Origin: Cyanobium sp. NIES-981
Lineage (GTDB): Bacteria; Cyanobacteriota; Cyanobacteriia; PCC-6307; Cyanobiaceae
Assembly (NCBI GenBank): GCA_945901765.1
Contig: CAMDLO010000010.1
Coordinates: 1-45,268 of the forward strand
Reading direction: 5' to 3'
DNA: 45,268 nucleotides
In this document: positions 1-45,268 of the stretch, in pieces
Layout of the letters: each line of letters begins with the position of its first letter
Position numbering within the stretch: position 1 is the stretch's first letter
Made by a program: the position numbers and the translations under genes
The notes under the pieces: generated by a model
What the model saw: only the letters and a program-made list of their open reading frames with translations
What the model was told of the DNA's origin: nothing
Database searches by the model: none

Positions 1-15
1 GCGTTGGCCGATGAA

Positions 16-966
16 TCAGCTTTGCTGAGCCTGGATCATCTTCCGCTCAAGAACATCAAGCAGATGTTCGTGAATGGCGAGTTGAATCTCATGCTGTCTC
101 AGGGTTCGCTCGTCCGGGGTGTTGGCGGCCTGGGGAAGCAGCTGGCCGAGCAGGTCGCGCAGGGGTTCTGCGTCGGGCGTCTGGATCAGGGCATCCAGCA
201 CGAGGACGCGGGCCTGTTCGCGATCCCCCTCGCCCATCAGCGCCGCACAGCGTTCAAGCACCTGCTGTTGGATCAGTTTGTCCTGGTAGTGCTCCGCCCG
301 TTCCAGGGCGGCCCCGGCCAGGCCGGCGTGGGGGTGGTTCTTCAGCTCGTGCCAGATCTCCAGCGCTTCGCCCAGCTGCTGCAGCTCCGCCAGGGCGTGG
401 GCCCTGTGGTGCAGGAGCCAGGGGTTGCGCCAGCCCTGGCCGAGCACTGCGGCGATCAGGTCCAGCGATAGGCGGGCGGCGTTGTTCTGGCGTGTTTCGA
501 TGATTTCCAGAAGCACCCCCTCCAGCACAGGTTTCTCCGTCGACGCCTGCAGATGTTGGGGCACCCAACCCGCCTGCCTGCAGAGCGCGGCGAGGTTCTG
601 CAGGAGGGTCGATTCCAGCAGCTCGGTCATCTCCCCAGCGGTCTGGGCGACGGCGGTGTCGTCGTGATCGAGCAGCCGTTGCCACAGCTCCCAGGCCACC
701 TGGCGCTCGCCGAGATTGACCAGCGCCCTGGCCTGATTGTCGAGCAGCCAGGGGCTCTCCAATCCCTTCTCCGCCGCGGCCTGCAGCAGCTCCAGGCTCA
801 GCTCCGGCTGGTTGGCCTCGCGCACGGCGATCGCTTCCTCCAGGCAGTGCTGGATCAGGATCTCGGTGCTGCCGGTTCGGCTGGGGTTGAGATGGCGGGG
901 TTCCCACTGCTTCAGCAGCAGCCCCAGGGCCAGTTCGCGGGCGATCGTCTGAGCATCCGTGGCCAT
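16..966 (-). CDS. Helical-repeat (TPR-like) hypothetical protein
   Basis: A 316-residue protein of unknown function, made largely of amphipathic helices. It contains an internal duplication: a block with SPWLLDNQARALVNLGE in the first third recurs as NPWLLHHRAHALAELQQ in the second half, which is typical of TPR-like scaffolds. I see no signal peptide, membrane segment or catalytic motif. ATG at 966 is preferred over an alternative start at 999 because the extra residues (MFAAIAAGGFS) add no recognisable homology. It is transcribed divergently from the large TPR-glycosyltransferase gene 65 bp away, so a role in the same surface-glycan process is a contextual inference. The coding call is firm; the function is unknown. 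Confidence 0.75.
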   Translation of the reverse strand: MATDAQTIARELALGLLLKQWEPRHLNPSRTGSTEILIQHCLEEAIAVREANQPELSLELLQAAAEKGLESPWLLDNQARALVNLGERQVAWELWQRLLDHDDTAVAQTAGEMTELLESTLLQNLAALCRQAGWVPQHLQASTEKPVLEGVLLEIIETRQNNAARLSLDLIAAVLGQGWRNPWLLHHRAHALAELQQLGEALEIWHELKNHPHAGLAGAALERAEHYQDKLIQQQVLERCAALMGEGDREQARVLVLDALIQTPDAEPLRDLLGQLLPQAANTPDERTLRQHEIQLAIHEHLLDVLERKMIQAQQS

Positions 967-1031
967 TGAGAACCCCCCCGCTGCGATGGCTGCAAACATA
1001 AGGCTCCCGGCCTGGGACTGGATTCATTGCG

Positions 1032-4000
1032 ATGCAACTGGCCCAACTCCGTGCCGAGCTCGTGCCGTTGGAGGAGCGCAGCGACAGCGACGCGTTGCTG
1101 GTTAAGGCCGCCGCTTTGCTGCCCCTGGTGCCCGACCGGTCCGCAGAGGCGGCTTACCTTCTGTATGCGATCGGCAAAGCACTCGTCGGCCTGAACCGCA
1201 CCGACGAGGCGCTCGGTCCCTTGCAGCGCTCACTGGAGATCGACACGGGCAGGGCCCATGGCCATTACCTGCTCGGTTATTGCCTGGCCCGAGCGGGGCA
1301 GTGGCCTGCCGCCCTGCTCGCCCAGCAGCGCAGCTGCGGCCTCGACCCCAGGCAGGCGGACAGCTGGTATGAACAGGGGCGTGCCGCCCTCGAGCTGGGG
1401 CAGGACCGGCTGGCGGAGGCGGCTCTGGCGCGGGCTCTGCAGCGCCGTGCCGGCTGGCAGGCGGCGCTGGCCCTGCTCCATCACGCCAGAGTGCGCGTGG
1501 CGCTCGACCAGGGTGCGGAACCTGGTGCTGCAGCGATCCGGGCGGCCCTGGCGCAGGGTCCGCTCCCCCAGTGGCTGCTGCAGGCCTGGTGTGCCCATGC
1601 CGGTGCAGTCCTGCTGGCCGGCGCGTTTGCGGCCGCGCGCCCGCTGCTGGCGGCGCTGACCCAGCGATCCACAGCTGGCGCAGCCAGCAGCGCCGGCGCC
1701 GCTGGCATCCAGGCGCTGCCGCGCCGCCCGGCGCTGCTGCTCGCCCTGGTGCTCGAGCTGCTGCCGGGCGGCGATCAGCAGGCAGCCCGGGGGCTGGCCA
1801 GTGAACTGCGGGACACGCTCTGGCAGCCCCCCAGCGCAGGCGAGCAGGCCCTCTGGCAACCGGTGCTCGAACCGGCCCTGAGGTTGCTGCTCGGCCGTGC
1901 CTCCAGCCGGCTTCAGACCTTTGAGCCGGGCTGGCTGCTGCTCCGCTGCATCCCTGCCGTGGTTCCCCCCGCGGTCTGCACCCGGGAGCTGGAAGCGGCC
2001 ATCGCCGCGCGACTGCCGGAGCCCTCCCACAACCCGTTCAGCCCGTTCGCCCGGCGGATCCGGAGCGGCCATGGCGATCTGACCTCCGGCCTCGACTGGC
2101 TGCCCGAGGCCATCGAGGCCGGTCGCCAGTGGCTGCTGGATTGCCCTGCCGATGCCGAGGTGCGGCACCTGCTGGACCGCCATCTCCAGAGCCTGAGCCA
2201 GCAGATGCTGGATGGCCTCGGCCGGTTGGTGGCGCTTCCCGGGCAGAACGCCACGGCCCTCGATCTGCGCCGCCGCGCGGCCGAGGCCCTGGTGGAAGCC
2301 AGTGACGCCATCGCCATGCTGGATCAGCAGCCCCCGGTCCGCCAGCGCCTCGGGGAGCGCCGCCGCTGGCTGCTGCTGGCCAGTCGCGATCTGCCCCAGT
2401 GCGTTCTGTATCGGGTCGTGCAGAAACAGGACCAGCTGCAGCGGCTGGGCTGCCAGGCGCAGGTGCTGTGGCTGGAGCAGCTGGCATCGTGGACCTTCAC
2501 CCGGGCGCTGCTCTGGGCTGAGGCCGTGGTGGTCTGCCGCCTGCCGGCGATCCATCCGGTGCTGCGCACCATGGCCGCGGCCCGCCGGTTCGGGCGTTCT
2601 GTCTACTACGACCTGGACGACCTGCTGTTTGATCCGGAGCTGTGTCCGCCCCCCCTGGCGACCTATGGCGGCACCGTCAGCCCCGCCCAGCATCGAGCCC
2701 TGGCCCTGGATGTGCCCCTCCATGCAGCGGCGATGGCCCGCAGCGATGGGTTGATTGTCTCCACCACCAGCCTGGCTCGCCGTTGGCGGGAGCTCCAGCC
2801 GGCCTGGCGCCGGCCGGTGTGGATCCTGCCGAATCTGGCCCCCGCCGCCCTCTGGTCGCGCGCCTCCCGCCCGGGGGCGCCACAGGCCGGTCCGCTGCGG
2901 CTGGTCTTCGCCAGTGGCACCACCGCGCACAAGCAGGCCTGGCAGGAGGAGCTGGCTCCGGCGTTGGCACGGCTGCTGGCACGGCACCGCTCGCTGCGGC
3001 TGGATCTGCTCGGTCATGTGGCGATTCCCCAGCCCCTGCTGGCCTTTGCTGAGCGGATTCAGTGTCTGCCGTACACCGACTATCCCCGCTATCTGCACCA
3101 GCTGGCTCAGGCGTCGATCGGTCTGGTGGTGCTCGAGCCCGGCACGTTCACGGATGCCAAAAGCGCGATCCGCTGGATGGAGTTCAGCCTGCTGGGGCTG
3201 CCATCCGTGCTCAGCCCCACCGCCACCTACACCGAGATTCTGCAGCCGGATCGTGATGTGCTGTTCGCTCGCGGCATGGAGCAGTGGGAGCAGCAGATTG
3301 AACGGCTGATCGACGATCCGGCCCTGCGGCAGGCCCTGGCCACGCGTGCCCATGCCCGGGCGCGGGAGCTGTTTGCCCCATCGCGGGCCGATGCCAGCTG
3401 GTTGCCGCTGATCGATCCCCTCGCCTCGGCCGGTCGGCCGGCTCCTCCCCGGCGCCGCCGTCTGCTGGTGATCAATGTCTTCTTCGCTCCCCAGTCGCTG
3501 GGAGGGGCGACGCGAGTGGCCCAGGATCAGGTGCTGCAGCTGCTGGAGCGGGCCGGCGATCGCTTTGAGGTGACCGTGCTCTGCGCCGATCATCAGCCCT
3601 GGCAACTGCCACCTGCCGCCGCCGATGACGGCTCCATCGCTGAGCCCGCAGACGGAGACGACCATCCCCTGGCAATCGATTGCCACGATTGGCATGGTGC
3701 CCGCGTTGTGCGTGTGGCCTTGCCCTCGCGGTTCTGGATCAAGGTTGAGAGCGCCGCGATGGCTGCGTTCTGCCGCCAGTGGTTTGCCAGCGAGGGCTTT
3801 GATCTGATTCATGCCCACTGCCTGCAGATGCTCACGCTGGCGCCGTTGCAGGTGGCCGCCGAACTGGGAATTCCCTATGTGGTGAGCCTGCACGATGGCT
3901 GGTGGCTCAGTCCGCAGCAGTTTCTGACCACGGTCACCGGACAGCCGATCGATCCGGCTGATCCGCTCGGTCACCTTGAACAGGGGGTCAGTCGGCCGGC

Positions 4001-4757
4001 AGACAGCCTGGCCGCCGCTCACCAGCGCCGGCAGCTGCTGGCTCAGGTGTTGGCGGCGGCGTCCGCCCGGCTGGCCGTGTCGTCCGCCTTCGCGGCGGTG
4101 TATCGCCGCGGTGGCGTGGCGGACATCAGCGTGGTGGAGAACGATTGGCAGCCGATGGCGACCCGTCAGCAGCGCCGCCGCCGTTCTGCCGGCGAGCGCC
4201 TGCGGCTGTGTTTTGTGGGGGGCCAGGCCGTGCACAAGGGCTATGCCGTTCTCCAGGCCGCGCTGTTCCTGCGTTCGCTGGCCGGCGAGGGAGCTGGGGC
4301 CAGCCTCACGGTGATCGACGCCACCCTGCCGCCAGGCCGGAGCGATGCTCTCGACTGGAACGGAACGCCGGTGCGTTGGGTGCCGGCGGTGCCGATGGAC
4401 GCCATGGCGGCGTTCTATGCCGACCATGATGTGCTGCTGGCTCCCTCCATCTGGCCGGAGAGTTTTGGGCTGGTCACCCGGGAAGCCCTCAGCGCCGGCC
4501 TGTGGGTGGTGGCCAGCGACATTGGTGCCCTGGCTGAGCCGATCAGGCCCGGCCTGAATGGTTCGCTCGTGCCACCTGGCGACGCGGCGGCTCTGGCAGA
4601 GATCCTGTGCCAGCTGTGTCGCGAGCATCCCCAGCCCCAGCCCTGTGCGGATGCTCCCGCACCCAGGGCCATCGAGCAGTTGCTGCCCCTGTATGAGCGG
4701 TGTATCCAGCAGAATGTGCAGGCCAAGGGGGCCTTTGGCGCACAGTCAAATCCTTGA
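1032..4757 (+). CDS. TPR protein with two tandem GT-B glycosyltransferase modules
   Basis: A 1241-residue cytoplasmic protein predicted to transfer sugars during surface polysaccharide or glycoprotein synthesis. Residues 1-150 form TPR-like repeats. Residues about 440-790 are a first GT-B/GT4-like module with a DLDDLLFD motif near 526 and GTTAHK near 628. Residues about 808-1220 are a second GT4 module, opening with RLLVINVFFAPQSLGG and carrying the donor-site EX7E signature in PESFGLVTREAL near 1141. The middle part (150-440) is Ala/Leu-rich and unassigned. Two transferase modules suggest addition of two consecutive sugars or building of a disaccharide repeat, which is inference. The stop codon lies in the first unit of a 14-bp tandem repeat. 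Sugar donor and acceptor cannot be read from sequence. Confidence 0.85.
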   Translation: MQLAQLRAELVPLEERSDSDALLVKAAALLPLVPDRSAEAAYLLYAIGKALVGLNRTDEALGPLQRSLEIDTGRAHGHYLLGYCLARAGQWPAALLAQQRSCGLDPRQADSWYEQGRAALELGQDRLAEAALARALQRRAGWQAALALLHHARVRVALDQGAEPGAAAIRAALAQGPLPQWLLQAWCAHAGAVLLAGAFAAARPLLAALTQRSTAGAASSAGAAGIQALPRRPALLLALVLELLPGGDQQAARGLASELRDTLWQPPSAGEQALWQPVLEPALRLLLGRASSRLQTFEPGWLLLRCIPAVVPPAVCTRELEAAIAARLPEPSHNPFSPFARRIRSGHGDLTSGLDWLPEAIEAGRQWLLDCPADAEVRHLLDRHLQSLSQQMLDGLGRLVALPGQNATALDLRRRAAEALVEASDAIAMLDQQPPVRQRLGERRRWLLLASRDLPQCVLYRVVQKQDQLQRLGCQAQVLWLEQLASWTFTRALLWAEAVVVCRLPAIHPVLRTMAAARRFGRSVYYDLDDLLFDPELCPPPLATYGGTVSPAQHRALALDVPLHAAAMARSDGLIVSTTSLARRWRELQPAWRRPVWILPNLAPAALWSRASRPGAPQAGPLRLVFASGTTAHKQAWQEELAPALARLLARHRSLRLDLLGHVAIPQPLLAFAERIQCLPYTDYPRYLHQLAQASIGLVVLEPGTFTDAKSAIRWMEFSLLGLPSVLSPTATYTEILQPDRDVLFARGMEQWEQQIERLIDDPALRQALATRAHARARELFAPSRADASWLPLIDPLASAGRPAPPRRRRLLVINVFFAPQSLGGATRVAQDQVLQLLERAGDRFEVTVLCADHQPWQLPPAAADDGSIAEPADGDDHPLAIDCHDWHGARVVRVALPSRFWIKVESAAMAAFCRQWFASEGFDLIHAHCLQMLTLAPLQVAAELGIPYVVSLHDGWWLSPQQFLTTVTGQPIDPADPLGHLEQGVSRPADSLAAAHQRRQLLAQVLAAASARLAVSSAFAAVYRRGGVADISVVENDWQPMATRQQRRRRSAGERLRLCFVGGQAVHKGYAVLQAALFLRSLAGEGAGASLTVIDATLPPGRSDALDWNGTPVRWVPAVPMDAMAAFYADHDVLLAPSIWPESFGLVTREALSAGLWVVASDIGALAEPIRPGLNGSLVPPGDAAALAEILCQLCREHPQPQPCADAPAPRAIEQLLPLYERCIQQNVQAKGAFGAQSNP

Positions 4758-4881
4758 GTTCATGGTCATGAGTTGATGGTCATGACTTCATGGTCGTGAG
4801 TTCATGGTCATGAGTTGGTGGTCATGAGTTGGTGGTCATGAGTTGGTGGTCATGAGTTGATGTTGTTGGATTCATGGTCCT
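4756..4881. repeat. 14-bp tandem repeat, nine units
   Basis: Nine head-to-tail 14-bp units follow the glycosyltransferase gene. The consensus is gagttSatggtcat, with units at 4756, 4770, 4784, 4798, 4812, 4826, 4840, 4854 and 4868. Units 5-7 are identical (gagttggtggtcat) and the outer units have diverged. The first unit overlaps the TGA stop. Most unit junctions create the palindrome TCATGA. The array is followed by an A9 run (4889-4897), which on the minus strand is a T run after the GT61 gene; only a weak stem precedes it. The unit is too short and lacks the spacers needed for a CRISPR array. Confidence 0.9.
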
Positions 4882-4916
4882 GAAATCCAAAAAAAAATCA
4901 ACTCAGATTGCCTGGT

Positions 4917-6434
4917 TTAGTTATGGAGTGAGTCGAGTGTTTGCTCGATGCTTTCGATGCAGCGCTTGAGATTAAAGTGCAGGCGCCCCTGCTCGCCGGC
5001 TTGGCCCTCCAGTTCCTCGCAGCTGCGGCTGTAGTAATTGCGATCAATGTGGCTGCAATGTTCAATCATTGCGTTGTTGATGCCTGGCAGGTGGTGGGCG
5101 AAGTTCAGGGTGGCCAACGCAGGCCCGGGTAAGCGGAACAGCACGTTGTGCATGGCGCTGCCCATTGCACCGGCGATCAGGGCGGCCTCATTCACCAGCC
5201 TGGTGACATCGGGCAGTGGCAGTTCCTGCGGATGAATGATCTCAAATCCATACCTCTCCAGCAACTCCTCCAGTTGATCCTCGTTCACGGATCTGCGCAG
5301 GCATGTCTGCAGTCGGCTGCGGCTGAAGTACAGGCGTCTGCAGCCCGATGCTTCCATGTCTGAGTGAGACATGGTTGTGCAGTGCGCCTCACGGCCAAGC
5401 CATCGCCAGGCCGCCTGACGGAACAGGCGCTGATGGTCCTGATGGGCATAGTGCCATTCAATCCAGGTGGGCGGCGCCACCACCAGCTGCTGAACATGCA
5501 GCTGACGCTGGCCATCCATCGCTTTGAACTGCAACGGGTTGGGGCAGCTGGCCGCCAGCAGAGCCTGGGCCCATGCAGGCAGGGGCCCCTTGCTCAGGAT
5601 CGTGATGCAGGCGTCCATGGCGCCTGCGAAGTGCTGGGCATGGCTGAGAGCATTGGCGAATGAGGCTGACTGGGTCAGGAAGTGCCCGAAGTGTGGATTG
5701 GATTCAATAACGATGCAGATGTTCTCAATCCGATCTCCGTTGGGATCGACTCGACTGCTGTCCGCGACCAGCCATGGCCGAGCACCGCCGAAGAAGCTGC
5801 GGAAGTCATGGTTGGGTTGGAGGAGTTCGCCGATGGGAAGTCCGGTCTGGCGCTCCAGCCAGGTGCTGCTGGCGGGGTCGAAGAGGGCGGCAACCAGGCG
5901 ACCGTATCGGTTGTTGCGATCGATGATGCCAGTGCAGGGTGTGTGTTCGCCGCTGTCAAGATTGTGGTAGCGGTTGCGCTCCAGCAAATTGAGTCGCAGT
6001 TCGGTTGGGAAGCGTCCGAGGCGGCTGAGGCTGGCCGTGATCTGAACGATGTCTTTGACGTGGTGCTGTTGCTCTGCTGTCCAGCCGCCGGCCCACTGAT
6101 CAAGGGCTTGTTCAGCTGATTGCAGCGCTGATGTGAAGTTGAGATTGTGGCAGATGGAGAGGAGGCGGTTGTATGTCGCTTCAAAGATAGGGCTGCTTTG
6201 GTGCAGCTCAAGCAGGCGCAGCGCCTGGGCCTGATCACCTGCTTTGCGGAAATAGATCGCCCCCAGCAGGCAGTCGTGCAGGGCAGGCTCGGCAACGCTC
6301 AGTCGCTGCCGTAAGTCCTGGCTGGCCAGGTGCAGAAATCCGCCGTGAATTCTTGCTTCCGTGCTCTCGGGCCGTGCCAGGGCCGCAGACAGTTCCGCTG
6401 ATGGATCGAGGGACGTCGATTCGCTCTGCGGCAC
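4917..6434 (-). CDS. GT61-like (DUF563) glycosyltransferase, start uncertain
   Basis: The C-terminal half matches the GT61/DUF563 family of capsule and glycan transferases. It has a GAMGSAMHNVLFRLPGP-type motif followed by a hydrophobic strand, at the place where the family carries its glycine-rich G(x)HG/GSA motif near the C-terminus. The N-terminal 150 residues look like helical repeats (LLGAIYFRKAGDQAQALRLLELHQ). There is no in-frame ATG in the N-terminal half. The frame stays open far upstream, but into sequence that reads better as other genes, so GTG at 6434 is chosen (505 residues, MPQSESTSLDP). The start is a best guess. It lies opposite the double-GT gene across the 14-bp repeat array, and both probably belong to one surface-glycan locus. 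Confidence 0.7.
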   Translation of the reverse strand: MPQSESTSLDPSAELSAALARPESTEARIHGGFLHLASQDLRQRLSVAEPALHDCLLGAIYFRKAGDQAQALRLLELHQSSPIFEATYNRLLSICHNLNFTSALQSAEQALDQWAGGWTAEQQHHVKDIVQITASLSRLGRFPTELRLNLLERNRYHNLDSGEHTPCTGIIDRNNRYGRLVAALFDPASSTWLERQTGLPIGELLQPNHDFRSFFGGARPWLVADSSRVDPNGDRIENICIVIESNPHFGHFLTQSASFANALSHAQHFAGAMDACITILSKGPLPAWAQALLAASCPNPLQFKAMDGQRQLHVQQLVVAPPTWIEWHYAHQDHQRLFRQAAWRWLGREAHCTTMSHSDMEASGCRRLYFSRSRLQTCLRRSVNEDQLEELLERYGFEIIHPQELPLPDVTRLVNEAALIAGAMGSAMHNVLFRLPGPALATLNFAHHLPGINNAMIEHCSHIDRNYYSRSCEELEGQAGEQGRLHFNLKRCIESIEQTLDSLHN

Positions 6435-6502
6435 CGTCCCGCCCGCGCCAGGGTCTGATCGTAGGTGGAACGCTTGTTGGCCAATCCGCCAGACGGCTGG
6501 CC

Positions 6503-6775
6503 TCAGCCGGCTGGCCTCAGGCTGCGGTGCTCCACTTCCCAGTGCACCAGCGGCCCCCAGGCCTGCTGACGCACCCAGCAGCGGCCGCCGCGGCAGTGGA
6601 TCACCTGAAACGGAGGCAGGTCGGTGGGCTGGTTGCGCAACCGCACGAAGGCGCCCGGCTGCAGCAGTTCGAGCACGTTGTCGGGCAGGATGTCGGGCCG
6701 TGAGGCCTGGCTTGCGGCCTCGCCCGCAACGGGCGGGCGGCGCAGTCCGGTGGCGGAGCGGTGGGGGGGTGCCAT
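6503..6775 (-). CDS. Small conserved-looking hypothetical protein
   Basis: A 90-residue ORF with an ATG at 6775. Its C-terminal 60 residues have ordinary protein composition, including LELLQPGAFVRLRNQPTDLP and CRGGRCWVRQQAWGPLVHWE, ending HRSLRPAG. The pattern of a short beta-rich domain with GRCWVRQQAWG resembles small uncharacterised proteins of marine and freshwater Synechococcus; that is from memory and was not searched. No signal peptide or membrane segment is seen. The first 25 residues are Ala/Pro/Arg-rich, so translation may begin further in. It sits 68 bp upstream of the GT61-like gene on the same strand and 96 bp from the divergent tlyA. Confidence 0.55.
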   Translation of the reverse strand: MAPPHRSATGLRRPPVAGEAASQASRPDILPDNVLELLQPGAFVRLRNQPTDLPPFQVIHCRGGRCWVRQQAWGPLVHWEVEHRSLRPAG

Positions 6776-6871
6776 GCACCGGGTTGGATCTGGCGCCATC
6801 CTCCGGGTGGTTCGGGCGGGAGGCCCGCTTTCTTGGAAACAGTTCCGTTTTGCGTGTGGTTTGATCAACAG

Positions 6872-7705
6872 GTGGCCCGCAAACAACGCCTCGATCTGGA
6901 ACTGGTGGAGCAGGGTCTGGTGGCCAGCCGCCAGCAGGCTCAGCAGCTGATCCGTGCTGGGCGCGTGCGCCAGGGTGATCGTCTGCTCGATAAGCCCGGC
7001 ATGGAGGTGGTGTGCGGTCTGCCGCTCGCCGTGGCCTTGCCGCCGCGCTTCGTATCGCGGGGAGGCGAGAAGCTGGAGGCGGCGCTGGCCGCCTTTCCGA
7101 TCGTGATCGAGGGCCGTATCTGCCTGGATGGGGGGATCTCAACCGGCGGATTCAGCGACTGCCTGCTCCAGCGCGGAGCCGCCCGTGTCTATGGCATCGA
7201 TGTGGGCTATGGCCAGACGGCCTGGAGCCTCCGTCAGGACCCCCGGGTGGTGCTGCGGGAGCGCACCAACCTGCGTCACCTCACGCCTGAGCTGCTGTAC
7301 GGCCCCGATGACCCCTGGCCCGACCTGGCGGTGGCGGATGTGTCGTTCATTTCCCTGGCCCTGGTGCTGCCGGCCCTGCTCGGTCTGCTGACACCGCATG
7401 CTGCCGATCTGGTGCTGTTGGTGAAACCCCAGTTCGAGGTGGGCAAGGCCCGCGTCGGCAAAGGGGGTGTGGTGCGCGATCCTGCCGCCCATGGCGACGC
7501 CATCGCCGGCGTGGTGGCTGCAGCGACTGGACTGGGGCTCACCCCCGCTGGCCTGGTGGCCTCACCGATCACCGGACCTGCCGGCAACCACGAGTATCTG
7601 CTGTGGGTTCGCCACGGGGGCGAGCCGGGGGTGAGTACGGCCGCGATCACCGAGCTGGTGACCACCACCCTGGCGGGCGGCCGAGCGCAGCACGCCAGGC
7701 CCTGA
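6872..7705 (+). CDS. tlyA: TlyA-family rRNA 2'-O-methyltransferase
   Basis: A 277-residue TlyA-family protein expected to 2'-O-methylate ribose on cytidines of 16S and/or 23S rRNA using SAM. The N-terminus (ARKQRLDLELVEQGLVASRQ) is an S4 RNA-binding domain. It is followed by FVSRGGEKLEAAL and a FtsJ/RrmJ-type Rossmann fold with CLDGGISTGGFSDC as SAM motif I, then DVGYGQ and VADVSFISL. GTG at 6872 is chosen because it places the family-typical ARKQRLD sequence right after the initiator; an earlier in-frame GTG lies at 6854. Length fits the family (about 270). It is convergent with glnB. Confidence 0.9.
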   Translation: MARKQRLDLELVEQGLVASRQQAQQLIRAGRVRQGDRLLDKPGMEVVCGLPLAVALPPRFVSRGGEKLEAALAAFPIVIEGRICLDGGISTGGFSDCLLQRGAARVYGIDVGYGQTAWSLRQDPRVVLRERTNLRHLTPELLYGPDDPWPDLAVADVSFISLALVLPALLGLLTPHAADLVLLVKPQFEVGKARVGKGGVVRDPAAHGDAIAGVVAAATGLGLTPAGLVASPITGPAGNHEYLLWVRHGGEPGVSTAAITELVTTTLAGGRAQHARP

Positions 7706-7720
7706 CCAGGGAAGCGGGTG

Positions 7721-8106
<386 letters not shown>

Positions 8107-8161
8107 TCAGGATGTCCGCCCTGCCGGTTCGGCCGGGCGATCCGACGCGAAAGACCAGTCC

Positions 8162-8203
8162 ATCAGACCTGAGTTGATCGGGGGTTGTCGTAGCCGTTGC
8201 TAC
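8162..8203 (-). promoter_or_regulatory. NtcA-type promoter of glnB
   Basis: Positions 8190-8203 read GTAGCCGTTGCTAC, an exact match to the NtcA consensus GTA-N8-TAC. On the minus strand, exactly 22 nt separate the box from TCTGAT (8162-8167), a fair -10 element. This is the spacing of a class II NtcA-activated promoter. The geometry points toward glnB, a classic NtcA target. The box is palindromic and also lies 52 bp upstream of the divergent queF, where TAGGAT (8223-8228) is a looser -10 candidate at 19 nt. Confidence 0.75.
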
Positions 8204-8255
8204 GGCCGCAGGCCACGCCCCATAGGATCGACAATCCTCATGATCTGCCTTGACC

Positions 8256-8705
8256 ATGCCTGGGGCATCCATGCCGGAGCCATCCCCGGCGGTGTCTGAT
8301 CCACCGCGATCCGAGCTCACCCGCACCCCCCTCTACGGCGAACGGGCGATCGCCGCTGCCGAACTGATCTGCTTCGAGAACCCCCGCCCCGGTCGGCCTT
8401 ATGAGGTGGCGATCACCTTGCCGGAGTTCACCTGCCTCTGCCCGTTTTCGGGCTATCCCGATTTCGCCACACTGCGGCTGCTCTACCAGCCAGGTCCGCG
8501 GGTGGTGGAGCTCAAGGCGATCAAGCTCTACGTGAACAGCTACCGCGATCGGGCGATCTCCCATGAGGAGGTGGCGAATCGCATCCTTGATGACGTTGTG
8601 GCGGCCTGCGAGCCGGTGTGGGCGCAGCTGGAGGCCGATTTCAATCCCCGCGGCAACGTGCACACCGTGGTGCGGGTCAGCCATGGCCAGCGTCAGCCCT
8701 GCTGA
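8256..8705 (+). CDS. queF: preQ0 reductase QueF (7-cyano-7-deazaguanine reductase)
   Basis: A 149-residue NADPH-dependent reductase of the short, unimodular QueF class (T-fold). It converts preQ0 to preQ1 in the queuosine tRNA-modification pathway. The active-site segment [14 protein letters not shown] contains the nucleophilic Cys (LCP, residue 62) and the conserved Asp (69). It is followed by the substrate-binding [21 protein letters not shown] motif. ATG at 8256 is used; ATG at 8271 is an equally possible start. It is divergent from glnB and its 3' end overlaps the convergent ccs1 by 13 bp. I saw no convincing preQ1 riboswitch in the 176-bp leader. Confidence 0.95.
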
Positions 8706-10033
8706 AGGCCACTCAGCAATCTGGGCAGTTCAGCCGCGAAGCTGGTGAGATTGCGGTTGCAGAGACCAGCGACATGCAATCGATCGGGGCGCTCGCTGCC
8801 GCTTCCGGCCTCGCCCCGTTCAGCGATCGCCCACAGCTGGCGGGTGGCGAGCAGGCTCAGTCCCCCCCCGATCAGGGCAATGGCGAATCCGGCGTACACC
8901 AGCGGGACGCCGGGGTCGCGCTTCAGCAGGATGCCGCTGGCGGGCAGCACCGCCGCCACGCGGATCGGCAGATCCTGCACCGCCACCGCCTCGCCGTTGA
9001 CGGCGGCGGTGGCGAGCAGGCCCCCGTCGGCCCCGTAGATCTGCACCGGACCGGCCTCGCTGCTCAGGCTCAGGAGCACCGGGGCACTGCCATCGGGCCG
9101 GGTCGGCAGCACCAGCCCCCACACCTGCTCTCCCAGCTGGGGAAAGGCCTGCAGCGGTAACTGCAGCACCGGACTGCGCCCCAGCTGAACGCTGATCGCC
9201 GCCAGAGCCCAGTCGGCCTGGTAAAAGGTCACCCCCCTGAAACGCAGGGGATGGTTCACGCTGATGCGAGCCTGGCGCAGCAGGGTGGCGTCGCCATCGC
9301 CGCTGCCTTCGAGGATGCGCAGATCGGAGCGGAACTGCTCCGGCCGACCCGCCGGATCCCGTTCAACCGCGAAGGCATCCAGGGCCAGGGTCAGTTCACT
9401 GCGCCCCCGGCTGTCCATCAGTTCCAGGGTGCGCCCCGGGGCCAGAAATTGCTCAGCCCGCTGTCCCCCCAGCACCCCCCAGGCCGCCCCCAGCATCAGC
9501 ACCACCAGGCCGGCGTGCACCAGCAGTGGCCCAACCCGTCCCGGCAGGCCCCGTCGGGCCGCCAGCCGCAGCTCCTGGCGGCGCACCTGCCAACCCTGGC
9601 CGCGCAGCAGCTGCTCCAGTTGATCCAGGCTGGCCCCGGCATCGCTGCAGCTGCGGGTCTCGGCCACGCTCAGCTTGCTGAGTTGCCTGGGCGAGCGGTA
9701 ATCGATCCAGCGCAGCGCGGCCTGCAGCGCCGGCCACTGGCGCCGCCAGCTGCACAGCACCAGCGCCAGCGCCAGCCAGGCCAGCAAGCCCAGGAACCAG
9801 CCGCTGGAATAGATGTGGTCGAGCTCCAGGGCCAGCACGGCGTCGCCGTTCAGCACACCCAGCCAGGGCTGCTGGTCGTAGAGCTGGTGGTACAGACCTT
9901 CGGTTTCCTTCTGGGGGATGGCCGTGCCGACGCCGCTGGCGATGGCGATCACCAGCAACAGGCCGATCGCCACGCGCAGGTCGGACATCCAGGCGGCCAG
10001 CCGGCTCAGGGTCCTGGTGGTGGAGTCGGACAT
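8693..10033 (-). CDS. ccs1: Cytochrome c biogenesis protein Ccs1 (ResB family)
   Basis: A 446-residue membrane protein of system II cytochrome c maturation, which with CcsA exports haem and keeps it reduced for attachment to apocytochromes c on the lumenal side. Visible hydrophobic segments include [16 protein letters not shown] after a short N-terminus, [38 protein letters not shown], and a last one near the C-terminus ([18 protein letters not shown]). A large hydrophilic lumenal domain lies between the third and the last, as in ResB proteins. ATG at 10033 gives the typical [20 protein letters not shown] start. It follows ccdA by 41 bp in an ftsW-ccdA-ccs1 transcription unit. Confidence 0.93.
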
Positions 10034-10074
10034 GCGTCTGCAGAGGAAGGCTTGGGTGGGGCTGAACGGCCCGT

Positions 10075-10854
10075 TCAGCTCCAGTTCGCCACCAGCGTGA
10101 GAACGCCGGTGGCGATCAGCACCACACCGCTGATCGGTGGCACCCATTGGCCCAGCTGGCGTAGCCGCAGCAGGTTGGGCAGGCTGGCCGCGGCGGTGCC
10201 AGCCAGCAGCAGGGGCAGCACCTGGCCGGCCCCGAAGCTGGTGAGCAGCACCATCCCGGCCAGGGGGCGACCGGTCTGGGCCATCCAGCCGAGGAGCACA
10301 GCCAGCACCGGCGTGGTGCAGGGGGTGGCGGCCAGGCCGAAGGCCAGCCCGGCCGCCAGGGGCGCCAGTGGCGCCGGTACCCGTCGGCGCCACTGGTCGG
10401 GGTCGGGTCCGGTGGGCAGCCGCAGCCGCAGCAGGCCCAGCAGATTCAGTCCCATCGTGAGGGCCAGCAGCGCCACCACCGTGGGCACAAGGCCGGGGAT
10501 CTGACCGTAGATGCGCCCCAGCAGACCGCTGCTCAGTCCGAGCAGCACCAGTGCCGCCACGATGCCTGCCGCGAAGCTGAAGCTGCGCAGCCAGGCGCGG
10601 CTGGCGCCGGGCAAGGACTGGGGGGTGTCGCTGAAGCCAGCCAGATAGGCCAGGGTCACCGGCAGCAGCGACAGGGAGCAGGGCCCCAGGCTGGTCAGCA
10701 GTCCCCCCACGAACAGCAGCAGAACCGTTGTGGGGCCAGGGTGGCTCAGGGACTGCTGCAGCAGTGCTTCGCTGCTGCGGGCCAGGTCAGCCAGGGCCAG
10801 GGACCATTCACTGGTCAGGGACCATCCGCTGGTCAGGGAGCTGAACACGCTCAT
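10075..10854 (-). CDS. ccdA: Thiol-disulfide transporter CcdA
   Basis: A 259-residue polytopic membrane protein that passes electrons from cytoplasmic thioredoxin across the membrane to reduce apocytochrome c thiols. The two half-repeats each carry the diagnostic Cys in a Gly/Thr-Pro-Cys context, [14 protein letters not shown] and [14 protein letters not shown], and about six transmembrane helices are visible. An 18-bp direct repeat (10798-10815 and 10816-10833) near the 5' end encodes a short duplication ([11 protein letters not shown]) in the otherwise unconserved N-terminus. It lies 24 bp downstream of ftsW and 41 bp upstream of ccs1, fitting a joint role in cytochrome c assembly. Confidence 0.94.
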
Positions 10855-10878
10855 GCGCTCAGCCTATCGGCCGCTGGT

Positions 10879-12126
10879 TCAGGAGCGCGCCGGCGGACGG
10901 CGCCTGCGGCTCGGCGCTGCGCTGGCGGGCACCCCCTGCGACTCCAGTGAGCAGCGAATCAGCAGACCGCACACCAGCAGGCTCGACATCAGTGAGTTGC
11001 CGCCGTAGCTGATCATCGGCAGCGGCAGGCCGGTGGTGGGCATCGCACCACTGGCGACAGCGATGTTCAGGATCGATTGACCCACCAGCAAGGTGGTGCA
11101 GCCGATCGCCACCAGTCGCTGCTGGTTGCTGCGGCAGCCCAGCGCCACCCGCAGGCCCACGAAGCCGAACAGCAGCAGGAAGCCCAGCAGCACCGCCGAT
11201 CCCACGTATCCGAACTCTTCGGCAAAGACGGCAAAGATGAAGTCTGTGGTCTGGATCGGCAGATATTGCAGTTTCTGGGTTGACAGTCCGAACCCTTCGC
11301 CGAAGAGGCCCCCCGAGCCGATCGCCAACAGACTCTGCACGAGCTGGTAACCATCGCCCTGGGCATCGCGCCAGGGGTCGAGGAACGACACCACCCGCAG
11401 GCGCTGGTACTCGTTGATGGCGATGCTGGCCGCTCCCAGCAGACCGCCCCCGCAGGCCGCCCCCAGCAGCACCGGCAAGCCCACCCCGCCGGCCAGGGCC
11501 ATCAGCCACAGCAGCAGGCCGCTGAGGGCAGCCGTGCTGAGGTTGGGCTGCTTGAGGATCAGCAGGATCAGCAGGCCGAACACGCCGAGCCAGAGCAGCT
11601 TCTGGTCGGCGCCGATGCGGCGCCAGTGGGCGAACAGCGCGGCACCCTGCAGAACGACGAACGGCTTGACCAGTTCGGAGGGCTGAATCTGCAGGGGACC
11701 AAGCACCAGCCAACGGCTGGCCCCGTTGACGGTGCTGCCCATCACCAGGGTGAGGGCCACCAGCAGGCAGCCGCCGAGCAGGGCCAGTGGTGCCAGATGC
11801 AGCCAGCGCCGCAGGCTCAGGCGCACACCGAGCACCAGCAGGCCCCAGCTGGCCACCATCCAGATCAGTTGCCGCTTGATGTAGTACCCGCCATCGCCCA
11901 TCTCCCGTGTGGCCACCCACCAGCTGGCTGAGGCCAGCACCAGCAGACCGACCACGCACCACAGGGCGACTAGGCCGAGCAGCAGCCGTGCTTCCGCCGG
12001 CCAGTCCTGCCAGGGCCAGATCCAGCCGCGTCGAGGCGGTCTGGAGACCGGTGCGACGGTTGGCGCAATGCTGAGCGATCGGGTCAAGGCGGTCAGCCCG
12101 TCTGGAGTCCTATTGAGCCGCGCCAC
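10879..12126 (-). CDS. ftsW: SEDS-family peptidoglycan polymerase FtsW
   Basis: A 415-residue SEDS protein with about ten transmembrane helices; it is a lipid II polymerase acting at the division septum. Family signatures are present: STVNGASRWLVLGPLQIQPSELVK, the VVSFLDPWRDAQGDGYQ loop with the catalytic Asp, TDFIFAVFAEEFG, and PLPMISYGGNSLM near the end. A GTG at 12126 is taken as start, since no ATG lies before the first helix; TTG further in is possible. FtsW rather than RodA is preferred from length and SYGG context, but paralogy cannot be excluded without comparison. It begins the ftsW-ccdA-ccs1 unit. The C-terminus is Arg-rich. Confidence 0.9.
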   Translation of the reverse strand: MARLNRTPDGLTALTRSLSIAPTVAPVSRPPRRGWIWPWQDWPAEARLLLGLVALWCVVGLLVLASASWWVATREMGDGGYYIKRQLIWMVASWGLLVLGVRLSLRRWLHLAPLALLGGCLLVALTLVMGSTVNGASRWLVLGPLQIQPSELVKPFVVLQGAALFAHWRRIGADQKLLWLGVFGLLILLILKQPNLSTAALSGLLLWLMALAGGVGLPVLLGAACGGGLLGAASIAINEYQRLRVVSFLDPWRDAQGDGYQLVQSLLAIGSGGLFGEGFGLSTQKLQYLPIQTTDFIFAVFAEEFGYVGSAVLLGFLLLFGFVGLRVALGCRSNQQRLVAIGCTTLLVGQSILNIAVASGAMPTTGLPLPMISYGGNSLMSSLLVCGLLIRCSLESQGVPASAAPSRRRRPPARS

Positions 12127-12173
12127 CCCCCGGTTTGTCGAGAGGGATGGGGGCGCTGATCATTGATGTGTGC

Positions 12174-12203
12174 AAAAAAAGCCGGCCCTTGCAGGGACCG
12201 GCT
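12174..12203 (-). terminator. Rho-independent terminator of the apc operon
   Basis: On the minus strand GCCGG-T-CCCT / AGGG-CCGGC forms a GC-rich hairpin with a 3-nt loop and one bulged T (12181-12202). It is followed directly by T7 (12180-12174). It lies about 160 nt after the apcC stop and is the clearest intrinsic terminator in the window. Confidence 0.85.
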
Positions 12204-12248
12204 TCAGTGAAACGATCTGGAATGGGGTGACAACCGAGTCGAACAGTT

Positions 12249-12284
12249 AACCGGCGTGTAATCAACCGGCGTGTAATCAACCGG
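12249..12284. repeat. 15-bp direct repeat in the apcC 3' region
   Basis: Two perfect tandem copies of aaccggcgtgtaatc (12249-12263, 12264-12278) are followed by a partial third copy, aaccgg. The repeat lies between the apcC 3' hairpin and the intrinsic terminator, so it falls in the apc 3'-UTR. No function is evident. Confidence 0.85.
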
Positions 12285-12335
12285 TAGAGCAATCACCTGG
12301 AAGAGCTGCTGGTTGGGGTTGGAATGGGGCGGAAT

Positions 12336-12370
12336 CGGTAACCGAAGCAGATGGGCTGCTTCAGTTACCG
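12336..12370 (-). other. Long hairpin spanning the apcC stop codon
   Basis: CGGTAAC-GAAGCAG (12336-12350) pairs with CTGCTTC-GTTACCG (12356-12370) around a 5-nt loop. This gives 15-nt arms with a single C/A mismatch. The stop codon of apcC (12361-12363) lies inside the stem. No T run follows, so this looks like an mRNA 3'-end stabiliser or processing stem rather than the terminator, which is further downstream. Confidence 0.7.
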
Positions 12371-12561
12371 ACGTTCACCTGGGGGCGGCCAGTGGCCAGT
12401 TCGACCTTGAGAATCTTGCCGCCCTGCTTCATGATTCGCTGCTGCTCAGCAAACCAGCTTTCATAAGGAACCCACTTGGTGAAGTAGGTGTTCTGAAGTT
12501 CCCGCTGAGAGCGGCTCTTCTCAGGGGAGGGGATGCAGGCCGTGATTTTGAACAGGCGCAT
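12361..12561 (-). CDS. apcC: Allophycocyanin core linker LC7.8
   Basis: A 66-residue small core linker that sits inside the terminal allophycocyanin discs of phycobilisome core cylinders and tunes their stability and spectrum. The sequence begins MRLFKITACIPSPEKSRSQR, continues with NTYFTKWVPYESWFAEQQRI and ends QVNVGN. This is an intact CpcD/ApcC-type domain of usual length. It lies 30 bp after apcB and is the last gene of apcE-apcA-apcB-apcC. A stem loop spans its stop codon and an intrinsic terminator follows. Confidence 0.97.
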   Translation of the reverse strand: MRLFKITACIPSPEKSRSQRELQNTYFTKWVPYESWFAEQQRIMKQGGKILKVELATGRPQVNVGN

Positions 12562-12591
12562 GAAACGATCCGCAGGAGGAGACTGGCTGGA

Positions 12592-13080
12592 TCAGTTGCC
12601 CAGGCCGGAACAGATGTAATCGAAATAGACAGCCATCTCCCGTCCCGCATCCGGACCGACGAGTGAGGCGGTCACTTCCTTCATGGCCTGGATCGACTGA
12701 ACCGTGGCACCGATGGGCACGCCCAGGGAGTTGTAGGTCTCCTTGAGGCCGTTGAGCACACGCTCGTCGAGGATCGAGGTGTTGCCAGCCAGCATGGCGT
12801 AGGTGGCGTAGCGCAGGTAGTAGTCGAGGTCGCGGATGCAGGCCGCGTAGCGACGAGTGGTGTACATGTTGCCGCCAGGACGGGTGATGTCCGAATACAG
12901 CAGCGACTTGGCCACAGCTTCCTTGATGATGGAAGAGGCGTTGGCGCTGATGGTGGCGGCTGCACGCACGCGCAGTTCACCGCTGGCGAAATACTGCTCG
13001 AGGCGGCTCATAGCAGAGCCATCGAGGTAGAGGCCCTGAACGTCGGCCTGGTTGATGACGTTGGTGATCGCGTCTTGCAT
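12592..13080 (-). CDS. apcB: Allophycocyanin beta subunit
   Basis: A 162-residue phycobiliprotein that pairs with ApcA to form the trimeric discs of the phycobilisome core. The phycocyanobilin attachment Cys is at residue 81 ([22 protein letters not shown]). Asn71 ([10 protein letters not shown]), which is N-methylated in phycobiliprotein beta subunits, is present. Length is within one residue of the family norm. It is separated by 42 bp from apcA and 30 bp from apcC, both presumably co-transcribed. Confidence 0.98.
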
Positions 13081-13122
13081 GAATCCGGCTGTGATGGGCG
13101 GGGGACGGGGAGAGGCGCAGCC

Positions 13123-13608
13123 TCAGGAGAGGGCGCCGACGACGTAGTCGAAGTAGAAGCCGGCCTCTTCGGCATCGGAGCCGGTGAGCATGCTCAGGGC
13201 AGCATTCTTCATCTCGCGCACGGCTTCAGCCATCGCTTCGAGGGGAGTGCCCAGAGAGCGATACATCTCCTTGGCGCCGATGATGCCGATCTCTTCGATC
13301 GGAGTGACATCGCCGGCAATGATCCCGTAGGTCACCAGGCGGAGGTAGTAGTCCATGTCCCTCAGGCAGGACGCGGTCATTTCCTCGCCGTAGGCGTTGC
13401 CGCCGGGGGAGATGACGTCAGGACGCTTCTGGAACAGAGCACCGCCAGCGGTCTTGATGATCCGCTCGCGTCCTTCGCTGAGCACCTGGGCAACACGCAC
13501 CCGGCGCTGGCCTGCGGCCACGAAGGATTTGATCTGGTCGAGTTCGCCAGGGCTGAGGTAGCGGGCTTCGGCGTCCGCGTTGATGATCGAGTTGGAGACG
13601 ATGCTCAT
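13123..13608 (-). CDS. apcA: Allophycocyanin alpha subunit
   Basis: A 161-residue phycobiliprotein of the phycobilisome core. It begins [20 protein letters not shown], and the chromophore-binding Cys81 lies in [16 protein letters not shown]. The C-terminus [14 protein letters not shown] is typical. ATG at 13608 gives the canonical length; upstream in-frame codons are non-coding in character. It follows a 434-bp spacer after apcE that contains a strong hairpin and a likely separate promoter, which would allow apcABC to be made in excess over apcE. Confidence 0.98.
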
Positions 13609-13805
13609 GCAGTTCTGCCTCGAAACAAGCGGTCGCCTTGACGGAGACCGTATCCAGTGGGTAAGGGGTTGATCGACTTGCGCCGATCGCCGAATCATTC
13701 TGCGGCAAGGGGTGTTGGTGCCCTCGGCGGCGGTCACAGTTCTTCACGCTGCTGTCATGCCTCAAACCCGTTGTGGCGCAACGGCTCTGGCCGAGGTTTC
13801 TGATA

Positions 13806-13830
13806 GTGAACGGCTGCAGCAATTGTTCAC
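13806..13830 (-). promoter_or_regulatory. Candidate apcA promoter or operator
   Basis: An inverted repeat GTGAAC-N13-GTTCAC lies about 200 bp upstream of apcA. On the minus strand it is followed at once by TATCAG, a -10-like hexamer, while TGAACA at the far arm sits 18 nt away as a -35-like element. Spacing is plausible for a promoter driving apcABC. The assignment is by pattern only. Confidence 0.3.
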
Positions 13831-13921
13831 CTCTGATGGGCAGCGATTGCGCTTCGCGGTCGTGGCGATCGCGAATCCGCTCCTGTTCCAGTCGGGTCGA
13901 CTGCAAACGGTTCAGATGAGA

Positions 13922-13954
13922 ACAACTCCGGCGATGCAATTGCGCCGGAGTTGT
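13922..13954 (-). other. Perfect 12-bp hairpin in the apcE-apcA spacer
   Basis: ACAACTCCGGCG (13922-13933) and CGCCGGAGTTGT (13943-13954) are perfect inverted repeats with a 9-nt loop. The structure lies 88 nt after the apcE stop. On the minus strand it is followed by TTCTCATC, a poor T tract, so it is probably a partial terminator or RNA-processing stem. On the plus strand a short T-rich stretch follows. The rest of the 434-bp gap (13,609-14,042) holds no gene that I can support. Confidence 0.65.
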
Positions 13955-14042
13955 GTTGTTTTGAGACCCGGCCGATCGGCTGGACCGTCTAGGTGGCGCC
14001 TGCCCCGGCACCAGGCGGGCCTGGCGGAGCGGAAAGCAGGGT

Positions 14043-17000
14043 TCAGATGGCTGCCCTGGGGCCGGGGGTGAGACCGGCGTTGCCGTTGTAAAGCGAGGCC
14101 GTGCGGTTCACCGTGGACAGGGGCACGCCGTCATTGCTGGCCATGCCGCGCAGGTAAGGCACTGTGTCCTGGCCGAAGGCCTGGGCGTATTCCCCGGTGT
14201 TGAGCAGGTCGTCGATGGCGACGGCAAGACCGCGGCTGGTGCGCAGGGCGAGGAAACGGCTCGTCTCCTGGGGCTGGGCCGCCCTGCCGAGCAGGGCCAG
14301 CCAGGCGGCACTGGCGGCGCGCAGGGGAGCCAGGCGGTTCAGACGCTGCTGGAACAGATCGCTGCTGGCCACCGCCGCCACAAACTCGGCCACCGTGAGC
14401 TGGCCATTGCGGAACTGGGATTCGCTGTCACGCAGGCGCTCAGCCGCCAGAGCCGGCCGATTGAGCAGCTGGCGGTAGACCGCATCCATCGCTGCGGCCA
14501 CATCCTGTTCGCTGGCGGTGCGCCCCAGGCGAATCGGTTGTCCCAGGCTGGCGCGCCGCCGGAACCCCTGGGGTTGGGCGGGCTGCAGGGCCCTGGCCAT
14601 CGCTGCACCCGGTGCCAGGGCCGGTGTGGCCGCCAGGTTGCCGCTTTCCCGCTTGGACCAGAGGCCCAGATTCAGGGGTTTGGTTGCGGCACCGGCCAGG
14701 CCGGCCCCGCCGGTGAGAGTCGAGCTGCCGGTCGCCTTGCCACCACTCCAGCTCCGGCTGGGTGCTGGATTGCTGCGCACGCCCGCCGGGGCAGCCGCGT
14801 TCGGCCGGGCCGGCGCCGCCATCGCCTGTCCGTCGGCGATTTTGGCGCTCCAGCCCCCCCGCACCACGGTGCGGCGGCCGGGCAGGTTGCGAGGGGTGAG
14901 ATCGCCGGTGGTGCGCAGGTTGGCGGGGCCGCTGGTCTCCGGGCGGATCCGGGGGGTCAGGTCTGCGTAGGCGGCGGCATTGAAGGCGCGCCTGAGGGCT
15001 GGAACAGCCCGGGCATTGCGATCGGCCGGAGTGATGAATCGCTCGTAGGGAACCGTGTCCTCCCCGAAACAGTCGTTGTATTCACGGCTGTTGATCAGTT
15101 GATCAACCACCCCGTAGAAGCCCCGGCGGGCAGCGGTGTCGAAATAAGCGTCGATCTCCCAGCGGCCGAAGGTGGGCCGGCCGAGAAGGCGGCGGTGCAT
15201 CACCTCAATCGCCTTGGTGATGTAGAGGCCACTCCAGTAACGGCGGCGGAAGGCGTCGCTGCGGGCCACCTGGCGCACGAATTCCCGCAGGCTGATGTCA
15301 CCGTTCTCCAGTTTGATCTCTTCGACCTTGTTGCGTTCTCCGGCATAGCCGGCGTTGCCGAGGACCTGCACGTAGACCGCATTGATCACCGCCTGGGTGC
15401 TGCTTTCCGTGCCCCGCACGCTCGGTTGGCCGCCCCGACGCGGCACCGAGTTGCCGCCGGTGGCAATCTGCTGCAGGCGCACCACCCTGGGCCCCACCCG
15501 TCGGGGGCTGGCCTGGCGGAAGGCGGGGCTGTCCATCTGGCCCGGCTGCTTCATGCCGTTGCCGATCAGGATCCGGCGCGTGTCGTAACTGAACGGAGCT
15601 GGCCTGGTGGCGACACGGGCCGTTCCGGAGGGGAAGATCGCGCCGTAGGTGAGGGCCAACGGGTCGTTGCCACCGCCGTAGGGATGCTGATCCGCGAGGG
15701 GCTGGCGATAGGCGGCGTAGAGGGTGACGTACTGGGGAGCTCCCTCGAACGGGGCGCTGAACCGGAACAGTTTGCGGTTGCTGCCCCAGCCGGCGCTCTC
15801 CTGGGCTTCCTCGCCGAGGTCGCGCAGATAGGGAACCGTTTCCTCGCCGAACACCCTGGCGTATTCCATCGAATTGACCAGGTAATCCACCAGGCCGTTC
15901 AGGCCCTGAGCACTGACGATGTCGAAGGCGGCGGTGAACTCCTCGCGCGAACTGATGCCTCGGCCCAGGAAGTGGCGGAAGGCCAGTTCCACCGCCCGGC
16001 TGTTCGAGAACCGGCCGTAAAACTGTTTCTGGTAGGCACGGCTGCGGCCGAGGGCACGAATGAACTCCCGCATCGAGATCTGCCCCTGGCGCACCTGGGT
16101 GGCTTCGACGGGACAGGGCACCTGCCCATAGGCCTTGGCGATGTCGCGTTCGAACACCTGGCGGTAAGCGGCCCGGATCACTTCGGCTTTCTGGCCGCCG
16201 CTCATCGCCGGCTTCATCACGAAGCGCTGGGCGGTGCCCTGGGCGGCCAGAGCGTAGGTGGCGGGCAGCTGCAGGCCCTGATTCACCGGGCTGCCCAGAC
16301 GCTGACGGGCAGAGGGCGTCGGCACCGCCAGCTCCTGGATTAGCACATTGAAGGCTTCGATCACCAGCTGGCGGGTGTCTGGATCGTCCTTGAACAGCCC
16401 AGCCGCTGCGGCGCGCATCTCCTGGAGAGCCACATTCGTGGCAGCCAGGGAGCAGGCCTTCTCGAGCACATCCCGCAGGCCGCGGGTGTTGACGGTGAGG
16501 ATGCTGGGGTCCCCGGCCACCAACGCGTAGCCCACGTAGCGGAGAAACCACGCCAGGTCGCGGATGGACTTCTTCATGCGGGCGGTGCCGTAGCGGCCAA
16601 CCGCGATCGGATTGAAACCGGTGGGCAGGACGACGCGCACGTCGGCGTCCCCCCCGGCGCCCTCCAGCAGGCGGCTCAGGAGGTTGCCGCGGCGCTCGCT
16701 GGCCCCGCTGGCGCCGGCGAAGGTCTGCACCGAGCGGGCAAAGGCCGCCTGATCAGCGGCGAGCGGTGTATCGGCGGCGGCGGCGGCTCCCGGATTGATG
16801 GGGCCGTCGAGATAGGAGAGAGGCGTGCCACCGCTGAAGATGCGGCTGGCAGCCTTGGCGACGATGAACTCGGCGTTGGCGCTGAGGCGGCGGGCCGCTT
16901 CAACGCGACGCTGACCGTTCTGGAAGAAGTTGACGAGGTTGGCGAGTTCGCCCCCGTCTGGGAAGCGATCTTCCTGCTCGGCCTGACGGACGCTGGAGAG

Positions 17001-17063
17001 CGGCAGGGTGTCGTAGCGCTGGGGCGCAACCCTGGTGCTGCCGCTGCTGGCGGTCACGGTCAT
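14043..17063 (-). CDS. apcE: Phycobilisome core-membrane linker LCM
   Basis: A 1006-residue linker that nucleates the tricylindrical core, anchors the phycobilisome to thylakoids and acts as terminal energy emitter. Residues 1 to about 250 form the phycobilin domain, interrupted by the usual loop insert. Its bilin-attaching Cys is residue 204 in EKACSLAATNVALQEM. Three Pfam00427-type REP domains follow at about 284-423, 555-685 and 848-978, each ending in a VPYLR/VPYERF motif. An unusually long Ala/Pro/Gly/Arg-rich arm of about 160 residues separates REP2 and REP3. Three REPs predict a three-cylinder core. ATG at 17063 gives MTVTASSGSTRVAPQRYDTL. It is the first gene of the apc operon and is divergent from a methyltransferase gene. 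Confidence 0.97.
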   Translation of the reverse strand: MTVTASSGSTRVAPQRYDTLPLSSVRQAEQEDRFPDGGELANLVNFFQNGQRRVEAARRLSANAEFIVAKAASRIFSGGTPLSYLDGPINPGAAAAADTPLAADQAAFARSVQTFAGASGASERRGNLLSRLLEGAGGDADVRVVLPTGFNPIAVGRYGTARMKKSIRDLAWFLRYVGYALVAGDPSILTVNTRGLRDVLEKACSLAATNVALQEMRAAAAGLFKDDPDTRQLVIEAFNVLIQELAVPTPSARQRLGSPVNQGLQLPATYALAAQGTAQRFVMKPAMSGGQKAEVIRAAYRQVFERDIAKAYGQVPCPVEATQVRQGQISMREFIRALGRSRAYQKQFYGRFSNSRAVELAFRHFLGRGISSREEFTAAFDIVSAQGLNGLVDYLVNSMEYARVFGEETVPYLRDLGEEAQESAGWGSNRKLFRFSAPFEGAPQYVTLYAAYRQPLADQHPYGGGNDPLALTYGAIFPSGTARVATRPAPFSYDTRRILIGNGMKQPGQMDSPAFRQASPRRVGPRVVRLQQIATGGNSVPRRGGQPSVRGTESSTQAVINAVYVQVLGNAGYAGERNKVEEIKLENGDISLREFVRQVARSDAFRRRYWSGLYITKAIEVMHRRLLGRPTFGRWEIDAYFDTAARRGFYGVVDQLINSREYNDCFGEDTVPYERFITPADRNARAVPALRRAFNAAAYADLTPRIRPETSGPANLRTTGDLTPRNLPGRRTVVRGGWSAKIADGQAMAAPARPNAAAPAGVRSNPAPSRSWSGGKATGSSTLTGGAGLAGAATKPLNLGLWSKRESGNLAATPALAPGAAMARALQPAQPQGFRRRASLGQPIRLGRTASEQDVAAAMDAVYRQLLNRPALAAERLRDSESQFRNGQLTVAEFVAAVASSDLFQQRLNRLAPLRAASAAWLALLGRAAQPQETSRFLALRTSRGLAVAIDDLLNTGEYAQAFGQDTVPYLRGMASNDGVPLSTVNRTASLYNGNAGLTPGPRAAI

Positions 17064-17184
17064 GGACGAGAGCGAACCGGGCTGGGCCAACTTACGGCTG
17101 GGGTTCCGGGCTCCCGCCGGCCCATGAACAAATGTTTGCAGCAGCAGGGCGCCATGAAAAGCTCGGCCCAGCGACTCTGCAGCC

Positions 17185-18372
17185 GTGTCCCTCAGCGATG
17201 CCGCCACGCCGGTGGTGAGCGCCTTCTACGACCGTTTCCCTTATCCGGGTGATCCGCTTCAGGACGGCCCGCCGCCCGGGTACAACTGGCGCTGGTGCGT
17301 CGACAGCGCCTGGGCCGCAGCGCACGGTTGCCTGCCGCCCCGGCCCCGCCCCTGGCGTGTGCTCGACGCCGGCTGCGGCACGGGCGTCAGCACCGACTAT
17401 CTCTGCCACCTCAATCCGGGCGCATCGGTGCTGGCGGTGGACATCAGTGCCGGGGCCCTGGCTGTGGCGCGGGAGCGCACCAGCCGCTCCGGTGCCGCTG
17501 CCCAGGTGAGCGAGCTGCGCATCGAGCAGCGCAGCCTGCTCGAGCTGGCGGGCGAGGGCCCCTTCGACTACATCAATTCCGTTGGGGTGCTCCACCATCT
17601 CGAGCGACCGGAAGCGGGGCTGAGGGCGCTGGCGAGCCTGCTCCGTCCCGGCGGTGTGCTGCATCTGTTTCTCTACGCCGATGGGGGGCGCTGGGAGATC
17701 CACCGCACCCAGCGGTGCCTCAGCCGGCTGGGAGTGGGCTGTGGCGAGGAAGGACTTCGGCTCGGTCGCCGCCTGCTTGAGGACCTGCCCGAGCACAACC
17801 GGCTGCGTCGCCACCACGAACAGCGCTGGGCGCTCGACACCCGCGCCGATGCCAACTTCGCCGACATGTATCTCCATCCCCAGGAGACCAGCTACAACCT
17901 GGAGCGGCTGATGGCTTTCGTCGGCGCTGCCGACCTGCACTTCGCGGGCTTCTCCAATCCGGAGGTCTGGGAGCCGGCCCGTCTGCTGAGCGGCGAGCTG
18001 CTCGAACGGGCCCGGGCTCTGCCAGAACCGGAGCGCTGGGCCCTGGTGGAGGATCTCGACCCCGACATCAGCCATTTCGAGTTCTTCCTCTGCCGGGGCG
18101 AGCCCCAGCGCCCTGACTGGGGCGATGACGCCGTGCTGCTGGCCGCGAGGGCTGAGCGCAACCGCTGCCTCTGGGGCTGGCCCCAGGAGAGCCTGCTCGG
18201 CCCGGATCTGCTGCCCCTTCAGCTCGATCCCGGCGATGTGCTGCTGATGCAGGCTGTCGAGGCGGCTCCCGACTGCTGCCTGGGCCAGCTGGAGACGCCG
18301 TTCAGCCCGGTGGACCGCGCCCGGAGGGCCCGCCGCCTGATCGCGCAGCGGGTGCTGCTGCCGGTTGCTTAA
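17185..18372 (+). CDS. Class I SAM-dependent methyltransferase, substrate unknown
   Basis: A 395-residue soluble protein with a class I Rossmann methyltransferase core. SAM motif I is VLDAGCGTGVSTDYL near residue 60, then VLAVDISAGAL and the motif FDYINSVGVLHHLERPEAGL. The C-terminal 200 residues are an additional unassigned domain. Substrate cannot be inferred. GTG at 17185 begins MSLSDAATPVVSAFYDRFPYP. It lies between apcE (divergent, 121-bp gap) and the ATP synthase operon (133 bp upstream of atpI, same strand). A PBS- or ATP-synthase-related role is only a contextual guess. Confidence 0.85.
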   Translation: MSLSDAATPVVSAFYDRFPYPGDPLQDGPPPGYNWRWCVDSAWAAAHGCLPPRPRPWRVLDAGCGTGVSTDYLCHLNPGASVLAVDISAGALAVARERTSRSGAAAQVSELRIEQRSLLELAGEGPFDYINSVGVLHHLERPEAGLRALASLLRPGGVLHLFLYADGGRWEIHRTQRCLSRLGVGCGEEGLRLGRRLLEDLPEHNRLRRHHEQRWALDTRADANFADMYLHPQETSYNLERLMAFVGAADLHFAGFSNPEVWEPARLLSGELLERARALPEPERWALVEDLDPDISHFEFFLCRGEPQRPDWGDDAVLLAARAERNRCLWGWPQESLLGPDLLPLQLDPGDVLLMQAVEAAPDCCLGQLETPFSPVDRARRARRLIAQRVLLPVA

Positions 18373-18505
18373 CGCAGCGTGATAAGTTGCGCGGGCCTTG
18401 TGCCGCCGCCGCTTGCAGGCAACCTTCGCTGCGGAATCGGGTCCGTCCGGTTCTTCACCTGCAGGAGACGGTTCTGCCGCGCTTCCGCCATCAGGCTCAG
18501 GAGCT

Positions 18506-18868
18506 GTGGTTTCCGGTGTGATCGCCGCACCTGTTGATGAATACGGCCGGCTCCAGCGCCGGCTGCTGCTGGCCACCCTGGCTGTCAGCGTTCTGGTGTC
18601 GCTGGGCACCTGGATGATCGTCGGCGGGGCGACCGCCCGCAGTGTGCTGCTCGGAGGCTGCTGCGGCCTGCTGTATCTGCGGCTTCTGGCCCGGAGTGTG
18701 GGCCGTCTCGGCCCCGACTCCCGGTCCCTCGGCCGGTTCCAGATCCTGGTGCCGGCCCTGCTCGTGATCGGCGCAGCGCGGTTCCCGGCCATCCAGCTGC
18801 TCCCGGCTCTGCTGGGATTTCTTCTCTACAAGCCTGCTCTGCTTCTGCAGGCCGTCCTCGCCCCCTGA
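18506..18868 (+). CDS. atpI: ATP synthase accessory protein AtpI (subunit I-like)
   Basis: A 120-residue membrane protein with about four hydrophobic helices (LLLATLAVSVLVSLGTWMIVGG, SVLLGGCCGLLYLRLLA, FQILVPALLVIGAARF, IQLLPALLGFLLYKPALLL). It lies immediately before atpB. That position and topology match the Atp1/UncI protein, which helps assemble the c-ring. The sequence is weakly conserved, so the call rests mainly on context. GTG at 18506 (MVSGVIAAPVDEYGRL) is preferred because the in-frame region upstream is low-complexity Ser/Gly/Pro. AGGAG ends only 2 nt before it, so a second GTG at 18518 is possible. Confidence 0.75.
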   Translation: MVSGVIAAPVDEYGRLQRRLLLATLAVSVLVSLGTWMIVGGATARSVLLGGCCGLLYLRLLARSVGRLGPDSRSLGRFQILVPALLVIGAARFPAIQLLPALLGFLLYKPALLLQAVLAP

Positions 18869-18883
18869 ACCGCCCTCATCCCA

Positions 18884-20007
<1,124 letters not shown>

Positions 20008-20018
20008 TCACGCACAGC

Positions 20019-20054
20019 GGAGGGAGGGGTCGCCCCGGGCTGACCCCATCCTCC
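20019..20054 (+). other. Strong hairpin downstream of atpE
   Basis: GGAGGGAGGGGTC (20019-20031) pairs with GACCCCATCCTCC (20042-20054) around a 10-nt loop: 13-nt arms, one G-U pair and one A/A mismatch. It begins 12 nt after the atpE stop. No T run follows, so the operon can read through. It could stabilise a short atpB-atpE transcript or attenuate transcription. Confidence 0.65.
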
Positions 20055-20094
20055 ATGTGACTGCTCCCCCGTCCACCCCGGCGATCCCTTCCCC

Positions 20095-20589
20095 ATGACC
20101 AGCTGGCTCCTGCTTGCCACGGCTGACGCCGCCAACGGCGTTGCTTCCGGCGCCCCGGAGGGAGGTCTGTTCGACCTTGATGCCACCCTGCCGCTGATGG
20201 CGGTGCAGGTGGTGCTCCTCACCTTCATTCTCAATGCCCTGTTCTTCCGCCCGGTCGGCCGGGCTGTGGAGGAGCGCGAGGGCTATGTCGCAACCAGCCG
20301 TGCTGACGCCAAGCAGAAGCTGGCCCAGGCACAGCGGCTGGAGGCTGACCTGACCGACCAGCTCAAGGAGGCCCGCCTCGAGGCCCAGAAGCTGATCGTG
20401 GAGGCCGAACAGGAGTCTGACAAGCTCTACCGCGAGGCACTGGCCGTCGCCCAAGCCGAGTCGATCGCCGTGCGCGAGCAGTCCCGCCGGGAGATCGAGG
20501 CCGAGCGTGAACAGGCGCTCTCCGCACTCCAGGGCCAGGCCGAACGGCTCGGCACCCTGATCGTTGACCGTCTGCTGGCTGCCCAATGA
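20095..20589 (+). CDS. atpF2: ATP synthase subunit b'
   Basis: A 164-residue peripheral-stalk subunit. Photosynthetic organisms use a b/b' heterodimer instead of two b copies, and this is the b' member (also named atpG in cyanobacteria). A single membrane helix ([18 protein letters not shown]) is followed by a long charged coiled coil ([21 protein letters not shown]). Its stop overlaps the atpF start by 4 nt (ATGA at 20586-20589), indicating translational coupling of the two partners. Confidence 0.96.
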
Positions 20590-21115
20590 GTTCCACCATC
20601 ACGGCTCACCCCCTGTTTGCCCATCACGGCGGCTTCGGGCTCAATCTCAATCCGCTCGACACCAATCTGATCAACCTGGTCATCGTGATCGGGGTGTTGA
20701 TCTGGTTCCTGCGCGGCTTCCTCGGGGGGATGCTCGAGCGCCGGCGCCAGGCGATCCTGGCTGACCTCAAGGATGCGGAAGAGCGCCTGACGGCTGCCAC
20801 CGCCGCTGTGGCCAAGGCCCAGCAGGATCTGGCCGCCGCCCAGCAGAAAGCCCAGCAGATCCGCGCGGATGGCCAGTCCCGCGCCGCGATGGTGCGCACC
20901 GAGAGCGAGCAGCGCACGATTGAAGAGATGGCCCGCCTTCGGGAAGACGCCACCGCTGATCTGGATGCGGAAGCAGCCCGTGTCACTGATCTGCTGCGCA
21001 AGGAAGCGGCTCGTCAAGCGATTGAGAAAGCCCTGGCCACCCTTCCCGGCAAGCTCGACAAAGGTGCTCAGGCGCGCCTGATCGATCAGTCCATCCATAC
21101 CCTGGGGAACGGTTG

Positions 21116-21116
<1 letters not shown>
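20586..21116 (+). CDS. atpF: ATP synthase subunit b
   Basis: A 176-residue peripheral-stalk subunit. After a short N-terminus ([15 protein letters not shown]) comes one membrane helix ([19 protein letters not shown]), then a long Ala/Gln-rich helix ([20 protein letters not shown]) that dimerises with b' and holds the delta subunit. Both ends overlap neighbours: ATGA with atpF2 and TGATG with atpH. Length and order (b', b, delta, alpha, gamma) are standard for cyanobacteria. Confidence 0.97.
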
Positions 21117-23255
<2,139 letters not shown>

Positions 23256-23268
23256 GGAGGACACTCAG

Positions 23269-24222
23269 ATGGCCAATCTCAAGGAAATCCGCGACCGCAT
23301 CAGTTCGGTTAAGAACACCCGCAAGATCACCGAAGCCATGCGCCTGGTCGCTGCGGCCAAGGTGCGTCGTGCTCAGGAGCAGGTGTTGCGCAGTCGGCCC
23401 TTCGCCGACCGCCTGGCCCGCGTGCTGGAGAACCTCCAATCACGGATGGGATTCGAAGACGTGGATGCTCCCCTGCTGGAGGAGCGCCCCGTTCAGACCA
23501 TCACCCTGCTGGCCGTCACCGGCGACCGGGGTCTGTGCGGTGGCTACAACGCCAACATCATCAAGCGCACCGAGCAGCGTCACGCTGAACTCAGGGGCCA
23601 GGGATTCGCCGTTGATCTGGTGTTGATCGGCCGCAAGGCGATCACCTATTTCCAGAATCGCGCATCCCAATACAACATCCGGGCCACGTTCACCGGTCTG
23701 GAGCAGGTGCCGAATGCTGAAGAAGCGCGCGGCATTGCCAATGAGGTGCTGGCCGAGTTTCTCTCGGCTTCCACCGACCGGGTTGAAATCATCTTCACCA
23801 AGTTCATCAACTTGGTGAGTTCCAAGCCCGTTATTCAGACACTCCTGCCCCTGGACCCCCAGGGAATTGCCAGCCCCGAGGATGAGATTTTCCGTCTCAC
23901 CACCCGGGAAGGCCGCCTGGTGGTGGAACCGGGAACTTCCGCCAATGCGGTCCCCGCTCTGCCCTCAGACATCGTGTTTGAGCAGAGCCCGGAGCAGCTG
24001 CTCAATGCGCTGCTGCCCCTGTACCTCCAGAACCAGCTGCTTCGCTCGCTGCAGGAGGCAGCCGCTTCCGAGCTGGCCAGTCGCATGACGGCCATGAACA
24101 ACGCCAGTGACAACGCCAAGGCTCTCGCCAAGACGCTGACCCTGGACTACAACAAGGCTCGCCAGGCCGCGATCACTCAGGAGATCCTGGAGGTGGTGGG
24201 CGGCGCCTCGGCGATGGGGTGA
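23269..24222 (+). CDS. atpG: ATP synthase subunit gamma
   Basis: A 317-residue central rotor shaft. N-terminal ([24 protein letters not shown]) and C-terminal ([21 protein letters not shown]) coiled-coil helices frame the core domain with [14 protein letters not shown]. The cyanobacterial/plastid insertion is present at about residues 197-235 but lacks the two regulatory Cys of plants, as usual in cyanobacteria. An AGGAGGA ribosome-binding site precedes the ATG. The stop codon overlaps the GTG start of the following oxygenase-like gene (GTGA). Confidence 0.98.
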
Positions 24223-24938
24223 CGGGCTCGCCGTCCCCTTCGATCGGCGCTCTGGCCATCCAGCCGCTGTTTCCGGTGGCCCTTGGCCAGGTGCAACTTG
24301 CTCTCGATCCCCTGGAGCTGGCGATTCAGCTCCAGGCCCTCTACGGTCTGCGCGGTACAGCCCTGAGCAATCCCGACCCGGATTGCGCCTGGACCGGCGA
24401 TCTCAACCGGGTGTGGCAGCTCCATCTGCACCCGGCCTTCGCGCCGTTGATCGACACGGTCAGCGGTCACGCCCAGGCCTACCTGGGCCAGCTCGGCTTT
24501 GATCCCAGCCGTGTGGTGCTGCATCTGCAGCGGTGCTGGCCCGTGCTGTGCGAGCCCGGTCAGGTGGTGGGTCGCCATCACCATCCCAACGCCCATCTCA
24601 GCGCGGTCGTCTACCTCAGCGGTGATGGCAGCGGCGATTGCGGCTGTCTACGCTTCTGGCCCGACCGGCAGGTGAACGAGCTGGTGCCGGGCCTGGCTGT
24701 CGGTCACGGCGGGCCGCTGGGGTCGTCGGGCTGGCTGCAGCCCTGGATGGATGTGGCGCCCCGGGCCGGACTGCTGCTGCTGTTCCCCGCCAGCCTCGAC
24801 CACGCCGTGCTCGCCAACGAAGCCGCCGATGTGCTGCGGGTGTCGATCAGCCTCGACTTCGTGCTCACCGCCCGGGCCGATGACCCGGATCCGCCTGAAT
24901 ACCTGGCGCCCCACCCCTGCCAGTGGCAGCAGCGGTGA
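24219..24938 (+). CDS. Putative 2OG-Fe(II) oxygenase-like protein
   Basis: A 239-residue protein resembling the putative 2-oxoglutarate/Fe(II) oxygenase family described as TIGR02466. It has a [18 protein letters not shown] motif matching the family's HxHPNxxLSxVYY region. A late [14 protein letters not shown] supplies the distal His, and [10 protein letters not shown] supplies the 2OG-binding Arg of a double-stranded beta-helix. A classic HxD pair is not evident, so metal ligation is uncertain. GTG at 24219 overlaps the atpG stop by 4 nt, so it is translated from the ATP synthase message. The substrate is unknown. Confidence 0.75.
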
Positions 24939-24975
24939 TGCGGGCTGGGAGGATGGACCGGTTGCGCCGTTTGCC

Positions 24976-25305
24976 GTGAGCGAGATCAGCACCTTCACGA
25001 TCAACGCCGAGCTGGAGGGCGTGCGCCATACCTTCGCTTGCCGCGGCGACCAGACCGTTCTGGCCGCCGCTCTCGCCGCCGGGATCCCCCTGCCGAGTTC
25101 CTGCTGCTCCGGGGTGTGCACCACCTGTGCGGCCCTGTTGAGCGAGGGCACGGTGCATCAACCTGATGCGATGGGCGTGAAGGCTGAGCTCCAGCAGCAG
25201 GGGTATGCCCTGCTCTGCGTCGCGTTCCCCCGCAGCGACCTGACGCTGCGGGCCGGCATGGAGGACGCGCTCTACGAGGCCCAGTTCGGTCAGTACCAGA
25301 AATGA
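24976..25305 (+). CDS. Plant-type 2Fe-2S ferredoxin
   Basis: A 109-residue soluble electron carrier with one [2Fe-2S] cluster. Ligands are Cys43, Cys48, Cys51 and Cys81 in the canonical CX4CX2CX29C pattern (SSCCSGVCTTC...YALLCVAFP). The conserved ferredoxin C-terminus ends QFGQYQK. GTG at 24976 gives MSEISTFTINAELEG. It is not obviously the major photosynthetic PetF: the sequence before the cluster (TFACRGDQTVLAAALAAGIPLP) fits the alternative ferredoxins of Synechococcus. It lies 37 bp after the oxygenase-like gene, for which it might supply electrons (inference). Its stop overlaps the next start (ATGA). Confidence 0.93.
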   Translation: MSEISTFTINAELEGVRHTFACRGDQTVLAAALAAGIPLPSSCCSGVCTTCAALLSEGTVHQPDAMGVKAELQQQGYALLCVAFPRSDLTLRAGMEDALYEAQFGQYQK

Positions 25306-25538
25306 TCCGGCCGCTTCAGCCGCTGGGATCCGCGCCGCCAACCCTCCAGCCGCCAACCCTCCAGCCCCTGACGCTGGAGCTGCATCTGGAGCCTGAGCGC
25401 CAGGGTGCTGCGGCCCTGAGGCCTGCCATCCTGGCCGCTCTCAGCGCCCACGGTCGGCCCTTGCGCTGGGCGATCACGGCGGCCGCTGGTGGCCGGCTGG
25501 TGATCGAAGCGATCCTGGTGGTGGATGGCGGCGGATGA
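25302..25538 (+). CDS. 78-residue hypothetical protein
   Basis: A small protein of unknown function, translationally coupled on both sides: ATGA with the ferredoxin and ATGA with the DUF3326 gene. The N-terminus has a short repeat (PPTLQPPTLQPLTLEL) caused by a 15-bp DNA duplication. The rest (PAILAALSAHGRPLRWAITA, then RLVIEAILVV) looks like a small alpha/beta fold. No motif is recognised. The overlap pattern makes it a real gene despite its size. Confidence 0.7.
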   Translation: MIRPLQPLGSAPPTLQPPTLQPLTLELHLEPERQGAAALRPAILAALSAHGRPLRWAITAAAGGRLVIEAILVVDGGG

Positions 25539-26629
25539 GTGGCCTGGCTGCCGGCCCTGCGGCGTTGGATCGGTCGGCACCGCCGCTGCCGACCCTGCTG
25601 GTGATCCCCACGGGCATCGGTTGCGCCGTGGGGGGCTTTGCCGGTGATGGCCTGCCGGCGGCGCGGCTGCTGGCCGCCGCCAGCGGTTGCCTGATCACCC
25701 ATCCGAATGTGATGAATGGCGCCGCGCTCTATTGGAGCGATCCACGCCTGCAGTACGTGGAGGGCGCTGCGCTGGATCGCTTCGCCGCCGCAGAGATCGC
25801 CCTGCGGCCCGTGCGCCGCCAGCGGCTGGGTCTGCTGCTGGACGCGGGCCTGGACCCGGAGCTGCGCCTGCGCCACCTGCAGGTGGCCGACGCCTGCCGC
25901 GCCAGCCTTGGCCTGGAGATCGGCCCCGTGCTCAGCACCGATGCGCCCCTGGCCGTGACCCTCCAGCAGGGTGCCAGCGGCAGCAGCTGGGGCACCCTGG
26001 GCCGTGCCGATGCCCTGTTGCGCGGAGCCGAGGCGCTGCAACGGGCCGGTGCCACCGCCATCGCCGTTGTGGCCCGTTTCCCCGATGATCCCGGCAGCGA
26101 CGCCCTGGCGGCCTATCGCGCTGGCACCGGGGTCGACGCTCTGGCGGGCGCGGAAGCGGTGATCAGCCATCTGGTGAGCCGGGAGCTGGGCCTGCCCTGC
26201 GCCCATGCGCCGGCTCTGGCGCCATTGCCCCTGGATGCTCAGCTCGATCCCCGCGCTGCGGCCGAGGAGCTGGGGCACACCTTCCTGCCGTGCGTGCTGG
26301 TGGGATTGAGCCGGGCGCCCGACCTGGTGCCCCGCCCCGCCGCGGGCGACTGGGTGGAGCCTGGCCTGCTCCGGCCGGAGGCGATCGGAGCGGTGGTCGC
26401 CCCGGCCGGAGCCCTGGGGGGGGCAGCGGTGCTGGCCTGCGCAGAACGGGGCGTGCCCGTGATCGCGGTGCACAACCCCTGTGTGCTCGCCGTCACGGCC
26501 GAGGCGCTTGGGTTGGCGGTGTTGGCGGCGTCCAGCTACAGCGAGGCGGCCGGGTTGGTGCTGGCGCTGCGGGAAGGGCTGGCACCTGCGGCGCTGACCC
26601 GGCCCCTGCCACCGCTTCAGGCCCGGTGA
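25535..26629 (+). CDS. DUF3326-family protein
   Basis: A 364-residue protein resembling the DUF3326 family, found mainly in cyanobacteria and some other phototrophs. The opening [20 protein letters not shown] and [14 protein letters not shown] motifs and a Gly/Ala-rich alternating alpha/beta pattern suggest a Rossmann-like enzyme. Near the end, [21 protein letters not shown] recalls a ligand-binding strand-loop. The biochemical role is unknown to me. It starts inside the stop of the 78-residue gene and ends 13 bp inside the convergent rlmH. Confidence 0.75.
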
Positions 26630-27054
26630 TAAGGGCCGCCCTGCAGGATCGACTGGGCCCGGTAGAGCTGCTCCAGCAGCAGCAGGCGGGCCAGGTCGTG
26701 GGGGAAGGTGAGCGGTGAGAGGCTCAGCCGCCAGGCGGCCCGCTGCCGCAGCGCCGCGCTGAGGCCATCCGCACCGCCGATCACGAAGGCCAGCCGCTGG
26801 GAGCCGGCGTGGCGCAGCTGGTCGGCCAGCTGGCAGGAGTTCAGGCCCAGGCCTTCCTCGCTCAGGGCGACCAGCTGCTCATCACCACGCAGTTCCGCCA
26901 GGATCGCTGCCGCCTCCCGTTCGGGGGTGCTGTCGCGCAGTTCCACCAGGGTGAGGCCCGGCAGTCGACGGCGATAGGTCTCGACTCCCTCGCGCACCCA
27001 GCCCTTGCGCACCTTGCCAATGGCCAGCACCCGGATGCGGGCGGGATTGAGCAT
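26617..27054 (-). CDS. rlmH: 23S rRNA pseudouridine-1915 N3-methyltransferase RlmH
   Basis: A 145-residue SPOUT-fold methyltransferase that N3-methylates pseudouridine 1915 in helix 69 of 23S rRNA. The trefoil-knot SAM site is visible as [19 protein letters not shown]. The family-defining C-terminus reads [21 protein letters not shown], where YHR is invariant. Length is slightly below the usual 155. It is the last gene of the minus-strand CNNM-GTPase-nadD-nadE-ald run, 6 bp after ald. Confidence 0.95.
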
Positions 27055-27060
27055 CGCCCC

Positions 27061-28173
27061 TCAGCGCAGACAGGCCATCGGATGGCGGGGCGCCAGGCCG
27101 AGGGCCCTGGCCACGCCCGGATGGCACACCGACCCGCCCACCGTGTTCAGGCCGGAGAGCAGTTCCGGCCGGTCGGTGACCGCCTCCTCCAGCCCCCTGC
27201 CGGCCATCACCAGGATGTACGGCAGGGTGACGCTCACCAGGGCCTCCGTGGAGGTGAAGGGCACGGCGCCGGGCATGTTGCCCACCGCGTAGTGCTGCAC
27301 CCCGTGCAGCGTGTGCACCGGGTCGGTGTGGGTGGTTTCACGGCTGGTGGCGATGCATCCGCCCTGATCGATCGCCACATCCACGATCACCGAGCCCGGT
27401 TTCATCTGCTGCACCAGCGCTTCGTTCACCAGGGTCGGCGCCCGACCGCCGGGGGTCAGCACGGCGCCGATCACCAGGTCGGCACTCGGCACCAGCCGTT
27501 CGATCAGGCTGCTGCTGCTCACCAGGCTTACCAGCCGACCGCGTCGATCGGCCTCCAGCTGGCGCAGCCGCTGGGGAGAGCGGTCGAGCAGAAACACCTC
27601 CGCATCCATGGCGGTGGCGATGCGGGCCGCATTCCAACCGACGCTGCCGGCGCCGAGCACCACCACCCGGGCCGGCCGCACGCCGGTGCAGCCCCCCATC
27701 AGGATGCCGCGACCGCCATGGGGTTTTTCCAGCAGATGGGCGCCCACCTGAGCCGCCAGCCTGCCGGCGATCTCGCTCATCGGTGCCAGCAGCGGCAGGC
27801 TGCCGTCCTCCACCTGCACGGTTTCGTAGGCCACCGCTGTGGTGCCCGCCTCGAGCAGGGCCCGGCCCACCTCCGGGTAGGCCGCCAGGTGCAGGTAGGT
27901 GAACAGCACCAGATCGGGCCGCAGGAACTGGAATTCCTCCGCCTGAGGCTCCTTCACCTTCACCACCAGATGGGCGGCCCAGGCCCCCTGCTGGTCCACC
28001 AGACGGGCGCCGGCGGCGGCGAAGTCCTGGTCGCTGATGCCCGCTCCCAGGCCGGCGCCGGTCTGCACGCGCACCTCCATGCCCTGGCTGGCCAGTTCGC
28101 GCACCCCGTCGGGGGTGAGTGCCACCCGCCGTTCGTCACGCTTGATTTCGCTGGGCACACCGATGCTGGCCAT
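27061..28173 (-). CDS. ald: Alanine dehydrogenase
   Basis: A 370-residue NAD-dependent enzyme interconverting L-alanine with pyruvate and ammonia. The N-terminal substrate domain starts MASIGVPSEIKRDERRVALTP and contains VVKVKEPQ (substrate Lys) and FTYLHLAA (catalytic His). The NAD domain carries VVVLGAGSVGWNAARIA. The active-site Asp is in VDVAIDQGGCI, followed by HYAVGNMPGAVPFTST. ATG at 28173 matches the family start; ATG at 28203 adds ten residues. It lies 60 bp after nadE. Confidence 0.97.
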   Translation of the reverse strand: MASIGVPSEIKRDERRVALTPDGVRELASQGMEVRVQTGAGLGAGISDQDFAAAGARLVDQQGAWAAHLVVKVKEPQAEEFQFLRPDLVLFTYLHLAAYPEVGRALLEAGTTAVAYETVQVEDGSLPLLAPMSEIAGRLAAQVGAHLLEKPHGGRGILMGGCTGVRPARVVVLGAGSVGWNAARIATAMDAEVFLLDRSPQRLRQLEADRRGRLVSLVSSSSLIERLVPSADLVIGAVLTPGGRAPTLVNEALVQQMKPGSVIVDVAIDQGGCIATSRETTHTDPVHTLHGVQHYAVGNMPGAVPFTSTEALVSVTLPYILVMAGRGLEEAVTDRPELLSGLNTVGGSVCHPGVARALGLAPRHPMACLR

Positions 28174-28233
28174 CGGAGCGCTGAAGGGGGGCGGACCGGC
28201 CATGGAGCCTCGTTGTCTCCCCCCAAGCCTGAC

Positions 28234-29943
28234 TCAACGGGCAGCGATCGGCATCCGCCAGCCGCTGCCGAAGGCCTGGCCGCTCACCTTCAGCACCGGC
28301 GCGGCCTGGCGCCGTTTGAATTCGGCCCGTTGCAGCAGGCCGATCACCCGCTCGACCACGGCCCGCTCCTCCCCTGCCGCCACCAGTTGTTCGGCGTCGC
28401 GGCGCTGTTCCACCAGGGCTTCAAGCAGACGGTCGAGCAGGTCGTACTCCGGCAGCGAATCGCTGTCGCGCTGGTCGGGGCGCAGTTCGGCGCTGGGGGC
28501 TTTCTGCCGGATCGCGGCGCCCACCAGCTCGCCTTCGGCCGGCAGCCCCAGGTCGACGCGGCACGCCGCCGCCGCCGGGCTGTCGATCCAGGCGCACAGC
28601 GCGAACACCTGGCTCTTGTACACGTCGCCGATCACGGCCAGCCCGCCGTTCATGTCGCCGTAGAGGGTGCAATACCCCACGGCCAGCTCGCTCTTGTTGC
28701 CGGTGGAGAGCAACAGCTGGCCCTGCTGGTTGGCCACGGCCATCAGCAGGGTGCCGCGGATGCGCGACTGCAGGTTCTCGGCGGTCAGGCCGGCCGGCGC
28801 GTCGCCGAGCGCCGGGGTGAGGGCCGCATCGAAGGCCTCCATCAAGGGGCTGATCGGCAGCGTTGCGGTGGTGAGGCCCAGCCGCCCCGCCAGGGCCAGG
28901 GCATCGCGGCGCGAACCGGCTGAACTCCAGGGGGAGGGCATCAGCAGGGCGCGCACCCGCTCCGGCCCCAGGGCCGCTGCGGCGATCACGGCCACCAGGG
29001 CGGAATCGATGCCGCCGCTGAGACCGAGCAGGGCCCGCTCGAAGCCGCATTTGGCGGCGTAGTCCCGCACCCCCAGCACCAGGGCCCGCAGCAGCTGCTC
29101 CGGGGGGTCGGGGTCGGGGGCGGGGTCGGGGTTGTGGGCCGCTTCGGCTGGGGACGCGGCGGCGTCCCAGAGCTGCTGCGCTTCCCGGCAGCAGGGCAGC
29201 TGGCACAGCCGGGCACCGCTCTGCGCCACCACGAAGCTGCTGCCATCGAACACCAGCTCGTCGTTGCCCCCCACCTGGTTCAGATAGATCACCGGGCAGC
29301 CGAGCCGGGCAGCGGCGCTGCCCGCCAGCCGCTGCCGCAGCTCGGCTTTGCCGGGGGCAAACGGGGAGGCGGAGAGGTTGAGCAGCAGATCAGGCCGCAG
29401 CGGCTGCAGGGCCTCGATCGGATCGGGACCCGCCAGCCGCTGCCCCAGCAGGCGCTCCTCCACCCAGAGGTCCTCACAGATGGTGAGGCCGAGGCGCCAG
29501 CGGCGGCCCCGCCGTTCCAGCTCCAGCAGCGCTGGGGTGCGCCCCGGCTGGAAGTAGCGCCGCTCATCGAACACGTCGTAGCTGGGCAGCAGCTGCTTGC
29601 GGGCCACCACCTGCCAGCCACCGGCCTCCACCAGGGCCAGGGCGTTGAAAAGGCCTGGCAGCCCCGCGCCGGCGCTCGGTTCGGCGATGCCCACCAGCAG
29701 GGCCAGGGTGCTGTCCCGGGCGGCCAGCCCCGCCACCAGGCCGTCGAGGGCCTGCTGCTGCTGCTGCAGGCGGGCCGGCAGCAGCAGCAGATCCCGGGGC
29801 GGGTAGCCCCACAGCGACAGCTCCGGCGTCAGCACCAGATCGGCGCCACTGGCTTCGGCCTGCCGACAGGCCGCCAGGATGCGCGCCGCGTTGCCGGTCA
29901 GATCCCCGACCACGGGGTTGAGCTGGACCAGGGCAAGGCGCAT
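28234..29943 (-). CDS. nadE: Glutamine-dependent NAD+ synthetase
   Basis: A 569-residue two-domain enzyme performing the final step of NAD synthesis, deamido-NAD amidation with glutamine as nitrogen donor. The N-terminal nitrilase-type glutaminase has its triad visible: Glu41 in LTPELSLWGYPPRDL, Lys in KQLLPSYDVFDERRYF and Cys in LTICEDLWVEE. The C-terminal synthetase has the P-loop LLGLSGGIDSALVA near residue 305, and LLSTGNKSELAVGYCTLYGD. The start overlaps the nadD stop (TGATG), coupling two consecutive pathway steps. Confidence 0.98.
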   Translation of the reverse strand: MRLALVQLNPVVGDLTGNAARILAACRQAEASGADLVLTPELSLWGYPPRDLLLLPARLQQQQQALDGLVAGLAARDSTLALLVGIAEPSAGAGLPGLFNALALVEAGGWQVVARKQLLPSYDVFDERRYFQPGRTPALLELERRGRRWRLGLTICEDLWVEERLLGQRLAGPDPIEALQPLRPDLLLNLSASPFAPGKAELRQRLAGSAAARLGCPVIYLNQVGGNDELVFDGSSFVVAQSGARLCQLPCCREAQQLWDAAASPAEAAHNPDPAPDPDPPEQLLRALVLGVRDYAAKCGFERALLGLSGGIDSALVAVIAAAALGPERVRALLMPSPWSSAGSRRDALALAGRLGLTTATLPISPLMEAFDAALTPALGDAPAGLTAENLQSRIRGTLLMAVANQQGQLLLSTGNKSELAVGYCTLYGDMNGGLAVIGDVYKSQVFALCAWIDSPAAAACRVDLGLPAEGELVGAAIRQKAPSAELRPDQRDSDSLPEYDLLDRLLEALVEQRRDAEQLVAAGEERAVVERVIGLLQRAEFKRRQAAPVLKVSGQAFGSGWRMPIAAR

Positions 29944-30542
29944 CAGCGGTCGGCGGCAAGGCCGTAGAGATTGTGCTTCAGCAGCACGGGCCACACCGCC
30001 GCAGGCACCTGGTCGCGGCGTGGTTGGTGGCGCACGTTGGAGCTGGCGGTTGCGGGGATCGCCAGGGGCAGCTGTTCGAACCGGCCGCCGAGCCCGGTCA
30101 GCTCCTCCAGGCTGGCGGGAGCGAGGGGCCAGCCATGGCGCGGCACGATCGCCAGCCGGCAGCGTTGCAGCAGGTCGCCGGCCGCTTTCCAGCGGGGAAT
30201 CTGGGGCACCAGATCGCTGCCCACCACAAACACCAGTCCGGCCTGCGGCCAGCGCCGGCCGGCCCGCTCCAGGGTGGTGATCGCCCAGGGGCTGCTCAGC
30301 TCTTGGGCGTGCTCCAGGCGAGGGTCGTCGAGGGCCGCCACCAGGGCCGCCAGCAGGGCGGCCCGATCCCCCAGGGCAGCGCCATGCACTTTCATCGGGT
30401 TGTCGCTGGCCCAGGTGGCCACCCGCGGGAAGCGCCGCAGCAGGCCCCGCAGCAGTGCCTGGTGGCCGAGGGTGGGGGGGTCGGCACTGGTTCCGAACAG
30501 GGCGATCTCGGAGCCGGGGGGCAGCGGCGACTGCCCCGTCAT
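29943..30542 (-). CDS. nadD: Nicotinate-nucleotide adenylyltransferase
   Basis: A 199-residue adenylyltransferase making deamido-NAD from nicotinate mononucleotide and ATP, directly upstream of NadE in the pathway. The nucleotide-binding start reads IALFGTSADPPTLGHQALL, a cyanobacterial variant of GGxFDPxHxGH. The second motif near the C-terminus is TASSNVRHQ, in place of ISSTxIR. It overlaps the GTPase gene by 4 nt and nadE by one base. Confidence 0.92.
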   Translation of the reverse strand: MTGQSPLPPGSEIALFGTSADPPTLGHQALLRGLLRRFPRVATWASDNPMKVHGAALGDRAALLAALVAALDDPRLEHAQELSSPWAITTLERAGRRWPQAGLVFVVGSDLVPQIPRWKAAGDLLQRCRLAIVPRHGWPLAPASLEELTGLGGRFEQLPLAIPATASSNVRHQPRRDQVPAAVWPVLLKHNLYGLAADR

Positions 30543-31861
30543 GGCATCAGCGGCTGGAGACTGTCGCTTTCCCGCCGCCGCCGCCCTGGGGCGAGCCAGC
30601 GCCGCACGGCCGGATCGCTGGCCGCCAGCCGGCGCAGCAGGGCCCCCGGCTGCCCCCCTCTGCCGCTGTGGCGCAGCAGCTCGGCTGCAGCCAGACGGCC
30701 GGCGCGCCGGGTGGTGTGCACCGCCAGTGCGGCCTGGGCCAGGGCCACCGGCGCCGCCGGGGCCAGGCTCAGCCCACCGCTGAAGGGGGCCGCCAGCAGC
30801 AGCAGCTGGCGCAGCCCGCCCAGCAGCACCTGCAGCCCCAGCTGGGCTCCCCCCAGCAGGGCGTTGTGGCGGGAGAGCCGGCTGAGCAGGCGGCGGGCGG
30901 TGGGGCCATCGATCGGCAGACCGTAAAGACGGGCCAGCTGGGCCACCAGGGCGGTGTCGCAGGCCAGACCGCCGGCCAGGTCGAGCAGCAGCAGCGGGTT
31001 GGCGGCCACGCCCGTGGCCTTGAGGGCGGCGTAGCGACCGATCAGTCCCTGGGCGGCTCGGCGGCCCAGGCCAAGCCGCTCGCGCTGCAGCTGGATCTGG
31101 AACCGTTCCGCGGCCTGGAGGCTGTTCAGGGCCAGCAGCGTCGCCCCGTCGCGCTCCAGCAGGGTCTGCAGCTGCCGACGCAGGGGGTGCACCGCGGCGG
31201 GCAGCGGTTCGCTGCGCACCCGTCCATCGGCCCGCAGGCGCGCCTGGCGAGGGGCGGCTGCCACGGCCACCGGTGGCAGCAGCATGCTCTCTGCCGGCAG
31301 GGCGGCCGCCAGCCGGGTGCCGATCGCCTCCAGCAGCTGGTCGCGCTCCGGCTCCGACCAGCAGTCGCAGCGGTTCAGCACCAGCTGCAGCGGTTTGCCA
31401 CTGGCCACGAGGGCTTCGAGGGCCTGCAGATCCACCCGGCTGAGATCACCGTCGAGCACCAGCAGCACCAGGTCGGCGCCGCGGCACACCCGCTCGGCCA
31501 GCCTTGCCCGGCCGGCCCCGTCGATCTCGTCGATGCCGGGGGTGTCGACCAGCTCCAGGGCCGCCAGACCGGTGATCGGCAGCGCCCACGGCACCGCCTG
31601 CTGGCTGCGGGTGGAGCCGTGGGCCACATCCGTGGCCACCACCGCATCCCCCACCAGCGCATTGATCAGGCTCGACTTGCCCACCCCCACGCGTCCGAAC
31701 ACCGCCAGCCGCAGCTGCCGCTGCTCCAGACGCCGCAGCTGGGCGTCGAGGGCGGCGAGCGGGCCGCCGAGCAGGCTGCGCTCCCGTCCGCTCAGGGCGA
31801 GCGACCGGCGCCAGGGCTGCAGCAGCAGCAGGGCCCGCTCCGCGGTGGAGGGTGCCGTCAT
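30539..31861 (-). CDS. Era/dynamin-like GTP-binding protein with hydrophobic C-terminus
   Basis: A 440-residue GTPase. G1 is GRVGVGKSS at residues 56-64. A switch I Thr lies in HGSTRSQQAV, G3 is DTPGID near 104, and G4 is NRCD near 162. The C-terminal half contains Ala/Leu-rich hydrophobic helices (NPLLLLDLAGGLACDTALVA and LGLQVLLGGLRQLLLLAAPF) resembling DUF697-type membrane-associated GTPases. It is probably a peripheral membrane GTPase; its role is unknown. It overlaps the CNNM gene and nadD by 4 nt each. Confidence 0.88.
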   Translation of the reverse strand: MTAPSTAERALLLLQPWRRSLALSGRERSLLGGPLAALDAQLRRLEQRQLRLAVFGRVGVGKSSLINALVGDAVVATDVAHGSTRSQQAVPWALPITGLAALELVDTPGIDEIDGAGRARLAERVCRGADLVLLVLDGDLSRVDLQALEALVASGKPLQLVLNRCDCWSEPERDQLLEAIGTRLAAALPAESMLLPPVAVAAAPRQARLRADGRVRSEPLPAAVHPLRRQLQTLLERDGATLLALNSLQAAERFQIQLQRERLGLGRRAAQGLIGRYAALKATGVAANPLLLLDLAGGLACDTALVAQLARLYGLPIDGPTARRLLSRLSRHNALLGGAQLGLQVLLGGLRQLLLLAAPFSGGLSLAPAAPVALAQAALAVHTTRRAGRLAAAELLRHSGRGGQPGALLRRLAASDPAVRRWLAPGRRRRESDSLQPLMP

Positions 31862-32847
31862 GGTCGGCGCCACCAGCCGGCGAGCACGGCGAGCACCGCC
31901 TCGGCCCCGATCACCCCCACAAAGCCGCCGAATTCATCCACCACCACCCGCACGCCGCCGCTGTTGCGCCGGAAGCCGGTGAGCAGCCGGTCGGCGCGGA
32001 TCATCTCCGGCACGTATTCCACCGGCTCGCTCAGTTCCGCCGGAGTGCGCTCTCCCTGGCCTTCCAGCAGGGCGGTGAGCAGCCGCTCCCGGCTGGCCAC
32101 CCCCACGATTTCATCCACCTCATCGCCCAGCACGACCCACCAGGGGGCGTGGTTGCTCAGCAGCTCGGCCCGGGCCTGATCGAGCCGTGTGGCCGCCGCC
32201 AGCGTCGGCGCCGCCACCCGCGGCGTCATCAGATCGCGGGCGGTGAGGTCGTTGAGCTGAAAGACCTTGGCGATCATCGCCGCCTCATCGGCCTCGATCT
32301 GGCCCTTCTGGGAGCCGAGCCGGGCCAGCAGCCGGATTTCGTCTTCGTCGGTGTTGATTTCGTTCTCGGCGGTGATCGCCGGCAGCAGCCGCTCCAGCAC
32401 CAGCACCAGCGGCGCCATCAGCAGGGAGAACCAGTGCAGGGGGGCGGCGCTGCTGAGGGCCACCGGCAGGGCGAGCCGGCTGCCGATCGCCTTCGGCAGG
32501 ATCTCGCCCAGCAGGATCACCAGCACCGTGAGGCCGACCGAGAACATCGGCAGGGCCACGCCCGCCACGCCACGCCGCTCGAACACCTGGGCGGCATAGC
32601 CACCGAGCATCAGGCTGCCGAAGATGTTGAAGCCGTTGTTGGTGATCACCAGCACGGCCAGGGTGCGGCCGAGCCGCTGGCGCAGCTGTTCCAGCCGGCG
32701 GGCCCCCCGCACCGGTCTCGTGCGGGCGGCGAGCTCGTGAATGCGCACCGGATTGACGGTGAGCAGGGCTGCCTCCACGCCGGAACAGAGGGCGGAGCCG
32801 GCCAGCACCACCAGCACCAGGAGGCCCAGACCCAGCAGGTCATTCAT
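31858..32847 (-). CDS. CNNM/CBS-domain membrane protein (CorC/HlyC family)
   Basis: A 329-residue protein with an N-terminal CNNM transmembrane domain. Its features are LLVLVVLAGSALCSGVEAALL, the VITNNGFNIFGSLM helix, and FSVGLTVLVILLGEILPKAIG, where GEILPK is diagnostic. A cytoplasmic CBS pair follows (DLMTPRVAAPTL; GGVRVVVDEFGG). The C-terminal CorC_HlyC domain seen in longer relatives is missing. Such proteins are linked to Mg2+/divalent cation efflux. ATG at 32847 heads the packed operon leading to rlmH and is divergent from the aminopeptidase gene. Confidence 0.92.
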   Translation of the reverse strand: MNDLLGLGLLVLVVLAGSALCSGVEAALLTVNPVRIHELAARTRPVRGARRLEQLRQRLGRTLAVLVITNNGFNIFGSLMLGGYAAQVFERRGVAGVALPMFSVGLTVLVILLGEILPKAIGSRLALPVALSSAAPLHWFSLLMAPLVLVLERLLPAITAENEINTDEDEIRLLARLGSQKGQIEADEAAMIAKVFQLNDLTARDLMTPRVAAPTLAAATRLDQARAELLSNHAPWWVVLGDEVDEIVGVASRERLLTALLEGQGERTPAELSEPVEYVPEMIRADRLLTGFRRNSGGVRVVVDEFGGFVGVIGAEAVLAVLAGWWRRP

Positions 32848-32958
32848 GCGGTGGATGGGCCCTTGGCCATGGTTCCATTCAAGCTGCCGGGGCAAGTGGG
32901 CTGCCGGCGCAGACCGGGTTGATCCAGACTGCCTGTTCAGCCGACCCGTCGCCAATCC

Positions 32959-34287
32959 TTGGACCATTCCCTGCTCGGATCCAGCCATGCCCAGCGGCGG
33001 CAGCGTTTCCTGGAGCAGCTCGGTGGGGCGGCCGCGGTGATCCCGGCGGCCCCCCTGGCGGTGCACCACGCCGACTGCGAGTGGCCCTTCCGCCAGAACA
33101 GCGACTTCTGGTACCTCACCGGCTTCGATGAGCCCGACGCCGTCGCCCTGTTCCTGCCGCACCGGCCGGCCGGCGAGCGCTATGTGCTGTTTGTGGCAAG
33201 CAAGGATCCCAGCGCCGAGGTATGGACCGGTCACCGCTGGGGCACCGAGGGGGCCGTGGCCGTGTTCGGCGCCGACATCGCCCATCCCCTGCCGGAACTG
33301 GAGCAGCGGCTCGGCACCTATCTGCAGGGGGCCGAGGGGATCGCCTTCCGGGTGGGCCGGCATCCGGCGGTGGAGCCGCTGGTGCTGGCCGCCTGGGCCC
33401 GCCAGCTCGACCGCGCCCCCCGCAGCGGCCACGCCGCCCTGGGCCTGGTGGCCCCCTGCCCGATCCTGCATGGCCTGCGCCTGCGCAAGAGCCCCGAGGA
33501 GCTGGAGCGGATGCGGCTGGCCTGCCGGATCTCGGCCGAGGCCCACGAACTGGCCCGCCAGGTGGCCCGGCCCGGTCTCAACGAGCGCCAGGTGCAGGCG
33601 GTGATCGAGCAGCACTTCCTGGAGCAGGGCGCCCGCGGACCGGCCTACGGCTCGATCGTCGCCGGTGGGGCCAACGCCTGCGTGCTGCACTACACCGCCA
33701 ATAATGCCCCCCTGAACGACGGCGACCTGCTGCTGATCGATGCCGGCTGCTCGCTGGCCGACTACTACAACGGCGACATCACCCGCACCTTCCCGATCAA
33801 CGGCCGCTTCACGGGCGAGCAGCGGGCGCTCTATGAGCTCGTGCTGGCGGCCCAGGCGGCGGCGGTGGCGGCGGTGGCGCCTGGGTTCACGGCCGAGGGC
33901 GTGCATGAAACGGCCCTGCGGGTGCTGGTGGAGGGGCTGCTGGAGCTGGGCCTGCTGGCGGGCTCGGTGGACGGCGTGATCGCTGAGGGTGCCTACCGCC
34001 ACCTCTACATGCACCGCACCGGCCACTGGCTCGGCCTTGATGTGCACGACGTGGGCGCCTACCGCCTGGGCGAGCACCACGTGACCCTGGAGCCGGGCAT
34101 GGTGCTCACGGTGGAGCCGGGCCTGTATGTGAGCGATCGGCTGCCGGTGCCGGAGGGCCAACCGGCGATTGATGAGCGCTGGATGGGCATCGGCATCCGC
34201 ATCGAAGACGACGTGGCCGTCAGCGAGCATGGCCACGAGGTGCTCACGGCCGCCGCCCTGAAGGCGCCGGCTGCCCTGGAGCGCTGA
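32959..34287 (+). CDS. pepP: Xaa-Pro aminopeptidase (M24B)
   Basis: A 442-residue cytosolic metallopeptidase that removes N-terminal residues preceding proline. The N-terminal AMP_N domain includes FRQNSDFWYLTGFDEPD. The pita-bread catalytic domain shows all five metal ligands: two Asp in LLIDAGCSLADYYNGDITRTF, His in MHRTGHWLGLDVHD, and Glu in VLTVEPGLY and IRIEDDVAV. The start is TTG at 32959, because no in-frame ATG or GTG precedes the AMP_N domain; no convincing ribosome-binding site is seen. It is divergent from the CNNM gene with a 111-bp gap. Confidence 0.95.
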   Translation: MDHSLLGSSHAQRRQRFLEQLGGAAAVIPAAPLAVHHADCEWPFRQNSDFWYLTGFDEPDAVALFLPHRPAGERYVLFVASKDPSAEVWTGHRWGTEGAVAVFGADIAHPLPELEQRLGTYLQGAEGIAFRVGRHPAVEPLVLAAWARQLDRAPRSGHAALGLVAPCPILHGLRLRKSPEELERMRLACRISAEAHELARQVARPGLNERQVQAVIEQHFLEQGARGPAYGSIVAGGANACVLHYTANNAPLNDGDLLLIDAGCSLADYYNGDITRTFPINGRFTGEQRALYELVLAAQAAAVAAVAPGFTAEGVHETALRVLVEGLLELGLLAGSVDGVIAEGAYRHLYMHRTGHWLGLDVHDVGAYRLGEHHVTLEPGMVLTVEPGLYVSDRLPVPEGQPAIDERWMGIGIRIEDDVAVSEHGHEVLTAAALKAPAALER

Positions 34288-34300
34288 GCGCCGGGGCCGT

Positions 34301-35094
34301 TCAGGGCAGCAGCCGCTCCAGGTGTGCCGCCACGGCGGTGGTGCTGGGGATCAGCGCATCGGCGCCGGCCGCCAGCAGCCTGGCTTCATAGGCGGCGCGC
34401 GCCGCGGGGTCGCCGTGCAGGTGCGGCGGCGCCACGGCCAGGCTGAGGAAACGTTGCCCGGGGCATTGGGCGCGGGCCCGCTGCACGGTGAGCACATCGG
34501 CCACCGTGTCGCCGAGGTAGGCCACCGGTGGGGCGCCGGCGCCGAGGCTGCCGCCGGCCAGGCGGCTGGCCAGGCGCAGCAGGCCGGTCGGATCCGGTTT
34601 GTCGGGCGCGTCCCCCATGGCGATCAGGGGCGGGGCGGCCAGGCCCAGGCGGGTTTCGAGCACGTAGCGGCAGGAGGGGGGTTCGGCGCCGCTCACGAAG
34701 CCCCAGACCAGGCCGGCGTCGGCCAGAGCACTGAACAGGCCCGGTTCCACCAGCAGCGGTTCATCGCCGATGAAGCCCTGCCACTGGCTGGGATCCGCCG
34801 CCGGATCACCGCCGAAATACAGGCCCTCGAACACGGCCACCAGCTCCGTCAGGGTTGGCAGTGGCCGGAGGCCCGCCCGCCGCAGCAGCTCCAGCGACGC
34901 CTCCCAGTCGTTGTTCCAGCGGCCCTCGCCCTTGAGGGCGTCGATGGCGCCCGGCTCGGGCCGCTGGCCGCCGAAGTGGTGAACGGTCTCGATGATCGCC
35001 CGCCGGTAGCTGGCGCTCACATCGCGGATCACCCCGTCGATGTCGAACAGAACGATGGCCCGCGCCGGGGCGGCAGTGGGGCTGGGTTGCGGCA

Positions 35095-35095
<1 letters not shown>
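34301..35095 (-). CDS. HAD-superfamily hydrolase (subfamily IA)
   Basis: A 264-residue phosphatase-like protein. The nucleophile motif is IVLFDIDGVIRDVSASYRRA (Asp18, Asp20), motif II is in GFVSGAEP, and the acidic motif IV is AYLGDTVADVLTVQRA. A helical cap lies between. It resembles the HAD-IA group (TIGR01548 type) conserved in cyanobacteria, whose natural substrate I do not know. The start overlaps the stop of the transaldolase-like gene (TGATG), suggesting they work on related sugar phosphates. Confidence 0.85.
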
Positions 35096-36311
<1,216 letters not shown>

Positions 36312-36320
36312 TCGGGTTGC

Positions 36321-36337
36321 GGCCCGTTCAGCGGGCC
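36321..36337. terminator. Possible bidirectional stem at convergent gene ends
   Basis: GGCCCG (36321-36326) and CGGGCC (36332-36337) form a 6-bp GC stem with a 5-nt loop in the 16-bp gap between the PSRP-3 gene and the NTF2-like membrane-protein gene, overlapping the stop of the latter. No T tract is present on either side, so termination is only a guess. Confidence 0.3.
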
Positions 36338-37455
36338 TGAATCACCTGGCCGAAGCCGCTGGCAACGATCTGGGCTGGATCGGTGGCGGTGTCGACCCTG
36401 AAGCTGCGGGTTTCGATCTGGCGTGTGCCATCGGGGTAGGTGAAGGTCACCAGCCCCTCCAGCACCACCTGGCTGCCGTTGGTGGCGGTTGGGCGCAGCT
36501 GGGTCACCGCGACCCGGCTGAACTGGTTGAAAAAGGCTGGATCAAACTGATCAGCGGCCGCGGCCGTGAACAACCTGCGGGCGGCCTCCGTATCGCGGGC
36601 ATTCAGGGCGGCGTACAGCCGCTCCACCGTGGCGGTAGCCGTGGCGGTAGCCGCGCCAGTGGCGTTACCGGTGGTGAAGGCGGTGGCTGGTTCGCTGCTT
36701 GCATCCGCCGGTTCGTCGCGGCGTTCGCCGTCCGCGGCGCTGCCCTCTTTACTGGCCTCGGTGCTGTCCGCGGCGCTGCCCTCTGTGATGCCCCGCGTGC
36801 TGTTGTCGCCGGGCAGAGCCGGTGCCGGCGGGGCAAGCCGCCCCTGTGGTGTGCCGTTGTCCGCATCCCGGGGTGGCAGCTGGGGTTGGCGCTGCAGCCA
36901 TAGCAGCACCAGGGCGCCACCGAGGATTCCCACCAGGAAGGAGAGCACGGCCACCAGCGGGCCTGGCCCCGCCCCACGCACGCGGGTGGCCGCCGGAGCT
37001 GGTGCCGGAGCTGGTGCCGGAGTTGGTGCCGCAGCCGGAGCTGACAGCGAATCCGATGCCGCAGCCGCAGCCTGGACAGGGGCCGCAGCCGCTGCCGGAA
37101 CCTGGGCAGGGCCAGGGGCCGGTGCCGGTGCCGACTGCAGGCCGAGCAGACCGACCAGCACCGCTTCAAGCCGGTTGCAGAGCGCCGGCGTGTACAGCGC
37201 GTGCAACTCCTGCCGCAGGGCCGTGACCAGCGTTTCCCCCCGGGTGCCGGTCAGCTCTGCCGGCTGGCTCAGCAGCTTCGCCACCAGGGGGGAACGCAGC
37301 AGATAACTGAGCGCGGGCAGCAGCGCTTGCTGATCGGGCGTCACCCGTGCCGCCAGGCCGTTCTCCAGCCGTCGCGGGTCGACCTGCCCACCCGGTTCGT
37401 GGCGCTGCTGTTCGATGGCGGCCCGCAGATTCCGGCCAAGCGACTGGTCAGACAT
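36328..37455 (-). CDS. Membrane protein with NTF2-like C-terminal domain
   Basis: A 375-residue protein. Residues 1-105 are a soluble helical domain. An Ala/Pro-rich tether leads to one transmembrane helix (GPLVAVLSFLVGILGGALVLLW, about 162-183), followed by a Ser/Glu/Ala-rich linker. The last 100 residues (TVERLYAALNARDTEAARRLF, EGLVTFTYPDGTRQIETRSF, IVASGFGQVIQAR) look like an NTF2/IMS-type domain often attached to cyanobacterial Ser/Thr kinases and ARC6-like proteins. The C-terminal domain is presumably extracytoplasmic. It lies 15 bp downstream of the PP2C gene and is probably the output or sensor arm of the signalling operon. Confidence 0.75.
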   Translation of the reverse strand: MSDQSLGRNLRAAIEQQRHEPGGQVDPRRLENGLAARVTPDQQALLPALSYLLRSPLVAKLLSQPAELTGTRGETLVTALRQELHALYTPALCNRLEAVLVGLLGLQSAPAPAPGPAQVPAAAAAPVQAAAAASDSLSAPAAAPTPAPAPAPAPAATRVRGAGPGPLVAVLSFLVGILGGALVLLWLQRQPQLPPRDADNGTPQGRLAPPAPALPGDNSTRGITEGSAADSTEASKEGSAADGERRDEPADASSEPATAFTTGNATGAATATATATVERLYAALNARDTEAARRLFTAAAADQFDPAFFNQFSRVAVTQLRPTATNGSQVVLEGLVTFTYPDGTRQIETRSFRVDTATDPAQIVASGFGQVIQAR

Positions 37456-37470
37456 CGCAGCCCAACGGCT

Positions 37471-38778
37471 TCAGGGAGTGGCTGCTGCACTCTGCCAGTG
37501 CCGCTGCAGAGCCTCGGTGAGTGCCGGACAGGCCGGCGGCAGCTGCAGGGGTGGGGATTGGGATCCGCTGCGACCCGTGCGGCTGGCCACGATCAGGGCA
37601 CCGGTCGCATCGCCGCTGCGCAGGATCACGGCCGCCTGCCGGGGATCCTGCAGCAGGCGCCGGAACAGCGTCTTGCGCTGACTCAGCGTGGGCTTGATCA
37701 GGGCCGGCTGGTCGCAGAGCCGCTGCACCTCCCGGCGGAGCGCTGTCGGGCCTGATCGGGCCGCTCGGGTGTGGATCGGCAGGGGCAGATGGGTGCTCAG
37801 GCCGACCCAGTCGGGGGGGTTCAGCGCCAGGCCCCCTGCCAGCAGCAGCGTCGATGCGGCGAACAGCAGCACCCCCCGGCCGGGCCAGCGCCGGGCCCGG
37901 CCGGGGCGGACAGCCGCTGCGGCCGGGGCGGGCCAGAGGGCCACCGCCACGGTCACGTCATCACCGCTGCCCTCGCTGCTGATCCGGTCGAGACCGGGAT
38001 CGAGCTGCTCCGTTTCGCCGTTGGCGGCCACCGCCGCCAGAAAGCTGCACAACCGGAGGTGATCCTGATCGGTGGCGCACGATTTGCGGATGCCATCGGT
38101 GCTCAGCACCAGCGCCAGGCTCTCGTCTGGCTTGCCGAGGGGGTGCAGGGCGGTGCGATCTGCGAACAGCCGTGCCGCCTCCGGCAGGCAGAGGCTGGCC
38201 GTGGCTTCCCCCCCACCGGCTGGCGCGGCTTCCTCGCTCACGATCCGTGCCCGCTGCCGCCCGTCGATCAGCACCAGATCCCAGTCGCCCAGCCCTGTGT
38301 GGGCCCACCAGAGCGGCGTGAGCAGCACCAGGCCGAGGGTGGTTCCATAGGGGATGGCCGAAAAGGGCCCCTCGCCCCGCGGCCCGGCAGCGCCGGACTG
38401 CCAGTGCTCAGCCGCCGCTTCGAGCCAGCGCGTCACGATCAGCGCCGGCAGCTCCCGGCTGAGCCAGGCGAGCAGCCGCTCCTGCTGGTGGGCGGAGACG
38501 CCGCATTGCAGCTCGAGCTCCGCCAGCGCGGCGGCGGCGCTGCTGAGGGCGACACGGCAGGCCAGCGCGCTGCCCACGGCACTGAGCCAGTAGCGCTCCC
38601 CACCGTGCCCATCGGCGACCGCCATCAGCTGCACAGGCAGGCCATCGACACTGCAGCTCTGGGCGGCGCGGGCGCTGTCCTGGCAGGGAACGCCCCGGCG
38701 CCGGTGGGCGGATCCGCAGCGGCTGCTGTGCACCGGTGTCGACCACACCGGCCAGGCCGCCAGGGCCGGCTCGCTCAC
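37471..38778 (-). CDS. PP2C-type Ser/Thr phosphatase with membrane anchor
   Basis: A 435-residue protein whose first 285 residues form a PP2C-like phosphatase. Metal-binding Asp56 is in VADGHGG, TTLGLVLL and LVLSTDGIRK follow, and the terminal GSGDDVTVAVAL motif is intact. Residues about 300-320 are a single transmembrane helix (GVLLFAASTLLLAGGLAL). The remaining 115 residues, ending in LPPACPALTEALQRHW, would be extracytoplasmic. It should reverse phosphorylation by the adjacent kinase. The start overlaps the vWA gene's stop by 4 nt. This is the PP2C part of a TerY-P-like triad. Confidence 0.88.
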   Translation of the reverse strand: MSEPALAAWPVWSTPVHSSRCGSAHRRRGVPCQDSARAAQSCSVDGLPVQLMAVADGHGGERYWLSAVGSALACRVALSSAAAALAELELQCGVSAHQQERLLAWLSRELPALIVTRWLEAAAEHWQSGAAGPRGEGPFSAIPYGTTLGLVLLTPLWWAHTGLGDWDLVLIDGRQRARIVSEEAAPAGGGEATASLCLPEAARLFADRTALHPLGKPDESLALVLSTDGIRKSCATDQDHLRLCSFLAAVAANGETEQLDPGLDRISSEGSGDDVTVAVALWPAPAAAAVRPGRARRWPGRGVLLFAASTLLLAGGLALNPPDWVGLSTHLPLPIHTRAARSGPTALRREVQRLCDQPALIKPTLSQRKTLFRRLLQDPRQAAVILRSGDATGALIVASRTGRSGSQSPPLQLPPACPALTEALQRHWQSAAATP

Positions 38779-39557
38779 CAGACCACCGGTCCGATGTCAT
38801 CCATCGGGTCGATGGCGGTGGGCGGGAGATCCGGCAGGGGGATGTTGCCCTCAGCGATCTCCGGGCTGCCGACGCGGCTGGTGGGCATCGAGGCGGCCCC
38901 CACCACGGCGGTGGAGGCCCACTGGATGTACTGGGCCAGCGCGGTGGCGTTGCTGGCCTGCAGGGGACGACGCGGCGAGCGTCCGGCCCGGGGCATCTCG
39001 CCGCTTGCGCCCGGTACTTCACCGGCGGGCAGCACGGCGCCGCTTGCGGGGCCGATGAACGCCTGCAGCACCTCCAGGTCGGCGTCGTGGCCGAGGGCGA
39101 TCGCCAGGCGCACGGCCTTCTGGGCCCAGGGCTGTCGCATCAGCTTGCGCAGGCCCGCTTCGAAGTCGTCGGTGGGCTGGCCATCGGAGATCAGCACCAG
39201 CACCGGCGGCAGGGCCCGTTGCTCCATCGGCGGTGCGGCCAGCTGGGCCGCCACCAGCTCCAGCGCTTCTCCCATGGCGGTGACGCCGCCAGCCTGCAGA
39301 TCGGTCCAGACGAGCTGCTCCACCGGGGTGGGCTCACTGATGTGCCAGTGGGCCCGGTCGGCGAAGCGCACGGCCCGCACCAGCACCCGCGCTTCCGGGT
39401 TGTCGCGGGCCACGTTCGCCATGCCCGGCAGCGACTGGCGGATGGCCTGGTTGAGGGCCTGCATCTTGCCCTGGGCTGCCATCGAGCCGGAGCAGTCGCA
39501 GAGGTAAATGAAGTGCAGGGGCCGGCTGGCCAGTTTCACGTTGGGGAAGCTGGGCAT
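38775..39557 (-). CDS. vWA-domain protein (TerY-like)
   Basis: A 260-residue von Willebrand A protein. The MIDAS metal site is complete: DCSGS (residues 21-25) in HFIYLCDCSGSMAAQG, the Thr in GGVTAMGEAL, and the Asp in VLISDGQPTDD. The C-terminal 60 residues are Pro/Ser-rich and probably disordered. TerY-type vWA proteins are encoded with a PP2C phosphatase and a kinase in TerY-P modules, exactly the neighbourhood here. It is probably a metal-dependent scaffold or phosphorylation substrate. It shares overlapping or abutting ends with both neighbours. Confidence 0.9.
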   Translation of the reverse strand: MPSFPNVKLASRPLHFIYLCDCSGSMAAQGKMQALNQAIRQSLPGMANVARDNPEARVLVRAVRFADRAHWHISEPTPVEQLVWTDLQAGGVTAMGEALELVAAQLAAPPMEQRALPPVLVLISDGQPTDDFEAGLRKLMRQPWAQKAVRLAIALGHDADLEVLQAFIGPASGAVLPAGEVPGASGEMPRAGRSPRRPLQASNATALAQYIQWASTAVVGAASMPTSRVGSPEIAEGNIPLPDLPPTAIDPMDDIGPVVW

Positions 39558-40924
39558 CAGGGGGCGGATTCGCGGAGGGGGCCGGCGGTGGCTGCCGCCG
39601 CCGGCTGGCTCAGGCTCACGCTCCCCAGATGGGTCTCGAGCCGGCGCAGCCCGGCGAGGTTACAGCTCCTGCCGGGATCGAGCGTCAGCATCCGGCCGTC
39701 TGCCAGTTCCGCCCGCCACGCCCTGTCGCTGAGGTTGCGCAACCCCAGCAGCGCCGGATCGCCGGGGTGGGGGTCGATCCGGGCCAGCGGTCGATCCAGC
39801 GCCGGCAGTTCGCGCTTGTTGAAGTGATGGGCATGCAGCGCGTTGCCGGCGCTCACCACCACGGCCGCGTGGGGGGTGTGCAGCAGCGGCGGCGCGGCCA
39901 GGGGGGTGTGGCAGTGCCAGCAGGCCGGCTGGGTCCCGAAGGTCTCCTGCCCGCACACGCCGCAGAGCTGGCGCCGGTCGAGGCTGCGGGCCAGCACCTC
40001 CTGCCACTGGCCGGTGAGAGCGCGACGGGATGGTGCCTTCAGGCCGGCCACGAAGGTCTGCAGGAACAGCGCCTGCAGGTCGCTGGGATAAAGCGGCCAG
40101 GTGACCAGCGCCGCCTGGTGGAGCTCGGGATCGGGCCGGTTGCGCGCGTCGTCGGGATCGAAGATGAACACCGGATCCTCGCCGTAGAGACGGCGGCGGG
40201 CCGGTTCATCGAGGCAGCGGATCGCCAGTTCAAGCTTGCCCTTGAGGGGATCGTGGCGGGTGAGCAGCCGGAAGATCAGCACCGCCAGGGAAAACAGATC
40301 GCTGTCGGCACCGGGTTTCGCCTGGCGCATCAGGATCTCCGGCGCCATGAACCCCGGGGTGCCGAGCACGCTGCCGAGATCGCGGCCGTCGACATCGACG
40401 TTGTCGTTGTCGCAGATCAGGATGCGGCCGCTGCCGGGCTCGAGGAAGAGGTTGCCCAGGGAGATGTCCTTGTAGCAGAGCCCCTTGCTGTGCAGGGCGT
40501 GGAATGCCTCCGCCAGGTGGAAGGCCGCCCGCAGGGCCTCCCCGAGGCTGAAGGCGATCCGCCCGGCGATGTGCTCCACCGCCGCCACATAGCCCGCGGG
40601 CCGCAGCGGCATCAGGTAGCCGAACCCGGCCGGTCGGCAGCGCACCAGCGGCAGGCTGTCGGCGGTGGGATGGAGCAGGGCGATCGGCCAGAGGAAGTGC
40701 TGATTGGGTGCGGTGGTGCGGATGCTCTCGGCGAGTCGCCGCTCCAGGTGGGGATCGCGGGCGATGCAGCTGGGGAGGTACCACTTGAGGGCGAGCGCTT
40801 CGTTCTGCACCGCCACCTCGTACACCTGGCCCTGGCTGCCGCTGCCGAGCCCGCGCACCACCTGCACCGGTGTGCTGAAGGCCTCGAACTGCAGCCAGGC
40901 TCCCTCCGGCAGGATCCAGGTCAC
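39557..40924 (-). CDS. Protein kinase-like protein with C-terminal zinc ribbon
   Basis: A 455-residue kinase-fold protein. The glycine loop is GLGSGSQGQVYEV (residues 25-37) and the ATP-anchoring Lys47 is in ALKWY. The catalytic loop is YKDISLGNLF, with Asp153 and Asn158, and Tyr in place of the HRD His. The DFG position reads DND (172-174), keeping the Mg-binding Asp, and APEIL follows. A CX2C-X10-CX2C zinc ribbon lies at Cys321-338. A final beta-rich segment ends the protein. This is the kinase of a TerY-P-like module. GTG at 40924 overlaps the FHA gene stop by 4 nt; the longer open frame upstream is rejected. Confidence 0.85.
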   Translation of the reverse strand: MTWILPEGAWLQFEAFSTPVQVVRGLGSGSQGQVYEVAVQNEALALKWYLPSCIARDPHLERRLAESIRTTAPNQHFLWPIALLHPTADSLPLVRCRPAGFGYLMPLRPAGYVAAVEHIAGRIAFSLGEALRAAFHLAEAFHALHSKGLCYKDISLGNLFLEPGSGRILICDNDNVDVDGRDLGSVLGTPGFMAPEILMRQAKPGADSDLFSLAVLIFRLLTRHDPLKGKLELAIRCLDEPARRRLYGEDPVFIFDPDDARNRPDPELHQAALVTWPLYPSDLQALFLQTFVAGLKAPSRRALTGQWQEVLARSLDRRQLCGVCGQETFGTQPACWHCHTPLAAPPLLHTPHAAVVVSAGNALHAHHFNKRELPALDRPLARIDPHPGDPALLGLRNLSDRAWRAELADGRMLTLDPGRSCNLAGLRRLETHLGSVSLSQPAAAATAGPLRESAP

Positions 40925-41673
40925 GACGCTCCGCTGGAATCCAGACTCTGGCCGATGGCGCGCCGGATGCCGCCGCAGTGCGCCAGCGCCGTGCGGCGGT
41001 TGGCGAAGCGGTGCGTCAGGGCCTGGCCGTCGTGCAGCACCACCTGCAGGGTGTGCTCCTTGCGGGACCCCAGCAGGATCCAGCCCGCCAGGGCGCCGAT
41101 CTGCAAGGGCCAGAACAGCAGCGGGAACGGCAGCAGCAGCAGCCCGCCCAGGCAGAGCAGCAGCCACCAGCTGAAGATCTGGGGGTAGTGCGGTTCGCTG
41201 ATCACCCCGGCCGACTGGATGCTGGCCAGCGGCAGGGACCGGCCGTCGAAATCGAGGCAGGCCCCAGCGGACACGGGAGCTGCTGGAGTGCGCCCAGGAG
41301 ACACGGCGGCTGCTGGAGTGCGCCCAGGGGACACGGCGGCTGCTGGGGGCGTTCCGGGGTGCTCCAGCCGGAACAGCAGCACCGGGCCATTCGGGCCCAG
41401 CTGGATCCGGTCCCCATCGGCGAGGGGGCGGCAGCTCTGGATCCGTCGCCCGGCCAGGTAGGTGCCGGTGTCGCTCTGCCAGTTGCACACCAACCAGCCC
41501 TGGCTGGCGGAGAAGCGCACCACCGCATGGTGATCGGCCACGCCCGCCGCCCTGGTCAGCTGCAGCCGGTTGCCGGCGGCCCGGCCGATCGTGAGCGGGG
41601 TGGCGGGGTCGAGCGGGGCCACCTTGGCGGGCTCGCTCTCCAGCTGCAGGCTGGCCTGAGGGGTGGCGATCAC
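40921..41673 (-). CDS. FHA-like domain membrane protein
   Basis: A 250-residue protein. Residues about 10-90 have an FHA-like fold pattern (TIGRAAGNRLQL, DTGTYLAGRRIQ, LADGDRIQLGPNGPVLLF). The canonical phosphothreonine contacts are degraded: the Ser of SxxH is replaced (VADHHA) and the Asn is missing, so classical pThr binding is doubtful. A Pro/Ala/Ser linker encoded by 30-bp tandem repeats follows, then hydrophobic segments near 170-205 (WWLLLCLGGLLLLPFPLLFW and IGALAGWILLG) and a cytoplasmic tail. GTG at 41673 overlaps the stop of the upstream small membrane protein by 4 nt. Confidence 0.78.
   Translation of the reverse strand: MIATPQASLQLESEPAKVAPLDPATPLTIGRAAGNRLQLTRAAGVADHHAVVRFSASQGWLVCNWQSDTGTYLAGRRIQSCRPLADGDRIQLGPNGPVLLFRLEHPGTPPAAAVSPGRTPAAAVSPGRTPAAPVSAGACLDFDGRSLPLASIQSAGVISEPHYPQIFSWWLLLCLGGLLLLPFPLLFWPLQIGALAGWILLGSRKEHTLQVVLHDGQALTHRFANRRTALAHCGGIRRAIGQSLDSSGAS
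41270..41350. repeat. 30-bp minisatellite inside the FHA gene
   Basis: Two and two-thirds copies of a 30-bp unit (starts 41270, 41300, 41330; core gctgctggagtgcgcccagg) encode the linker repeat PAAAVSPGRT. The unit length is a multiple of three, so copy-number change would lengthen or shorten the tether without breaking the frame. Confidence 0.85.
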
Positions 41674-41993
41674 GGCCTCTCGCTGCGGCGGGAACGGGGG
41701 ACGGAGCGGTGCGTGAAGGAGTGGCGCTGCCACCAGAGCTGCCAGTCGTCGCGCCGGTCCTGCCACCAGCCCCCATCCCCCTGCCGCCAGGCGATGACAC
41801 GGCCGGGCCACAGCAGAGCCTTGCTGGCCAGGGCCAGGGCCACCAGCACCATCACCAGCAGCACCCAGCCCGGGATGGCCCCGGGCCACTGGGCCGCAAA
41901 GAAGGCCCGGATCGCGTAAAGGCCGATCGTGAGGGCGAGCCAGAGCCGGAAGGGCTCCCAGGGGTCCCGCTGGCGCTGCACCGGCCGACGCAC
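41670..41993 (-). CDS. Small membrane protein of the signalling operon
   Basis: A 107-residue protein with two hydrophobic segments (FRLWLALTIGLYAIRAFFAA and GWVLLVMVLVALALASKALL), then a Trp/Arg-rich cytoplasmic tail (WWQDRRDDWQLWWQRHSF). No family is recognised. GTG at 41993 is the start, and its stop overlaps the FHA gene start. It is first in the minus-strand operon and faces the FHA-PBP gene across a 141-bp divergent region, which presumably holds both promoters. Confidence 0.65.
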   Translation of the reverse strand: MRRPVQRQRDPWEPFRLWLALTIGLYAIRAFFAAQWPGAIPGWVLLVMVLVALALASKALLWPGRVIAWRQGDGGWWQDRRDDWQLWWQRHSFTHRSVPRSRRSERP

Positions 41994-42134
41994 GACAGGG
42001 CTCGTAGCCTAATCCGCACCCGAACCTTCACCCTGAATCAGTCCGGACCCACGGTCGGCCCCGAACCCCGCGACGGCTGGGGCACCCTGGCGCGGGCCCT
42101 GACCCGCGGCCCCTGGGCGGCGCGGCCGGCGGCG

Positions 42135-44291
42135 GTGCGGCGGGCCTGGCAGGCGCTGGCGGCGCGGTCGCCGCGGCTGGAGCTGTGGGCGGCCGGCCGG
42201 TGTCAACAGGCGCTGCCCCTGGCTGAGCGGCGCTACCGCATCGGCCGGGATCCCGGCTGCGATCTGGTGCTGAGCGGTCCGGGCCTGAGCCGGGTGCACG
42301 CCATCCTCGCCAAGGCGCGCCCCAGCGACCGCGACTTCGCCCTCGAGGACTTCCGCTCCGCCAACGGCCTGTTCCACCGGGACCGGCGCATCCGCTGGAT
42401 TCAGCTGCGCGATGGCGATGCGGTGCAGCTGGGTTCGCCCCTCAAGGGGGAGGCGGCGGAACTGCGCTACCTGCACCCCCGCAGCGCCCTGGAGCGGGCG
42501 GTGCACCGCCTCGGCGTGGCGGCCCTGGCCGGTTCGGCCCTGCTGGTGAGCGGCATGCTGGTGGCGGCCAGTGTGGGCGGCGGCTCGAAGATCCGCACGA
42601 TCAGCGGGCCGGTGAAGATCTTTGCGGCCAGCGGCCAGCAGATCGACGCCCGGCAGGGGTCGGCCACGGCCCTGCCCAGCCTGCAGGATTACCCCCTGCA
42701 TCTCCGTCAGGCGCTGATCGCCTCGGAGGAGGCGCGCTTCGGCTGGAACAGCGGCATCGACCTGTTCGGCACGGTGCGCTCGGCCCTGCTGCGCAGCGGT
42801 GGCGGCAGCGGCCTCACCCAGCAGGTGGCGCGGCTCGTTTATCCAGAGGTGGGTCGCGATGTGAGCATCAGCCGCAAGCTGCGGGAGCTGTGGGTGGCGC
42901 TGCAGCTGGAGGTGGGCTTCAGCAAGAATCAGATCCTCAAGCTCTACCTCGATCGCGCCCATCTCGGGCAGGGTACGGACGGCTTCGAGCAGGGAGCCCA
43001 GCTCTATTTCCGCAAATCGGCCCGTGCCCTCGATCGGGCGGAGGCGGCGTTCCTGGTGGGTCTGCTGCCCAGCCCCAATGGCTATTCCCCCTGCAATCCC
43101 GATGATCCGGGGGCGGGGCTGGAGCGGCGCAACCTGGTGCTGGGCCTGATGCACGAGCAGGGCTGGCTGAGCGACCAGGCCCTGATCGATGCCCAGCGCC
43201 GGCCGCTCAACATCGACGCCACCGCCTGCCGGGAGTCGCTGTTCAGCAGCTATCCCTACTTCAGCGATTACGTGGTGGGGGAGCTGGAGGGCACCCGCTT
43301 CGGCCTGAACCTCAGCGGCGCTGCCGCCACGGGCAACTACGCGGTGATCAGCACGATCAATCCGCAGCTGCAGCAGCTGGCCCAGCAGCAGCTGCAGCGG
43401 TTCCTGGAGGGGCCAGGGGCGGCGGCCGGGCTGAGCCAGGGCGCCCTGATCACGCTCAACGTGGCCAGCGGCGAAATCCTGGCCTACGTGGGTGGCGGCG
43501 ACTACAGCCGCTCCAGTTTTGATCGGGTGCAGGCCCTGCGCCAGCCGGGCTCCACCTTCAAGCTGTTTCCGTTCCTGGCGGCGCTGGCGGCGGGGGCGGC
43601 GCCGTCGGATCCGTTTGCCTGCGCCCCGCTCAGTTACGTGGAGGGCTGCAGCCGTTCGGGCGGGGCAGGGGCGGTGTCGCTGGCGGATGGTTTCGCCCGC
43701 TCGGAGAACGTGGTGGCGGTGCGGGTGGCGCAGCGGGCCGGCCTCGATCAGGTGCTGCGGCAGGCGCGCCGCCTCGGCATCTCCACGCCGCTGGAGCCCG
43801 ACACCAACACCGTGCTCGGCGGCCGTGAAACCTATCTCTATGAGCTGGCGCGCGCCTATGCGGTGGTGGCCAACGGCGGCCGCTCGGTGCCGATGCATGG
43901 GGTGAGCCGCATCTACGACCTGGGGATCTGCCAGTCGGTGCTGGCGCTGGAACGCTGCCCGGAGCGGGGCGTCACGGTGCCGCTCGGCGAACGGCCGCGC
44001 CAGCTGCTCAGCCCGGAGCTGGCCGCGGCGATGGACGATCTGCTGGTGCAGGTGGTGCAGCGCGGCACGGGCCGGGCGGCGGCCCTGGTGCCGGATGCCC
44101 GCGGCAAGACGGGCACCACCAACGACGGGGTGGATGCCCTGTTCGTGGGTTACTCCCCCTCGCTGGGGGTGCTCACCGCCATCTGGATGGGCAACGACGA
44201 CAACACGCCGGCGGCTGCGGCCAGCGGTGGCCTGGTGGCCGAACTCTGGGGCCGTTACATGCAGGCCGCCGCCCGCCTGCTTCAGGCCTGA
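42135..44291 (+). CDS. FHA-domain class A penicillin-binding protein (PBP1A-like)
   Basis: A 718-residue bifunctional peptidoglycan synthase fused to a cytoplasmic FHA domain. FHA residues (about 13-95) are intact: GR in YRIGRDPGCDLVL, Ser/His in LSRVHA and Asn in SANGLF. One transmembrane helix lies near 130-148 (LGVAALAGSALLVSGMLVAA). The GT51 glycosyltransferase has its catalytic Glu near 198 (IASEEARFGWNSG), then GSGLTQQVARLVYPE. The transpeptidase has STFK (Ser473), SEN (about 523) and KTG (658). GTG at 42135 is a conservative start; the frame is open upstream without ATG, GTG or TTG near the gene. It probably links phosphothreonine signalling to cell-wall synthesis. Confidence 0.9.
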   Translation: MRRAWQALAARSPRLELWAAGRCQQALPLAERRYRIGRDPGCDLVLSGPGLSRVHAILAKARPSDRDFALEDFRSANGLFHRDRRIRWIQLRDGDAVQLGSPLKGEAAELRYLHPRSALERAVHRLGVAALAGSALLVSGMLVAASVGGGSKIRTISGPVKIFAASGQQIDARQGSATALPSLQDYPLHLRQALIASEEARFGWNSGIDLFGTVRSALLRSGGGSGLTQQVARLVYPEVGRDVSISRKLRELWVALQLEVGFSKNQILKLYLDRAHLGQGTDGFEQGAQLYFRKSARALDRAEAAFLVGLLPSPNGYSPCNPDDPGAGLERRNLVLGLMHEQGWLSDQALIDAQRRPLNIDATACRESLFSSYPYFSDYVVGELEGTRFGLNLSGAAATGNYAVISTINPQLQQLAQQQLQRFLEGPGAAAGLSQGALITLNVASGEILAYVGGGDYSRSSFDRVQALRQPGSTFKLFPFLAALAAGAAPSDPFACAPLSYVEGCSRSGGAGAVSLADGFARSENVVAVRVAQRAGLDQVLRQARRLGISTPLEPDTNTVLGGRETYLYELARAYAVVANGGRSVPMHGVSRIYDLGICQSVLALERCPERGVTVPLGERPRQLLSPELAAAMDDLLVQVVQRGTGRAAALVPDARGKTGTTNDGVDALFVGYSPSLGVLTAIWMGNDDNTPAAAASGGLVAELWGRYMQAAARLLQA

Positions 44292-45268
44292 GCTGCGCTC
44301 TGGAGGCTGTGGAGCAGCTGCAGCAACCAGCTGACCAGGCCCCAGCCGGCGCCGAACAGCAGCCCCCAGCACCAGGGGCTGGCCAGCAGTTCGCCCCAGC
44401 GGTCCGCGCTCACGCCGCTCGCCGCCGCCTGATGGCGCTCCCGGCTCTGCCAGGAGAGCTGCAGACCGGCGTAGATCAGCAGCAGCACCCAGGCGGGGAT
44501 GGTGAGCGGGTTCACGGTGTAGCCCAGATCCCGACGCTGCAGCAGGCTCAGGCTCCCCGCCAGACCGATCAGGGCCCCCACCGCGCCGGAGGCGCCGCCC
44601 CAGCAGCGGGGCGGGGCTGCGGCGGGCTGCACCAGGGCCACGGCGATCAGGGTGGCCAGGCTGGTGAGGGCGTAGCGGAGGATCACATCGGGCAGCTGCA
44701 GGGCGGAGTTGCCGAGGATCACGGCCAGCATGATCAGGTTGAGCACGGCCTCACCGCGCCGCGGCTGCACCCAGGCGGCGCTCAGCCAGCGCCAGGCATG
44801 CCGGCTGTCGCCCGCCAGATCGCTGGCCAGCAGGGCGTCGCGACGCCAGTGGCGCAGTGGTGGTGCCAGCAGCAGCGCTTCGATCAGGGCCAGCACCAGC
44901 ACCAGCACGGCGCCGCCGCTCCAGCCCCAGTCTTCAAACAGAAGGCGGTCCAGTTCGGCACCGCTCCACATCCACACCAGGGCAGCAGCGGCCGCCAGAG
45001 CGATGCCGCCGGCCAGGGGGCGCAGGCGACGGCCCAGCGGCAGCCAGCGCACCTGCCGTCGCCGTGGGGCGTTGGCAGGGGGCAAGCCGTCGCGCGGCAG
45101 GTTGATCTGGCCGAACTCCTCCAGCAGGTCGAGCAGTTGGGCCAGCACCCCGGGGCTGTAGGTGGCGGCCAGTTCCCGGCCCAGCTGCTCCAGGCTGGTG
45201 CGGCGGGCCAGGCCCTGCTGCCGCAGGCACTGGCGGAACAGGGGGCGTGCGGCCAGATCGCGCAGCGG
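44282..45268 (-). CDS. Rhomboid-like membrane protein (partial, 5' end beyond window)
   Basis: At least 328 residues are visible; the frame is open to the window edge, so the N-terminus is missing. The visible N-terminal 80 residues are soluble, followed by six or more hydrophobic helices. A rhomboid-like core is suggested by WRWLSAAWVQPRRGEAVLNLIMLA, and by CWGGASGAVGALIGLAGSL, where GASG places the rhomboid serine. The TM6 catalytic His (normally AHxxG) is not found: the equivalent stretch reads ADRWGELLASPWCWGLLFG. It may be an inactive rhomboid. It is convergent with the FHA-PBP gene, overlapping by 10 bp. Confidence 0.65.
   Translation of the reverse strand, partial: PLRDLAARPLFRQCLRQQGLARRTSLEQLGRELAATYSPGVLAQLLDLLEEFGQINLPRDGLPPANAPRRRQVRWLPLGRRLRPLAGGIALAAAAALVWMWSGAELDRLLFEDWGWSGGAVLVLVLALIEALLLAPPLRHWRRDALLASDLAGDSRHAWRWLSAAWVQPRRGEAVLNLIMLAVILGNSALQLPDVILRYALTSLATLIAVALVQPAAAPPRCWGGASGAVGALIGLAGSLSLLQRRDLGYTVNPLTIPAWVLLLIYAGLQLSWQSRERHQAAASGVSADRWGELLASPWCWGLLFGAGWGLVSWLLQLLHSLQSAAQA

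Follow-up and report, generated by a model that had tools for sequence, protein, structure and literature searches.

The window, a stretch of 45,268 nucleotides from Cyanobium sp. NIES-981, contains a minus-strand operon that encodes, in order, a small membrane protein (41670..41993, identified by hydropathy and orthologues), a protein combining an FHA domain with membrane segments (FHA-TM; 40921..41673), a Ser/Thr kinase with a C-terminal zinc ribbon and an additional small beta domain (39557..40924), a vWA protein (38775..39557), a PP2C phosphatase (37471..38778), and an NTF2-like protein (36328..37455). Divergent from the operon, on the plus strand, lies the gene for a class A PBP fused to an FHA domain (42135..44291). 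The start of this gene is uncertain; GTG at 42135 is the safest choice, although an open, conserved frame reaches back to about 42012, and the extent of the divergent intergenic and promoter region (41994..42134) varies with the start chosen. GTGA overlaps join the small membrane protein gene to the FHA-TM gene, the FHA-TM gene to the kinase gene, and the vWA gene to the PP2C gene; the kinase/vWA junction is TGATG, and 15 bp separate the PP2C gene from the NTF2-like gene. Pfam matches over the cut-off identify FHA, Pkinase, VWA and PP2C_2 domains in the operon, and FHA, Transgly and Transpeptidase domains in the PBP. Gene models and Pfam together confirm the gene order, overlapping or abutting ends, 15-bp gap and divergent PBP described in the initial annotation, whose observation of the locus was correct in every testable detail.

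The kinase, vWA and PP2C triad

Across 32-33 orthologues, the catalytic residues of the kinase, the PP2C phosphatase and the PBP domains, the vWA MIDAS and the zinc-ribbon Cys residues are invariant. In the kinase these are K47, D153, N158 and D172 along with the CxxC...CxxC motif, all four Cys being present in 33 of 33 sequences. The AlphaFold2 model of the kinase (pLDDT 92) matches the kinase fold, and its domain matches are to kinase families only; it is without the TM and PASTA domains of a PASTA kinase such as PknB. The C-terminal beta domain was considered as FHA-like and dropped (profile comparison, 10% probability). The vWA protein, with MIDAS residues in 33/33 and a PADLOC TerY match of 8.5e-5, ends in a conserved tail, LPPTxxDP...VW. 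The phosphatase (PF13672, 7e-20) retains its metal-binding Asp residues in 33/33 and, by hydropathy, has one TM, with an extracytoplasmic C-terminal tail.

The TerY-P triad of Anantharaman et al. 2012 consists of a TerY-like vWA, a PP2C phosphatase and a zinc-ribbon-fused Ser/Thr kinase, and is found in restriction and defence contexts (PMC11090510). All three components are present in the window and their genes are contiguous in one operon, so the TerY-P label proposed earlier holds. Could the locus then be a stress or defence module of the tellurite or restriction type, with the PBP as passenger or effector? The triad fits the TerY-P definition and is matched, weakly, by the PADLOC kinase and TerY models, but a TerD-family protein, the hallmark sought for a Ter (tellurite) assignment and already noted as missing from the locus, is absent genome-wide in 21 of 21 carrier genomes, and the genes conserved around the triad encode proteins of the membrane and wall instead of nucleases or helicases. 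We consider this reading very improbable. Relative to the described TerY-P triads, with which it shares a TerY-like vWA, a PP2C and a zinc-ribbon kinase in one operon, the module has no TerD or DNA-processing genes, its PP2C carries a TM, and it adds a pair of small membrane proteins as well as an FHA-PBP encoded divergently.

The membrane proteins and the NTF2-like gene

The initial annotation listed the operon's membrane proteins without weighing them. Both small membrane proteins are indeed present, and both are core members of the module; an orthologue of the first was found in every module genome inspected and none in genome G005. In the second, the FHA contact residues are kept unevenly across 32 orthologues (the Asn in 14, the Arg in 27 and the Ser in 28), and the window's copy reads VADHH and DTG, degenerate at the positions that would contact phosphothreonine. 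Judged by these residues, degeneration of this FHA domain is frequent. The NTF2-like gene encodes an N-terminal helical domain, a TM and a C-terminal domain whose NTF2-like fold is supported by an AlphaFold2 model with pLDDT above 90 and by Foldseek matches to NTF2-fold PDB entries. It adjoins the operon as originally described, but it stands outside the conserved unit: its absence from genus g8 and from G018, G113, G144 and G030 rules it out as a core member, and we treat it as accessory.

The FHA-fused PBP

The PBP meets the description of a class A enzyme in every orthologue, the GT51 Glu and the transpeptidase SxxK, SxN and KTG motifs being present in 32/32. Its FHA domain (42234..42434) lies N-terminal to a single TM at about 42507-42581 and is thus placed in the cytoplasm. 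The phosphothreonine contact residues, GR / SRxH / SxNG, which the initial annotation had described as intact, are kept in the window and invariant in 32/32 orthologues, as expected of a predicted reader; on this pattern the domain is under tight constraint. The stretch ahead of the FHA domain varies among orthologues in both sequence and start.

Is this FHA-PBP tied to the kinase? Not as a class: almost throughout the Cyanobacteriia, FHA-PBPs occur independently of any such kinase, and in 20 of 20 genomes the ancestral copy is not beside kinase, vWA and PP2C genes. The ancestral proteins have the same FHA-TM-GT-TP architecture and FHA residues and are about 40-44% identical to the window type. 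The latter forms a paralogous group of its own with a long stem, and the ancestral copy persists in most of the same genomes. On this tree, the window-type PBP is a Cyanobiaceae duplicate of the ancestral FHA-PBP, locked to the triad. The proposed link between an FHA-PBP and the kinase-phosphatase switch therefore stands for the duplicated paralogue only.

Co-occurrence, relocation and apparent transfer

Rare co-occurrence of kinase operon and PBP had been named beforehand as the outcome that would speak against a link, and the survey gave the opposite. The survey covered 399 genomes of the order, of which 60 encode both the kinase and the window-type PBP, none the PBP alone, two the kinase alone, and 337 neither; the operon and the PBP gene are divergent neighbours in 59 of the 60, the remaining pair being split over contigs. 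Gene-by-gene examination of 31 other genomes revealed the same six genes (small membrane protein, FHA-TM, kinase, vWA, PP2C and PBP) in identical order and with tight junctions, a recurrence beyond chance. One ancestral site holds the unit in most genomes, so its conservation partly reflects shared descent. Only four phylogenetically independent changes are well supported (six if the whole tree is counted); the PBP goes with the kinase in three of the four and does not differ in one (p 0.25). Genome G005 keeps kinase, vWA and PP2C without the PBP and both small membrane proteins, indicating that the triad can function without them. In a Bacteria-wide scan of 80 loci of the kinase family the usual neighbours are vWA and PP2C; FHA occurs in 7 of the 80, and no FHA-PBP was found among them, two short PBP-like matches (about 250 aa) being distant.

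The core also occupies further chromosomal positions. In G018, G144 and G113 the XPEP-HAD-PSRP3 flanking locus is intact elsewhere and the module lies at another place. The rpoB tree places G018 inside genus g5 (support 99), and the concatenated PBP, kinase and vWA tree places it with genus g9 (support 100). For the concatenation, an AU test rejects G018 outside g1+g9+g17+g25 (p 0.0025); in the single-gene tests a g9 that excludes G018 is not rejected (p 0.35 and 0.38), the concatenation alone being decisive. From these trees, the six-gene core has apparently moved as a unit into one lineage.

Discussion

What does the conserved unit do? We propose, as the reading we hold to be fairly probable, that it forms a reversible switch at the membrane, based on Ser/Thr phosphorylation and serving a single peptidoglycan synthase. 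The kinase, with the vWA protein as a metal-dependent scaffold, would write a phosphothreonine mark on proteins of the module or on a partner in the cytoplasm, and the membrane-anchored PP2C would erase it. The cytoplasmic FHA of the divergent PBP would bind the mark, so that the synthase would be recruited or regulated at the membrane, while the two small membrane proteins may anchor or tune the complex. That the PBP reads the triad's phosphothreonine output is, in our judgement, rather likely given the constrained FHA residues and the linkage; the direction of signalling, the identity of the ligand and the effect on wall synthesis we infer. The conserved TxxD in the vWA tail is a candidate ligand. 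More tentatively, and with somewhat less confidence than doubt, the duplicated FHA-PBP may be the triad's dedicated reader, perhaps through this TxxD. With a TerY-P triad wired in this way to peptidoglycan synthesis, the locus would govern a cell-wall synthase through a phospho-switch that is complete in itself and horizontally mobile.

In mycobacteria, FHA domains recruit to autophosphorylated kinases. By analogy, the kinase could phosphorylate the PBP itself, the FHA docking the synthase on autophosphorylated kinase or vWA in the style of PknB-GarA, and phosphorylation of the PBP N-terminus altering catalysis. The linkage evidence fits this equally well, but the variable N-terminus ahead of the FHA contains no conserved phosphosite that we could identify, and we consider this version unlikely. 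Alternatively, triad and PBP could be a co-regulated cassette, required under the same stress, that shares the divergent promoter region with no mutual signalling, the FHA reading the marks of other kinases; the ancestral FHA-PBPs, which keep the same FHA residues without the triad, show that such a domain can serve other kinases. Since the triad-linked PBP is a long-stem paralogue never found without the triad in the genomes surveyed, even where the ancestral copy persists alongside, this seems to us a slightly poorer candidate still.

The proposed switch has partial counterparts elsewhere. In E. coli, PphC dephosphorylates YegI (PMC13232886), which shows a related pair at work as writer and eraser. 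As in the module, the kinase, PP2C and vWA genes (YegI-PphC-YegL) are clustered, and the module profiles recover both PphC and YegL; YegI, however, has no profile match, is distant in sequence and membrane-bound, and no FHA or PBP gene lies nearby. In mycobacteria, peptidoglycan synthesis is controlled by way of an FHA domain that reads the mark of a Ser/Thr kinase (PMC6180346). The PknB - CwlM/MurJ - FhaA circuit thus resembles the switch proposed here, but its FHA sits on a separate adaptor and its kinase is a PASTA membrane receptor, whereas in the module the synthase itself carries the FHA and the kinase is a soluble protein. A search of open papers brought up none that connects a TerY-P triad to a PBP and none naming a kinase for cyanobacterial FHA-PBPs, although earlier mentions are possible.

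The locus offers a candidate upstream kinase for an FHA-fused class A PBP, with writer, eraser and reader encoded side by side. Because the three lend themselves to joint deletion or relocation, the control of a peptidoglycan synthase by phosphorylation can be tested directly. Since the window-type PBP never occurs without the switch in the genomes searched, wall growth in the small cyanobacteria that carry it is probably under protein phosphorylation control. TerY-P triads, elsewhere discussed in connection with tellurite resistance and DNA restriction, would in this way have an output at the cell envelope.

Organization and conservation of the kinase-PBP locus

Re-examination of the window bears out the gene models of the initial annotation. 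An operon on the minus strand, running from 41993 to 36328, encodes in order a small membrane protein (107 aa), an FHA-membrane protein (250 aa; Pfam FHA), a kinase (455 aa; Pkinase), a vWA protein (260 aa; VWA), a PP2C phosphatase (435 aa; PP2C_2) and an NTF2-like membrane protein (375 aa), with all four Pfam matches over cut-off. The successive junctions are GTGA, GTGA, TGATG and GTGA, and the last gene follows after a 15-bp gap. Divergent from the operon, a class A PBP with FHA, Transgly and Transpeptidase domains (all over cut-off) extends on the plus strand to 44291; its start is uncertain, GTG 42135 being the latest possible and the reading frame being conserved from about 42012. A high-confidence predicted model agrees with a kinase plus zinc ribbon, and an AlphaFold2 model backs the NTF2-like C-terminal domain of the last protein. 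By hydropathy, every protein of the locus except the kinase and the vWA protein has TM segments; the PBP has one, C-terminal to its FHA, which places the FHA in the cytoplasm and the catalytic domains in the periplasm. A rhomboid-family gene (44282-45148; weak rhombosortase match) converges on the PBP and borders the module in most carriers.

Which FHA could read phosphothreonine? Kinase residues Lys47, Asp153, Asn158 and Asp172 and the four zinc-ribbon cysteines are unchanged in 33/33 orthologues, and the same holds for the metal ligands of PP2C and the MIDAS of vWA (33/33). Every PBP orthologue (32/32) keeps the glycosyltransferase and transpeptidase residues and also retains the Gly-Arg, Ser-Arg-x-His and Ser-x-Asn-Gly of the FHA; the intact binding residues initially reported hold throughout. 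The operon FHA, however, keeps its contact residues only in part (Asn 14/32, Ser 28/32, Arg 27/32), and the window copy is degenerate. If either FHA at this locus reads phosphothreonine, it is that of the PBP. In genome G144 the kinase gene (L093:8288-9570) looks interrupted, its tblastn match being split into residues 1-375 and 350-436, possibly by a frameshift or an assembly error.

Co-occurrence and probable joint transfer

Rare co-occurrence of the kinase operon and the FHA-PBP would have told against the functional link proposed in the initial annotation; the opposite was found. The kinase is present in 33 of 150 genomes of the order, 32 of them with a close PBP orthologue; in a larger sample (399 genomes), both are present in 60, the PBP only in none, the kinase only in two and neither in 337. 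The two genes are divergent and 1.1-2.3 kb apart in 59 of the 60, the last being split over contigs. Fisher's p for co-occurrence is 1e-69, but it ignores relatedness and should not stand alone: an rpoB tree of 80 genomes holds only four well-supported changes (six in all), of which the PBP tracks the kinase in three and shows no difference in one (p 0.25). The kinase occurs without the PBP in G612, whose assembly is 83% complete, and in G005, which has a genuine kinase-vWA-PP2C triad without the PBP, FHA-TM or small protein. The G005 triad is the family's only clear one without the FHA-PBP; 5 kb from it lies a double-FHA ABC-2 transporter of Rv1747-like architecture (L081:3347-5704).

Gene-by-gene inspection of 32 genomes (loci up to 20 kb) found the core order, PBP / small-FHA.TM-kinase-vWA-PP2C, in 31, with G005 the sole exception. 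The NTF2-like gene is accessory, since it is missing from genus g8 and several other carriers. Judging by PSRP-3 and class-level matches to named cyanobacteria, the carriers probably belong to Cyanobiaceae.

The unit is also co-mobile. It adjoins PSRP3 in most carriers, but in G018, G113 and G144 it lies elsewhere and the PSRP3 locus is intact without it; in G113 the rhomboid gene, found beside the PBP in other carriers, comes directly after PSRP3. By rpoB, G018 falls in genus g5 (support 99), in which the unit is missing from every other member sampled; its concatenated PBP, kinase and vWA instead cluster with genus g9 (support 100), and a tree placing it outside g1+g9+g17+g25 is rejected for the concatenation (AU p 0.0025). 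Joint transfer of the unit into G018 appears the simplest reading of these trees.

Origins of the PBP and the triad

The most important correction to the initial annotation concerns the PBP. Within the class, 247/291 genomes have a strong match to it, almost always a single one, and the alignments listed extend into the FHA region. Among 20 class PBPs checked, nearly all have intact FHA residues, and none of the 20 loci has the kinase, vWA, PP2C or FHA-TM alongside. An FHA on a PBP is thus an old cyanobacterial trait; the distinctive feature here is the duplicate PBP tied to the triad. In a tree, module PBPs and ordinary Cyanobiaceae copies form two clades (100 each), both arising after the split from genome G159 (99), which indicates that the gene was duplicated within this lineage, with a long stem after the duplication. 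Both types are present in the window genome (C10 and C17).

The kinase family is found throughout bacteria. Across 80 named loci (Chloroflexota, Acidobacteria, Proteobacteria, Firmicutes and others), several on short contigs, a vWA gene is close by in 65 and a PP2C gene in 66; FHA is near in 7, and no locus has an FHA-PBP. The window triad qualifies as TerY-P, as first suggested, under the published definition (PMC11090510). TerD, already noted as missing from the window, is absent from all 21 carriers in which it was sought; hence the module is not a tellurite system. A relative is yegI-pphC-yegL of E. coli, where PphC dephosphorylates YegI (PMC13232886).

Two loci (L123:10364-12926; L122:1781-4352) encode an FHA fused to a 674-676 aa protein resembling a flavin oxidoreductase, with FHA the sole Pfam match; a second FHA-like protein is present, and the gene adjoins a triad in which vWA and another kinase form a single fused protein. 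About 30 ORFs from triad loci in other phyla (L224, L238, L248, L249, L262, L272 and others) show weak similarity (E about 1e-5 to 1e-2) to the helical N-terminal domain of the NTF2-like protein (37117-37455). Their C-terminal parts differ (RDD or a substrate-binding domain, for example), and the N-terminal domain is possibly a shared adaptor.

Proposed mechanism

We propose, as the best supported mechanism, that the kinase is the writer, the membrane-anchored PP2C the eraser and the PBP FHA the reader, while the vWA protein would form a scaffold together with the two small membrane proteins. The parts, their constraint, their linkage and their joint mobility are observed, whereas the choice of phosphorylated protein, its binding by the FHA and the effect on wall synthesis are inferred. 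The nearest working analogue is the PknB-CwlM-FhaA circuit of mycobacteria (PMC6180346); in the module, by contrast, the synthase itself carries the FHA as a fused domain.

Across phyla, the vWA proteins of triads (window; L215-L294) terminate in a conserved acidic-Val-Trp motif (DDVW), which in Cyanobiaceae is preceded by a conserved PPTxxDP (window C-terminus at 38775-38880). At position +3, FHA domains often favour Asp or hydrophobic residues. With Thr247 in 33/33 and Asp at +3 in 32/33, this tail is one candidate ligand of the PBP FHA; against it, the motif is present in G005, which lacks the PBP, and in other phyla TxxD also arises by chance near the conserved DDVW end.

Distant cyanobacterial triads pair with other membrane or FHA partners. 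Between its PP2C and kinase genes, the triad of Pegethrix bostrychoides (G264/L119:931-10041) encloses an L,D-transpeptidase (YkuD), an FHA-TM, MORN and RDD proteins and an FHA-PrsW intramembrane protease, which makes a second, independent connection between a triad of this kind and peptidoglycan. Together with the G005 transporter, this locus suggests that such triads may more widely be coupled to FHA-tagged envelope proteins.
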